Shown here: piece after piece, positions 1-44,767 of the stretch | Layout: every line of letters starts with the position of its first letter | How positions within the stretch are numbered: the stretch's first letter is position 1 | Translations under genes and position numbers: made by a program | The notes under the pieces: model-generated | What the model saw: only the letters and a program-made list of their open reading frames with translations | Told to the model about the DNA's origin: nothing | The model's database searches: none | DNA from: a virus | Direction: 5' to 3' (one strand) | IMG/VR virus record: IMGVR_UViG_3300019124_000089 | Span: 1 to 44,767 of that record | Length of the DNA: 44,767 bases

Positions 1-1140
1 CTATTTGTCCACAGCTTTTACGGCGGATACTTGCTTCATACTGGCCTCCAGCAAGTCGGCGACATCGCGCTGCATGTTCTCCATGAGATGGGCGTAGCGA
101 TCGAGGAAAATCTGAACGTTAGAATGGCCGAGGCGCTCGGCGGCGACTTTTGCATTCACGCCCATATGGAGGAGCATACTAGCGTGGGAGTGTCGTAAGT
201 CGTGGAATCGGATCTTTCGAAGCCCCGCTCTCTTGGAGAGGAGTTCAAAGGATTCAGTCAAGCGTTTCGGCTTCATCGGTTCACCGTATTCGTCGCAACA
301 GACCAGGTCGTGCTTCGCGTACATCTTTCGGTTGGCCATCTTCTGTTCGTTAACTATCCGACGCCTCTCCAGTAGGCTGGTGATCAGTGTATCGCCGATC
401 GCGATCTGCCGGCTGCTGGTTTTCGTCTTCGGTGTTTGGATGATGACGCCGCTACGCGTATGGTTGACTGTCTGGATGACCGTGATGGTTTTCTTCTCGA
501 AGTCTATATCCCGCCAGCGGAGCCCGAGCACTTCACCTCGGCGCATTCCGGTGTGGATCGCTAGCGCGTAGACGATGTAATGCCGGTGCCCTTCCGCAAC
601 CTGGAGGAAGTGCAGGCATTCGTCCATCGTCCAAAACTGCATTTCTTTCCGCTCGACTTTTGGTGTCTTGACCTTATCCATAATGTTCGTGGGAAGCAGA
701 TCCCACACATAGGCTTGCCGTAACGCCCTGCGGAGGGTTGCGTGAATGTTCTTAACGTACTCGCTGGAATAGTCTTTGCGAAGCTTCGTGTAAAATTGGT
801 TAATAACGAGCGGAGTGAGTTGTTGCAGTTTAATTCGTCCGAGGGCGGGAATTATGCGTGCCTCGATCACTGTCCGCTCTGTATCGAAAGCGGTGGGCTT
901 GTAGTTCGGTTGGATGTGCTCCAGATACATCTTCAGGTATTCCGCGACCGTGATCTTATTTTCCTCTACGTAGAGCCCTTTGTTAACCTTCGTGATTTCC
1001 TCCGCGCATGCCGCTTCTGCTTCGCCTTGCGTTTTAAATCCGCTTTTCATCTTCTGGCGCCGTTTACCCGTGGCCGGGTCCGGTGGCAAATCGAATACGT
1101 ACGCCCAAGTCTTACCGCGCTGAAAAACTCTTCCTCTCAT
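1..1140 (-). CDS. int: Tyrosine-family phage integrase
   Basis: Site-specific recombinase that would integrate and excise the phage. The N-terminal part (about 1-55) resembles an AP2-like arm-binding domain, 60-150 is a SAM-like core-binding domain, and 165-370 is the catalytic domain. Visible catalytic residues are R200 (TGMRRGE), H313 and R316 (HDLRH), H339 (LGHS) and the nucleophile Y349 (DRYAHL). At 379 residues it has the usual length and looks intact. The ATG at 1140 has a GGAGTGAT ribosome site and lies 2 bases after the ImmA stop, so the two are co-transcribed. The stop codon is at the window edge, so attP is expected just outside. Confidence 0.97.
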   Translation of the reverse strand: MRGRVFQRGKTWAYVFDLPPDPATGKRRQKMKSGFKTQGEAEAACAEEITKVNKGLYVEENKITVAEYLKMYLEHIQPNYKPTAFDTERTVIEARIIPALGRIKLQQLTPLVINQFYTKLRKDYSSEYVKNIHATLRRALRQAYVWDLLPTNIMDKVKTPKVERKEMQFWTMDECLHFLQVAEGHRHYIVYALAIHTGMRRGEVLGLRWRDIDFEKKTITVIQTVNHTRSGVIIQTPKTKTSSRQIAIGDTLITSLLERRRIVNEQKMANRKMYAKHDLVCCDEYGEPMKPKRLTESFELLSKRAGLRKIRFHDLRHSHASMLLHMGVNAKVAAERLGHSNVQIFLDRYAHLMENMQRDVADLLEASMKQVSAVKAVDK

Positions 1141-1142
1141 GT

Positions 1143-1745
1143 CTATATCACTCCATTCTTCTTACGTTGGATCGCACGTAGGTCCTGGATGGCCTGCAGC
1201 ACATGAGGCTTTGTAACGTCGATGCCATGAGGAACGCGGAACCGCCGCGTGCGCTTTAGCATTTCACCGTCGATAATTCGATTATGTATTTGCTCAAGCC
1301 GACGCATTACGAGGGTAAGGGGGAGTCTGAATTCTTCAGCGACAGCCTTTCCGTAGTTCTCGGCCGGTACGCCTGGGAAGTCATGTAGCATAAACACTGG
1401 CAACGCCGCAGCGAGTTGAAACTGCCCCGCCTGAATCTCTTGCAGCTCCACGAAGGCATCGGGAAGATCATCTTGTCTCCCACAATGGCGGAGGGGATGC
1501 GTAAGTTCGTGAAAAAATTCGGCTCGTAAATCAGGCTCAGGCAGGCGCTTGTCCAACAAGATGAGCCGGTACCCGTCGTGACCGTCCTGCCACTCAGCAA
1601 TGGAGCGGCCATGATAGTAGGCAACCTCAACGTCGAAACTGGCGGCGATCCTCTCAATGCACATGTCAGAGGGAGAAACAATACCATGGCGCTGATAATG
1701 AGAATTGATGAGCAATTCGAGATCGGTTGGTTTGTAGCGTTCCAT
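1143..1745 (-). CDS. immA: ImmA/IrrE-family metallopeptidase
   Basis: Zinc metallopeptidase of the ImmA/IrrE (DUF955) family, which in ICEBs1 and related phages cleaves the CI-type repressor to induce the element. The zinc motif is HELTH at residues 79-83. The C-terminal third is a probable partner-binding region. The ATG at 1745 has a GGAGG site 6 bases upstream. It is immediately followed by the integrase, so both would be expressed together. A LexA-like box sits 44 bases upstream (1789-1802), suggesting SOS control. The likely substrate is the repressor at 2303-2614. That link is inference. Confidence 0.93.
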   Translation of the reverse strand: MERYKPTDLELLINSHYQRHGIVSPSDMCIERIAASFDVEVAYYHGRSIAEWQDGHDGYRLILLDKRLPEPDLRAEFFHELTHPLRHCGRQDDLPDAFVELQEIQAGQFQLAAALPVFMLHDFPGVPAENYGKAVAEEFRLPLTLVMRRLEQIHNRIIDGEMLKRTRRFRVPHGIDVTKPHVLQAIQDLRAIQRKKNGVI

Positions 1746-1788
1746 GCATGCCTCCGTGTGGATATGTTGGTAAAGTTGAGGATATATA

Positions 1789-1802
1789 GGAATGTATGTT
1801 CG
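1789..1802 (-). promoter_or_regulatory. Candidate LexA/DinR (SOS) box
   Basis: The minus strand reads CGAACATACATTCC, which matches the Bacillus DinR box CGAACRNRYGTTYC at all but one position (A for G). It lies between a weak -35-like CGGACA (1808-1813) and an AT-rich -10-like CTATAT (1784-1789), exactly where a repressor would block transcription of the peptidase-integrase pair. The match to the consensus is seen directly. SOS control is inferred. Confidence 0.55.
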
Positions 1803-1821
1803 TTTTTTGTCCGAAAATAAA

Positions 1822-1834
1822 AGCCCTAACGGGC
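1822..1834 (-). terminator. Rho-independent terminator of the repressor transcript
   Basis: On the minus strand a short GGCCC-GTTA-GGGCT hairpin is followed by TTTTATTTT. It lies just after the membrane-protein gene that ends at 1839 and would separate the lysogeny transcript from the peptidase-integrase unit. The stem is short, so efficiency is uncertain. Confidence 0.5.
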
Positions 1835-1838
1835 CAAA

Positions 1839-2264
1839 TTAATAAAAATGTTCAACAAATGCGTCCGAAAATCCGGATGTAAAAGCATTTAGAGGCATTA
1901 AGTCTGAACCCCAATCAACTTTTCCAAACACACGCAATATTTCCTCTTCGGTAGGGAGATCTCCACAGTCTTCAGCTCCCCAACAATAATAATCATATTC
2001 CCGCGCCTTCAAGACCTTCAGAGATGCATTCCGTGCTTCGCTCAAGGATCTGGGTTTACCATAGTCATCCTCATACATTGATGCAGTTACTTTTCCCCAA
2101 AGTCGACCATTGGAGTAAGCTCGTTGAGCGATGTCGTCATATTGTTCTTGTTTCTTTTCGCTATCATCTTTAAAGATGTTGATCCCCATATCCAAAGCCA
2201 AAGTAAAAAATTTTATAGTTCCGAAAATGATTAGAAATGTAGTAATCACGTTTAGAGGTCTCAT
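1839..2264 (-). CDS. Small membrane protein downstream of the repressor
   Basis: Unrecognised protein of 141 residues with one strong N-terminal membrane helix (NVITTFLIIFGTIKFFTLAL) followed by a charged, soluble C-terminal part. I chose the ATG at 2264 because it has a GAGGGAAGT ribosome site. An upstream in-frame ATG at 2336 would overlap the repressor gene by 34 bases and has no clear site. It follows the repressor on the same strand and is closed by its own terminator, so it is probably expressed in the lysogen. That position is typical of superinfection-exclusion or lysogenic-conversion genes, but no function can be read from the sequence. Confidence 0.75.
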   Translation of the reverse strand: MRPLNVITTFLIIFGTIKFFTLALDMGINIFKDDSEKKQEQYDDIAQRAYSNGRLWGKVTASMYEDDYGKPRSLSEARNASLKVLKAREYDYYCWGAEDCGDLPTEEEILRVFGKVDWGSDLMPLNAFTSGFSDAFVEHFY

Positions 2265-2302
2265 ACTTCCCTCAAGAGAATCCCCATCGGCTGGGGGAGT
2301 TG

Positions 2303-2614
2303 CTATTTCTCCTCCCCAGATTTCCGTTTGCGCCACTCGTGAATAAACGCTTCAGCCGCAGCTCGTTCCTCAGGAGTCCAGTCCTTGCCGCCGCCGAAAT
2401 AAGCCCGGCCACCGACAGGTTCAATACCCAATAGAAAATCGGTTGAAACCTCATAAAGTTCCGCCAATTTCTTCAATGTTTCTGTATCCGGATCCCGATA
2501 ATCACGTTCATAGTTTGAAAGGACAGTATTTGTGATGCCAAGCTTTTCGGCGACAAATAATTGGGACCATCCTTTTTTCTCACGAGCGCCCTTCAATCTT
2601 TCTCCAAGCGTCAT
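2303..2614 (-). CDS. CI-type repressor, XRE helix-turn-helix
   Basis: DNA-binding repressor of 103 residues. Residues 3-60 form an XRE/Cro-C1 domain (LGERLKGAREKKGWSQ, then VAEKLGITNTVLSNYE), followed by a short charged tail. There is no LexA-like autoprotease domain, which fits inactivation by the separate ImmA peptidase. It is transcribed divergently from the Cro-like gene across a 165-bp region holding the operators. It probably maintains lysogeny by blocking the rightward promoter at 2706-2734. Confidence 0.92.
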   Translation of the reverse strand: MTLGERLKGAREKKGWSQLFVAEKLGITNTVLSNYERDYRDPDTETLKKLAELYEVSTDFLLGIEPVGGRAYFGGGKDWTPEERAAAEAFIHEWRKRKSGEEK

Positions 2615-2661
2615 CGCTCATTCCGCCCATACTTTTTTATTTATCTGTATCATATCAAGGA

Positions 2662-2676
2662 TTCACGGTATGTGAA
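2662..2676. promoter_or_regulatory. Dyad TTCAC-N5-GTGAA in the repressor upstream region
   Basis: A perfect 5-bp inverted repeat (TTCAC GGTAT GTGAA) lies between the divergent repressor and Cro-like genes, on the repressor side. It is a candidate operator or part of the leftward promoter. It is not identical to the 13-bp word repeated farther right, so it may bind a different protein or be chance. Confidence 0.35.
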
Positions 2677-2705
2677 ATATAATCCACAAATAGTTGAAAA
2701 AAATG

Positions 2706-2734
2706 TTGACTTTCACTTAACGTGGAAATATAAT
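2706..2734 (+). promoter_or_regulatory. Rightward early promoter (PR-like)
   Basis: TTGACT (2706-2711) and a perfect TATAAT (2729-2734) are separated by 17 bp, a near-consensus sigma-A promoter reading toward the Cro-like gene. The first operator-like word (2715-2727) lies between the two boxes, and a second (2753-2765) lies just past the expected start site. This is what a repressed lytic promoter should look like. Confidence 0.88.
2715..2727 (+). promoter_or_regulatory. Operator copy 1
   Basis: ACTTAACGTGGAA lies inside the 17-bp spacer of the rightward promoter. It differs at one base from the copies at 2753-2765 (direct) and 2975-2987 (inverted). Binding here would occlude RNA polymerase. 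Confidence 0.65.
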
Positions 2735-2752
2735 GATCCCATAGATAGTTAC

Positions 2753-2765
2753 ACTTTACGTGGAA
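2753..2765 (+). promoter_or_regulatory. Operator copy 2
   Basis: ACTTTACGTGGAA sits downstream of the promoter and next to the ribosome site of the Cro-like gene. It is identical to the inverted copy at 2975-2987. Confidence 0.65.
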
Positions 2766-2779
2766 TGGGGTGAGCGGAA

Positions 2780-3007
2780 TTGAAGTTGCACGAGCGGATC
2801 CGGATGGTTCGAAAGGCGAAGGGTATTTCTCAAACCCGTGTGGCGGAACAAGTGGGGATGACTGTTTCGAGTTACAACATGAAGGAACTTGGTAAACGGC
2901 CGATAAGCACGGATGAATTGGAGGGTATAGCTGGAGCTTTAGGGGAAAATGTCTCCTTTTTTTATGAGGATAATTTCCACGTAAAGTTGAATGAGGGGCT
3001 TGCATAG
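2780..3007 (+). CDS. Cro-like XRE regulator
   Basis: DNA-binding protein of 75 residues, essentially one XRE helix-turn-helix domain (KLHERIRMVRKAKGISQT, then VAEQVGMTVSSYNMKELG). It starts at TTG 2780 with a GGGGTGA ribosome site. It is the first gene of the rightward transcript, opposite the repressor, the classical place for Cro or an early activator. Its 3' end contains the third operator word in inverted orientation. The exact role (Cro or a second repressor) is inference. Confidence 0.88.
   Translation: MKLHERIRMVRKAKGISQTRVAEQVGMTVSSYNMKELGKRPISTDELEGIAGALGENVSFFYEDNFHVKLNEGLA
2975..2987 (-). promoter_or_regulatory. Operator copy 3, inverted, inside the Cro-like gene
   Basis: TTCCACGTAAAGT on the plus strand is the exact reverse complement of copy 2. 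It lies in the last codons of the Cro-like gene, 222 bp from copy 2, a distance compatible with looping or with control of downstream readthrough. Confidence 0.55.
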
Positions 3008-3021
3008 GGAGGTGAAACACC

Positions 3022-3342
3022 TTGGCAACGAATCCAATAGAAACCCCGGCAACATTGGCCGAGGCATTATTCCTCGCCGCGACGCTTGCTAAGGAGAACG
3101 AAGACCTCCGCCGGCAGCTCGCTGAGCTTATGACGAACCAATACCCGGAAGTTCTCCGGCCTGCACAAGTTGCGGAACTGATGAAGATTGGAGTCTCGAC
3201 AGTCAACGAATGGGTGAGGGAATGGGATAAGGATCCGGAGAACTCGCCGCTCCTTAACCGCAATCGGCAAAAAGGCGAGAAGGTTCTGATTTTGAAGTCG
3301 GAGCTTTACCACTGGTTGAAGAACCGGCGCCCGAGGGGGTAA
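3022..3342 (+). CDS. Helix-turn-helix protein, possible excisionase
   Basis: Protein of 106 residues starting at TTG 3022 after a GGGAGGTGA site. Residues 1-40 look helical and acidic. Residues 45-104 form a winged helix-turn-helix of the MerR/excisionase type (VLRPAQVAELMKIGVSTVNEW, then a wing ending LKSELYHWLKNR). Such proteins bind DNA and in phages often act as excisionase or early regulator. The gene is far from the integrase, so the excisionase role is only a suggestion. Confidence 0.85.
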   Translation: MATNPIETPATLAEALFLAATLAKENEDLRRQLAELMTNQYPEVLRPAQVAELMKIGVSTVNEWVREWDKDPENSPLLNRNRQKGEKVLILKSELYHWLKNRRPRG

Positions 3343-3345
3343 ACG

Positions 3346-3588
3346 ATGAAGCCCCGGTTCCGCTGGTTACGAAAAGACGCTTCACGAGATGCATGTGTTT
3401 GTATGACGGTCGCTCGGATGCGCTGCGAGGGAATGACGCTCGAACGCGCGCTGAACATTACGCTACCGAAGCACAGCAAGAATCCGGAGGCAATTTCGGC
3501 AGCGGAACGCAAACGGTTAGAAAACTCCGTGAAGGAGGTGATGGAGGGGAGGACCCGCCGGCAGGGGATCAGGGCTAGCGGGCATTGA
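3346..3588 (+). CDS. Small basic hypothetical protein
   Basis: Unrecognised 80-residue, strongly basic protein with no membrane segment. It follows the preceding helix-turn-helix gene by 3 bases and starts at ATG after a GGGGG-type site, so it is part of the early operon. The sequence has a cysteine pair (CVC) near the N-terminus but no clear motif. Confidence 0.75.
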   Translation: MKPRFRWLRKDASRDACVCMTVARMRCEGMTLERALNITLPKHSKNPEAISAAERKRLENSVKEVMEGRTRRQGIRASGH

Positions 3589-3702
3589 GGGAGAGGAGTA
3601 CTCGAGGAAGTTGTCCTAGGCTTGGTTTCATCGTAACAGCATACCTCCTCACGCGAGACCGAGCGGGACGTGCAAATTCCGCACAAGGAGGTGAAGAAAG
3701 GC

Positions 3703-4035
3703 ATGGCACAAGAGAAAATCAACATCCGCGCGAAGCAGCTGGGTGAGCTCCTACGAGAATGTCGGACCGCGGCGAGGTTGTCGCAAGCTGAACTCGGTAA
3801 CCGACTGAACATCGATCGATCGGTGGTCTCGCGGATCGAGAACGGCGATGTCTCTCCGTCCTACGAATTGGTGAAGCGCTGGGGCATCGCAACAAATTCT
3901 CGCGACGTGATTGGGCTCGAGTTCAGCGGCGCCGAGGATTGGAAGAAGGTCAGCACGATGAAGTCGGCATGGGAGCAGATCAAGACGATCGCGAATTCGG
4001 TGAACTTCCTGCGGAAAGGGCGAACGAAGAGGTGA
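3703..4035 (+). CDS. XRE-family DNA-binding protein
   Basis: Regulator of 110 residues. Residues 10-65 are a classic XRE domain (LGELLRECRTAARLSQAEL, then RSVVSRIENGDVSPS). The C-terminal 45 residues are helical and basic. The ATG at 3703 has a strong AAGGAGGTGA site. A GTG at 3670 in frame is less well placed. It is the fourth helix-turn-helix gene in this arm. A role in early gene timing is likely but unproved. Confidence 0.9.
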   Translation: MAQEKINIRAKQLGELLRECRTAARLSQAELGNRLNIDRSVVSRIENGDVSPSYELVKRWGIATNSRDVIGLEFSGAEDWKKVSTMKSAWEQIKTIANSVNFLRKGRTKR

Positions 4036-4118
4036 AGGTGTTCAGGTTGTTCAAACGATGGTTGCTCAGGTGGAGGAGATTCTTGGCGGAAATGGAGGAT
4101 GAGGACGATGTGTCCTAA
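4032..4118 (+). CDS. Possible 28-residue phage miniprotein
   Basis: A GTG at 4032 overlaps the previous stop codon and opens a short frame encoding a tryptophan- and arginine-rich N-terminal half (KVFRLFKRWLLRWRRF) and an acidic tail. Short FKRWL-type peptides occur at this position in Bacillus-group phages, as I recall them. There is no strong ribosome site, so expression would depend on translational coupling. Confidence 0.4.
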   Translation: MKVFRLFKRWLLRWRRFLAEMEDEDDVS

Positions 4119-4293
4119 GCAAATGGAGGGCGAGGAAGCGTTTGAACTTCTGGAGCAAATGTTCAAGGAATATCACCTGCAGGAATACGAGTTCGCGTTC
4201 GTTATTGCAAAATCCGAGTGGGAGCGAGTCTGCAAAGAAAATCGGGAAATGCGGTCGAAGATCGGCAAGATGGATCGGAGGGTTGCAGGATGA
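4099..4293 (+). CDS. Small acidic helical protein
   Basis: Unrecognised 64-residue protein, probably all helical, rich in Glu and Lys (EEAFELLEQMFKEYHLQEYE). It starts at ATG 4099 after GGAGGATGAGG and ends overlapping the next start codon (ATGA). No motif is visible. Confidence 0.7.
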   Translation: MRTMCPKQMEGEEAFELLEQMFKEYHLQEYEFAFVIAKSEWERVCKENREMRSKIGKMDRRVAG

Positions 4294-4442
4294 ACAACAG
4301 CGCGGCAATCGGATACGCGATCATTGCAGCCAAGGCGATCGGACTGAAGAAAGAGGAGATCGAGCGGCTGGGACGGACAATGGAAACAGCGATGGATTTC
4401 AACACTGAGGAAGTAGCGGAAGAGGTGTATCGGAAGTCATGA
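4290..4442 (+). CDS. Small conserved phage protein
   Basis: A 50-residue protein (MNNSAAIGYAIIAAKAIG onward) of a type common in early operons of Bacillus and Paenibacillus phages. It shows a hydrophobic N-terminal half and an acidic C-terminus ending EEVYRKS. The ATG at 4290 overlaps the preceding stop, and a longer in-frame start at 4218 would run far into the previous gene. Function unknown. Confidence 0.78.
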   Translation: MNNSAAIGYAIIAAKAIGLKKEEIERLGRTMETAMDFNTEEVAEEVYRKS

Positions 4443-4813
4443 CGCCGGGGCAAGAAATCAAAGCGGCATTCGATTACCGACGGACGATGCGGGATTACTT
4501 GGAAAGCGGAGCGATCATCGACGGCGCGGACGATTGGATCCGGATGGAGCTGCATAACCAGGAGCGCGAGATGCGCGGCGAGGTGGCGGCGGTGTTGCGG
4601 CTGGAATACGTGGCGAAAGCGGAACAGAAGTCTTGCCCACGGTGCAGCAACAGCGAGATTCGGGAGAGCGACCGATTTTGCAAGATTTGCGGATTGAAAT
4701 TACAGGCAGAAATGAAAAGACCCGCCGGCCAGGGCGAGTCAGGGTTGAGAGGCCGTCTAAAGCATCTCATTTCGTCCATTTTAGCACAACGGGAGGTAAA
4801 GCGAAATGCCTAA
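4439..4813 (+). CDS. Zinc-ribbon protein
   Basis: A 124-residue protein overlapping its upstream neighbour by 4 bases. Residues 1-60 are helical and charged. About 65-87 is a zinc ribbon (CPRCSNSEIRESDRFCKICG). The last 35 residues are basic. The 3' end runs through a CCATTTTAGCACAA element that precedes the next gene. Likely a nucleic-acid or protein-binding adaptor. No specific role can be given. Confidence 0.8.
   Translation: MTPGQEIKAAFDYRRTMRDYLESGAIIDGADDWIRMELHNQEREMRGEVAAVLRLEYVAKAEQKSCPRCSNSEIRESDRFCKICGLKLQAEMKRPAGQGESGLRGRLKHLISSILAQREVKRNA
4776..4796 (+). promoter_or_regulatory. CCATnnTAgCA element before a ribosome site (copy A)
   Basis: CCATTTTAGCACAACGGGAG precedes the start codon at 4806. 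It matches elements at 14736-14754 and 16447-16462, which are also directly fused to a Shine-Dalgarno sequence. Unlike those it has no hairpin upstream. Function unknown; possibly a translation or RNA-processing element. Confidence 0.4.
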
Positions 4814-5060
4814 CGTGGTTTCCCACTGCTGCCAAAGCGGAATCAGACCTGCGATTCGCAAGGAGTTTCCGACCGGCGGCTCGATATTCGGCCAGAGTTA
4901 CCTCGTGGACGTGTGCGAGGATTGCGGGAAAGAGTGCGACGCCGTGATGACGTGCACGTACTGCGGCGCCGAGGCGACGTCGGAGAGCCCGACATTCTAT
5001 CAGAACAATGAAGAGCGCTGCTACAACTGCGCTGAGGAAAAGGAGGCTGTGTCGGCATGA
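4806..5060 (+). CDS. Small cysteine-rich zinc-binding protein
   Basis: An 84-residue protein with three or four CxxC-type pairs (HCC near the start, CEDCGKEC, CTYCG, CYNC), consistent with two zinc ribbons. It overlaps both neighbours. The ATG at 4806 follows a GGGAGGTAAA site. Role unknown. Confidence 0.8.
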   Translation: MPNVVSHCCQSGIRPAIRKEFPTGGSIFGQSYLVDVCEDCGKECDAVMTCTYCGAEATSESPTFYQNNEERCYNCAEEKEAVSA

Positions 5061-5275
5061 CGGTTAGAGGATCGAAGTCCGGACCTCTCGTTCACATCGA
5101 ACGGGCGCTGGACGACAACGAGCAATATATCGGCAACGAAGTTTGGAGGCAGCTCGAAAAGGCCTTCGAGAAGGCCGACGACGAGACCGAGGAACTCGAG
5201 AAAGAACTCAAGGAGGCGCAGGAGCGCATCGAAGAGCTCGAGGCGAAAATCGCGGAATTGGAGGCTGAACGATAA
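5057..5275 (+). CDS. Coiled-coil protein
   Basis: A 72-residue protein whose residues 30-72 form an uninterrupted heptad coiled coil very rich in Glu and Lys. It overlaps the zinc-ribbon gene before it by 4 bases and the exonuclease start by one base. Such small proteins are typical companions of YqaJ/RecT recombination modules, but the function is unknown. Confidence 0.78.
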   Translation: MTVRGSKSGPLVHIERALDDNEQYIGNEVWRQLEKAFEKADDETEELEKELKEAQERIEELEAKIAELEAER

Positions 5276-6249
5276 TGGCAATGACCGTTGAGGCAGTAAC
5301 GAAAGGACTCGAACGATCGGAATGGCTGAAGCTCCGTAACCGCGGGATCGGCGGATCGGACGCGGCGGCGGTAGCCCGGCTGCATCCCTACAAGTCGCCG
5401 GTGGCCGTATGGCTCGAGAAAACGGGGCAGGTTACGCCGCCGGACCTCTCGAGCGAGTCAGCCGAATGGGGCAACATCCTCGAGGACGTCGTCGCAAAGC
5501 GGTTTTCCGAGAAGACGGGGCTGAAAATTCAGCGGAGCAACAAGCTGTACCGTCACCCGGAGCACCCGTTCATGCTCGGCAACATCGACCGCATGATCAC
5601 GGACAGCAACAAGCGCCGCGGGGTGCTCGAGGTGAAGACGACGAGCGAATTCAACAAAGACGAATGGATCGACGCCGGCGACACGGAAGAAGCGAGCCGG
5701 ATCCCGGACCACTACATGATCCAGCTGCAGCATTACCTCTCGGTGCTTGGCCTGGATTACGGATTCTTCGCAGTACTTATCGGCGGGAACAAGTTCCGCT
5801 ACAAATACGTCGAGCGCGACGAGCGCGTCATCAAATACTTAATCGAGCTCGAGAGCAAGTTCTGGCTCGAGAACGTGCAGAAGAAGATCCTTCCGGAGAT
5901 CGACGGCAGCAAGGCATCCACAGAGCTGCTCAGCTACCTGTATCCCGAATCGAAGCCGGAGAGCAGCATCGTGATTCCGGAGACCGAAGAGAACGCGAAG
6001 CTCATCGCAGACCTACACGAAGCGCGCGCGGCGGTAGGTGCGGCCGAGGAGCGGTTCGAAGGGCTCCGCAACCAGATCAAGATGCTAATGGCCGACAACG
6101 AAGAGGCGTACTTCCGCGGTGAGAAGGTGTTCACGTGGAAATCGAGCCAGCGGACGACGCTTGACTCGAAGGCACTGAAGAAAGAACTGCCGGACGTATA
6201 CGAACGGTTCGCGAAGACGTCGTCGACGCGGACGTTCTTGGTGAAATAG
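5275..6249 (+). CDS. yqaJ: YqaJ-family viral recombinase exonuclease
   Basis: Phage 5'-3' exonuclease of the YqaJ (lambda Exo-like) PD-(D/E)XK family, 324 residues. The family signature RGIGGSDAAAVA is at 23-34. Candidate metal-binding residues are E70 (WGNILE), D105 (GNIDRM), and E119 and K121 (LEVKTTSE). The C-terminal 90 residues are helical. It acts with the RecT annealase encoded at 6442 in single-strand annealing of phage DNA ends. It overlaps the previous stop by one base. Confidence 0.95.
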   Translation: MAMTVEAVTKGLERSEWLKLRNRGIGGSDAAAVARLHPYKSPVAVWLEKTGQVTPPDLSSESAEWGNILEDVVAKRFSEKTGLKIQRSNKLYRHPEHPFMLGNIDRMITDSNKRRGVLEVKTTSEFNKDEWIDAGDTEEASRIPDHYMIQLQHYLSVLGLDYGFFAVLIGGNKFRYKYVERDERVIKYLIELESKFWLENVQKKILPEIDGSKASTELLSYLYPESKPESSIVIPETEENAKLIADLHEARAAVGAAEERFEGLRNQIKMLMADNEEAYFRGEKVFTWKSSQRTTLDSKALKKELPDVYERFAKTSSTRTFLVK

Positions 6250-6259
6250 GGAGGAAACT

Positions 6260-6439
6260 ATGAAAAATTACAAGGTTAAGCAGTCGGACCCATCAAACGC
6301 ATTGTTTGCAGGTCAGGTCATCCAACCAGTATACGAAGACGCTAACGAAGTTATTATCCAGTCGCCTATGCCGGGTGTCATGCACCACATCAAGAAAAAC
6401 GGGGATTATTTTAAATCTCATCTCGAGGAGGTCAGATAA
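6260..6439 (+). CDS. Small hypothetical protein between exonuclease and RecT
   Basis: A 59-residue protein (MKNYKVKQSDPSNALFAGQV onward) starting at ATG 6260 with a perfect GGGAGGAAAC site and ending 2 bases before the RecT start. Predicted as mainly beta strands with a C-terminal helix. No motif recognised. The tight packing and ribosome site make it a real gene. Confidence 0.8.
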   Translation: MKNYKVKQSDPSNALFAGQVIQPVYEDANEVIIQSPMPGVMHHIKKNGDYFKSHLEEVR

Positions 6440-6441
6440 CC

Positions 6442-7302
6442 ATGCCACCGAATAGTCGAAATGCTTCTGCACTCGGGGATCGCCTCGAGCGCCAAGTGCA
6501 AGGTACGAACGGTAACGGAGGGGCGCCGGCAACGACCCCCAATCCTACCGCAGGCATTAAGTCGCTCCTCGGCGCGGCCAACATCAAAAAGCGCTTTGAC
6601 GAGATCCTTGACAAGCGTGCCCCACAATATATGGCGTCCATCGTAAACCTCGTGAGCATGGAGAAGACGCTTCAGAACGTCGACCCCATCTCCATCATTG
6701 GATCCGCGCTTGTGGCGGCGACGATGGATCTCCCAATCGACAAGAACCTCGGATATGCATGGATCGTGCCATACAAAGGAAAAGCGCAATTCCAGATGGG
6801 CTATAAGGGTTATATCCAATTGGCACTCCGGACCGGAAAATATAAGCGCATTAACGCTCTCGAGATTTACGAAGGCCAGCTTGTGGATTGGGACCCGCTC
6901 ACGGAAGAACTGAAGGTGGACATGAAGGGCAGAAAGTCGGATCTGATCGTCGGATACGCCGGATATTTTGAACTCATAAACGGTTTCGTCAAAACGGAGT
7001 TTTGGTACAAAGACGAAATCGAAGCCCATCGCATCCGCTTCTCGAAGAGCGACTTCGGATGGAAGAACGACTATGACGCGATGGCTCTTAAAACGGTCAT
7101 CCGCAGCATGCTCGGCAAGTGGGGTATTCTCTCGATCGAAATGCAAGGTGCCCACGCAAGCGACATGCGTACTATCGAGGCGAAGGCTGATGAGAACACC
7201 GGGTACATCGACATCACGTACCAGACGATCGACGAGGAGGAGGTCGGCGCTCCGCCTGGTCAGGCCGAGATGGACGACGAACAATTTGAGGCAGGCAGCT
7301 GA
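6442..7302 (+). CDS. recT: RecT-family single-strand annealing protein
   Basis: Recombinase of 286 residues that anneals single-stranded DNA produced by the YqaJ exonuclease. The RecT core spans about 45-235 and includes the family pattern DPISIIGSALVAATMDLPID, then YAWIVPYKGKAQFQMGYKGY. The N-terminal 40 residues are low-complexity linker and the last 35 are acidic, which may bind a single-strand-binding protein. Starts at ATG 6442 after GGAGGTCAG. Confidence 0.97.
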   Translation: MPPNSRNASALGDRLERQVQGTNGNGGAPATTPNPTAGIKSLLGAANIKKRFDEILDKRAPQYMASIVNLVSMEKTLQNVDPISIIGSALVAATMDLPIDKNLGYAWIVPYKGKAQFQMGYKGYIQLALRTGKYKRINALEIYEGQLVDWDPLTEELKVDMKGRKSDLIVGYAGYFELINGFVKTEFWYKDEIEAHRIRFSKSDFGWKNDYDAMALKTVIRSMLGKWGILSIEMQGAHASDMRTIEAKADENTGYIDITYQTIDEEEVGAPPGQAEMDDEQFEAGS

Positions 7303-7304
7303 AC

Positions 7305-7511
7305 ATGGCGGCCCTGCTTCCATCCGACGGACAAGTCCTTTGCCAGTCGGGCGTAAGCCAAGAGATTTGGGATTTGCTAGAAACGGATAAGGCGGAGTTT
7401 ACGCGTAGGGTCAAAGCGTACTTCGCCTTGGGTTTTCCGCATTACGAAGTGGTCAAGTACAACCGCGCGAAGCGGATTATATGGCTGAGGAGGAAGAACA
7501 GTGGGGCGTGA
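7305..7511 (+). CDS. Small hypothetical protein
   Basis: Unrecognised 68-residue protein. The N-terminal half is mixed and the C-terminal third is basic (NRAKRIIWLRRK). It begins 2 bases after the RecT stop and overlaps the YopX gene by 11 bases, so it belongs to the recombination operon. Confidence 0.7.
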   Translation: MAALLPSDGQVLCQSGVSQEIWDLLETDKAEFTRRVKAYFALGFPHYEVVKYNRAKRIIWLRRKNSGA

Positions 7512-7926
7512 GATTAAATTTCGCGGGATGGACATAAACGGCCGCTGGTTCCATGGTCTGCTATCAATTTCCCAAGGAAAGTCCAATCAACCGAAGGCAG
7601 GGCATTATATTTCAAACTCGGCGGGCAGTCCGTGGGCGTACCAAGTTAGGCCGGAAACGGTAGGTCAATTCACCGGTCTCAATGACAAGATCGGTCGCGA
7701 GATTTACGAGGGCGACATAGTCAGAATCTACGATTCGGGGACAGCAGCAACAGCAACAATCGCATTTGGTGACTTCGGGTGTTTTAGCCTACTTGGGTAT
7801 CTCGGTGATTTAAGAGAACATGCGATAAAAGATTTCTTGTTTCGAGGATGCAAGCTCGAAGTGATCGGCAACGTTCACGAAAATCACGGTTTGCTGGAGG
7901 TGACCGACGATGTCGCTTCTGAATGA
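7501..7926 (+). CDS. YopX-family phage protein
   Basis: A 141-residue YopX family protein. It shows the hallmark N-terminus REIKFRGMD and the TGLNDKIGREIYEGDIVRI block that forms the beta-barrel core. YopX proteins are common in temperate phages of Firmicutes. Their molecular role is not settled. Starts at GTG 7501 inside the preceding gene and overlaps the exonuclease gene by 17 bases. Confidence 0.92.
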   Translation: MGREIKFRGMDINGRWFHGLLSISQGKSNQPKAGHYISNSAGSPWAYQVRPETVGQFTGLNDKIGREIYEGDIVRIYDSGTAATATIAFGDFGCFSLLGYLGDLREHAIKDFLFRGCKLEVIGNVHENHGLLEVTDDVASE

Positions 7927-8554
7927 CATAACGATCTTCGACTTCGAAACAACGGGCTTCGAATTCGCCGGCAAGGACCGCGTGATCGAAATGGCGGCGC
8001 TGCGGATCCGCGGCGGCCACGTGGTCGGCGAGTTTAGCACGATCGTCCATCAGCCGGACTTCGCCGGCGGGCTCCCGGAAAAAATTACGGAGCTCACGGG
8101 CATCACGACGGAAATGATGCTCGGCGGCATGGACGAAAAGACGGCGTTCCAGATCCTGAACCGCATGATTCTCGGCAGCACCCTCGTCGCGCACAACGCG
8201 GCGTTTGACCTTTCCTACCTGCATTACGCGATGGATCGGCTCGCAGGCAAGACGTTTAGCAACCCGTTCCTCGACACGCTCACGATCGCGAGGGACCGCC
8301 ATTATTATCCGCATAAGCTGGAGGACATGTGCCGGCGTTACGACATCCCCCTGAACGGCGCCCACCGGGCGCTGAACGACGTATACGGCTGCTACGAGCT
8401 ACTGAAGGCGATGCACGCGGAGTGGCCGGTCGACGACTGGTTAAACGTTCTCGGCTACCTGAAGAGGTTCGGGCCGCCGAAGTGGGCGCCGGAGTACGCG
8501 AGTCTGTTGCCGATGGAGAACCGATACGAACCGAAAGGGGCGTCGGCGGGATGA
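7910..8554 (+). CDS. DnaQ-like 3'-5' exonuclease
   Basis: DEDDh-family exonuclease of 214 residues, related to the DNA polymerase III epsilon/DnaQ proofreading domain. Catalytic residues are visible: D11 and E13 (FDFETTG), D100 (HNAAFD), H152 and D157 (HRALND). It probably trims 3' ends during phage replication or recombination. No polymerase is encoded in the window, so it would work with host enzymes. The ATG at 7910 follows GGAGGTGA. Confidence 0.95.
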   Translation: MSLLNDITIFDFETTGFEFAGKDRVIEMAALRIRGGHVVGEFSTIVHQPDFAGGLPEKITELTGITTEMMLGGMDEKTAFQILNRMILGSTLVAHNAAFDLSYLHYAMDRLAGKTFSNPFLDTLTIARDRHYYPHKLEDMCRRYDIPLNGAHRALNDVYGCYELLKAMHAEWPVDDWLNVLGYLKRFGPPKWAPEYASLLPMENRYEPKGASAG

Positions 8555-8703
8555 AGCAGGGCACGAATCCGACACGGAAGCAGAAACTGGCGATCGCCGC
8601 GATGCGTCTAAACCCGGATAACTGGCTCGTGATCAAGGCGCTCGCCGGCGAGCTGCATATCGTTCACTGTTCAACGAGGACCACGAAAATTATTCCAATT
8701 TAA
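8551..8703 (+). CDS. DUF6906-like small phage protein
   Basis: A 50-residue protein with the pattern KQGTNPTRKQKLAIAAMRLN, then PDNWLVIKALAGELHIVH, matching the DUF6906 small proteins found beside replication genes in Firmicutes phages, as I recall that family. The ATG at 8551 overlaps the exonuclease stop (ATGA). Function unknown. Confidence 0.82.
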   Translation: MKQGTNPTRKQKLAIAAMRLNPDNWLVIKALAGELHIVHCSTRTTKIIPI

Positions 8704-8719
8704 CGCGGGGTGGTGATGG

Positions 8720-9817
8720 GTGGCCGGGTACATAAAAGATCACCGGAAGGAACTCGACAGCGACATATGGCTCATGCCGCCCCTCTACCACCGCGTGTGG
8801 CAGTACCTAAAGTACAAGGTGAACCACGAGGAGGGGAGCATCCCCATGCGCGATGGAACCTCGTTTAGGCTCCTACCTGGGCAGCACCTGACGAGCGTGA
8901 GGAGCATCGCGAAGGGGATCGGATGGTACGAGGGGCGGTCTTGGAAAGAGCCGAATCCGAAAACTATCGACAGCATTCTCGGGTGGTTGGAAGCAAAGCA
9001 AATGATCTCGATCAGTCGGGGCGATGGAGGCCGGGGATACACCTTGATCACCTTAAAAAACTGGTCGATTTACCAACACGAAAACACTGTTATGGGTAAC
9101 AGTCAAAATGACGGATGGGGTAACAGTCAGGAAACGGAAAAAACCGCGTTGTATCAACATTTTCAGGGCATCAATGCGATTAGGGGTAACAGTCAGGAAA
9201 CGTTACAAGTAACAGTCGATGGATATAAACAAAAAGAATTAAGAATTAATACTATTACTACCGACGATGGGTCGGTCGCTTGCGCTCCGGAATCTATGAA
9301 TCTCCCAGACGAACTGATTTCAGAGATTCCCGATTCCGAACCCAAGAGCCCGATCCTCCAGGTGATCGACGCCTATTGCGAACTGCACAACAAGATCAGC
9401 CTGCGGATGAAGGACGAGGAGCGGACGTTGATCCACAGCTTCCTGACCTCCGGAATACCGCCGGACTTTATCATATCGGCCATGAAAACCATCTACGCAG
9501 ATAAGCAACAACGGGAAGGCGAGCGGTTCGATCCGCCGAGCACGTTCATGTACTACAAACGGGCTATCAAGCAAGCATGGAGTGGAGCACTTGCACAAGG
9601 GTCCCAAACCGACGCACAGGTACCAGCCCTTCCGTCGGTCGCCCCGGGACAGGGTCCGGAGTACAGAACGAGGTCGACATTCCAACCGCAGCAACCTTCC
9701 GGGAAAGTGAATTACACGCCGGACGAAACCCGGCAGCTACTTGCCGAACAGGAGGCGCTCAAACGCAGGGTCGAGGAAGAGCGGAAGCGGCGCCTGCTCG
9801 CGTCGGCAGGTCCATGA
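8720..9817 (+). CDS. Phage replication initiation protein (DnaD/O-like)
   Basis: A 365-residue replisome organiser encoded directly before the replicative helicase. The N-terminal 120 residues (DSDIWLMPPLYHRVWQYLKYKV onward) form a winged-helix domain of the Lin1244/O-like type with a YTLITLKNWSIYQ wing. The middle is low complexity. About 190-290 is a DnaD-like helical domain (IDAYCELHNKISLRMKDEER). The linker holds four copies of a GTAACAGTC word, so the gene probably carries the replication origin. Starts at GTG 8720. Confidence 0.85.
   Translation: MAGYIKDHRKELDSDIWLMPPLYHRVWQYLKYKVNHEEGSIPMRDGTSFRLLPGQHLTSVRSIAKGIGWYEGRSWKEPNPKTIDSILGWLEAKQMISISRGDGGRGYTLITLKNWSIYQHENTVMGNSQNDGWGNSQETEKTALYQHFQGINAIRGNSQETLQVTVDGYKQKELRINTITTDDGSVACAPESMNLPDELISEIPDSEPKSPILQVIDAYCELHNKISLRMKDEERTLIHSFLTSGIPPDFIISAMKTIYADKQQREGERFDPPSTFMYYKRAIKQAWSGALAQGSQTDAQVPALPSVAPGQGPEYRTRSTFQPQQPSGKVNYTPDETRQLLAEQEALKRRVEEERKRRLLASAGP
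9094..9218 (+). repeat. Iteron-like repeats, candidate replication origin
   Basis: The word GGGTAACAGTCA occurs exactly at 9094-9105, 9118-9129 and 9184-9195. A fourth GTAACAGTC is at 9209-9217. Spacing is 24, 66 and 23 bp, close to whole helical turns. Three copies share a reading frame but the fourth lies in another frame, so selection appears to act on DNA rather than protein. Origins inside the initiator gene are well known in phages such as lambda and lactococcal phages. Confidence 0.65.
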
Positions 9818-9825
9818 GGTGAACC

Positions 9826-11220
9826 ATGAGCGACGAAATGACATTGCCCTTTGACACGCAGCTGGAGGAGCACGTGATCGGCTGCATGGTATTCGATCCG
9901 AACTGCATCGGCGAACTCATCGAATTCGGGCTCAAACCGAAGCAGTTTTACCACGTCGGAAATAGCAAGTTTTGCGAGCACTTGTACAGCGTCTGGCAAG
10001 ATGACCCGAAGAAAGTCGACCTTTCGCTGCTGACGCCGGCACTCGGGAAATTCGGCTACACGGTGTCCCGGCTCATGGAAGTGGTGTCATCCATCCCGAC
10101 GGCGGCGAACGTGACGTACTACGCGGAACAGATTCGGACGCTGGCCGTACTCCGAACCGCGGTCAAGGTCGGGGCGAGCCTACAAGCGGCTCGGGGGCTG
10201 CGCGACCCGGAAGAGATCCGGGAGACGATCGGCAGGGCCGAGGAGATGATCGGCAAGCTGAACGAGTCGCAGGTGAAGCTCGACACGCTGCACAGCATGA
10301 AGGACGCACTGATGGGCTATCACGACGAGCTCGAGAAGCGCTACAACGCGGCAGGGACGACGGGCGTCTCGGGACTCGCGAGCGGCTTCCACGACCTCGA
10401 CATGATGACCGCAGGGTTTCAAGACAGCGACCTGATCATCGTCGCGGCGCGGCCGTCGGTCGGCAAGACGGCGTTCGCGCTCAATGTCGCCAAGAACATC
10501 AGCCTGAAGTATGACGCCGAGCTTAAATCGACAGTGCCAGGCGAGGCCGGAGCGATATTCTCGCTCGAGATGCCGGCGAAGCAACTAGTCGGCCGGATGG
10601 TCTCCAGCGAGGCGAAGATCGATCAGCGGAACCTGACGAGCGGCATGATGGTCGCCGACGATTGGGAGAAGTACACGATGGCTCTCAGTCGACTCAGCGA
10701 CATGAACCTCGTCATCGACGACGGCGCAGGGCAGACGGTGGCCGACATCAAGGCGAAGGCACGGAAGATCCGTCGGGAACGAGGCTTAAAGTACATCATC
10801 GTCGATTACCTCGGCATGATCACCGGCCAGCGGGGGATGAGCCGCTACGACGTCGTTTCGGAGAACGTCCGCGAGCTGAAGAACCTCGCGAAGGAGCTGA
10901 ACATCCCGGTCATCGTGCTTTGTCAGCTGAGCCGCAGCGTCGAGCAGCGGCAGGACAAGCGCCCGATGCTCTCAGACCTTCGGGAATCCGGGGAAATCGA
11001 GCAGACGGCCGACGTGGTGGCGTTCCTGTACCGGGACGACTATTACGACAAGGGGACCGACAAGAAAAACGTGGTCGAGGTCATCATCGCGAAGCAGCGG
11101 AACGGTCCGGTGGGGACGGTGGAGCTCGTGTTCAACAAGAAGTACGGGCGGTTTTCAGACCTTTACGTGGGAGGGAGAACCATTGGCGAACAAGGGACGC
11201 AGGTGGAAGCTGCGATATAA
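9826..11220 (+). CDS. dnaB: DnaB-family replicative helicase
   Basis: Hexameric 5'-3' helicase of 464 residues. The N-terminal DnaB domain spans about 5-105. The RecA-like motor domain starts near 180 with Walker A ARPSVGKTA (208-216), followed by the SLEMP motif near 246, the Walker B strand YIIVDYLGMI, and the arginine-rich DLRESGEIEQ block. It would be loaded by the upstream initiator. The frame is intact and begins at ATG 9826 after a GAGGTGAACC site. Confidence 0.97.
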   Translation: MSDEMTLPFDTQLEEHVIGCMVFDPNCIGELIEFGLKPKQFYHVGNSKFCEHLYSVWQDDPKKVDLSLLTPALGKFGYTVSRLMEVVSSIPTAANVTYYAEQIRTLAVLRTAVKVGASLQAARGLRDPEEIRETIGRAEEMIGKLNESQVKLDTLHSMKDALMGYHDELEKRYNAAGTTGVSGLASGFHDLDMMTAGFQDSDLIIVAARPSVGKTAFALNVAKNISLKYDAELKSTVPGEAGAIFSLEMPAKQLVGRMVSSEAKIDQRNLTSGMMVADDWEKYTMALSRLSDMNLVIDDGAGQTVADIKAKARKIRRERGLKYIIVDYLGMITGQRGMSRYDVVSENVRELKNLAKELNIPVIVLCQLSRSVEQRQDKRPMLSDLRESGEIEQTADVVAFLYRDDYYDKGTDKKNVVEVIIAKQRNGPVGTVELVFNKKYGRFSDLYVGGRTIGEQGTQVEAAI

Positions 11221-11344
11221 GGGCCGGCCGTTCGGGCGGCGGTCGTACTATTCCGAGCGCGAAGTGATCGCGGCATGGCTACGGTTATATCCGGTCATGC
11301 AGGGCCTCGGATGGATGGAGGTGCGCGATGAAGCGGCGGCGTAA
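11183..11344 (+). CDS. Small basic hypothetical protein
   Basis: A 53-residue, highly basic protein (MANKGRRWKLRYKGRPFGRR onward) starting at TTG 11183 inside the helicase 3' end, with an excellent GGGAGGGAG site. It overlaps the following gene by 17 bases. It is too short for most ORF callers. Small basic proteins of this kind recur next to phage helicases. Function unknown. Confidence 0.72.
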   Translation: MANKGRRWKLRYKGRPFGRRSYYSEREVIAAWLRLYPVMQGLGWMEVRDEAAA

Positions 11345-11537
11345 TCGGTGGCACGTCTACGAGCACATGAAGCAGTCGTACATGTTTGGCGGCCGGGTAC
11401 CGACGCAGCAAGAAATCATGACGGAGTTCGGGACCGAGCTCGATCCAGAGGAGATAGCCGAAGGCGTCGCGGAGTTCGTGATCACAGTCAAACGCTTCGT
11501 CCCTCACATCCAGATGGAGCAGGTGGTGGGGCAATGA
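11328..11537 (+). CDS. Small hypothetical protein, HTH-like
   Basis: A 69-residue protein with a basic N-terminus and a helical section (PTQQEIMTEFGTELDPEEIA) that could be a short helix-turn-helix. Starts at ATG 11328 after GGAGGTGCGC and overlaps the resolvase start by 4 bases. Function unknown. Confidence 0.75.
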   Translation: MKRRRNRWHVYEHMKQSYMFGGRVPTQQEIMTEFGTELDPEEIAEGVAEFVITVKRFVPHIQMEQVVGQ

Positions 11538-12100
11538 CGGCTCGCTATGTGGGAATCGACCCGTCGACGAAGACCGGGATCGTGGCGCTGGACGCAGCCG
11601 GCAACGTGCTTCTCGAGGAAGAGATTGACGTCGGCCTAAACGGCCGGCAACCGGACGCGGAGCACATGTTCCTGCTGATCCGGGCGGTCATCACAAAGTT
11701 GCAGCCTGACGACCGGATCCTGATCGAGGGGTTCGGTTTCGCCAGTCAGCAGGCAGTGCTCCTCGGCGGCATCGGGTGGGGCATCCGGACGCAGCTGCAC
11801 AACCGGAAGATGACGTACAGCGAAGCGGCGCCGTCCGCGCTGAAGAAGTTCACGGGGGCGAAGGGGAACGCCGCCAAGGAACAAATCGCCGTTGAGGTGT
11901 ACAAGCGTTGGGGATTCCAGCATGACAGCAACAACGTGACCGACGCCTATGTGCTCGCACAGATCGCGCGGGCGCTGCACGGACCGCACGCGCAGCAGCT
12001 AACGAAGTTTCAGCTGGAAGTCATTCAGGCGATTCGAAATCCGTCGGCCAAGCGGCCGCGGTCGAATAAAACCAAAAGAGCAAAGGGAGAGGGAGCATGA
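11534..12100 (+). CDS. RuvC-like Holliday junction resolvase
   Basis: A 188-residue RNase H-fold nuclease of the RuvC/phage resolvase type. The first strand carries the catalytic Asp in YVGIDPSTKTG (D9). A Glu follows in DRILIEGFG, and a late acidic site lies in VTDAYVLAQIARAL. The C-terminal tail is basic. It would resolve recombination intermediates before packaging. The ATG at 11534 is chosen because the longer frame upstream overlaps another gene. Confidence 0.88.
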   Translation: MTARYVGIDPSTKTGIVALDAAGNVLLEEEIDVGLNGRQPDAEHMFLLIRAVITKLQPDDRILIEGFGFASQQAVLLGGIGWGIRTQLHNRKMTYSEAAPSALKKFTGAKGNAAKEQIAVEVYKRWGFQHDSNNVTDAYVLAQIARALHGPHAQQLTKFQLEVIQAIRNPSAKRPRSNKTKRAKGEGA

Positions 12101-12780
12101 GCGATTACGCAAAGTTCAATGCAACGCTGGCGGACGTGAAATTCAACGGCAAGAAGACGGTGGTGAAGCTGGAGCTCGACAATAAATCGGCACTCGGTAG
12201 TATCGGGTTCCTCATGGAGAACATCGACGACATGGTCATCGTGAGCATCGGGGATCCGCAGATGAAGCTCGAGTTCCCGTCGACGGAGCCGGCGCGGCCG
12301 GGAGTCAGCGGCACGATCGCTTCGAACGGCGTCGTCGAGTCGGTGAGGAAGCCGGCGGAGGAACCCGAGGAGGGGGACCTGCTCGAGGAGGACTACGCAT
12401 CGGATGCTGTCGAGGCGAACGAATCGGGAACCGAGGAAACGCCGGACGAGAGCGAAGAAGCCGATTGGGGGAATGACGGTCCGCTCGACGACGACATGGA
12501 CTTTGCGAGCGATGAAGAAGACGAAGACGGGGATGCAGAGGGGAACGTCGCCGTCAACGACGTAGCCGATCGCCAGAAAATCGAGCAGTACATCATCGAG
12601 GAGAAGCCGAAGTTCCCGGAGATTGCATTCGATTTCCCGGAAATCCTCCGCGAGAAGAAAGAAAACGGCTTGTCGTGGGTGCAAGTCGCTAAGACGCAAG
12701 GCGTCTCCAGCAGCGTGCTGCAGAGCGCATGGCACAAATACAAAGGGCTCGTAACGAAGCAGATGGGGACGGCGTCGTAA
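12097..12780 (+). CDS. Hypothetical protein with acidic linker and C-terminal HTH-like region
   Basis: A 227-residue protein. Residues 1-65 look like a small beta domain (KFNATLADVKFNGKKTVVKL onward), about 85-155 is an extremely acidic linker, and 160-227 is helical with a possible helix-turn-helix (LSWVQVAKTQGVSSSVLQSA). It overlaps the resolvase by 4 bases. I do not recognise the family. The position among replication genes suggests DNA metabolism. Confidence 0.75.
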   Translation: MSDYAKFNATLADVKFNGKKTVVKLELDNKSALGSIGFLMENIDDMVIVSIGDPQMKLEFPSTEPARPGVSGTIASNGVVESVRKPAEEPEEGDLLEEDYASDAVEANESGTEETPDESEEADWGNDGPLDDDMDFASDEEDEDGDAEGNVAVNDVADRQKIEQYIIEEKPKFPEIAFDFPEILREKKENGLSWVQVAKTQGVSSSVLQSAWHKYKGLVTKQMGTAS

Positions 12781-12807
12781 GACGCCTCTCCGTATCAGGA
12801 GGGTACC

Positions 12808-12981
12808 ATGGGGATTCTGAAAAAGGCGATTGAATACGAGAAGCTGACGGAGCACCTCGCGTCGCTGCGGCCGGGCGAGGAGCAGACAATCATCATCGAC
12901 GATCGAGCGTACGTCGTGAGCCCCGCGGAAGTGGATGACATCGAGCGGGTGCCGGTTGGTCGAGTGTTCATAGGGGATTGA
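12808..12981 (+). CDS. Small hypothetical protein
   Basis: A 57-residue protein starting at ATG 12808 with a strong AGGAGGGTACC site. Probably a helix followed by a small beta sheet (EQTIIIDDRAYVVSPAEVDD). Its stop overlaps a possible TTG start of the methyltransferase. No family recognised. Confidence 0.78.
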   Translation: MGILKKAIEYEKLTEHLASLRPGEEQTIIIDDRAYVVSPAEVDDIERVPVGRVFIGD

Positions 12982-12998
12982 AGAGAGGAGTGGGGCGG

Positions 12999-14696
12999 GT
13001 GAAGCAACTGCTTCGGGAATTGATCGTCGATAACTTCGCCGGCGGCGGAGGTGCCAGCACCGGCATTGAGCTCGCGATAGGGCGCAGCGTGGATATAGCA
13101 ATCAACCACGATCCGGATGCGATCGCAATGCACAAGGCGAACCACCCACATACGGAGCATTATTGCGAATCGGTATGGGAAGTCGACCCTAGAAAAGTAA
13201 CGCGCGGGCAGCCGGTGGCACTTTGCTGGCTCTCCCCGGACTGCAAGCATTTCAGCAAGGCGAAGGGCGGCAAACCGAAGGAGAAAGGCATTCGCGGCCT
13301 TGCATGGGTCGCTGTGCGTTGGGCGGCGACGGTGCGACCACGGGTGATCATGCTCGAAAACGTCGAGGAGTTCAAGACCTGGGGGCCGCTACTTAAAGAC
13401 GGCATGCCGGATCCGGACAAGAAAGGCCGAACGTTCCAAGCATTTGTAAACGCCCTGAAGAGGCTAGGATACGAGGTGGACTGGCGTGAGCTGCGCGCGT
13501 GCGACTATGGTGCACCGACGATCCGTAAGCGGTTCTTCCTGATCGCCCGGTGCGACGGACGTCCGATCGTCTGGCCGGAGCCGACGCACGGCGATCCGAA
13601 CAGCCCGGAGGTGAAGAGGAAGAAGTTGAAGCCTTGGGTACCGGCGTCGGAGATCATCGATTGGTCGATTGAATGTCCGAGTATTTTCGAGAGGAGACGG
13701 CCGCTGGCGGAGAATACGAAGCGACGTATTGCCCGGGGCATTATGAAATTCGTCATCAACAACCCTAGGCCGTTCATTGCACGGATCGGGCAGGTTGGGT
13801 TCGGGGGAGATCGATTGCAGTATCCGATTGACCAACCGCTGACGACGATCACGACGAAGGCAGAGCACCTGCTGATCACTCCGCACATAACGAAGTTTCG
13901 TGGAGGCGCAACAGGACATGCAGTAGACGAACCGCTCCACACCATCACGAGCGGCGCGGGCAGCGCGAGGCCGGCAGGTGCGGCACACGCGATGGGTTTG
14001 GTCTCGGCAACTCTTGTGCAAACAGGCTACGGTGAGCGGAAGGGACAGCAACCGCGAGCAATCGATATAGAGAAGCCGCTAGGAACGGTCGTCGCTGGCG
14101 GGCAGAAGCATGCGGTTGTCGCCGCCTTCCTCGCGCAGTACCACAGCGAGACTGCCGCCCACGACGCGCGCGGACAGTCGCTAGACCGGCCGATCCTTAC
14201 ACTTGACACTTCGAATCGATACGGACTCGTCACGAGTCACCTCGTCAAGATGAAAGGCACGAACATCGGACAGTCAGTCGCAGATCCGTTGCAGACCATC
14301 ACGGCGGGCGGTCAGCACTTCGGCGAGGTAAGGACGTTCCTGATGAAATATTACGGCACCGGAGAGGGGCAGGAACTTACGGAGCCACTGCACACGATCC
14401 CGACGAAGGATCGTTTCGGACTTGTCACAGTGCACGGCCAAGATTACGCGATCGTCGATATCGGTATGCGGATGCTTGAGCCGCACGAGCTCTTTGCGGC
14501 GCAGGGCTTTCCGAAAGAGTACATCATCGATCGGGACGCGGACGGAAAGCATTATCCCAAGTCGGCGCAGGTCGCGCGCTGCGGAAACTCGGTCCCACCG
14601 CCGTTTGCTGAGCACTTGGTCCGCGCGAACCTTCCGGAGCTATGCAAAAACGTCCCATACGGTGGGCAACATCAGCTGGAACTGCAGCTTGTATAG
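12999..14696 (+). CDS. C5-cytosine DNA methyltransferase
   Basis: Phage Dcm-type enzyme of 565 residues that would methylate cytosine in phage DNA to evade restriction. Motif I is DNFAGGGGASTG, motif IV SPDCKHFSKAKGG (catalytic Cys, with DC replacing the usual PC), motif VI ENVEEF, motif VIII RKRFFLIA, and motifs IX-X GFPKEYIID and CGNSVPPPFAEHL. Between VIII and IX lie about six degenerate repeats of roughly 45 residues centred on PL-T-I. I prefer GTG 12999, which has a GAGGAG site. TTG 12978 is a longer alternative. No cognate restriction enzyme is nearby. Confidence 0.95.
   Translation: MKQLLRELIVDNFAGGGGASTGIELAIGRSVDIAINHDPDAIAMHKANHPHTEHYCESVWEVDPRKVTRGQPVALCWLSPDCKHFSKAKGGKPKEKGIRGLAWVAVRWAATVRPRVIMLENVEEFKTWGPLLKDGMPDPDKKGRTFQAFVNALKRLGYEVDWRELRACDYGAPTIRKRFFLIARCDGRPIVWPEPTHGDPNSPEVKRKKLKPWVPASEIIDWSIECPSIFERRRPLAENTKRRIARGIMKFVINNPRPFIARIGQVGFGGDRLQYPIDQPLTTITTKAEHLLITPHITKFRGGATGHAVDEPLHTITSGAGSARPAGAAHAMGLVSATLVQTGYGERKGQQPRAIDIEKPLGTVVAGGQKHAVVAAFLAQYHSETAAHDARGQSLDRPILTLDTSNRYGLVTSHLVKMKGTNIGQSVADPLQTITAGGQHFGEVRTFLMKYYGTGEGQELTEPLHTIPTKDRFGLVTVHGQDYAIVDIGMRMLEPHELFAAQGFPKEYIIDRDADGKHYPKSAQVARCGNSVPPPFAEHLVRANLPELCKNVPYGGQHQLELQLV
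13815..14450 (+). repeat. Degenerate protein-level repeats inside the methyltransferase
   Basis: The segment encodes about six units with the core (D/E)(K/P)PL-T-(I/V), seen as QPLTTITTK, EPLHTITSG, KPLGTVVAG, RPILTLDTS, DPLQTITAG and EPLHTIPTK. Each is followed by a short H/G-rich stretch and a strand. The region occupies the place of the target recognition domain, so it may set DNA specificity. Confidence 0.7.
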
Positions 14697-14701
14697 AAAA
14701 A

Positions 14702-14720
14702 GCCCGGCACGCGGCCGGGC
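14702..14720 (-). terminator. Perfect hairpin with minus-strand T-run
   Basis: GCCCGGC (14702-14708) and GCCGGGC (14714-14720) form a perfect 7-bp stem with a 5-base loop. The plus strand is followed by AAGAAATT, but on the minus strand the stem is followed by a TTTTTC run, the layout of a leftward terminator. There is no leftward gene just upstream of it. It may stop antisense transcription or be part of a composite element with the CCAT motif that follows. Confidence 0.5.
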
Positions 14721-14735
14721 AAGAAATTCCCAAAA

Positions 14736-14754
14736 CCATCATAGCACAAAGGAG
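14736..14754 (+). promoter_or_regulatory. CCATnATAgCA element fused to a ribosome site (copy B)
   Basis: CCATCATAGCACAAAGGAG follows the hairpin at 14702-14720 and precedes the small gene at 14764. The same order (A-rich tract, hairpin, TTCCnnAAACCATnATAnCA, Shine-Dalgarno) recurs at 16391-16462. Confidence 0.45.
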
Positions 14755-14763
14755 CGTGGGGAG

Positions 14764-14937
14764 GTGGACATAAACAGGCTCGATAAATATTGGGAGAGCG
14801 AGCATGTTTACCTGGGCGGCAATACGATCTTCTTGGTCAGGCATCGAAGAGTGGTCGGCATGATTCTCCTCTACACGGAGCCGCCGATCGGGAAGGACGC
14901 AGTCGATCAATTAAAGATTGGGAGAGTGAAAACGTGA
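14764..14937 (+). CDS. Small hypothetical protein
   Basis: A 57-residue protein starting at GTG 14764 after AAAGGAG, with mixed strands and a hydrophobic stretch (RRVVGMILLYTEPP) that is too short for a confident membrane helix. Its end overlaps the next start by 4 bases (GTGA). No family recognised. Confidence 0.68.
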   Translation: MDINRLDKYWESEHVYLGGNTIFLVRHRRVVGMILLYTEPPIGKDAVDQLKIGRVKT

Positions 14938-15881
14938 GCGAGACGGTGGAACAACAATCGGTAGCATTGCCGCACGACTACGACGTACGCTGGGGCGTTG
15001 AGGGAGCGAACGCCGAAATCGAAAATTTGCTGCGGCAAGTGATTGCGGTGAAGGACGCGGAGCGGATCGCGGCGCTGGCGGAGCAACAGGAGGGGTACCG
15101 GCAGCGTGCGGAGGAGTACGAAACGGCGATCACGGAGATGCGGATCCGGGCTGAAGAGGCCGAGGTGAAGCTCGAAGACCTCGAAACGATTTGCGAGAAG
15201 GTAAACGAGGCGAACGAGGCATTTACGACCCGGATTTACGACTTGGAACTCGAGCGAGACGACGCCCTCCAGAAGCGCGACAACGCAGCCAGGATGGCTG
15301 AGGAGGCACAGGTCGCGCAGAAGGCGGCAGAGCAGGAGGCGGAGCGACTCCGCGGCACGGTCAAGTCGCTGGAGAACCAGATCAACGAGCTCGAGGCCAT
15401 GCTCCAATCGTTCAAATCGAACAAGCCGTCGGTGGGCGGTCTGCAGCTGACGTCGACGCTGCCGGCGCTCTCCGAAGACGAGAAGGCGCGGCGCGATCGC
15501 GAGCGGATGGAATTCATTAACCGGAGACTTTCGGAGAAGTTCGGCAGCGCCGTGAAGCCGCTGGATGTGCCGCCGCTCCCTAGCGCGGAGAAAGCTTCTG
15601 AACCGGCCGAGGAAGACGTAACGGAGGCTGCGGTGAAGGCGCAGATGGACCGCGTTGAGGAGGCTGCTGCGGCCGCGGAGGCGACGTTTCCGGTGGTACC
15701 GTCCGAGCCCGGAGCGGATCCGGCTGCGGGAGGAGCAGAAGAGGCTGTTGAAGCTGCACGAGATGCTGATGCGGAAGCAGCAACGACGTTAGCGGAGGTA
15801 ACGGCCCGGCTGGTGGATCTGGAAGACTGGCAGAAGAAAGTGGCGCCTCTTCTTCACGAACGGTTGGGAATTGCATTGTAA
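14934..15881 (+). CDS. Long coiled-coil protein
   Basis: A 315-residue protein dominated by coiled coil: residues about 25-160 are an almost continuous Glu/Lys/Ala heptad pattern. A Ser/Pro linker follows, then an Ala/Glu-rich tail ending in another helix. The GTG at 14934 is chosen over a longer frame because it overlaps the previous stop. It is the last gene of the rightward early block and ends at a perfect terminator hairpin. Function unknown. A structural or scaffold-like role in replication is possible. Confidence 0.78.
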   Translation: MSETVEQQSVALPHDYDVRWGVEGANAEIENLLRQVIAVKDAERIAALAEQQEGYRQRAEEYETAITEMRIRAEEAEVKLEDLETICEKVNEANEAFTTRIYDLELERDDALQKRDNAARMAEEAQVAQKAAEQEAERLRGTVKSLENQINELEAMLQSFKSNKPSVGGLQLTSTLPALSEDEKARRDRERMEFINRRLSEKFGSAVKPLDVPPLPSAEKASEPAEEDVTEAAVKAQMDRVEEAAAAAEATFPVVPSEPGADPAAGGAEEAVEAARDADAEAATTLAEVTARLVDLEDWQKKVAPLLHERLGIAL

Positions 15882-15887
15882 AAGAAT

Positions 15888-15905
15888 GGCCCTCTTCGGA
15901 GGGCC
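15888..15905. terminator. Bidirectional terminator hairpin
   Basis: GGCCCTC-TTCG-GAGGGCC is a perfect 7-bp stem with a stable UUCG-type loop. It lies between the convergent coiled-coil gene (ending 15881) and the leftward regulator (ending 15917). T-rich stretches follow in both directions. Confidence 0.8.
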
Positions 15906-15916
15906 AACCTACATTT

Positions 15917-16135
15917 TTATTCTGACTCAAGGATGAGAATTTCTCCCGGTGTCACCTGTAAATAAGCACACAATTTCGTCAGAAGTTCCAACGGTACGCG
16001 CTCCATCTCATTATTGTAAAGTTGACGCACAGATTCAAATCGGTAATCAATGTCGCGTGCGATTTCTCGGATTGAAAGACTTTTTGAATCAACAATTGTC
16101 TTCAGGTTAGATCTAACCTTCAATTCGAACACCAC
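15917..16135 (-). CDS. Small XRE regulator (minus strand)
   Basis: A 72-residue helix-turn-helix protein (LKTIVDSKSLSIREIARDID, then ESVRQLYNNE) ending TPGEILILESE, the YozG-like form of XRE regulators. It is encoded opposite to its surroundings and probably co-transcribed with the gene at 16144. Being on the lysogeny strand inside the lytic region, it may be expressed from the prophage, possibly as a control of the late switch. Inference only. Confidence 0.85.
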   Translation of the reverse strand: MVFELKVRSNLKTIVDSKSLSIREIARDIDYRFESVRQLYNNEMERVPLELLTKLCAYLQVTPGEILILESE

Positions 16136-16143
16136 CTAGAGAG

Positions 16144-16368
16144 TTAATTTAAGCGCCGTGCTTTTGGAACAAGTCGCAATTCAACATTCGATCTGATGAA
16201 ATTATATACACCGTGCCGATCATCGAGCACGGAGACGGTGTCCTGGTCGAAGCTGATGATGATGCCGCGGGCTTCAAGGATCCGCTCATCGCCATCATAC
16301 GAATAAACGGAGACCCGTCGGCTTAGTCGCATCGCATCGCCGAGCTGGTCGTGAGTGGTCAAGATCAT
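16144..16368 (-). CDS. Small hypothetical protein (minus strand)
   Basis: A 74-residue, mostly beta protein (EARGIIISFDQDTVSVLDDR), resembling small SH3-like or Hfq-like barrels by pattern only. Starts at ATG 16368 and ends 8 bases before the XRE gene on the same strand. It is divergent from the ArpU-like regulator. Function unknown. Confidence 0.7.
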   Translation of the reverse strand: MILTTHDQLGDAMRLSRRVSVYSYDGDERILEARGIIISFDQDTVSVLDDRHGVYNFIRSNVELRLVPKARRLN

Positions 16369-16397
16369 GGTGTATTGCTCCTTTACCCATAAGAAAA

Positions 16398-16426
16398 TCC
16401 CGCATCAGCTGGGGAGCGGCGCGGGA
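16398..16426 (-). terminator. Hairpin with minus-strand T-run in the divergent region
   Basis: TCCCGC (16398-16403) pairs with GCGGGA (16421-16426). On the minus strand the stem is followed by TTTTCTT, so it could act as a leftward terminator. It sits just upstream of a CCATTATA element and a ribosome site, mirroring the arrangement at 14702-14754. Confidence 0.42.
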
Positions 16427-16446
16427 CATAGGCAGACTTCCTGAAA

Positions 16447-16462
16447 CCATTATATCAGGAGG
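16447..16462 (+). promoter_or_regulatory. CCATTATA element fused to a ribosome site (copy C)
   Basis: CCATTATATCAGGAGG leads into the ArpU-like gene at 16472. Together with the hairpin at 16398-16426 it repeats the architecture of copy B. Confidence 0.45.
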
Positions 16463-16471
16463 TCGGGGAAG

Positions 16472-16978
16472 ATGGCTATCGGGCATTGGAATGAGTCGGT
16501 ACTCGACTTGATACCGGCATACAGGGCGACGCGTAAGGCGCTGACACAGGCCCGCGAGCGGACACAGGAGAAGGCGGAGAAGGAACGGCTCGGCGAGATG
16601 CTGGGCGACGTGGAATACATTCTCGAGTGGCTGGAGACCGGCCGCAAGCCCGGGCAACTGAGGGGCGTAGAGAGGCGTTACGAGCGCGCGTGGGACCCGC
16701 AATGGATCGACCGCTACCATTCACCGTCCGGGTGGACCGTGGAGCGCGAGAAGACACGCGAGCTGACCGCAGACGAGCGCTTCCGGATCGAGGAGGCGAT
16801 GCGCGACCTGTCGCCACGGGAACGGCAATGCTTCATGATGTACCACGTGGACGGCATGAGCGAATACGGCATCGCCCAGGAACTTCACCTCGGGAGGAGC
16901 ACGGTGCACACGTTTCTGGAGCGAGCGGCAGAAAAAATTGAATATGCAAAGGTTAGCAGCTTGTTCCTTTTGGAATAA
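16472..16978 (+). CDS. ArpU-like late transcriptional regulator
   Basis: A 168-residue regulator. The N-terminal 60 residues are helical. Residues 113-156 form a sigma-70 region-4-like helix-turn-helix (LSPRERQCFMMYHVDGMS, then EYGIAQELHLGRSTVHTFLE). Proteins of this ArpU/RinA type control late transcription in Gram-positive phages and lie just before the terminase genes, as here. A likely target is the structured region at 18076-18184. The start at ATG 16472 has an AGGAGGTCGGGG site. Confidence 0.88.
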   Translation: MAIGHWNESVLDLIPAYRATRKALTQARERTQEKAEKERLGEMLGDVEYILEWLETGRKPGQLRGVERRYERAWDPQWIDRYHSPSGWTVEREKTRELTADERFRIEEAMRDLSPRERQCFMMYHVDGMSEYGIAQELHLGRSTVHTFLERAAEKIEYAKVSSLFLLE

Positions 16979-17021
16979 GCTGTTATTTTTGTTACAGAGT
17001 TTAAAGATTGGAGGAAGTACA

Positions 17022-17411
17022 TTGAGCATTGACGGACAGAGTATAGACCAAACAGTGATTATTTCAGTTTGTGGAACTCTCCTCGTAGCCCTAATTACAA
17101 TCACAGGTAATTATTTTATCACTTGGAGAACAAAGAAATATGAGTTTAAAAAAAACCTGTACAATACTGTTTTCGAGAGTGCCTATAAGGAATGGGAGAA
17201 AACTACGGAAAGAGTAATTGAATATTCAAAACAAACTGGTCGTGAGGCTGAACTATACCCTCTTAGTTACTATCTTCTCTATTATTCCTTGTTCATCCGT
17301 TTAATTGATAAGAATTATATACGCGAAAAGGATATCGAAATATTCCACGATGAATTTTCTAAGCTGAGTAAAAAATTGGAGGAAGAAAGTGCAAAACTTT
17401 CGGGTAGGTAG
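17022..17411 (+). CDS. Membrane protein A of an AT-rich gene pair
   Basis: Unrecognised 129-residue protein with one N-terminal membrane helix (VIISVCGTLLVALITITGNY) followed by a charged, mostly helical cytoplasmic part. The TTG at 17022 has a TTGGAGGAAG site. A longer frame overlapping the ArpU-like gene is unlikely. Base composition is visibly more AT-rich than the neighbours, suggesting a later insertion. It is paired with the membrane protein at 17420, 8 bases on. Possible roles are superinfection exclusion or host defence. No motif proves either. Confidence 0.75.
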   Translation: MSIDGQSIDQTVIISVCGTLLVALITITGNYFITWRTKKYEFKKNLYNTVFESAYKEWEKTTERVIEYSKQTGREAELYPLSYYLLYYSLFIRLIDKNYIREKDIEIFHDEFSKLSKKLEEESAKLSGR

Positions 17412-17419
17412 GTTGCGTT

Positions 17420-18037
17420 ATGGAAGAAAAAATTATTAAGTGGATGCAAATTGTCTTCATTGGTGCGGGATGTATTTGCGTTATAGCTCTTATGTTTATG
17501 TTCGTGGGCGTAATGTTTAAACAATACAGCATGCTCGGGTGGGATTTTCTCGCTTTTATAGGGGCTATAATTGGTGGTGGTCTTACACTGGCAGGCGTAC
17601 AAATGACATTAGCAAATCAACGTAGAACTGAGTTTTTGAAAGAGTACCCTGAAAAGAGGAAATTAGCTGACGACCTTCTGAATTACCTAATTGACGAACT
17701 GTACGGTATAGAGCTTGCTGCTGAACTAATTCGTGAAGGTAGTAATGGAACAACTCTACGTGCATGTTTTAGAAGATTAGAAGCACAGACCGACGAAAAA
17801 AGGATCGTAGCAGCTAAAATAAATGAGGACGTATATACCCATGTAAATGATTTTTTCCAACGAGTTAACTTGCTCAAAGAGTTTGTAAAGGGTAGTGAAT
17901 ACGCCGAAGCCTCACCTAACGAGAGAGCTGACTTAATACATAATTACATAAAGGATTCGTTATCAGAGAAAACAAACGCGATTGGAGAATCTATTGCTAA
18001 TCTGATAAGGCAGTATCGTAAGTATAAGAGTAAATGA
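17420..18037 (+). CDS. Membrane protein B of an AT-rich gene pair
   Basis: A 205-residue protein with two N-terminal membrane helices (about 8-32, IVFIGAGCICVIALMFMFVG, and 38-62, GWDFLAFIGAIIGGGLTLAG) and a helical cytoplasmic domain of about 140 residues. This two-helix-plus-soluble-domain layout resembles small signalling or effector membrane proteins, but no family is recognised. It shares AT-rich composition and orientation with membrane protein A. The cassette sits between the late regulator and the terminase. Confidence 0.8.
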   Translation: MEEKIIKWMQIVFIGAGCICVIALMFMFVGVMFKQYSMLGWDFLAFIGAIIGGGLTLAGVQMTLANQRRTEFLKEYPEKRKLADDLLNYLIDELYGIELAAELIREGSNGTTLRACFRRLEAQTDEKRIVAAKINEDVYTHVNDFFQRVNLLKEFVKGSEYAEASPNERADLIHNYIKDSLSEKTNAIGESIANLIRQYRKYKSK

Positions 18038-18075
18038 TGCCTTTTTGTCCCCCACATCGTCATTAAGTGAATAGT

Positions 18076-18184
18076 GTAACGTTACAAACGTGACAGTCAA
18101 AATCCGCGCCACAATCACATTTTTGTGAAGTGGTCGGTATGACTGTCACGTTTTTATTTGTCGTAACGTGACGGGTAACGTTAC
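18076..18184. promoter_or_regulatory. Highly structured element before the terminase
   Basis: In order: palindrome GTAACGTTAC (18076-18085); arm AAACGTGACAGTCA (18086-18099); inner hairpin TCACA-TTTT-TGTGA (18115-18128); perfect inverted arm TGACTGTCACGTTT (18140-18153), followed by TTATTTG; GTAACGTGAC (18163-18172); and a second GTAACGTTAC (18175-18184). It fills the only noncoding gap before the small terminase. It could be a terminator for the AT-rich pair, a binding array for the ArpU-like late activator, or a cos/pac-type recognition site. These cannot be separated from sequence. Confidence 0.65.
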
Positions 18185-18202
18185 GGATCGAGGAGGGGGA
18201 AT

Positions 18203-18877
18203 TTGGCAAAGCCGTCGAAAATCGAGGCGTTGAAATTACAGGCGGACGTCGCTCGTCTCGTGGCCGAGGGGAAGTCGGCGAGGGCGATCGCTCCGATCCT
18301 GAGCAAGAAAGCAAAGACGAAAATCAGCCACATGGCCGTTGATCGCTATCTGAAATCGCTGGAAGCATACCGGGAGGAAACCGGCGGCGAGCCGGAGGAT
18401 AAGGAGGCTGTCATGCGCCGGCGCCCGGCTTTGGTTGAACAGGCCGTCGAGAGGGATTTGGATGTTATCAACCTTCAATACAAGCTTACTTCGGTGCTTG
18501 TCGATCGGTTCGACTCCATTGTGGGCGCGCCGGATATGTTCGAGAGGCGTATGGATGCGCTCGTCGAGCACATGAAGGCTAACGGGATGGACCCGGATCA
18601 TCTCCACAACTGGCGCGCGGCGTTCCTCGACGACATGCGACGGAACGTGATTCAGATCACCGCGCTTAACCGCGAGCTGCGCGAGAACAGCAAGTTCCTC
18701 GTGGACCTTCGGGAGAAGGCGTTCACGTTCAATTTGGTCAAGGAGTTCATGGACAACTTCATGGAGATCTTTCAGCGAAAGTCGCCGGAGGCGTTTGACC
18801 TGGCAATGGCGGAGGTCGCCGCTAATCCGCGGCTGCAGCGCATCGTCGAACAGCAGCTGCGCGGCGTCGCCGGCTAA
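18203..18877 (+). CDS. terS: Terminase small subunit
   Basis: A 224-residue DNA-recognition subunit of the packaging motor. The N-terminal 55 residues are a helix-turn-helix (EALKLQADVARLVAEGKSAR, then KISHMAVDRYLKSL). The rest is helical and would form the oligomeric ring. It starts at TTG 18203 with a GGAGGGGGAA site directly after the structured noncoding element. Identified mainly by fold pattern and by position before the large subunit. Confidence 0.8.
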   Translation: MAKPSKIEALKLQADVARLVAEGKSARAIAPILSKKAKTKISHMAVDRYLKSLEAYREETGGEPEDKEAVMRRRPALVEQAVERDLDVINLQYKLTSVLVDRFDSIVGAPDMFERRMDALVEHMKANGMDPDHLHNWRAAFLDDMRRNVIQITALNRELRENSKFLVDLREKAFTFNLVKEFMDNFMEIFQRKSPEAFDLAMAEVAANPRLQRIVEQQLRGVAG

Positions 18878-18892
18878 GGGGAGGGGAGAGAC

Positions 18893-19102
18893 GTGGAGAA
18901 GATTGCATGGGATAAATTGATCAAGCAAGGCGTATTCGCTGCCCTGTTCATCATGCTGCTCGCGTACACCATGAACGAGGGCGAGGCTCGGGAGCGCGAG
19001 TACCAGCGCACGATCCAAGAGGTGAACGCGACGAACATTAAGTACGCCGACATCATCAAAGTGGATCTGGCGGAGATCAAGGCGAAGCTCGGGGGCAGGT
19101 GA
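18893..19102 (+). CDS. BhlA/UviB-like small membrane protein
   Basis: A 69-residue protein with one membrane helix (GVFAALFIMLLAYTMNEGEA) followed by a charged coiled-coil tail, the layout of BhlA/UviB holin-like peptides. Starts at GTG 18893 with a GGGGAGGGGAG site. Holin-like peptides normally sit beside the endolysin. Here it is between the terminase subunits, far from the lysis cassette at 40986-42747, so its role is open. Confidence 0.7.
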   Translation: MEKIAWDKLIKQGVFAALFIMLLAYTMNEGEAREREYQRTIQEVNATNIKYADIIKVDLAEIKAKLGGR

Positions 19103-19368
19103 TGGGGATGATGACGCAAGAAAGGTACGAAGCAATAAAGGAGCGCTATTGGGTTCTGGGCTTCAGGACGGAAAATGCTTCAGTATTCGATTGGTTGTAT
19201 TCACCGAACGCTGTCCCGCGACCAGTTTTAAATCCTTCGATGGAATGGAGAAAGCCGAGGTTCATCGAAGTTTTGGAGCGACAACAAGCGTATGAAGCCG
19301 ATCCAACCTATTTCAAAAAACGGGCCGGAGATCGGTCGATCGAATTGCGGAAATATGACGCTTCATAA
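19099..19368 (+). CDS. Small hypothetical protein in the terminase operon
   Basis: Unrecognised 89-residue protein, helical at the N-terminus (QERYEAIKERYWVLGF) with several Trp and Pro residues. It overlaps the preceding gene by 4 bases and ends 17 bases before the large terminase. Function unknown. Confidence 0.72.
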   Translation: MMGMMTQERYEAIKERYWVLGFRTENASVFDWLYSPNAVPRPVLNPSMEWRKPRFIEVLERQQAYEADPTYFKKRAGDRSIELRKYDAS

Positions 19369-19385
19369 AGCGAGGTGACGCAGAT

Positions 19386-20978
19386 GTGAACCTCGCTCAC
19401 CTGTACGACCATATCAGGCAGAAAGCCCGCGTCACGCAGAGCGACGAGGGTACCGAGGAACTCGAGCGATCGCTCAGCGTCTACACACGGCAGGCGTGGC
19501 CGATCATCGACCCGGCTGATTACTTGCACAACTGGCACATCGACTGCATCTCGGAATATCTGGAGGCGGCGTCCGTCGGCCAAATCAAGCGGCTGCTGAT
19601 CAACCTTCCGCCGCGGAACATGAAGTCGATCATCACAAGCGTTTCGTGGCCGACGTGGGTATGGGCGAAGCGGCCGGAGACGAAGTGGCTGTTCACGTCG
19701 TACGCGCAGTCGCTCTCGACGAAGCTGTCCGTCGACCGCCGCCTCATCCTGCAGAGTGATTGGTACCGGCGAAAATGGGGCGACAAGTTCTTTCTGCTCG
19801 GCGATCAGAACGTGAAGACGGAGTACCAGAACAACAAGAATGGCGTTATGGTGGCGACGTCCATAGGCGGGACCATCACCGGTAAGGGCGGCGACTTCAT
19901 CGTCGTGGACGACCCACATAACCCGGAGGAAATCGATTCGGAGACGATCCGGAACGGCGTCATCGAATACTTCCGACGCACGCTGCCGTCGCGTCTCAAC
20001 GACAAGAAGACAGGCGTGATCGTGGTCGTCATGCAGCGGCTGCACGAGAAAGACCTCTCCGGCCACATCATCGAGGCTGGTGGCTATGAGCACCTGCAGC
20101 TGCCGGCGGAGGTGTCGAAGCGGACCGTCATCCATTTCCCGGTCAGCGGGCGGATGAAGATCCGCGAGAAGGGCGACATCCTCTGGCCGGAACGCGAGGG
20201 CAAGCCAGAGCTCGAAGCTTTGAAGCGCGCGCTCGGCTCGTACAACTATTCGGCGCAGTACGAACAGGACCCGTCCGCGGCCGAGGGCGGAACATTCAAA
20301 CGTTGGTGGTGGCGGTACTGGCATTACCCGGATCGCCCGCTGCCGCCTGTCGAGGTCAAATTGCCGGACGGGACTTATCAGCAGATCCATCCAGTGCCGC
20401 TGCCGGGGAAATTCGACGAGCAGTTGCAGTCTTGGGACTGCGCGTTTAAGGACGACAAGGATAACGACTACGTCGTCGGGCAGGTGTGGGCGCGCCTGCA
20501 GGCGGACAAATTCCTGCTCGATCAGTTCAAGGACCACGCCGACATCATCAAAACGATGGAAGCGATCGTGAAGATGACCGCGAAGCACCCGAAGGCGACG
20601 CTGAAGCTCATCGAGGACAAAGCGAATGGTTCGGCGGTCATCCAGATGCTGCGGCGCAAGATCGGCGGGCTCGTGCCGGTGGAACCTGAGGGCGGCAAGA
20701 TCGCCCGGGCGAATGCCGTCGCGCCGGAGGTTGAGAGCGGCAACGTGTTCCTGCCGCATCCAGCGATCGCGCCGTGGGTCGATTCGTTCATCAACGTGTT
20801 CGCCAGCTTCCCTAAGGTGGCAAACGACGATGAAGTAGACGCGGCGAGCCAAGCGCTCAAGCGCATGATGTTTCGCTTTGTACCCGGCAAGAAGGAAGAA
20901 CTGCCGGGTAACTTCTACACGCCGGGCGAACTCGAGGATTTGGGCGTGAACAAATTTGAGATCCGGAAGGTGAAGTGA
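19386..20978 (+). CDS. terL: Terminase large subunit
   Basis: Packaging ATPase-nuclease of 530 residues. The ATPase half has a variant Walker A LPPRNMKS (74-81) and Walker B FIVVDD (171-176). The nuclease half begins near 320 with acidic sites in LQSWDCAFKDDKDNDYVVG, KLIEDKANG and NDDEVDAASQAL, the RNase H-like arrangement. Full length and intact. It starts at GTG 19386. The next gene overlaps its stop by 4 bases. Confidence 0.95.
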   Translation: MNLAHLYDHIRQKARVTQSDEGTEELERSLSVYTRQAWPIIDPADYLHNWHIDCISEYLEAASVGQIKRLLINLPPRNMKSIITSVSWPTWVWAKRPETKWLFTSYAQSLSTKLSVDRRLILQSDWYRRKWGDKFFLLGDQNVKTEYQNNKNGVMVATSIGGTITGKGGDFIVVDDPHNPEEIDSETIRNGVIEYFRRTLPSRLNDKKTGVIVVVMQRLHEKDLSGHIIEAGGYEHLQLPAEVSKRTVIHFPVSGRMKIREKGDILWPEREGKPELEALKRALGSYNYSAQYEQDPSAAEGGTFKRWWWRYWHYPDRPLPPVEVKLPDGTYQQIHPVPLPGKFDEQLQSWDCAFKDDKDNDYVVGQVWARLQADKFLLDQFKDHADIIKTMEAIVKMTAKHPKATLKLIEDKANGSAVIQMLRRKIGGLVPVEPEGGKIARANAVAPEVESGNVFLPHPAIAPWVDSFINVFASFPKVANDDEVDAASQALKRMMFRFVPGKKEELPGNFYTPGELEDLGVNKFEIRKVK

Positions 20979-21187
20979 TGCGTAGTAAGGTGCAGCTGAT
21001 TTACAAGTCTGGCCGGACGGCGACCGTGGAGAGCGAACGACCGCTCGAGGAGTTGTTTCGGGAGATGACGCAGTCACATTGGTTCCTGCACAGCGGCGGG
21101 GCCGAGAACATGCTCGATGTTGAGCGGATCAAACCGATGAGCGGCGCGGCTGCGTATCTGGAAGACGGACCGAGGAGGATTCGATGA
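20975..21187 (+). CDS. Small hypothetical protein
   Basis: A 70-residue protein with a short beta-rich N-terminal part (KVQLIYKSGRTATVES) and no recognised motif. GTG 20975 and ATG 20978 are both possible starts. It overlaps both neighbours, so it belongs to the packaging operon. Confidence 0.68.
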   Translation: MMRSKVQLIYKSGRTATVESERPLEELFREMTQSHWFLHSGGAENMLDVERIKPMSGAAAYLEDGPRRIR

Positions 21188-21384
21188 GCATGGAGCAAGG
21201 GAAGACGAAGTGCCCGATGTGCGGCGGCGAGGAGTGGACGCCCGCGCGCACGGATCTCGGCTATCCGCATTGGAAGAGTCAAGGCATGAAGCCGACGCGC
21301 ATGGAGCATCACCGCTGCAACGGCTGTGGCTTCATAGCCACGTTTGCGAAAGGAGTGACGACCGGTGACCGAAATCGTACGTGA
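21184..21384 (+). CDS. Small zinc-ribbon protein
   Basis: A 66-residue protein with a clear two-knuckle zinc ribbon: CPMCGGEEW near residue 10 and HHRCNGCGF near 42. One of several such miniproteins around the portal gene. Role unknown; possibly a transcription or head-assembly adaptor. Confidence 0.75.
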   Translation: MSMEQGKTKCPMCGGEEWTPARTDLGYPHWKSQGMKPTRMEHHRCNGCGFIATFAKGVTTGDRNRT

Positions 21385-21634
21385 CATCCTGACGGTGCTG
21401 ACGTTCGCTGTGGTCGTCGCACTCTTCCTCCAATCGAGGGGTTTCAGTATCAGGCGTAAGCCACACCACAAAGAGAAGAAAACAATCAAGGTAAAGCGCA
21501 CGCGGCCGAGCCTGCGGAATCCGATGCGGCCGTACGACGTGCGCTATGACGACTTCACGACGAAACGCGGGCTATACGAGCCGGTGAAGCCGCGGGGCCG
21601 GACGCGCAAGCAGGAAGACGAACTGGAGGTGTAA
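21365..21634 (+). CDS. Small membrane-anchored basic protein
   Basis: An 89-residue protein with one N-terminal helix (TVLTFAVVVALFLQSRGF) followed by a very basic tail (RRKPHHKEKKTIKVKRTR). It overlaps the zinc-ribbon gene by 20 bases and precedes the portal by 3 bases. No family recognised. Confidence 0.7.
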   Translation: MTEIVRDILTVLTFAVVVALFLQSRGFSIRRKPHHKEKKTIKVKRTRPSLRNPMRPYDVRYDDFTTKRGLYEPVKPRGRTRKQEDELEV

Positions 21635-21637
21635 CGC

Positions 21638-23548
21638 TTGGCTGACTTCGAATTAGAAGATGAATTTCCATTCCAGACGAACGACCGGACCGACAAACGC
21701 CGCTACGACATCATGTCGGAAGAGGAGATCCGAGAAGCCGACAAGTTCATCGACTGGTTCCGCAGCTCGTGGCAGGACAAGGAGAACCGCGGCCTCTTCG
21801 AAAAATGGGAATCGATCGACCTTTACTGGGAAGGCGAGGCGAACCCGCCGGAGAGCGACACGGATCCTGCGAGCAACACGAACATCGTGAACGCCAACGT
21901 CGAGGGGCAAGTGGCGTACCTGGTCGAACAGAACATCGCGATCGAGGCAAAGCCGCGCGGTCCGAGCGACAAGCCGTGGCGCGACCGAGCCGTGGCGGTC
22001 ATGGATTTCGTGAAGGAGCAGAACAAGATGCGGCGGAAGCTCGACGTGCACGAACGCCGGCGCAAGAAGTTCGGCACGGGCATCTTCCGAGTACTGTTCG
22101 ATCCGGACTGTCTGGACGGCTGGGGGCTGCCGGTTATCGAGCCCTGCAATCCGGCGTACGTTTTCTTCGATCCGACGATTACGGACGTATATCGGATTCA
22201 GGAAGGGCGCTTCGCCGGCGAGTGGGTGAACCGTTCCATCAACTACGCCCGCGAGAAATACGGCGAGGAGCTGGCGGCCGCGATCGAGCCGGGCTACCAT
22301 CCGGCGGAGTCCGAGTTCATCTTCGGTGAAGACGAGGGCGAGACGGACGAAATCAGCCGCGACAGCTACCTGCACATGTTCGTATTTACGCGCTACAAGG
22401 ACGAGGACGGCGAGCTGCGGCTCCGCCTCGTTGAGATGTCCGGCTGCGGCGTCATCCTGCGCGATACGAAGAAGGAAGAGGAGGAGGCAGGCGAGCGGAT
22501 TTTCCCGGATGAGCGCTATCCGTACTTCGTGACGCCGGACATGTACCGCGAGGGCACGGTGTGGGCGAAAGGCGGCGCGGAGCTGCTGATCCCGACTCAG
22601 GATCTCATCGATGATCTGGACGATCAGACCCGGTATAACGCACGGCTGACGGGTAACCCGCAGCGGAAGGTGTCAATCGACTCCGGGATTGATCCCGACA
22701 AATTGACGAACGAGCCGGGGCTTGCTATTCCTACCGCCGACATGAACGGCATCGAATGGATGAACCCGCCGACGATGCCGGAATACATCTTCCGTAGACG
22801 CGATACGGCACTCGGGATTGAGCGGCAGATCGTGAGCCGCTTCGGCGATCAGCAGACCGGCGTGAAATCGCAGGGCGTGGATACGGCGACGGAGGCGCTC
22901 TCGCTCCAACAGGGCGCAAATAGCGGCGTCAACCATTCGAAGATCCTGCTCGAGGAGACGCTCGCCGAGGTGTTCACGTATTGCCTCGAGCTCTGCATGA
23001 TGCATTGGACTGAGGAGCAGTTCTTTGAGCTGACGGAGAAGCCCGGGGAATACGACTTCTTCCGGCCGAGCGATCTGATGAACATCCCGCGGCTGATTCC
23101 GGCCTCCGAATCGTACCAGCAGACGTTCGCGTCGCAGTTTCCGGAAGCTGAGGGCGTGCCGCAGTTCATGCCGCTCAGAAACGAGAAAGGCCAAACGATG
23201 ACCCAGAAGATTGCGCTCAACGTCACGGTGACCGTCGGCGCCGGTATGCCGCAGAACAAAGCGTTCGTGTACACGGTCATCAAGGAGGCACTGGCTTCGA
23301 AGCTTGTAACGCCGCAGGAAGGGCGCAGGCTGCTTAAGGAATACGTAGGACTGCCGGTTGAGGATGAGCCGCCAATGGACCGCAACCAAGTTCAGGAGAT
23401 GGTGCAGGCCTCAATTCAGCAAGCGCTCGCTGCTCTTCAGGGAGGAATGCCGGCGGGCATGCCTGGTACCGCGCCTCCTAACCCGCAGATTGGCGGTATG
23501 ACAGCGGCAGGAGCACCGGCGGCTCCGCAGATCGGGGGTGTTGCGTGA
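21638..23548 (+). CDS. Portal protein, P22-like
   Basis: A 636-residue portal that would form the dodecameric ring through which DNA is packaged. The N-terminal region (FIDWFRSSWQDKENRGLFEK, then DTDPASNTNIVNANVEGQVA) matches the P22-type portals of short-tailed phages, and the stem/wing continues through IPTQDLIDDLDDQTRYNARL. The C-terminus is Met/Gly/Pro-rich. Starts at TTG 21638 after GGAGGTGTAA. Its type is a main reason to infer podovirus morphology. Confidence 0.9.
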   Translation: MADFELEDEFPFQTNDRTDKRRYDIMSEEEIREADKFIDWFRSSWQDKENRGLFEKWESIDLYWEGEANPPESDTDPASNTNIVNANVEGQVAYLVEQNIAIEAKPRGPSDKPWRDRAVAVMDFVKEQNKMRRKLDVHERRRKKFGTGIFRVLFDPDCLDGWGLPVIEPCNPAYVFFDPTITDVYRIQEGRFAGEWVNRSINYAREKYGEELAAAIEPGYHPAESEFIFGEDEGETDEISRDSYLHMFVFTRYKDEDGELRLRLVEMSGCGVILRDTKKEEEEAGERIFPDERYPYFVTPDMYREGTVWAKGGAELLIPTQDLIDDLDDQTRYNARLTGNPQRKVSIDSGIDPDKLTNEPGLAIPTADMNGIEWMNPPTMPEYIFRRRDTALGIERQIVSRFGDQQTGVKSQGVDTATEALSLQQGANSGVNHSKILLEETLAEVFTYCLELCMMHWTEEQFFELTEKPGEYDFFRPSDLMNIPRLIPASESYQQTFASQFPEAEGVPQFMPLRNEKGQTMTQKIALNVTVTVGAGMPQNKAFVYTVIKEALASKLVTPQEGRRLLKEYVGLPVEDEPPMDRNQVQEMVQASIQQALAALQGGMPAGMPGTAPPNPQIGGMTAAGAPAAPQIGGVA

Positions 23549-23808
23549 TGGTGCTCACGACGAGGATTGGGCTGCAGGATTGGCAGCGGCATGCGATGGC
23601 ACATCCCATGATCGGCGGCGCTGAAAGGCTTCCGGAGTACGTCGAGCATCCGATCTGCCCGAGCTGTGAGAAGATCGCCCTGCGCGGGAACGGCCGCAAG
23701 GGGAGCTGGGGGAAAGAACGGATTGCGACGTGCCCGTCCTGCGGTTACTCGGGGCCGACGACGCTCGTGATGAAGGAATATATCCAGGAGGAGTTGTTTC
23801 GAAGATGA
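23545..23808 (+). CDS. Small zinc-ribbon protein
   Basis: An 87-residue protein with a C-terminal zinc ribbon (CPSCEKIALRGNG, then CPSCGYSGPT). It overlaps the portal stop and the next gene start. Function unknown. Confidence 0.72.
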   Translation: MMVLTTRIGLQDWQRHAMAHPMIGGAERLPEYVEHPICPSCEKIALRGNGRKGSWGKERIATCPSCGYSGPTTLVMKEYIQEELFRR

Positions 23809-24203
23809 CCCAACACATGGGCACGACGATGTGTTGCTCACACACGTTCACGCCGGCGGACATACGGCCGCCGCTGATGAACCAGCGCCAAGCGCTCGGA
23901 ACGAATGACCCGAAGCTGTACGGCGGAAATGCGAAGTGGTTTGCCCGGGCGATGTGCCCAGATTGCGAGCGGCCGCGGCTGCTGTGGCTTATGCCACGGC
24001 CCCGCGGGTACAAGGTGCTGACGATCAGTGCGCTGGACACGCCAGAAGCGCTGGACGACGACGGGCAGCCACCGATCGATGTGGAGACGGCGGACGTGAA
24101 GCAGCTGCGGGCATATCTGAAAGCGAGAAACGTGTCGTTCTTCAACGGTGCGTCGGAAGAACAATTACGGGAGCTGGCGCGCGGGACGCTCGCGCTCCTA
24201 TAG
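23805..24203 (+). CDS. HeH/SAP-like protein with zinc knuckle
   Basis: A 132-residue protein. A CPDCERPR half-ribbon lies in the first half together with an earlier CCSH. The C-terminal 35 residues (VKQLRAYLKARNVSFFNGAS, then EEQLRELARG) form a helix-extended-loop-helix (HeH/SAP-like) fold that often binds DNA. The ATG at 23805 is preferred because it overlaps the previous stop and has an AGGAGGAG site. Role in head assembly unknown. Confidence 0.72.
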   Translation: MTQHMGTTMCCSHTFTPADIRPPLMNQRQALGTNDPKLYGGNAKWFARAMCPDCERPRLLWLMPRPRGYKVLTISALDTPEALDDDGQPPIDVETADVKQLRAYLKARNVSFFNGASEEQLRELARGTLALL

Positions 24204-24213
24204 GAGGATTTGA

Positions 24214-24780
24214 GTGAAGAAACCAACGGTCATATTCGATTTTGACGGCGTCATTCATAGCTACACGAGCGGTTGGAAGGGCGCGGACGTGATACCGGAC
24301 GGCCCGGTTCAGGGGATAGCGGAGGCGATCGCTGAAATCCGCCAGCATTACACGGTGGTGGTCGTATCGACGCGCTGTTACCAGGATGGTGGCATTGACG
24401 CGATCCGTGAGTGGTTAGGCAAGCATGGAATCGAGGTCGACGACGTTACGGGCGAGAAGCCACCTGCAATCATTCAGATCGACGATCGATCGGTCACCTT
24501 CGACGGCGTTCCCGCGAACCTACTGAAGACGATCAACGGTTTTCAACCGTGGAATAAGAAGCCAGTTCGTGAGGCGAATCAAACTATCGAGAACAACTTC
24601 CGCTACCACGCGCCGAAGCCGGGCCAACCGGAGAAGTACACCGCGATCCGTGAGAAGGCGAAGGAGCTGGCGTATCTGATCGATGAGCTCGCGCCGAAGT
24701 CGCGGGAGCAGTCGCTCGCGTACACGAAGCTCGAAGAAGCCGTCATGTGGGCGAACGCGGCGATCGCGCGGAACGAATGA
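24214..24780 (+). CDS. HAD phosphatase fused to an Acb2-like nucleotide sponge domain
   Basis: A 188-residue two-domain protein. Residues 1-112 are a HAD hydrolase: D9 and D11 (FDFDGV), S/T52-53 (VVSTR), K82, and D90-D91 (IIQIDDR). This HAD form with HSYTSGWKGADVIPDGPV is common in phages. Residues 125-188 match the Acb2/Tad1 hairpin family: FRYHAPKPGQPEKY, IREKAKELA, SREQSLAYTKLEE, VMWANAAIARN. Acb2 sequesters cyclic oligonucleotides made by host CBASS. The fusion suggests the phosphatase acts on the captured or a related nucleotide, which is inference. Starts at GTG 24214 after AGGAGG. Confidence 0.83.
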   Translation: MKKPTVIFDFDGVIHSYTSGWKGADVIPDGPVQGIAEAIAEIRQHYTVVVVSTRCYQDGGIDAIREWLGKHGIEVDDVTGEKPPAIIQIDDRSVTFDGVPANLLKTINGFQPWNKKPVREANQTIENNFRYHAPKPGQPEKYTAIREKAKELAYLIDELAPKSREQSLAYTKLEEAVMWANAAIARNE

Positions 24781-24968
24781 AGCGCCTGTTCTGCATCTTC
24801 GGCCATGAAGACCGCCGTCACTTCGTACTCGAGCCACTCACTCCCGATCCTGAAGAACCGACAGTGATGCACAGTGTGCTTCAGGAGACGCGAACATGCT
24901 CACGTTGTGGTCGAGTAAAGACGACCAAGGAACTCATACCGCTGCAATACATCATCAGCGACGATTAA
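24777..24968 (+). CDS. Small zinc-binding protein
   Basis: A 63-residue protein (MKRLFCIFGHEDRRHFVLEP onward) with CIFGH and CSRCGR pairs, consistent with a single zinc site. The ATG at 24777 overlaps the HAD-Acb2 stop (ATGA), so it is translationally coupled to it and could act with it. It ends just before a strong terminator. Confidence 0.72.
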   Translation: MKRLFCIFGHEDRRHFVLEPLTPDPEEPTVMHSVLQETRTCSRCGRVKTTKELIPLQYIISDD

Positions 24969-24972
24969 CCCT

Positions 24973-24997
24973 GCACCCACCTCCGTGGGTGCTTTTT
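24973..24997 (+). terminator. Rho-independent terminator
   Basis: GCACCCAC-CTCC-GTGGGTGC is a perfect 8-bp stem with a 4-base loop, followed by TTTTTAT. It ends the packaging/portal operon and separates it from the scaffold-capsid genes. Confidence 0.92.
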
Positions 24998-25127
24998 ATA
25001 TGCCTTCCGCCGCAGGCTAGAGCGGCGTCTCGGCCAGTAAAGGCCGCCCAAATCATCCCGGTCATCGATCCCGGCGAAAGATCGCATTTCGAGTGCCCCG
25101 CGTAAAGGGCGAATGGAGGTTTCACGT
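24998..25127 (+). other. Leader region before the scaffold gene
   Basis: A 130-bp noncoding stretch after the terminator. It contains small inverted repeats (GGCC-AGTAAA-GGCC, and GCCC-CGCGTAAA-GGGC just before the ribosome site). No convincing sigma-A promoter is visible, so it may be an untranslated leader of a transcript started by a phage-specific late promoter. Confidence 0.35.
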
Positions 25128-26096
25128 ATGATCACGAATCAAAGGAAGTTCCTTTTCCCGCTGATGTTAAACCTGCAGCTCTTCGCCAAGTCGGCTACGG
25201 TCGACGGGCAAACCTTTGAGATTGACGACTCCGACGGCGGCGCCGCAATGGACGCCGACGACGAGCTCGATGACATCGAAGTGGATGAAAGGGACGACGA
25301 CACTGGCGACGACGAGGACGGCGCGGATAACGACGCTGACGACTCGGATGACGGCGACGATGGAGACGATGCCGGCAGCGACGACGACGCGGGAGACGAC
25401 GATTCTGACGGCGACTCGGGGTCTGACGACGGCAAGGAGAACAGCAAGGCGGGCAAGGAGGGCGCCCAGAAGGACAACCCGACCGCTAAGGCCGTAATCG
25501 CCGAGCGCAGACGTTTGCAAGCGCAAATGGATGAGCTGCGGAAGAAAGCGGACACAGCCGATAAGCTGATGAAGCTTGTCGGGGTGGAGGACTTGGACGT
25601 CCTGCAGCAGCGCCTGGACGCCGCAGAGGCGCAGCGTATCTCGAAGGCGAGCAACGGCGCCATAACGCCGGAGCAAGCGCAAGCGCAGATCGCGCAACAG
25701 CGCCGACTGGAGGCGCAAGAGCGCGAGATCCGGAAGCTGAAATACGGCCAAGAGGTCGCGGCCTTGAAGGCTGACCCGTTCTTCGCCGACATCGAGGACT
25801 ACCGCGAGGAGTATGAGGAGATCGCCGAACGGACCGGGCAGACGCTCGAGGAAGTGTACATGGCGAAGCGCGGCCGCGTACGGATGAAGGAATTCGAACG
25901 CGAAGTCGAGCAACGCACGCTCGCCAATAAGCAAAAGCGGCAGAAGTCGAAGGTGGACACGACGTCGAACGGCGAGCAAATCAAGAAGGAAAAGTATGAC
26001 CTGACGCCGGACCAGCTGGCCGTGGCGAAAGCCGCGGTGAGAATGGGGACGTTCAAGAGTGTCGGGGAGTACGCCAAAATGCTGAAGAAAAAGTGA
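25128..26096 (+). CDS. Scaffolding-type head protein with acidic tract
   Basis: A 322-residue protein encoded directly before the decoration and capsid proteins, the usual scaffold position. It opens with an LNLQLFA motif often seen at the start of scaffold or capsid proteins of Gram-positive phages. Residues about 30-105 are an extremely Asp-rich tract, 120-235 are helical coiled coil, and the C-terminus is basic (capsid-binding type). The ATG at 25128 has a GGAGG site. ATG 25113 is less well placed. Confidence 0.82.
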   Translation: MITNQRKFLFPLMLNLQLFAKSATVDGQTFEIDDSDGGAAMDADDELDDIEVDERDDDTGDDEDGADNDADDSDDGDDGDDAGSDDDAGDDDSDGDSGSDDGKENSKAGKEGAQKDNPTAKAVIAERRRLQAQMDELRKKADTADKLMKLVGVEDLDVLQQRLDAAEAQRISKASNGAITPEQAQAQIAQQRRLEAQEREIRKLKYGQEVAALKADPFFADIEDYREEYEEIAERTGQTLEEVYMAKRGRVRMKEFEREVEQRTLANKQKRQKSKVDTTSNGEQIKKEKYDLTPDQLAVAKAAVRMGTFKSVGEYAKMLKKK

Positions 26097-26107
26097 GGAG
26101 ATAAACT

Positions 26108-26542
26108 GTGACGAGAAGAATCGTTTATCGCAGTTCCCTGAACGGGACCGGGCAGATCCTGCGGGAGTTTCCCGTGAACGCCAGCCAGACGATTGAGCGC
26201 GGCGACATCGTTGTCCTGGCGACGAACAAAGCGAGCATCGCAGCGGACGCCGCTGCCGCCGGTACCGTGCTCGGCGTGTCGGATACGGACATCGAAACGA
26301 CGGCATCGCCGGCCGCGACGGACGTCATCAAGGTCGACGTGAACCCGGCGTCCATCTACCGGATGAAGTACACCGGCGCGGGCACCGTGGCGATCGGCAA
26401 TAAATACGACCTGAGCACGGCCGCATATGCATTCGATTCCGCGGACACGACGGACGGTTGGATTCAGGTCGTGGGCAACATCGACACTGACGCCATGGAA
26501 GCCGACGTGATTCTGTGCAACCGTGTCTTCGGTATGGCCTAA
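26108..26542 (+). CDS. Capsid decoration-like protein (DUF2190 type)
   Basis: A 144-residue, mainly beta protein rich in Ala, Thr and Asp (ERGDIVVLATNKASIAADAA, then TVLGVSDTD), matching the head-decoration proteins that precede capsid genes. Starts at GTG 26108, 11 bases after the scaffold stop. Likely stabilises the capsid surface. Confidence 0.75.
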   Translation: MTRRIVYRSSLNGTGQILREFPVNASQTIERGDIVVLATNKASIAADAAAAGTVLGVSDTDIETTASPAATDVIKVDVNPASIYRMKYTGAGTVAIGNKYDLSTAAYAFDSADTTDGWIQVVGNIDTDAMEADVILCNRVFGMA

Positions 26543-26558
26543 GGAGGGTACATAACCT

Positions 26559-27452
26559 ATGAAATTGACACGCGATAACTTCCAAGAACTGCTGACGCCG
26601 GTCCACGTGAAGCTGATCGGCCTCGGCTACAAAGACAAGCCGAAGCAATACCCGAAGATCGTCAAGGTGGGTAAAATGCGGAAGAAGACGGAGACGTTCC
26701 CGCATCTCGGCGGCTTCGGCATGTGGCGTTCCAACACTGAAGGTAACACGATCAACGAAGACGAAATGAGTGAAGGCCCGGTAGCAACGTTCGAGGCCCG
26801 CCGCTTCGACAACGGCTACACAGTGACTTGGGAGCTCACGAAAGACGACCTGTACGGCGTTATGAACGGCAGAGGCGTGAAGGGCGACGCCCGCGGCCTC
26901 GGTCAAGGTCTGCGCCGGCTCGAGGAGACGGAGGTGGCCGCCATCATCAACAACGGCTTCTCGAACACGGGCTACGACGGCGTGGCACTCTTTTCGAACA
27001 GCCACCCGCTCGAGGATTCTGCCGACGTTCTTGACAACTTGATCACCGGCGCGCTGACGCCTGGAAACGTCAAGGACGGCATGACGCTCATGCGGAACCA
27101 AGTCGACGGCGCCGGCAACAAAATTCAGGCGGTTGCTCGCCAGCTGATCACGGGCCCGGATCTCGAGTTCACTGCGAAGGAAATCGTGAAGTCGCAAAAC
27201 CAAGCGTTTGAGCAGTCCAACACGAAGAACGTCATTGAGGGGCTCGAGCCGGTCGTCATGGATTACATCGAAGGCGACACGTGGGTGCTGCGCGATCCGT
27301 CGTTCGAGAACCTCGCCTTCCTCGTTCGCGAGTCGGAGTGGTTCGATTCGCAGCAGCTGCCGAAGACGGTCGACTTCTTCGTATTCGGCTTCAAGCGGTT
27401 CGACGTCGGCTACTACGACGTACGCGGCCTCGTCGGCAGCCAAGGAGCGTGA
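26559..27452 (+). CDS. Major capsid protein (gpT-like)
   Basis: A 297-residue protein resembling the Mu gpT-type major head subunits. The segment FFVFGFKRFDVGYYDVRGLV at the C-terminus and DGVALFSNSHPLED in the middle are typical. It has a strong AAGGAGGGTAC ribosome site, in keeping with the most abundant virion protein. Probably HK97-fold. Assignment rests on family pattern and on position after scaffold and decoration genes. Confidence 0.87.
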   Translation: MKLTRDNFQELLTPVHVKLIGLGYKDKPKQYPKIVKVGKMRKKTETFPHLGGFGMWRSNTEGNTINEDEMSEGPVATFEARRFDNGYTVTWELTKDDLYGVMNGRGVKGDARGLGQGLRRLEETEVAAIINNGFSNTGYDGVALFSNSHPLEDSADVLDNLITGALTPGNVKDGMTLMRNQVDGAGNKIQAVARQLITGPDLEFTAKEIVKSQNQAFEQSNTKNVIEGLEPVVMDYIEGDTWVLRDPSFENLAFLVRESEWFDSQQLPKTVDFFVFGFKRFDVGYYDVRGLVGSQGA

Positions 27453-27458
27453 TCGCGC

Positions 27459-27758
27459 ATGGTTAAGTACGTCATGAACAACGGCCTCTCTCTCTTCGAG
27501 GAGGTCGTCGCCAACGAAACGATCACGACGAACCCGCCGTCGATCGCCGCCGGCGCAACGGCCACAGTGAACTTCACCGTCACGGGCGCCGCCTTTGGCG
27601 ACTACGTCCTGATCGCTGCACCTTACAACCTCGGTGGTCTGGAACCGGGCATGCCGTACGTGAGTGCCGCGAACACCGTCAGCCTGACGCTCCGTAACAA
27701 CACGGGCGGTGCCATCGACCTCGCCTCGGGCGGCTGGAAAGTGAAGGTGCTGCGCTAA
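27459..27758 (+). CDS. Small beta-rich structural protein
   Basis: A 99-residue protein of immunoglobulin-like or jelly-roll character (AAGATATVNFTVTGAAFGDY, then LTLRNNTGGAIDLASGGWKV). It lies 6 bases after the capsid gene, suggesting a second decoration or head-fibre protein. Function inferred only from fold pattern and position. Confidence 0.72.
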   Translation: MVKYVMNNGLSLFEEVVANETITTNPPSIAAGATATVNFTVTGAAFGDYVLIAAPYNLGGLEPGMPYVSAANTVSLTLRNNTGGAIDLASGGWKVKVLR

Positions 27759-27952
27759 TGGAGGGGAAAGCCGTTTGGACCGTTACCGACGCTAGCGGTG
27801 AAGTTCAAACGCCGGCGCCGAAGAAGTTGTTACCGCATTACAAAGCAATTCCGATTACGGATGACATGACCGAAGGTACGCGAAATTTTGCGGAGCAGTT
27901 CAATGCCATGCGCGAGACGTTGATTGAATACAAGCTGATGAAAGCGAAATAA
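27758..27952 (+). CDS. Small hypothetical protein
   Basis: A 64-residue protein starting at ATG 27758, which overlaps the previous stop by one base. Mixed composition with a C-terminal amphipathic helix. It is followed by a terminator-like hairpin. Role unknown. Confidence 0.65.
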   Translation: MEGKAVWTVTDASGEVQTPAPKKLLPHYKAIPITDDMTEGTRNFAEQFNAMRETLIEYKLMKAK

Positions 27953-27963
27953 CCAACATCGTA

Positions 27964-27996
27964 GAGAGGGGGCGCCTATTGGTTGCCTCCTTTTTC
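27964..27996 (+). terminator. Probable terminator after the capsid block
   Basis: GAGGGGGCGCC-TATT-GGTTGCCTCC forms a GC-rich stem with one G-U pair and a bulge, followed by TTTTTCTC. It lies directly after the 64-residue gene and before the tail-fibre block. Confidence 0.65.
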
Positions 27997-28016
27997 TCGT
28001 ATAAGGGGGAATTGAC

Positions 28017-28367
28017 GTGTACGTAACCACACCAACGGAAGCGAAAGAATTTACGATACTCAACGGCACGAATGTTTCTGAGTCTTACCTCGACATCGGC
28101 GGCGCGTCTCTCATGGCGCTCTACATCCCTACCGGATACACGGCGGGGAACATCACCTTTACCGCCGCAGCAAGCCCGAATGATGCGTTTCGAGACGTAT
28201 ACGACGCCACAGGAACGCAAGTGACGGTCACGGTCGCCGGTGCGGATCGGGTCGTCGCCTTAACGGGGACGCAACTCCAAGCGATTTCGAGTTTGCGGTA
28301 TATCAAGATTAAAACGGCCTCGAACGTAAACGCAGACCGAACGATAAAAGTCATCTTGAAGGGGTGA
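28017..28367 (+). CDS. Small beta-rich virion protein
   Basis: A 116-residue protein with alternating strands rich in Thr and Ala (SYLDIGGASLMALYIPTGYT, then IKTASNVNADRTIKVILKG), typical of head-fibre or tail-associated proteins. GTG start at 28017. Exact location in the virion unknown. Confidence 0.7.
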   Translation: MYVTTPTEAKEFTILNGTNVSESYLDIGGASLMALYIPTGYTAGNITFTAAASPNDAFRDVYDATGTQVTVTVAGADRVVALTGTQLQAISSLRYIKIKTASNVNADRTIKVILKG

Positions 28368-28375
28368 TCCAACCG

Positions 28376-28948
28376 ATGAGACTGCCGCTTATTCCCGTCC
28401 TTTTCACTCGGCGAAAGGTGGTATCGGACACCTTTACCCGAGCAGATAACGCAGCATCACTAGGCAACGCCGAAACTGGTCAAGCATGGGAAGTTCTTTC
28501 TGGTACTTGGGGGATCAGCAGTAATCGGGCGTACATCGCATCAACGAGCGGAGGACGAGATATAGCGGTCGTCGATTCGGGTTTCGCCGATGTAACGATT
28601 GGTTTAACTCTACCTGTTGTTGCCACTTCGGCCCGACTTATTTTTCGTTTGACCGATGCGAGCAACCATTTTATTTTTACGGTCATAACCGCAAGTAACA
28701 ATTACACCCTCAGCCGCATTCAAGCGGGCACGGCAACGGTGGTCGGGAGTTACACGAAAATCCCCGCGAACGGCGATTTTATCAAAGTAACCTTACGCGG
28801 CAATCAAATCATCTGCTACGTCAACGGCTTGGAAGTGATCCGCGTAACCGAAACGTTCAACCTAACCGCCACAAAGCACGGTATGGGAGCAAATAACGCA
28901 TCGGCGGGGAATATCCGATTCGAACAATTCTATATCGAGGTGTCGTAA
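28376..28948 (+). CDS. Concanavalin/LamG-like tail-associated protein
   Basis: A 190-residue protein that looks like a jelly-roll carbohydrate-binding fold (DTFTRADNAASLGNAETGQA, WEVLSGTWGIS, NHFIFTVITASNNYTL, FEQFYIEVS). Such modules bind polysaccharide at the host surface. I prefer ATG 28376, with AAGGGGTGAT 8 bases upstream. GTG 28364 overlapping the previous stop is possible. It precedes the tailspike. Confidence 0.72.
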   Translation: MRLPLIPVLFTRRKVVSDTFTRADNAASLGNAETGQAWEVLSGTWGISSNRAYIASTSGGRDIAVVDSGFADVTIGLTLPVVATSARLIFRLTDASNHFIFTVITASNNYTLSRIQAGTATVVGSYTKIPANGDFIKVTLRGNQIICYVNGLEVIRVTETFNLTATKHGMGANNASAGNIRFEQFYIEVS

Positions 28949-29080
28949 ATGTTGGTGACGGTACCGAAAATCGGAACAGGCTCTGAAAATGACCCCATCC
29001 GCCCCGATACGAAAGCAAAGTGGTGGCAGCTTATAGAGGAGCGCGAAACGGAAGTCGTCATTGAGATATTAGACGAGTGA
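28949..29080 (+). CDS. Small 43-residue protein before the tailspike
   Basis: A 43-residue protein starting at ATG 28949 one base after the previous stop, with a GAGGTG site. Acidic C-terminus (RETEVVIEILDE). It ends 12 bases before the tailspike. Too short to classify. Confidence 0.6.
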   Translation: MLVTVPKIGTGSENDPIRPDTKAKWWQLIEERETEVVIEILDE

Positions 29081-29092
29081 GGTGGTGACAGC

Positions 29093-30700
29093 ATGGGCAA
29101 CACGGTAGCGGAATTAATGGCTAAAAATATATCCAATGCCCAAACCAACGCAAAGAATTGGAAAGACATAATTTACAACGTCAAGGACTACGGCGCAAAG
29201 GGCGATGGTGAGACGGACGATACGGCGGATATTAACCGCGCAATCCTCGATTGTCACGAAAACGGAGGCGGCACGCTTGTATTCCCTCCGGGTGATTACG
29301 TGATAACACCAACGGTTCTTTCCCCGACACGCCAAGCGATTCAACTGCTTTCCGGTGTTTCGCTCATCGGTTTCGGTACGAGGTTGGTTTTACGCGGCAA
29401 TTCGTGCTTCATCGGCAGCAAGATTCCGAAAACAGGCGTGACCACGCTTATCACCGGTAATGTGGCGTATGGAGACACCTCGCTCACGGTAAATAGTACG
29501 TCCTCCTTTGAAGTGGGTAACGAAATCAGTTTCACATGCGGCGACAACGCATGGGACCCCGAGGAAACGAGTTACCAAGATTTCGCGGTGATTACGGCGA
29601 TTCCAAACAGCACGACGCTTAACTTAGATCGTCCGATTAACACCACGATGACGGTAGCGGACACGGAGGAAGAAAACCGCGAAGTGTCGCAAGTTCGCAA
29701 CATTGTCGAGAACATCGTCATTTCCGGCTTTGACCTCTACACCGACGAAGCGAATGGGGGCATTGCAAGAACAGGAATCGACTTGCGCTATGTTCGAAAC
29801 TGCTATATTGAGAACATTACAGGCGAAAACGTAGGTGCCGGAATCGTTGCATTAGCATTCGCTCATAACGTGAACGGCAACTTGATCGAAGTTCGTAAGT
29901 CCATACGACAAACAGGACAATCTTGGGAAGGCCGAGCGTTCAATTTCTGGAACTGTAGGAATTGCAAGTTTGAGAATATTTTGGTTAAGTATTTTGAGGG
30001 CATAGCTGGTTTTTTTGAAAGTTACAACCGGGACATCAGTTTTAAAAATATACGGTTAGTTAACAACCATCCAACAAGAAATAACTCAAGCACAGCCTTT
30101 TTCTCAGTGTACCAGGCATCCAGCGTTTTCTTTGAAAACTTAACGCTTGAAGGAAATGGCGGAGCAAACATCATGGATCAAGGTGGTACGGTCGGAAATA
30201 ACTATCAAATTCGCAATTTGACTGTCTACCTGAAAACGTGGTTTGCGGGCTCACTCGTTATCTCGCGAATCTCGGGCATATTCCGTCTGACGAATCCGGA
30301 CACACTTGAAACCCGTTATTTCAACATGGATCGGGTAGTTGAACGGGAAGTCGTCATAAACTTGGTAGACAACATGAATAACTACTACGATATGCCGAAA
30401 GGGTTGTGGGTGCGTCACGGGTTTCAGTTTTCCTCGAACGTGGTTTCGGGCGATGTGGAAACGCTGCGCGTTAGCCGAGAAACGCAAAACGGGAACGACG
30501 TTAAAGATGTCCCGTATACCGAAATAGGTGTCGAGGGTTTCCGTTACCCTCAAATGGGGTCAACCTACAACACCGGGGAAAACAAGTATGACGAGAAAAC
30601 GAGAGTGTATATCAACACGATCAACAGCGGGATTGGTACTGGAAAGACGCTCACGGTTCGCATTGCATACGTTCCGCCACAAATCGGTGTTGTATCGTAA
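29093..30700 (+). CDS. Pectin-lyase-fold tailspike
   Basis: A 535-residue receptor-binding tailspike. Residues 28-75 carry the family start (YNVKDYGAKGDGETDDTADI, then GTLVFPPGDYVI), followed by right-handed beta-helix repeats through about 420 (for example CKFENILVKYFEGIAGFFES). It probably binds and degrades a host surface polysaccharide. The codons and AT content shift slightly toward the 3' half. ATG 29093 has a GAGGTGGTGAC site. Confidence 0.88.
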   Translation: MGNTVAELMAKNISNAQTNAKNWKDIIYNVKDYGAKGDGETDDTADINRAILDCHENGGGTLVFPPGDYVITPTVLSPTRQAIQLLSGVSLIGFGTRLVLRGNSCFIGSKIPKTGVTTLITGNVAYGDTSLTVNSTSSFEVGNEISFTCGDNAWDPEETSYQDFAVITAIPNSTTLNLDRPINTTMTVADTEEENREVSQVRNIVENIVISGFDLYTDEANGGIARTGIDLRYVRNCYIENITGENVGAGIVALAFAHNVNGNLIEVRKSIRQTGQSWEGRAFNFWNCRNCKFENILVKYFEGIAGFFESYNRDISFKNIRLVNNHPTRNNSSTAFFSVYQASSVFFENLTLEGNGGANIMDQGGTVGNNYQIRNLTVYLKTWFAGSLVISRISGIFRLTNPDTLETRYFNMDRVVEREVVINLVDNMNNYYDMPKGLWVRHGFQFSSNVVSGDVETLRVSRETQNGNDVKDVPYTEIGVEGFRYPQMGSTYNTGENKYDEKTRVYINTINSGIGTGKTLTVRIAYVPPQIGVVS

Positions 30701-30712
30701 TGAAACATGCAA

Positions 30713-30739
30713 TTGCTTGAAAAAGAGAAAGTATATTAT
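30713..30739 (+). promoter_or_regulatory. Candidate promoter of the acetyltransferase unit
   Basis: TTGCTT (30713-30718) and TATTAT (30734-30739) are separated by 15 bp in an AT-rich gap after the tailspike. A 7-bp inverted repeat, TGACTGA (30742-30748) and TCAGTCA (30768-30774), lies just downstream and could be an operator. The spacing is short of ideal, so this is tentative. Confidence 0.4.
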
Positions 30740-30741
30740 AG

Positions 30742-30774
30742 TGACTGAAGTAAATACCCAATATTTCTCAGTCA
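30742..30774. promoter_or_regulatory. Inverted repeat before the acetyltransferase
   Basis: TGACTGA and TCAGTCA form a perfect 7-bp inverted repeat with a 19-base spacer between the tailspike and acetyltransferase genes. It could be a protein-binding site or an RNA hairpin that controls the acetyltransferase. Confidence 0.4.
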
Positions 30775-30801
30775 GATCTTTTAATATGGGAAGGTGTGCC
30801 G

Positions 30802-31314
30802 ATGTCGATCTTTTCGGATTGGAAGTACAACAAGAACGGATTGTTTTCAAAGTTGTTATTGACCACTTACCGTTTCGGTCATTCGGTACACTATAACGTT
30901 AAAATTCCTCTGATCCGGCAGCTTCTTTGGCTCCTATACAAGGTTTTGGACTTTTTCTTCGTAAAGTTGTTGTACCAAGCCGAGTTTCCCGCCAAGGCGC
31001 ACATAGGCGAAGGCATCAAACTTCCGCATGGCGGGAACGGCATTGTTATTCATCCCAGGTCAAAAATCGGAGCCAACGCGACGATATTCCATCAAGTCAC
31101 AATAGGGGCGAATGAGCTTAAAGTGAAACATGTACCACCGGAACTTGGTGATAATGTATATATTGGCTGCGGGGCAAAGCTAATCGGGAATATAAAGATC
31201 GGGAACAACGTCGTCATTGGTGCAAATGCTGTTGTGGTATCTGATATACCGGATAACACCGTGGCTGCGGGCGTACCGGCTAAAGTGATTAAAGAAAGTA
31301 ATTACCACTCCTAG
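30802..31314 (+). CDS. Hexapeptide-repeat acetyltransferase (surface-modifying cargo gene)
   Basis: A 170-residue CysE/maa-type O-acetyltransferase with left-handed beta-helix repeats. Residues 70-160 contain the hexapeptide pattern GNGIVIHPRSKIGANATI and IGNNVVIGANAVVVSDIPDN, ending VAAGVPAKVI. H residues in VIHP and IFHQVTIG fit the catalytic site. The N-terminal 60 residues are hydrophobic and basic, possibly membrane-associated. It sits between tail genes but has its own candidate promoter and a strong terminator, so it is likely a lysogenic-conversion gene that acetylates host surface sugar and blocks re-infection. ATG 30802 has a GAAGGTG site. Confidence 0.85.
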   Translation: MSIFSDWKYNKNGLFSKLLLTTYRFGHSVHYNVKIPLIRQLLWLLYKVLDFFFVKLLYQAEFPAKAHIGEGIKLPHGGNGIVIHPRSKIGANATIFHQVTIGANELKVKHVPPELGDNVYIGCGAKLIGNIKIGNNVVIGANAVVVSDIPDNTVAAGVPAKVIKESNYHS

Positions 31315-31327
31315 CGAGTGGTTTTTT
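31304..31327 (+). terminator. Terminator of the acetyltransferase unit
   Basis: ACCACTC-CTAGC-GAGTGGT is a perfect 7-bp stem followed by a run of six T. The loop begins at the stop codon, so it ends exactly this gene and isolates it from the downstream tail genes. Confidence 0.88.
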
Positions 31328-31343
31328 ATTAGGAGGTGAAGAC

Positions 31344-32036
31344 GTGCCAACTGTACAGCAAATCTTGGATAAGGTGAATTTGTATCGAAATTCGTACACG
31401 AATGAACAAAAAGTAGGTTGGATGGACACGGTGCAGCGACAAATCTTTCAAGACGTACCGCATGAGGCACCGCCGTATACGTTCACCACAATTGCGGATT
31501 ATGCGTTTTATGCGCTTCCGGAGGATGCCGATCCCTTGGGCATAAAGCAGGTCGTCATTGAAACAGCGGTAGGGTCAGGGAAGTTTAAGGCCCTCCGTTA
31601 TGTGTCTGTGGAATCGAGTGATCGGTTCAACGAACAATCGGAGTTTTATAGCATCAACGGCAACCAGAACTTGTTCTTGAACCCGCTGCCAACTAGCGAA
31701 ACCGAAGGAAAAACCGTCTACATCTACTACAATAAACGGCCAGAAGCGTTAACCATCGCGTCACTTTCTACGGCTCCGGAATTAGAGGAAGACTTCCACG
31801 AGCTGCTGGAACTTGGTGTGAAAGCGCGGATTGCGCGCGAGCGCGGCGAGGTCACCGACAAAAACAACTTCGAGGCGGATTACAATGCGCTATATTTGCA
31901 GTACGTAAAGCGATACAAGAACAATTTCCCGGAGTACCCGAAGACGAAGGACGTAATGCCCAGCATGCGACGCGGCGGCCGGGCAGTCGGACGTCGGAAC
32001 GGCGGCGGACGTTGGGATCTCATTCCGTACAACTGA
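31344..32036 (+). CDS. Short-tail adaptor protein
   Basis: A 230-residue protein of the head-tail adaptor type found in short-tailed phages (P22 gp4- or T7 gp11-like by position and pattern). It opens with a helix (TVQQILDKVNLYRNSYTNEQ) and a core SINGNQNLFLNPLPTSETEG, then YIYYNKRPEAL, that recurs in such proteins. The C-terminus is basic and Gly-rich. It starts at GTG 31344 with a perfect AGGAGGTG site. Followed by the gp10-like gene, as in P22. Confidence 0.75.
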   Translation: MPTVQQILDKVNLYRNSYTNEQKVGWMDTVQRQIFQDVPHEAPPYTFTTIADYAFYALPEDADPLGIKQVVIETAVGSGKFKALRYVSVESSDRFNEQSEFYSINGNQNLFLNPLPTSETEGKTVYIYYNKRPEALTIASLSTAPELEEDFHELLELGVKARIARERGEVTDKNNFEADYNALYLQYVKRYKNNFPEYPKTKDVMPSMRRGGRAVGRRNGGGRWDLIPYN

Positions 32037-32053
32037 GGCGGTGAACGGAGATT

Positions 32054-33451
32054 ATGGGAGCATATTATCGGGAAGGTCCGAACCGGAAACAGCGGGGGGA
32101 GCAGACTTTCGAGGGGGGCGTCAATAATGGCGTCTCCCTCTTTGCGTTACCAGACAGTGATTCCTCGGAGGAGCTGGGTTTTGATTTCGACGAATACCCG
32201 GCGGCCACGGTAAGGAAGGGGCGATCGACGTACGGAGCGAGCGGCGGCGCCGTGACGCGGCTACTAGCTCCATTCGGTAACGCGCATCTTGTGCGCGCGG
32301 TTGGCACGTCGCTCCAATATAACAGCGCCGGGACGACGTGGACGGCGATCGCCGGCACGTACGCGAATGCGGACTGGGACTGGACGAACTTCAATGGGAA
32401 GCTGCTGCTGGTGAACGGGACCGACGCGGCGAAGCAGTGGAACGGATCGGTGCTGTCTGATCTCTCCGCGGATGCACCGATCGGGAAGTACATCGCCTCG
32501 AGCACGTCGCGCGTCTACATCGCGCACGGTGATGAGATTTCGTTCTGCGCGTTCCAGGCGGAGACGGATTGGACGAGCGCCGAGAACAGCGGAACTGACC
32601 AATTTTACACGCCGAACGGCGGCGACGTAACGGCGCTCACGTTCTTCCGGGACCAAATCACGGCGTTCAAGAAGGACGCGATGGCTGTTTATTACGGGAA
32701 CAACTACTTCAATCAGCAGCTCGTGGTTGTGTCGAACGATATCGGATGCGTGGCGGCGAAGACGCTGGAGGAAGTCGGGGACACGTTATTCTGGCTCGGG
32801 CAGAACGACGTCTACGCATATGCCGGCGGTGAGCCGGTTCCGATCGGCCAACGTATCCGAGGATACCTGAATCGCATTAACGCCTCGTATGTCGATCGCT
32901 GCAGCGCGTTCACGGACGGCATCCGGTATTATCTCAACCTCGTGCTCGACGCCGCCACGGAGCCGAACCTGCGTCTCGTATACGACCCGCGATACGGCCG
33001 CTGGCGGGTGTGCGCCCAGGATGAGCAATACACCTACAGCGCGCGCCTTAAAAACGTGACGTACGCCGGAGACGCCGCCGGTCAGACGTGGAAGCCGCTG
33101 GACGGGGATACCGACAATGGGACGGCGATTTCATGGTCGATAACGGGCAAACCGTTCGACGAAGGCATGCCGGAGGCCGAGAAGACGTATCTTGAGCTCC
33201 ATTTGCAGGGTGAATTTCCGTCCGGCACAACAATGACGATCGCGGTTTCTACGATCGATCAAGGCGAGGATTTCACGGATCTGGATTACGATCCGACGAC
33301 GGCTGCCGGTTACGGCCTGAATCGGAACGTCATCATTCCGCTCGACGAGGTGCCGATGGCTCACAAGGCGCGGTTCCGGATCTCTGGCACTGGGCGCGTT
33401 AAGATCGAGCGAATGCAGCGATATTACCGTGTACAGCGGGTTCAGCGATAG
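32054..33451 (+). CDS. P22 gp10-like DNA stabilisation/tail hub protein
   Basis: A 465-residue beta-rich protein similar in pattern to the packaged-DNA stabilisation proteins that plug the portal of short-tailed phages: a GGVNNGVSL start, repeated NGKLLLVNGTDAAKQWNG and HGDEISFCAFQAETDW blocks of a beta propeller, and a beta-sandwich tail ending VKIERMQRYYRVQ. It directly follows the adaptor gene. Intact, ATG 32054. Confidence 0.8.
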   Translation: MGAYYREGPNRKQRGEQTFEGGVNNGVSLFALPDSDSSEELGFDFDEYPAATVRKGRSTYGASGGAVTRLLAPFGNAHLVRAVGTSLQYNSAGTTWTAIAGTYANADWDWTNFNGKLLLVNGTDAAKQWNGSVLSDLSADAPIGKYIASSTSRVYIAHGDEISFCAFQAETDWTSAENSGTDQFYTPNGGDVTALTFFRDQITAFKKDAMAVYYGNNYFNQQLVVVSNDIGCVAAKTLEEVGDTLFWLGQNDVYAYAGGEPVPIGQRIRGYLNRINASYVDRCSAFTDGIRYYLNLVLDAATEPNLRLVYDPRYGRWRVCAQDEQYTYSARLKNVTYAGDAAGQTWKPLDGDTDNGTAISWSITGKPFDEGMPEAEKTYLELHLQGEFPSGTTMTIAVSTIDQGEDFTDLDYDPTTAAGYGLNRNVIIPLDEVPMAHKARFRISGTGRVKIERMQRYYRVQRVQR

Positions 33452-33462
33452 GAGGGATAGCG

Positions 33463-34380
33463 TTGCCGACATTCAGACCTGCAGAATTTCCGAAGGCGGA
33501 CTTGCGTAACGCTGGCCTTGAGGAACTGCGAGCTTATGTGATGAATCTGCAACAATGGGTCGCCCAAATGCAAAGAGATCAGAACTATTATTTGAATCAG
33601 ATGGATTCAGATAATATTTCGGAGGTTGGGGGGTGGCGGGTAACTCCGGAGCAGCTCGCATCTAAAGATGGCGATGTTGGGATGAGTACGGCGGACACCG
33701 GGGCGGACGACATTCGTTTCTGGGCGGGTGACGTGATTACTGGAACGCCGCTTTTTTATGTTACGAAAAGCGGTAAATTATTTGCGGGGAACGGCGAGTT
33801 CGTCGGGAAAATTACCGCTGGTGAGGGGGAGATCGGCGGGTTCACCATTACGGCTGATGCACTCACCGCGAAGACGGGGGGACGGATCGAGAATCATTCC
33901 GCTGCGGCGAACAAAGTGTACATTGACGAAACGGGATTGCATGCGAACGATGCGAGCGGCGTAGAACGGGTAACGCTCGGCACAACGCCGGCCAAAGGTG
34001 CGAAAGCATGGCACTTCTACGGACTGGGCGGACCGGCCGCGGGGCTGATGGGAATCGTCCTATACGACACCGAAACCGTAGACGGAGCAAGCCGGACGGG
34101 GCAGTTCGTCGTTGGTCCTTCTGCACAAGTGCTGCTGTTTGACGAGGACGGAGACTTCCGCTTGATGAACGACACCGGGGCGGGCATTCGTGCGGTGGGA
34201 ACAAGTAGACCGGAGATTCAAGATGGTTTCGGCGGGTGGGGGCAGATCGCCTACAAATCCGAAGTAGACGCCAAGCAGGACGCCTTCACCGGCTATTCTG
34301 GATCTGTGGTCGTCGGAGACGGCGGCGGTGGCACGCTGACTCTGAACTATTCGAATGGAATTCTGACAAGCGTATCCTAA
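33463..34380 (+). CDS. Tail fibre or minor tail protein
   Basis: A 305-residue virion protein. An N-terminal helical adaptor (NAGLEELRAYVMNLQQWVAQ) is followed by beta repeats of the tail-fibre type (GGWRVTPEQLASKDGDVGMS, IGGFTITADALTAKTGGRIE) and a Gly-rich C-terminus. Probably a second receptor-binding or hub-associated fibre. TTG start at 33463 after AGGAGGGAT. Confidence 0.75.
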   Translation: MPTFRPAEFPKADLRNAGLEELRAYVMNLQQWVAQMQRDQNYYLNQMDSDNISEVGGWRVTPEQLASKDGDVGMSTADTGADDIRFWAGDVITGTPLFYVTKSGKLFAGNGEFVGKITAGEGEIGGFTITADALTAKTGGRIENHSAAANKVYIDETGLHANDASGVERVTLGTTPAKGAKAWHFYGLGGPAAGLMGIVLYDTETVDGASRTGQFVVGPSAQVLLFDEDGDFRLMNDTGAGIRAVGTSRPEIQDGFGGWGQIAYKSEVDAKQDAFTGYSGSVVVGDGGGGTLTLNYSNGILTSVS

Positions 34381-34390
34381 GGAGGGCAAT

Positions 34391-34609
34391 ATGAGCGTTC
34401 AAGAATTATCGGTCCTGTACAATCTGATTTTCATCGGTATCCTAGTCATCGTATGCGGGTTCTTCACAGGGGCATTTATGCTGATCAAACAGCAGATGTT
34501 CCGATGGAGCTGGTGGGTGGTTTCAACAGCCGCATTCGTCGCGATCGTCTTCATAACCATTGTCATCTGGCACAACCTCATACCATTCATCACCGGGTAC
34601 CCGTTCTAA
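34391..34609 (+). CDS. Small two-helix membrane protein
   Basis: A 72-residue protein with two membrane helices (NLIFIGILVIVCGFFTGAFM and WWVVSTAAFVAIVFITIVIW). The topology resembles small holins, but it lies between tail and ejection genes rather than beside the amidase. It ends in a terminator whose loop carries the stop codon. Function unknown. Confidence 0.72.
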   Translation: MSVQELSVLYNLIFIGILVIVCGFFTGAFMLIKQQMFRWSWWVVSTAAFVAIVFITIVIWHNLIPFITGYPF

Positions 34610-34621
34610 GGGTGCCCTTTT
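34595..34621 (+). terminator. Terminator overlapping a stop codon
   Basis: GGGTACCC (34595-34602) and GGGTGCCC (34610-34617) form an 8-bp stem with one G-U pair and a 7-base loop carrying the TAA of the membrane-protein gene. It is followed by TTTTC. Some transcription must still pass or restart for the downstream virion genes. Confidence 0.8.
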
Positions 34622-34645
34622 CATTTTTCGGAAGGAGTGATTCGC

Positions 34646-35950
34646 ATGGCACAAATGCAAACGAGCCCGCAGCTTCTCGGCGTCCGCGACACGCTCAAGA
34701 ACCGATTCGGTGTTGCTGATGAGCGGATGGGATGGGACGGCGAATACGTCACGATCGATGGAAAACGCGCCATTAAGCCGGCGAAGAACGAGAACGGAAC
34801 GACGTTTGCGAGCGAAGCAGATTTCAACAGTGCCTCGGGCAGCATCGGGGCGCTCAACACGCAGCACCAGTTGATGCAGCAGGTGCTCGGCGGCGCGGGT
34901 GTCGCTGGCCAGAACGCTGCGACCGTCAACCCGGTTGACCAAGAGTTCACCGAGTTGTTGAGTATGCTGAGGGGCCGCGTGCAAGGGCAAGCGCCAATCA
35001 CGATGAATGACGTATACGCGAGCCCGCAGTACGCCGCGCAGCAAGCGCAAATCGCTCGTCAGTCGCAACAAGGAATTAGGGCAGCACAGGAGTCCCTCGG
35101 GGACGCGGGGTTCGGTCGTTCCACGCGGCTTATGGACCGCACACAGTCGATCCAGAACGAGGCGAGCAATTATCTCAATACGCAGGTGGTTCCAGTAATC
35201 ATGCAGGGCCTGCAAGCCGAGCGTGACCAACAAACGGATGCGCTGTTCGATCTGCTGGGTGTGTTGGGTCAAGAACGCCAGTTGTACGACAGCAGGGAGG
35301 ACAGCCGGTTTAACCGGGCAATGGAACTGCTCGGGTTCCAGACGACTCAATCGAACCGGGCGGAGGATGTCGCTTACCGCGACCGCCGAGATCAAGTCGA
35401 AGATCAACGCTACCAAGACGAAGTCGGGTACAGGGATCGCCGCGACGAGGTGGAAGATCAGCGGTATGCGGACGAGATTGCGTACCAGCGCGCCCGCGAC
35501 GCAATCGCCGACGAACGATGGAAGCTCGAATTCGACGAGGACGTTCGTCGATTCGGACTTAACTACGCGATGGAGCAGGCGGTGCGTCAGGATCGCCTGA
35601 GTGCGGACGCCGCCGATCGTGCCTTGCGCTCCCGCAGCCTCGACCTCGAGGAGCGCGCACTGGACCTCCGTGAAGCCGAACAGGGCGGTTCTGGTGGAGA
35701 GGTTGATTTGTTAAGTCCCGGGGAATTAAATAGCTACATCTCGATGATCGAAAATAGCAAGGCTCTAAATACTCCTGAAAAGAGGGCTGCTTACATCGAG
35801 TCCTTGCCGATCAGCCAGGAGGATATGCTGCGCATGTTCTCTGTTTTGGGGATCCCGGTGTATGGTCCTCCGGCTCCGGCAAGAAGATCGACTAATGCAA
35901 CGGCGGCGCCGGTCATGACGGACGAGGAGCTCGCACAATACTTAAAGTAG
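34646..35950 (+). CDS. Ejection-type internal virion protein with repeats
   Basis: A 434-residue, mostly helical protein. Residues 80-200 are Gln/Ala-rich helices. About 244-300 holds three tandem units of 18 residues (YRDRRDQVEDQRYQDEVG, YRDRRDEVEDQRYADEIA, YQRARDAIADERWKLEFD). The tail carries a second helical region. Encoded between the tail hub and the giant polyvalent protein, so a DNA-ejection or internal head role is likely, though no family is recognised. ATG 34646 has a GGAAGGAG site; GTG 34637 is an alternative. Confidence 0.75.
   Translation: MAQMQTSPQLLGVRDTLKNRFGVADERMGWDGEYVTIDGKRAIKPAKNENGTTFASEADFNSASGSIGALNTQHQLMQQVLGGAGVAGQNAATVNPVDQEFTELLSMLRGRVQGQAPITMNDVYASPQYAAQQAQIARQSQQGIRAAQESLGDAGFGRSTRLMDRTQSIQNEASNYLNTQVVPVIMQGLQAERDQQTDALFDLLGVLGQERQLYDSREDSRFNRAMELLGFQTTQSNRAEDVAYRDRRDQVEDQRYQDEVGYRDRRDEVEDQRYADEIAYQRARDAIADERWKLEFDEDVRRFGLNYAMEQAVRQDRLSADAADRALRSRSLDLEERALDLREAEQGGSGGEVDLLSPGELNSYISMIENSKALNTPEKRAAYIESLPISQEDMLRMFSVLGIPVYGPPAPARRSTNATAAPVMTDEELAQYLK
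35375..35536 (+). repeat. Three 54-bp tandem repeats in the ejection-type gene
   Basis: Units at 35375-35428, 35429-35482 and 35483-35536 encode the 18-residue periods beginning at a Tyr. The first two are closely related in protein sequence (YRDRRDxVEDQRYxDE) and the third is diverged. DNA divergence at third positions shows selection on protein. Confidence 0.8.
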
Positions 35951-35959
35951 GTGATGCCC

Positions 35960-38900
35960 GTGAGCGTCGATAGATTGTACCAGGCGGTGAAGTCGGGGCA
36001 GATCCGTCCCGAGCAATTGAACGAGAAGGGCAAGGCGGAACTGCGGCGGTACCTCCAAGTAAAGAGGCAGCCGGAGACGTACGGTGACAGCTCACAGAGT
36101 TCTCGGGCACTGCAGACGGAGAGGCGAGCTACGATCAAGCAGGAACCGACCCGGGCGCCGGCCGTGAACGCCCCGGAGGTTACGAATTATGAGGCCGCCC
36201 CGAACCGAACGTTGCAGCAGGAGAAGGTCTCGACGGTAAGAATGAATCGGGAGCGCGCCCCCGCGGTTAACGTTCCAGAGCCCGGGCGCCGAACGACGTG
36301 GCTGGACATCCCGGCCAACGCCGCCGAAGGATTTTACGATTCCGTCGGGTTCGGCATGCTGCAGGATGCACAGCGGCGCATCAATAACCTGCTAATTGCT
36401 CATGGGAAAATTTCCGTAGAAGAGGCCGAAGAAATCGAGGCGCAGCGGAACCGTCGCGAAGATTCCACTTCTTACAAGGTCGGGCAGTTCGCCGGCTATC
36501 TGCCGCCAGGCGTGGCGATCGAGCGCGGGGTAGGGGCTGCAGCGAAACCGATCGTACAGAACCTGCCGCGATGGCAGCGTTACGCGGCGACCGGTGCTGC
36601 CGCCGGAGGACTGGAGGCACTTGCACAAGAGGGGGCAGACGTTGCGTTCCGAGAAGACACGTTCGATCCGCTGAACATTCTCCTCGGGACAGCCGCGGGC
36701 GGCGCACTGGGTGCTGCAGCGCCGGTCGTTGGCGACAAGGTGAAGGCTGGGTTCGACGCCGTACGAGATCGCGTCGCATTCCGTAAGGCGGCCCGGGATT
36801 TCATTGACCGCATCAATTCGACGCCTCCGGACGTCTCAGCAGCAAGTACGGGAACACGAGCAGTGCGCCGTGTCGACGGAGAGGCCCCGGCCGATCTGCG
36901 CCGTGCTGATGCCGCCGCGGACTACTATCGCCGCCGGCAGGCTCCTACTATTGCGCGACCGGGGCGGCCGCGCGTTAACGTGTACCGCCAGAAGTATGAC
37001 CGCCTGATTGCGGAGGCTCAGCGGCTTCAAGACGAGGGGAAACTCCCGCCGGGACGCGAATGGGAGACGCTGCAGACCATGTGGGGCCGCATGGCGGAGC
37101 CGGAGGACCCCGGGCTCGACGAGCTGATCACGCTGGCGTTCCCGTCCCAACGTCAACGGAACATCCCTGAGGACCTCATTCGCCGCGCGCGCAACCGGCA
37201 GGCTTCCATGGAGGCGGCCGGGATCGAAGGTCCGTTGCAACGAGGCAGGAAGGGAGAGCTTCAACGACTCCCTCCCAGAAGTCCAGAATTGCCCCCCCAG
37301 GGGCCTGTGGCCGCGGCAGCGGAATCGCCCACAGCTGCCCCGGATGCGGCGCCTCCACCTCGGCGAGCTCCGGTGCCGCGCTCTGAACGCGACACTTTCC
37401 CTATGGAACGCGAGGGGCCAGCAAGGGTTGAGACTTCGACGGGGGCGACGGCGGTGCCGGATGGCGTACAGGCAATGACGTCGGCGCCGATCCCGCTGCG
37501 CGCGGCGACACCAGGGGCGAACGTGAAGCCGATCACGCGGAAAGACCTGATCGGGAATATTCGGAAGCGGTTCGGCGTAACGATCAGGACTGGTCGGCTC
37601 GGTAAAGTTCCCAGTGGAGTCCTTGGCATTCATAAGGTGAAGCCGGAAGTTATCCGCTCGCGTTACGCAAATGACATTCAGGTAATCGCTCACGAACTTG
37701 GGCACAACCTCGACAAACGTTACGGGCTCAAACACGACATCTACACACCCGAGCTCGAAAACCTTGTTCGTCAGGCTGGCGTCGTAAACCTTGAGGCGTA
37801 CGATCCGGAGCAGATTGTTGACGAGGGCGTCGCGGAGTTCTTGCGGCTGTACCTGACGGACCCGGCGATGGCGCAGCGGCTGGCGCCACGGTACTCGAAG
37901 TTCTTCGAGACGCGCGCCAAGGATATTCTTCCAGCGCTCCGGGAGACGCAAGCGGACGTGGCGAGGTGGATCGACCAGGGCGAAGCGTTGCAGTTTGAGG
38001 GTCAGATCAACCGGACCGGCAAGGATACGACGAAAACGAACCGGGAACGGTTCAACAAGCTTTACTCGTCGGCTGTCGACAAGTTTTACGAGCTGGCTGT
38101 CGCGGAAAAGTCGATCACCGGCAAGATCAGCGATGCGTCGGAGTCGTTGTACAAGAAGGCGCGGCTCGCGGTCGGCGCCCCGAAAAAGGCGCAGCTTGTA
38201 CTCGAGAAGCTGCAGGCACTCATGAAGCCGCTCGATAGCCTTGGATATTCGGTGAAGGACCTCGGGAACTATGCGGCCGCAAAGCACGCCGATGAGCTCG
38301 AGAAGATGGGCGATGTCACCGCGCGCGAAGCTGCCGACTCGCTTTCCGACTTCGTCACGAGAGCCCCGAACATGCAGCAGGTTGAAATCGACACGTTCCT
38401 GTCGAGCTTCCAACAGGAGTACGGCATCAAGTTTACGCCGCGGCAGCTTGCAAGATTTGCACAAAACGGATCGATCACGATGTCGCCGGGGCAGGTAAAA
38501 TCGATCGTAGAGCGGTTCCGTATCGAATCCGGGTTCACGCGAGCGCAGATCGACGCAACGATCGCGAAGTACCAGTCTCCGGAGATGGATGCGATCCAGA
38601 AGTCGCTCGTCGGGTACAACAACATGCTGCTCGACATGCTCGTTGAAGGCGGCGTTCTCAGCAAGGAAGCTCGTGCCGCGATGCAGAAAAAATATCCGAA
38701 CTACGTCCCGTTCTTCCGTTTCTTCGACGAGGACGTGAGCGGCTTTGCGATGGCTGGCGGCGGGCGCCGCGGCTTCACGGACATCGCCAACCCGATCAAG
38801 CGGCTGAAGGGCTCCACGCGCGACATCATCGATCCGATCGAGAGCATCGTGAAGAACACGTTCGCCGTCGTGAACGCGGTCGAGAAGAACAAGGTCGGCC

Positions 38901-40606
38901 TCGAGCTCGCTCGTCTATCACAGATCGACGGCGCCGGCCGCTGGGTGGAGAAGCTCGACGGTGCGGAGAGTGTTCCGAAGGAGAATATTGTCACGGTCTT
39001 CGAGAACGGCAAAAAGGTGCAGTACCAGCTCGATCCCGAATTGTTCCGGGCGATGAAGGAGCTCGACGAGGAATCTAGCAATATGCTCATCAAAATCCTC
39101 GCGGTACCGTCGAGCATGCTGCGCGCCGGCGCGACGCTGACGCCGGAGTTCCTTCTTCGAAACCCGATCAGGGACCAATTCCAGGCGTTCGTTGTTTCGG
39201 AGTTCGGGTATAATCCGATCATCGACTTACCGCTCGGCTTGTGGTCTGTCATCAAGAAGCGCGTGCGCGGTCACGATCCCATGTACGACCGCTGGGTGGC
39301 GGCCGGCGGCGGATACGGGAACTATGTATCGATGGACCGGAATTACTTGCGGGAGCAGCTGCAGGAGCTTCGGGATGAGCGGAACCCGTGGGCAAGACGT
39401 ACGCTCGCGATCGTGAATCCGAAGGCTTGGATCCGATTATTGCAGTCCCTCTCGGAGATCTCGGAGGAAGCGACGAAGGTCGGCGAGTTCCGCCGCGGTA
39501 TCCGCAAAGGGGCAACGGACGAGGAGGCAGCATACCAGGCGCGCGACCTGATGGACTTCGGCCGTGTTGGTTCGAACATCCGCCAGATCAACCGCGTCGT
39601 GACATTCCTGAACGCGAACCTTCAGGGCAAGGATCGGATCGCCCGGGCATTTAATACCCCGGAAAAAGCGACAAGATCGACGATCCGCGCGCTGACGGCT
39701 ATTACGCTGCCGACGGTCGGTATATACTTATGGAACCGGCATATGGCAAACGAAAAGCAACGCGACACGCTTAATAATGCGCCGCAATGGCTCCGCGACT
39801 CGTTCTTCCTCATTTCTATTCCTGGGACGGACGTCGTAGCGCGAATCCCTAAGCCGTTCGATTTGGCGCCGGTATTTGCCAACCTTCCAGAGAATATCAT
39901 GAGATGGATGGATGGTAACGACCCGCAGAGCTTCGAGGAATTTGCGAAGAGCACGGGCGCGGCGATGAGCGTTCCGTACATGCTCACGGGTTTGACGCCA
40001 TGGATTGAGAATATGACCAATTACAACTTCTTCACCGGCGGACCGGTGGTACCAAAGCGCGATCAAGACTTGCTGCCGGAGGACCAGTACGGGCCAACGA
40101 CAAGCTTGACGGCGAAGACGGTGGGTGGTGCGATAGGTTATTCACCGTACAAGGTCGACAACCTCATCCAAGGATACGGCGCCGGATTGGGGCGGTACGC
40201 AACCTGGGGCATGGATCAGCTGCTCGAAGCGTTGGGCGCCGGGGCGATCCCGCCGGAGCCGGAAAAGAATTGGTCAGAGATGCCCGTCGTCAACGCATTT
40301 ACGGTGGACACAACGGGCGGCGGGAAGGTCATGGACGAATTTTACGACGTGCTCGACGAGCTCACGAAACAGGAGCAGTACAACAAGAAGAACGATGTCG
40401 TCGACGAACTGATTGCTGATTTGGCGAAAGATTTCCGCAGCAGCTCGCGTGACATTGGAGAATTGCGCAATGAATACCGCGAGATCCAGAGCAGCATGAC
40501 AATGTCGCCAGCGGAGAAGCGGCGTCGCCTTGACGCGCTGAATGAGGAAATGAAAAAGATTGCGCGCGCCGCGGTTGCGCAGGCGGAAGCGCAGAAGGTG
40601 AGGTGA
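35960..40606 (+). CDS. Giant polyvalent virion protein (metallopeptidase + LPD38-like)
   Basis: A protein of about 1548 residues, probably carried in the virion and injected with the DNA. Residues about 1-150 are disordered and charged. A zinc-peptidase motif HELGH is at about 578-582, with a possible third ligand in IVDEGVAEFLRLYL. About 1040-1250 matches the LPD38 polyvalent-protein domain (TPEFLLRNPIRDQFQAF, then a WVAAGGGYGNYVSMDRNYL segment and ISEEATKVGEFRRGI). The C-terminus is helical. Polyvalent proteins of this class modify host components early in infection. GTG 35960 is preferred; GTG 35951 and ATG 35954 are alternatives. Confidence 0.87.
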   Translation: MSVDRLYQAVKSGQIRPEQLNEKGKAELRRYLQVKRQPETYGDSSQSSRALQTERRATIKQEPTRAPAVNAPEVTNYEAAPNRTLQQEKVSTVRMNRERAPAVNVPEPGRRTTWLDIPANAAEGFYDSVGFGMLQDAQRRINNLLIAHGKISVEEAEEIEAQRNRREDSTSYKVGQFAGYLPPGVAIERGVGAAAKPIVQNLPRWQRYAATGAAAGGLEALAQEGADVAFREDTFDPLNILLGTAAGGALGAAAPVVGDKVKAGFDAVRDRVAFRKAARDFIDRINSTPPDVSAASTGTRAVRRVDGEAPADLRRADAAADYYRRRQAPTIARPGRPRVNVYRQKYDRLIAEAQRLQDEGKLPPGREWETLQTMWGRMAEPEDPGLDELITLAFPSQRQRNIPEDLIRRARNRQASMEAAGIEGPLQRGRKGELQRLPPRSPELPPQGPVAAAAESPTAAPDAAPPPRRAPVPRSERDTFPMEREGPARVETSTGATAVPDGVQAMTSAPIPLRAATPGANVKPITRKDLIGNIRKRFGVTIRTGRLGKVPSGVLGIHKVKPEVIRSRYANDIQVIAHELGHNLDKRYGLKHDIYTPELENLVRQAGVVNLEAYDPEQIVDEGVAEFLRLYLTDPAMAQRLAPRYSKFFETRAKDILPALRETQADVARWIDQGEALQFEGQINRTGKDTTKTNRERFNKLYSSAVDKFYELAVAEKSITGKISDASESLYKKARLAVGAPKKAQLVLEKLQALMKPLDSLGYSVKDLGNYAAAKHADELEKMGDVTAREAADSLSDFVTRAPNMQQVEIDTFLSSFQQEYGIKFTPRQLARFAQNGSITMSPGQVKSIVERFRIESGFTRAQIDATIAKYQSPEMDAIQKSLVGYNNMLLDMLVEGGVLSKEARAAMQKKYPNYVPFFRFFDEDVSGFAMAGGGRRGFTDIANPIKRLKGSTRDIIDPIESIVKNTFAVVNAVEKNKVGLELARLSQIDGAGRWVEKLDGAESVPKENIVTVFENGKKVQYQLDPELFRAMKELDEESSNMLIKILAVPSSMLRAGATLTPEFLLRNPIRDQFQAFVVSEFGYNPIIDLPLGLWSVIKKRVRGHDPMYDRWVAAGGGYGNYVSMDRNYLREQLQELRDERNPWARRTLAIVNPKAWIRLLQSLSEISEEATKVGEFRRGIRKGATDEEAAYQARDLMDFGRVGSNIRQINRVVTFLNANLQGKDRIARAFNTPEKATRSTIRALTAITLPTVGIYLWNRHMANEKQRDTLNNAPQWLRDSFFLISIPGTDVVARIPKPFDLAPVFANLPENIMRWMDGNDPQSFEEFAKSTGAAMSVPYMLTGLTPWIENMTNYNFFTGGPVVPKRDQDLLPEDQYGPTTSLTAKTVGGAIGYSPYKVDNLIQGYGAGLGRYATWGMDQLLEALGAGAIPPEPEKNWSEMPVVNAFTVDTTGGGKVMDEFYDVLDELTKQEQYNKKNDVVDELIADLAKDFRSSSRDIGELRNEYREIQSSMTMSPAEKRRRLDALNEEMKKIARAAVAQAEAQKVR

Positions 40607-40610
40607 AAGC

Positions 40611-40841
40611 TTGAAGAAGAAGCCGCGGAAAGACGGTGACATGCCATGGTACGGGTGGATCTTGATGTACGGCATCATCATCCCGTTCTTTTCCCTAGGG
40701 ATATTCATCGAGGCGGAGATCGGATGGTGGTTTGTCCCGACTTGCATCGGAACGATTCTCTTATGCCTCGGCCTTACCTTTTTGCACTTCAAGCTGGAAG
40801 AAAGACGCGAACGAAAACAGCAGCAGCGCCTCCCGAAATAG
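40611..40841 (+). CDS. Small two-helix membrane protein
   Basis: A 76-residue protein with two membrane helices (WILMYGIIIPFFSLGIFIEA and FVPTCIGTILLCLGLTFLHF) between basic ends. It starts at TTG 40611 with a GGTGAAAG site and ends at a terminator. A phage-borne membrane protein of unknown use; it could be holin-like or act in entry. Confidence 0.72.
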   Translation: MKKKPRKDGDMPWYGWILMYGIIIPFFSLGIFIEAEIGWWFVPTCIGTILLCLGLTFLHFKLEERRERKQQQRLPK

Positions 40842-40855
40842 GGGGCGCTCTTTTT
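40825..40855 (+). terminator. Terminator before the lysis cassette
   Basis: AGCGCCTCC-CGAAATA-GGGGGCGCT gives a stem of about 8-9 bp with one G-U pair, followed by TTTTT. It overlaps the last codons and stop of the membrane-protein gene and separates the virion genes from the lysis block. Confidence 0.8.
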
Positions 40856-40871
40856 GTGGGGTGATTCGAGG

Positions 40872-40979
40872 ATGAAACGGCGGCCATACAAGAGTGCGGT
40901 GGACGAGCGGACGTTTTGGCGCATCTGGAATATCTGCGGCGAAGAGACGGCGATGCTGCTGATCTACAAGGCCGGGTGA
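40872..40979 (+). CDS. Small 35-residue protein
   Basis: A 35-residue protein (KRRPYKSAVDERTFWRIWNI onward) starting at ATG 40872 after GGGGTGATTCGAGG and ending 6 bases before the next gene. Amphipathic, with a short hydrophobic end (TAMLLIYKAG). Too short to classify. Confidence 0.5.
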   Translation: MKRRPYKSAVDERTFWRIWNICGEETAMLLIYKAG

Positions 40980-40985
40980 TGCTGC

Positions 40986-41807
40986 GTGTACGACTGGCTC
41001 ATCGAAACGATACAAGGGATCATCCGAAACGGATGGTCGGCGGCGGCCCTTGCGGGGGCCGCTTTTTCATTGCTCAAAATCCGGCGGATCCGCAAGCAAA
41101 TCCAGCGCCACCTCCCGCCGGTATTCCAAGATCGGGACGATGAGCGTCTCGACATGATCATAGATCAGAACAACGAAATTCTGCGAAGGTTGGGTGGTGA
41201 AGCGTGGCCGCATTCTGCAAGCTCAACTGGTTCAAGAACCTATCGGACGGTGCTCAGGGCGCGATCTATTACGGCACGATGGGGATCGTTTTTTGCCCGT
41301 ATTGCACACGCAAGAACCGGGTCTGGACGTATCACAGGCTCGAGTATAAACCAAAGGAGACGATTATCGATGAAGTGGCTGAAACCTGAATTTCTGACGT
41401 TTGTGGTGGGCGCGGTTGTCGTATTGCTGAACGATCGATACGGTTGGGAGCTGACGACGGAGGGCGTGGTCGCGTTCTTTGGGATGGTCGGCGGCTACTT
41501 CCTGCAACAGGGCATCGTCAACGTGAAGCGCGGCGCCGACGGCGCGTTCGCGGGGCTGTCGGTGAACAGCCGAAAGCTGATCTTCACGCTCGTCGGCGCG
41601 CTGTTTATCGGTCTGAACGAAGCACTGCAGCTCGGCTTCGGGCAGGAAACGGTCTGGACCGTCGCCGGCCTCGTCACTGGCTACAACACACTGGAGGGCG
41701 TGAAGGACGTAAAGACTGCCGCGGCACTGCCGGTGGAGGTGCATATGCCGGCGCCGATCGGTTTCGAGCGCGGCGCGGACGTTCCGTATGACGGAGAGAG
41801 CCACTAA
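40986..41807 (+). CDS. Fused lysis frame: small membrane hairpin protein read through into holin
   Basis: One open frame of 273 residues. Residues 1-72 are a plausible small protein with a membrane segment (NGWSAAALAGAAFSLLKIRR) and a coiled tail. Residues 73-128 look like frame-shadow sequence (SRTYRTVLRARSITARWGSF) opposite the zinc-knuckle gene at 41204. From residue 129 the frame is the holin (41370). Either a stop codon was lost or the true first gene ends near 41200 by another mechanism. Separate internal starts with good ribosome sites argue that the holin is also made alone. Confidence 0.45.
   Translation: MYDWLIETIQGIIRNGWSAAALAGAAFSLLKIRRIRKQIQRHLPPVFQDRDDERLDMIIDQNNEILRRLGGEAWPHSASSTGSRTYRTVLRARSITARWGSFFARIAHARTGSGRITGSSINQRRRLSMKWLKPEFLTFVVGAVVVLLNDRYGWELTTEGVVAFFGMVGGYFLQQGIVNVKRGADGAFAGLSVNSRKLIFTLVGALFIGLNEALQLGFGQETVWTVAGLVTGYNTLEGVKDVKTAAALPVEVHMPAPIGFERGADVPYDGESH
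41204..41389 (+). CDS. Small zinc-knuckle protein nested in the lysis frame
   Basis: A 61-residue protein starting at GTG 41204 after GGGTGGTGAAGC, with a CPYC half-ribbon and an acidic C-terminus. It overlaps the holin start by 20 bases and lies in a different frame from the fused 40986 frame. The protein-like composition in this frame, compared with the low-quality composition in the other, suggests this is the real gene of the stretch. Function unknown. Confidence 0.6.
   Translation: MAAFCKLNWFKNLSDGAQGAIYYGTMGIVFCPYCTRKNRVWTYHRLEYKPKETIIDEVAET
41370..41807 (+). CDS. Holin-like membrane protein
   Basis: A 145-residue protein with three to four membrane helices (FLTFVVGAVVVLLNDRYGW, VVAFFGMVGGYFLQQGIVN, KLIFTLVGALFIGLNEALQL, TVWTVAGLVTGYNTLEGV) and a short soluble tail. 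Encoded directly before the amidase, so it probably forms the membrane lesion that releases the endolysin. The ATG at 41370 has an AAAGGAG site 10 bases upstream. Confidence 0.8.
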   Translation: MKWLKPEFLTFVVGAVVVLLNDRYGWELTTEGVVAFFGMVGGYFLQQGIVNVKRGADGAFAGLSVNSRKLIFTLVGALFIGLNEALQLGFGQETVWTVAGLVTGYNTLEGVKDVKTAAALPVEVHMPAPIGFERGADVPYDGESH

Positions 41808-41826
41808 AACGAGAGGGGCGTATCGG

Positions 41827-42747
41827 ATGCTCTACAATATCAGTTGGGCGGGGAAGAACGTCCGGAATTATTACAGCAGCCGAGCCGGCCACAAACCGCT
41901 GGCGATCGTAAATCACATCTCCGCAGGCACGATGACCAGCATGTTGAACCACTTCGAGAACCCGGCCAGCAAGGCATCGTCGGATTACGCGATCTCCCGC
42001 GCCGGCGAGATAGTCCAGTACGTCCGCTGGCAAGACGGCCACGCCGCATGGACGCAGGGAATATCGCGGGATAAGATACCGTTCGCGAAGGCGCCGCTTG
42101 TGCGTGCCAAGGGCGTGAACCCGAATTTGTACTGCGTATCGATCGAATACGAGGGCTATGTGGTACGGGAGGACCCGAAGAACCCGGCGTCGCCGATTAA
42201 AGAATATCACGGGCTGAACGGAGACATCACGGAAGAGCAGTTCTGGGCGGGCGTGTGGCTGCATCGCTTCATCAAGGAGGAAGCAGCGCGTATCTTCAAA
42301 TCGGACATCTCTTTGAACCCGTACCACGTCCTCGGGCACTTCCAGATCGACAAAGGGAAGCCGGTCTGCCCGGGCCCGCTGTTCCCGTGGCCGCGGATGT
42401 ACGCGGAGCTCGCAATTGCTGACAGCATGTCGTTCGAGGATTATGAGGAGCGGCAGACGTACCTTCGCGGCGACAACGCACAGGCAGCACTGATCGTGCA
42501 GCTGGCGTTCCGGATCGACGAGCTCGTCGGGAAGCTGGGCGGGCAGTGGGACGCCGCTGCGCGGTACAAGCTCGATCGTTTCGCGGCCATCATTGAACGA
42601 CTTGGGTTTGGGCAAGAACAGATAACGGCCGCGCAGAGGATCAAGAGGCTATACGAGACGTGGCGCGGGGGAGAGGAGTATTCAGCCGAAGCGTTCAGGA
42701 AATTGTTGTGCATCGCAAAGAATGCTCAGAATGAGAACTTGTTATAA
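41827..42747 (+). CDS. Endolysin, N-acetylmuramoyl-L-alanine amidase
   Basis: A 306-residue amidase_2-type zinc hydrolase that cuts the peptidoglycan stem peptide. The first zinc ligand is H30 (IVNHISAG). Later come H and C in VLGHFQIDKGKPVCPGP. The C-terminal third after about residue 200 is helical and probably binds the cell wall. The ATG at 41827 has a GAGAGGGG site and is preferred over ATG 41788, which overlaps the holin gene. Confidence 0.93.
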   Translation: MLYNISWAGKNVRNYYSSRAGHKPLAIVNHISAGTMTSMLNHFENPASKASSDYAISRAGEIVQYVRWQDGHAAWTQGISRDKIPFAKAPLVRAKGVNPNLYCVSIEYEGYVVREDPKNPASPIKEYHGLNGDITEEQFWAGVWLHRFIKEEAARIFKSDISLNPYHVLGHFQIDKGKPVCPGPLFPWPRMYAELAIADSMSFEDYEERQTYLRGDNAQAALIVQLAFRIDELVGKLGGQWDAAARYKLDRFAAIIERLGFGQEQITAAQRIKRLYETWRGGEEYSAEAFRKLLCIAKNAQNENLL

Positions 42748-42752
42748 TTTCA

Positions 42753-42779
42753 CCCCCGCCGGCTTTCAGTTGGCGGGGG
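42753..42779. terminator. Strong hairpin after the amidase
   Basis: CCCCCGCC (42753-42760) and GGCGGGGG (42772-42779) make a perfect 8-bp GC stem with an 11-base loop just after the amidase stop. There is no T-run on the plus strand, so it may be an RNA-stabilising hairpin or a weak terminator. Confidence 0.5.
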
Positions 42780-42859
42780 CTGGTAATAATATCCTCCGTA
42801 CAGGGCATAATATGGAATTGCATGCCCCCAAATTCAAAACCTATCTTGGAGGTATTTTG

Positions 42860-43009
42860 GTGAGAAAAGAATTTATTGATGCTTTAAACATCACCGACGC
42901 AAAAAGGATAGCACCATGGGCAAAAAAAATAGTAAAAATTGAATACGGTTATCTGGCTTTTGAGGATTTTAATGAATATCTAATATGGCATAAAAAGGCA
43001 CCAAAGTAA
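42860..43009 (+). CDS. Small AT-rich hypothetical protein
   Basis: A 49-residue basic protein (RKEFIDALNITDAKRIAPWA onward). The GTG at 42860 has a TTGGAGG site at 42845-42851. ATG 42812 and 42722 in the same frame have poorer sites or cross the hairpin. Its AT-rich composition resembles the defence pair that follows on the opposite strand, so it may belong to the same inserted cargo. Function unknown. Confidence 0.6.
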   Translation: MRKEFIDALNITDAKRIAPWAKKIVKIEYGYLAFEDFNEYLIWHKKAPK

Positions 43010-43010
43010 T

Positions 43011-43571
43011 TTACACAGGGGATCCCTGTGGAGAAAGTTGAATTAATTTTGTAACAAAGTTCTCTGCACTACAATTGTTTTTAGCTGCGCGATCCAACGA
43101 AAAATGTTGGACTATTTTTTTAACTAGTTCTACCTCTGTCATGATAAACCCGAACTTCTTTCTAAACATCAACTGAAGAACTTCCTTCGGATTATCTATT
43201 GTATCCGTAAAGCCGGATGGTTGATACGGTGTTCCTAATATTTCTGACAAACAGTCACCATCAGCAAGGAACCATGCTTCGAGCTCTTTTATACTGATAT
43301 GAATTGAATATTTTGAGGGATCGCCATTTATCTTAAATTTTGAAATTAAGTCCGCCTCAGTTGAATAATCAAGATCCACGATAAATATGACGTGATCTAC
43401 ACCTTCACCATAAATACAAGAATGAAAGTGTTTGTCTGCTTTTTTGAAGATGTTGGGTTTTCCTTCTGCCGACCTCACTATAACTTCAATTGATTTACTT
43501 GAAAACCAGTCATAAATATCTTTGAATAATAGTTCATCAGAACGTCCTTCAACGATTAAAGCAACTTTCAA
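43011..43571 (-). CDS. TOPRIM-domain protein (DUF4276-like), defence partner
   Basis: A 186-residue protein. The N-terminus MKVALIVEGRSDELL gives the TOPRIM Glu (E8) and the strand VIFIVDLDY gives the DxD pair (D66, D68), the pattern of TOPRIM nucleases such as OLD. The rest resembles the DUF4276 group. I prefer TTG 43571 because it has a GGGAGG site and overlaps the ATPase stop by four bases (TTGA); ATG 43607 overlaps by 40 bases. Proposed role: nuclease effector controlled by the ATPase, in an anti-phage system carried by the prophage. Confidence 0.85.
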   Translation of the reverse strand: MKVALIVEGRSDELLFKDIYDWFSSKSIEVIVRSAEGKPNIFKKADKHFHSCIYGEGVDHVIFIVDLDYSTEADLISKFKINGDPSKYSIHISIKELEAWFLADGDCLSEILGTPYQPSGFTDTIDNPKEVLQLMFRKKFGFIMTEVELVKKIVQHFSLDRAAKNNCSAENFVTKLIQLSPQGSPV

Positions 43572-44767
43572 TATATAGTACCTCCCTTTAAATAGCCGTC
43601 CAACCATAATTCGTCCATTGTAAAGTTTTCCAAGAAAAAATCGATATTTTCAACCATGGTACCTGGTACTATAACTGTTTTTCCATTAATTTTGTCGACT
43701 AAGTATATCTCTTCTGGCTTTAGCCATTTAACTAACTCAGAACTATGAGTTGTAATTAGGATTTGCTTTTCCTTAGATGTCTCCCTCATGAGATCGACAA
43801 GTGATTTTACTGCTTGTGGGTGAAGACACCGCTCAGGCTCATCAATTGCAATAAGTTGATTTGTTTGATGGTTGTATAATAGTGCAACTAATAAGGAGAG
43901 TAAACGTATAGTTCCATCCGACACGGCTTTTGGAAGGAAATCATGGTCATCTTCTATCACTCTGTAACCTATTGAAGCGTCAAATTGTCTCTCAACCCTC
44001 CAACTCGTAAAAGAAGGTATCATGGAGTGCATGAGACTTTCTATCCTAATTTTAAGTTGTTCATTGGACTTCTTTGTAGTAATTGAATTTAGTATTACAG
44101 AGAGGTTGCTCCCATCCTCCATTAGATAATTATCGTTTTCGTTGTTATTAGGTCTCCTAGCAGCAATGTGGTCGATGTCGTAAAATTTCCAATTTCTAAT
44201 AAACTCATCAATAAAAGGACTAGCTTCTGAGCCAAAAAGCGCTCTAAGGAACAATGCTTTCTGAGCCCTTTCAGATATTTTTAATCTCGAAATACCTCGA
44301 TCAGGATCACTAGGGTCCTGTTCGAACATAGATACTTCACTTTTGGTTCGAATGAATTTCGATGGAATAAGTTGCTTATCTTTATCTAATACACTTGATT
44401 CTAATCTCTCATTTTTTATGAAGGAATTATTTTTAGTGTTACCAATAACGAGATTATACTCTGAATTTTGTAAGACTTTCTGATCATCTAAGTAAGCTGG
44501 ATTTTCTGATGAGGAAAAATCAAACTGAAATTGAAACGAAATATCTTTTTTCTTCCCCGGTCCCTTACTATATAACTGCTGCCAACCAAATCTTTTACCA
44601 ACAGCATTGCCTACATCGCTTGCTAATGAGTCCCTTACAAATTTTAAGGCATCGATTAGGTTCGACTTTCCTGACCCGTTCGCCCCAATAAATACGCAGA
44701 AACGGTTCAGATTAACCTCATTATTGTATAGGCTTTTAAAATTAGTGATTGAGATATTTTTTAACAT
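43568..44767 (-). CDS. SMC/RecF/OLD-like AAA ATPase, defence sensor
   Basis: A 399-residue ATPase of the RecF/SMC-like AAA_21 group. Walker A is GANGSGKS (28-35), the ABC-type signature is in VSDGTIRLLSLL (from 282), Walker B is LIAIDEPE (305-312) and the switch His is H341 (TTHSS). The large middle part is insert-like. It is coupled to the TOPRIM gene by a TTGA overlap. Split ATPase plus TOPRIM pairs resemble OLD, Gabija, PARIS and AbiL systems by layout. The ATG is the last base of the window, so the promoter is not visible. AT-rich relative to the phage body. Confidence 0.88.
   Translation of the reverse strand: MLKNISITNFKSLYNNEVNLNRFCVFIGANGSGKSNLIDALKFVRDSLASDVGNAVGKRFGWQQLYSKGPGKKKDISFQFQFDFSSSENPAYLDDQKVLQNSEYNLVIGNTKNNSFIKNERLESSVLDKDKQLIPSKFIRTKSEVSMFEQDPSDPDRGISRLKISERAQKALFLRALFGSEASPFIDEFIRNWKFYDIDHIAARRPNNNENDNYLMEDGSNLSVILNSITTKKSNEQLKIRIESLMHSMIPSFTSWRVERQFDASIGYRVIEDDHDFLPKAVSDGTIRLLSLLVALLYNHQTNQLIAIDEPERCLHPQAVKSLVDLMRETSKEKQILITTHSSELVKWLKPEEIYLVDKINGKTVIVPGTMVENIDFFLENFTMDELWLDGYLKGGTIY

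Follow-up and report, generated by a model that had tools for sequence, protein, structure and literature searches.

The gene and its place in the head gene cluster

The window analysed here is the whole of IMG/VR virus record IMGVR_UViG_3300019124_000089, a stretch of 44,767 nucleotides from a virus. At positions 24214-24780 of the + strand, it contains a single ORF with a GTG start that encodes a protein of 188 residues, in which a HAD domain is followed by a domain of the Acb2 type of cyclic-nucleotide sponges (Table 1). On its 5' side the gene is flanked by genes for a large terminase subunit and an SU10-type portal protein, and on its 3' side by a putative scaffold gene and the gene for the major head protein. 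An earlier reading of this DNA, made from the letters alone (the sequence-only reading), had placed the gene in a late packaging operon, and its location between the portal and the scaffold/major head genes is confirmed. The same reading had coupled the gene to a zinc-binding miniprotein. The coupling holds, as the start of the downstream ORF overlaps the stop of the fusion gene (ATGA at 24777), while zinc binding remains putative: the 63-aa product possesses C-x3-H and CxxC motifs that may bind zinc, and its sequence matches no Pfam family above the cut-off. The window also encodes a DnaD-like helicase loader, which together with the identity of the closest relatives suggests that this tailed phage probably infects a Bacillota host. 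Elsewhere in the window, a 572-aa DNA methyltransferase fusion-like protein (12978-14696) matches several PHROG methyltransferase families.

Table 1. Features of the fusion gene and its surroundings (window coordinates)
Feature	Position	Strand	Evidence or remark
Portal protein (SU10-type), upstream	21638..23548	+	places the fusion gene in the head/packaging cluster
Shine-Dalgarno-like GGAGG	24203..24208	+	sequence; 6 nt ahead of the GTG start
N-terminal cap-less HAD phosphatase domain, residues 1-116	24214..24561	+	D9, D11, S52/T53, K82, D90/D91
Junction/linker, residues ~117-124 (KPVREANQ)	24562..24587	+	HAD-side anchor PWNK; without in-frame start codon
C-terminal Acb2-type sponge domain, residues 119-188	24568..24777	+	short N helix and two-helix hairpin
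Putative zinc miniprotein, 63 aa, downstream of the fusion	24777..24968	+	start overlaps fusion stop (ATGA)
Intrinsic-terminator-like hairpin and T-run, closes transcript	24973..24992	+	strong; 3' of the miniprotein
Major head protein, downstream	26559..27452	+	

In a sibling phage (L082), whose portal protein is 72% identical, the same slot is occupied by two unrelated short ORFs (L082:8610-8963), and neither Acb2 nor HAD is found anywhere in that record. The fusion gene is an accessory gene, and the slot that it occupies in the head gene cluster is variable.

The two halves of the protein

In the HAD alignment, D9, D11, R54, K82, D90 and D91 are the same in all 50 relatives and S52 varies little, and all the HAD residues named in the sequence-only reading (D9, D11, S52/T53, K82 and D90-D91) are found at the positions that it gave. 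HAD motifs I-IV (DxD, S/T, K and DD) and the Rossmann core are all present according to the alignment, the model and Foldseek. Residues 1-110 are modelled by AlphaFold with very high confidence, and the PDB neighbours of this half are the cap-less HADs GmhB, phage AfhF, clostridial Pnkp1 and T4 Pnkp. Given the invariant motif residues, the confident model and these neighbours, the N-terminal domain is likely to be an active phosphomonoesterase. Among the profiles, those of phrog_23773 (4e-17) and phrog_1238 (2.6e-10) match the HAD half; Pfam HAD_SAK_2 scores 21.4 bits against the N-terminal domain, which is under its cut-off of 27.5, and no match to HAD_PNKP is listed for the fusion protein among the Pfam profiles.

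These matches bear on a reading in which the protein combines a sponge with an unrelated metabolic or nucleic-acid-modification phosphatase that serves to produce or salvage a sugar phosphate or a dNMP, the fusion being a chance read-through of accessory neighbours that have no joint role. The nearest solved phage relative, AfhF, is a D-arabinose 1,5-diphosphate phosphatase (9iqw), phrog_1238 carries the label phosphoheptose isomerase, the structural matches include GmhB and a deoxyribonucleotidase-like protein, and relatives of the HAD are fused to dUTPase, all of which would fit such a phosphatase. However, the few window proteins scanned included no recognisable partner gene for hypermodification, and the HAD lies next to three different families of sponges more frequently than expected from uniform placement (see below). 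We regard this reading as unlikely, though credible enough to be kept in view.

HAD domains related to that of the fusion are also joined to an ADP-ribosylglycohydrolase (PF03747, 2.5e-34; L066:5992-7173), which is of interest given NAD-based defence, and to a dUTPase (6.6e-11; L030:5995-6771), while a TOTE-type primase is followed by the HAD in L181, an XkdF protease is followed by the HAD in L020 and the HAD is followed by LPD28 in L031. With so many different fusions, the HAD is a promiscuous phage module, and several of the proteins joined to it act on nucleotides, nucleic acids or ADP-ribose.

The C-terminal motifs from which an Acb2-like sponge had been proposed are present in the ORF and match PF24729 (Acb2/Tad1 hairpin) over residues 131-186 (E 9e-24, 83.9 bits against a cut-off of 27) and phrog_1454 over residues 120-188 (2e-29). 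A profile built from 57 relatives finds 9ptq, "Acb2 homolog 43" (3e-7), Tad1 (8e-4) and T4 Vs.4 (0.028). The AlphaFold model of the whole 188-aa protein has a mean pLDDT of 92.6, and in its C-terminal part a short helix (residues 123-128) precedes an antiparallel hairpin of two helices (139-159 and 164-185). When the whole model was searched against the PDB, mostly HADs were returned, the sponge part being small, and the sponge domain was folded (pLDDT 93.8) and searched separately. Its top PDB match by Foldseek is T4 Acb2 (Vs.4) with cGAMP (7uq2, prob 0.99, TM 0.69), and Tad1 is found further down among the relevant matches. The Acb2 hairpin, on which the proposed sponge depended, is thus predicted for the C-terminal part, and the proposal of a HAD enzyme that carries an Acb2-type sponge domain is supported by both profile matches and predicted structure.

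The Y8A mutant of T4 Acb2 is binding-deficient and the T68M mutant has lowered affinity (PMC12657230). Both residues are retained in the fusion protein, where T4 Y8 aligns with Y131 and T4 T68 aligns with T171; the key tyrosine is thus conserved, one of the residue types (Tyr and Lys) that the sequence-only reading had suggested comparing with Acb2 crystal structures. Based on sequence and model, the C-terminal domain is predicted to bind cyclic nucleotides and to oligomerise. Alternatively, the domain may be an oligomerisation or sensor module for the HAD, whose ligand gates or positions the enzyme instead of being withheld from immunity. Additions at the N-terminus are tolerated in this family, as Tad1 also has a domain N-terminal to its hairpin and the Acb2 of another phage (L002) has a different N-terminal extension. 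The fused domain, however, keeps a normal sponge sequence, to which most stand-alone relatives are ~65-87% identical, as is expected if sponge binding is selected, and a sensor role appears to us distinctly improbable. The sequence-only reading had also suggested that the fusion may recruit the enzyme to a nucleotide-bound state, towards which the results are neutral. In Paenibacillus larvae phages, the Acb2 domain of the fusion is matched, with up to 85% identity, by proteins annotated as "phosphomannomutase" (e.g., KT361654 43450-43647), which are likely to be misannotated sponges.

The junction and the rarity of the fusion

Both halves are widespread as stand-alone phage genes. Stand-alone HADs of the fusion's family end at "PWNK(R)*" and stand-alone Acb2 proteins begin a few residues before "IENNF", while across the junction the window protein reads PWNKKPVREANQTIENNF, so that two whole genes are joined by ~8 linker residues. 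The linker, which is the sole low-confidence stretch of the model (pLDDT ~62), joins immediately ahead of the helix running up to the ligand-binding Tyr. Neither an in-frame start codon nor a Shine-Dalgarno sequence for a separate Acb2 start is found at the junction. GC3 rises from 0.69 in the HAD part to 0.82 in the Acb2 part, whose value resembles that of the neighbouring genes, and this difference weakly hints that the two parts are of different origins.

The number of phages that carry the fusion, a check suggested with the sequence-only reading, came to the window protein only (n=1) across the collections searched. Scans with short peptide patterns, which could miss very diverged fusions, turned up no further example in 2.9 million IMG/VR contigs, INPHARED, GTDB contigs and 398 sampled genomes, and none was found among the best 80 IMG/VR relatives, another 80 Acb2 loci and 62 GTDB loci. 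In INPHARED, 186 records match one half of the protein and none matches 80% of the query. The literature searched, whose coverage excluded subscription papers, contains no report of an Acb2-HAD fusion.

With one contig and no second example, an assembly or sequencing artefact that merged two separate genes has to be weighed, as indels can yield isolated fusions. Both frames, however, are intact up to the junction; besides the missing start signals for Acb2, two indels within ~24 nt would be required to restore a stop for the HAD and a start for Acb2, and an ATGA-coupled ORF comes next. We therefore consider an artefact very improbable.

HAD genes beside sponge genes and the proposed role of the fusion

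Four of the 52 records with closer stand-alone HADs contain PF24729, and three contain the Tad2-like PF11195. In L003, a Tad1 gene (L003:4536-5255; 1.9e-40 to solved Tad1) ends 12 bp before the stand-alone HAD gene, and the pair is flanked by a minor capsid gene and the scaffold gene. An Acb2 gene is found 13 bp downstream of the stand-alone HAD in L002 and 289 bp downstream in L027, where a Lar-like restriction-alleviation gene lies between the two, and a Tad2 gene follows the HAD after 838 bp in L038. In the records that have both, four of seven sponges are thus within ~1 kb of the HAD, where uniform placement expects 0.6 (P ~0.001, a value that ignores the clustering of accessory genes). 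In the set of 132 HAD-neighbour proteins, PF24729 is the most frequent Pfam family, with only three members; the Tad2 gene of L038 was added to this set by hand, and its single count is not independent. The link is occasional and not obligate, since a HAD of the fusion's family is present in none of 81 Acb2-positive stand-alone records (searched with positive controls) and a replication in 29 additional records, mostly with HADs that are more distant, yielded no sponge. Searched from the Tad1 side, the HAD adjoins one of 34 Tad1 loci, that of L003. The recurrence of the HAD next to Tad1, Acb2 and Tad2 genes in unrelated phages strengthens a counter-defence reading, although such proximity can reflect accessory genes that share slots.

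Two further loci were noted in these surveys. L002 encodes a second long Acb2 (L002:6362-6928), a 189-aa protein with the hairpin at its C-terminal end and an N-terminal part of ~120 aa, for which a search for a wider family returned the L002 protein only. A Clostridia MAG contig (L220:514-3680) encodes a short Acb2-like protein and, ~2.5 kb from it, a divergent HAD.

Based on these results, we propose, as a reading that is somewhat probable, that the fusion is a bifunctional anti-defence protein that pairs a cyclic-nucleotide sponge with a phosphomonoesterase and that arose by the joining of two adjacent genes. Known Acb2 is a hexamer, and the C-terminal domain would assemble with other copies of itself and bind the cyclic oligonucleotides of CBASS-like immunity, so that the effectors would not be switched on. 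The N-terminal HAD would be a phosphomonoesterase that most likely acts on the phosphate of a nucleotide or a nucleic-acid end, in the manner of polynucleotide-kinase-phosphatases, and it may counter the same defence, or the damage caused by it, through an activity of its own. The fusion may go back to two small anti-defence genes that lay side by side in the variable slot of the head cluster and became joined end to end. Several points count against this proposal: the fusion is a single example, the link between HAD and sponge genes is occasional and may reflect shared accessory slots, and the HAD, which is fused to several other partners, may be a general-purpose module.

A closer cooperation of the halves can also be envisaged, in which the Acb2 oligomer concentrates the immune nucleotide, or a linear or phosphorylated form of it, at HAD sites that destroy it, so that a sponge that works stoichiometrically would become a catalytic scavenger; elsewhere, the same HAD would act in trans beside Tad1, Acb2 and Tad2. 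The physical fusion is compatible with this, as the short linker ahead of the helix leading to the Tyr holds the HAD near the pocket, and a common signal-clearance role is conceivable for a HAD that also neighbours Tad1 and Tad2, whose ligands differ. However, HAD phosphatases act on phosphomonoesters, and to our knowledge the intact cyclic signals of CBASS and Thoeris (cyclic di- and trinucleotides and gcADPR) carry none, which makes their dephosphorylation or hydrolysis by the HAD chemically doubtful. Moreover, known sponges sequester their ligands and do not degrade them (review). Dephosphorylation or hydrolysis of the captured signal by the HAD, as suggested in the sequence-only reading, is thus unsupported, no result having tied the HAD to such a substrate, and we judge destruction of the signal by the fusion protein improbable. 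If it were true, one protein would both buffer and clear the alarm signal.

The collections searched contain no other gene in which a phosphatase is combined with a sponge, and this architecture suggests a counter-defence protein that unites two functions. Sponges capture their signals stoichiometrically, and in this natural sponge-phosphatase fusion the Acb2 hairpin is used as a module within a larger phage protein. Together with the HAD genes beside Tad1, Acb2 and Tad2 elsewhere, the fusion makes this uncharacterised HAD family a candidate counter-signalling partner, and the protein itself is a compact, testable construct for the role of the HAD in counter-signalling.

Compared with known systems, the HAD half shares the Rossmann core and the DxD, S/T, K and DD motifs with the cap-less HADs, i.e., the 3'-phosphatase of T4 Pnkp, clostridial Pnkp1, GmhB and AfhF (9iqw), whereas it forms a phage subfamily of its own with a DFDGVIHSY signature and has no kinase or ligase partner. 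The sponge half resembles Acb2 of T4 (Vs.4) and of Pseudomonas phage in its short N-terminal helix and long helical hairpin, belongs to the same Pfam family and keeps both residues known from T4 mutants; it differs in sitting behind a HAD enzyme and, relative to T4 Acb2, in a shorter hairpin loop. With Tad1 it has in common the hairpin motif SRE..LALT..EEA.MW and the presence of an extra N-terminal domain, which in Tad1 is a small beta sheet and in the fusion is a HAD, and the fusion protein lacks the beta-sheet domain expected of a Tad1. The fusion protein shows no Pfam or PHROG match to the Acb1 nuclease domain. As with the Acb1 and Acb2 pair of T4, one phage here has both an enzyme and a sponge that would counter nucleotide signals, but T4 Acb1 is a nuclease encoded by a separate gene, whereas here the enzyme is a HAD within the sponge polypeptide.
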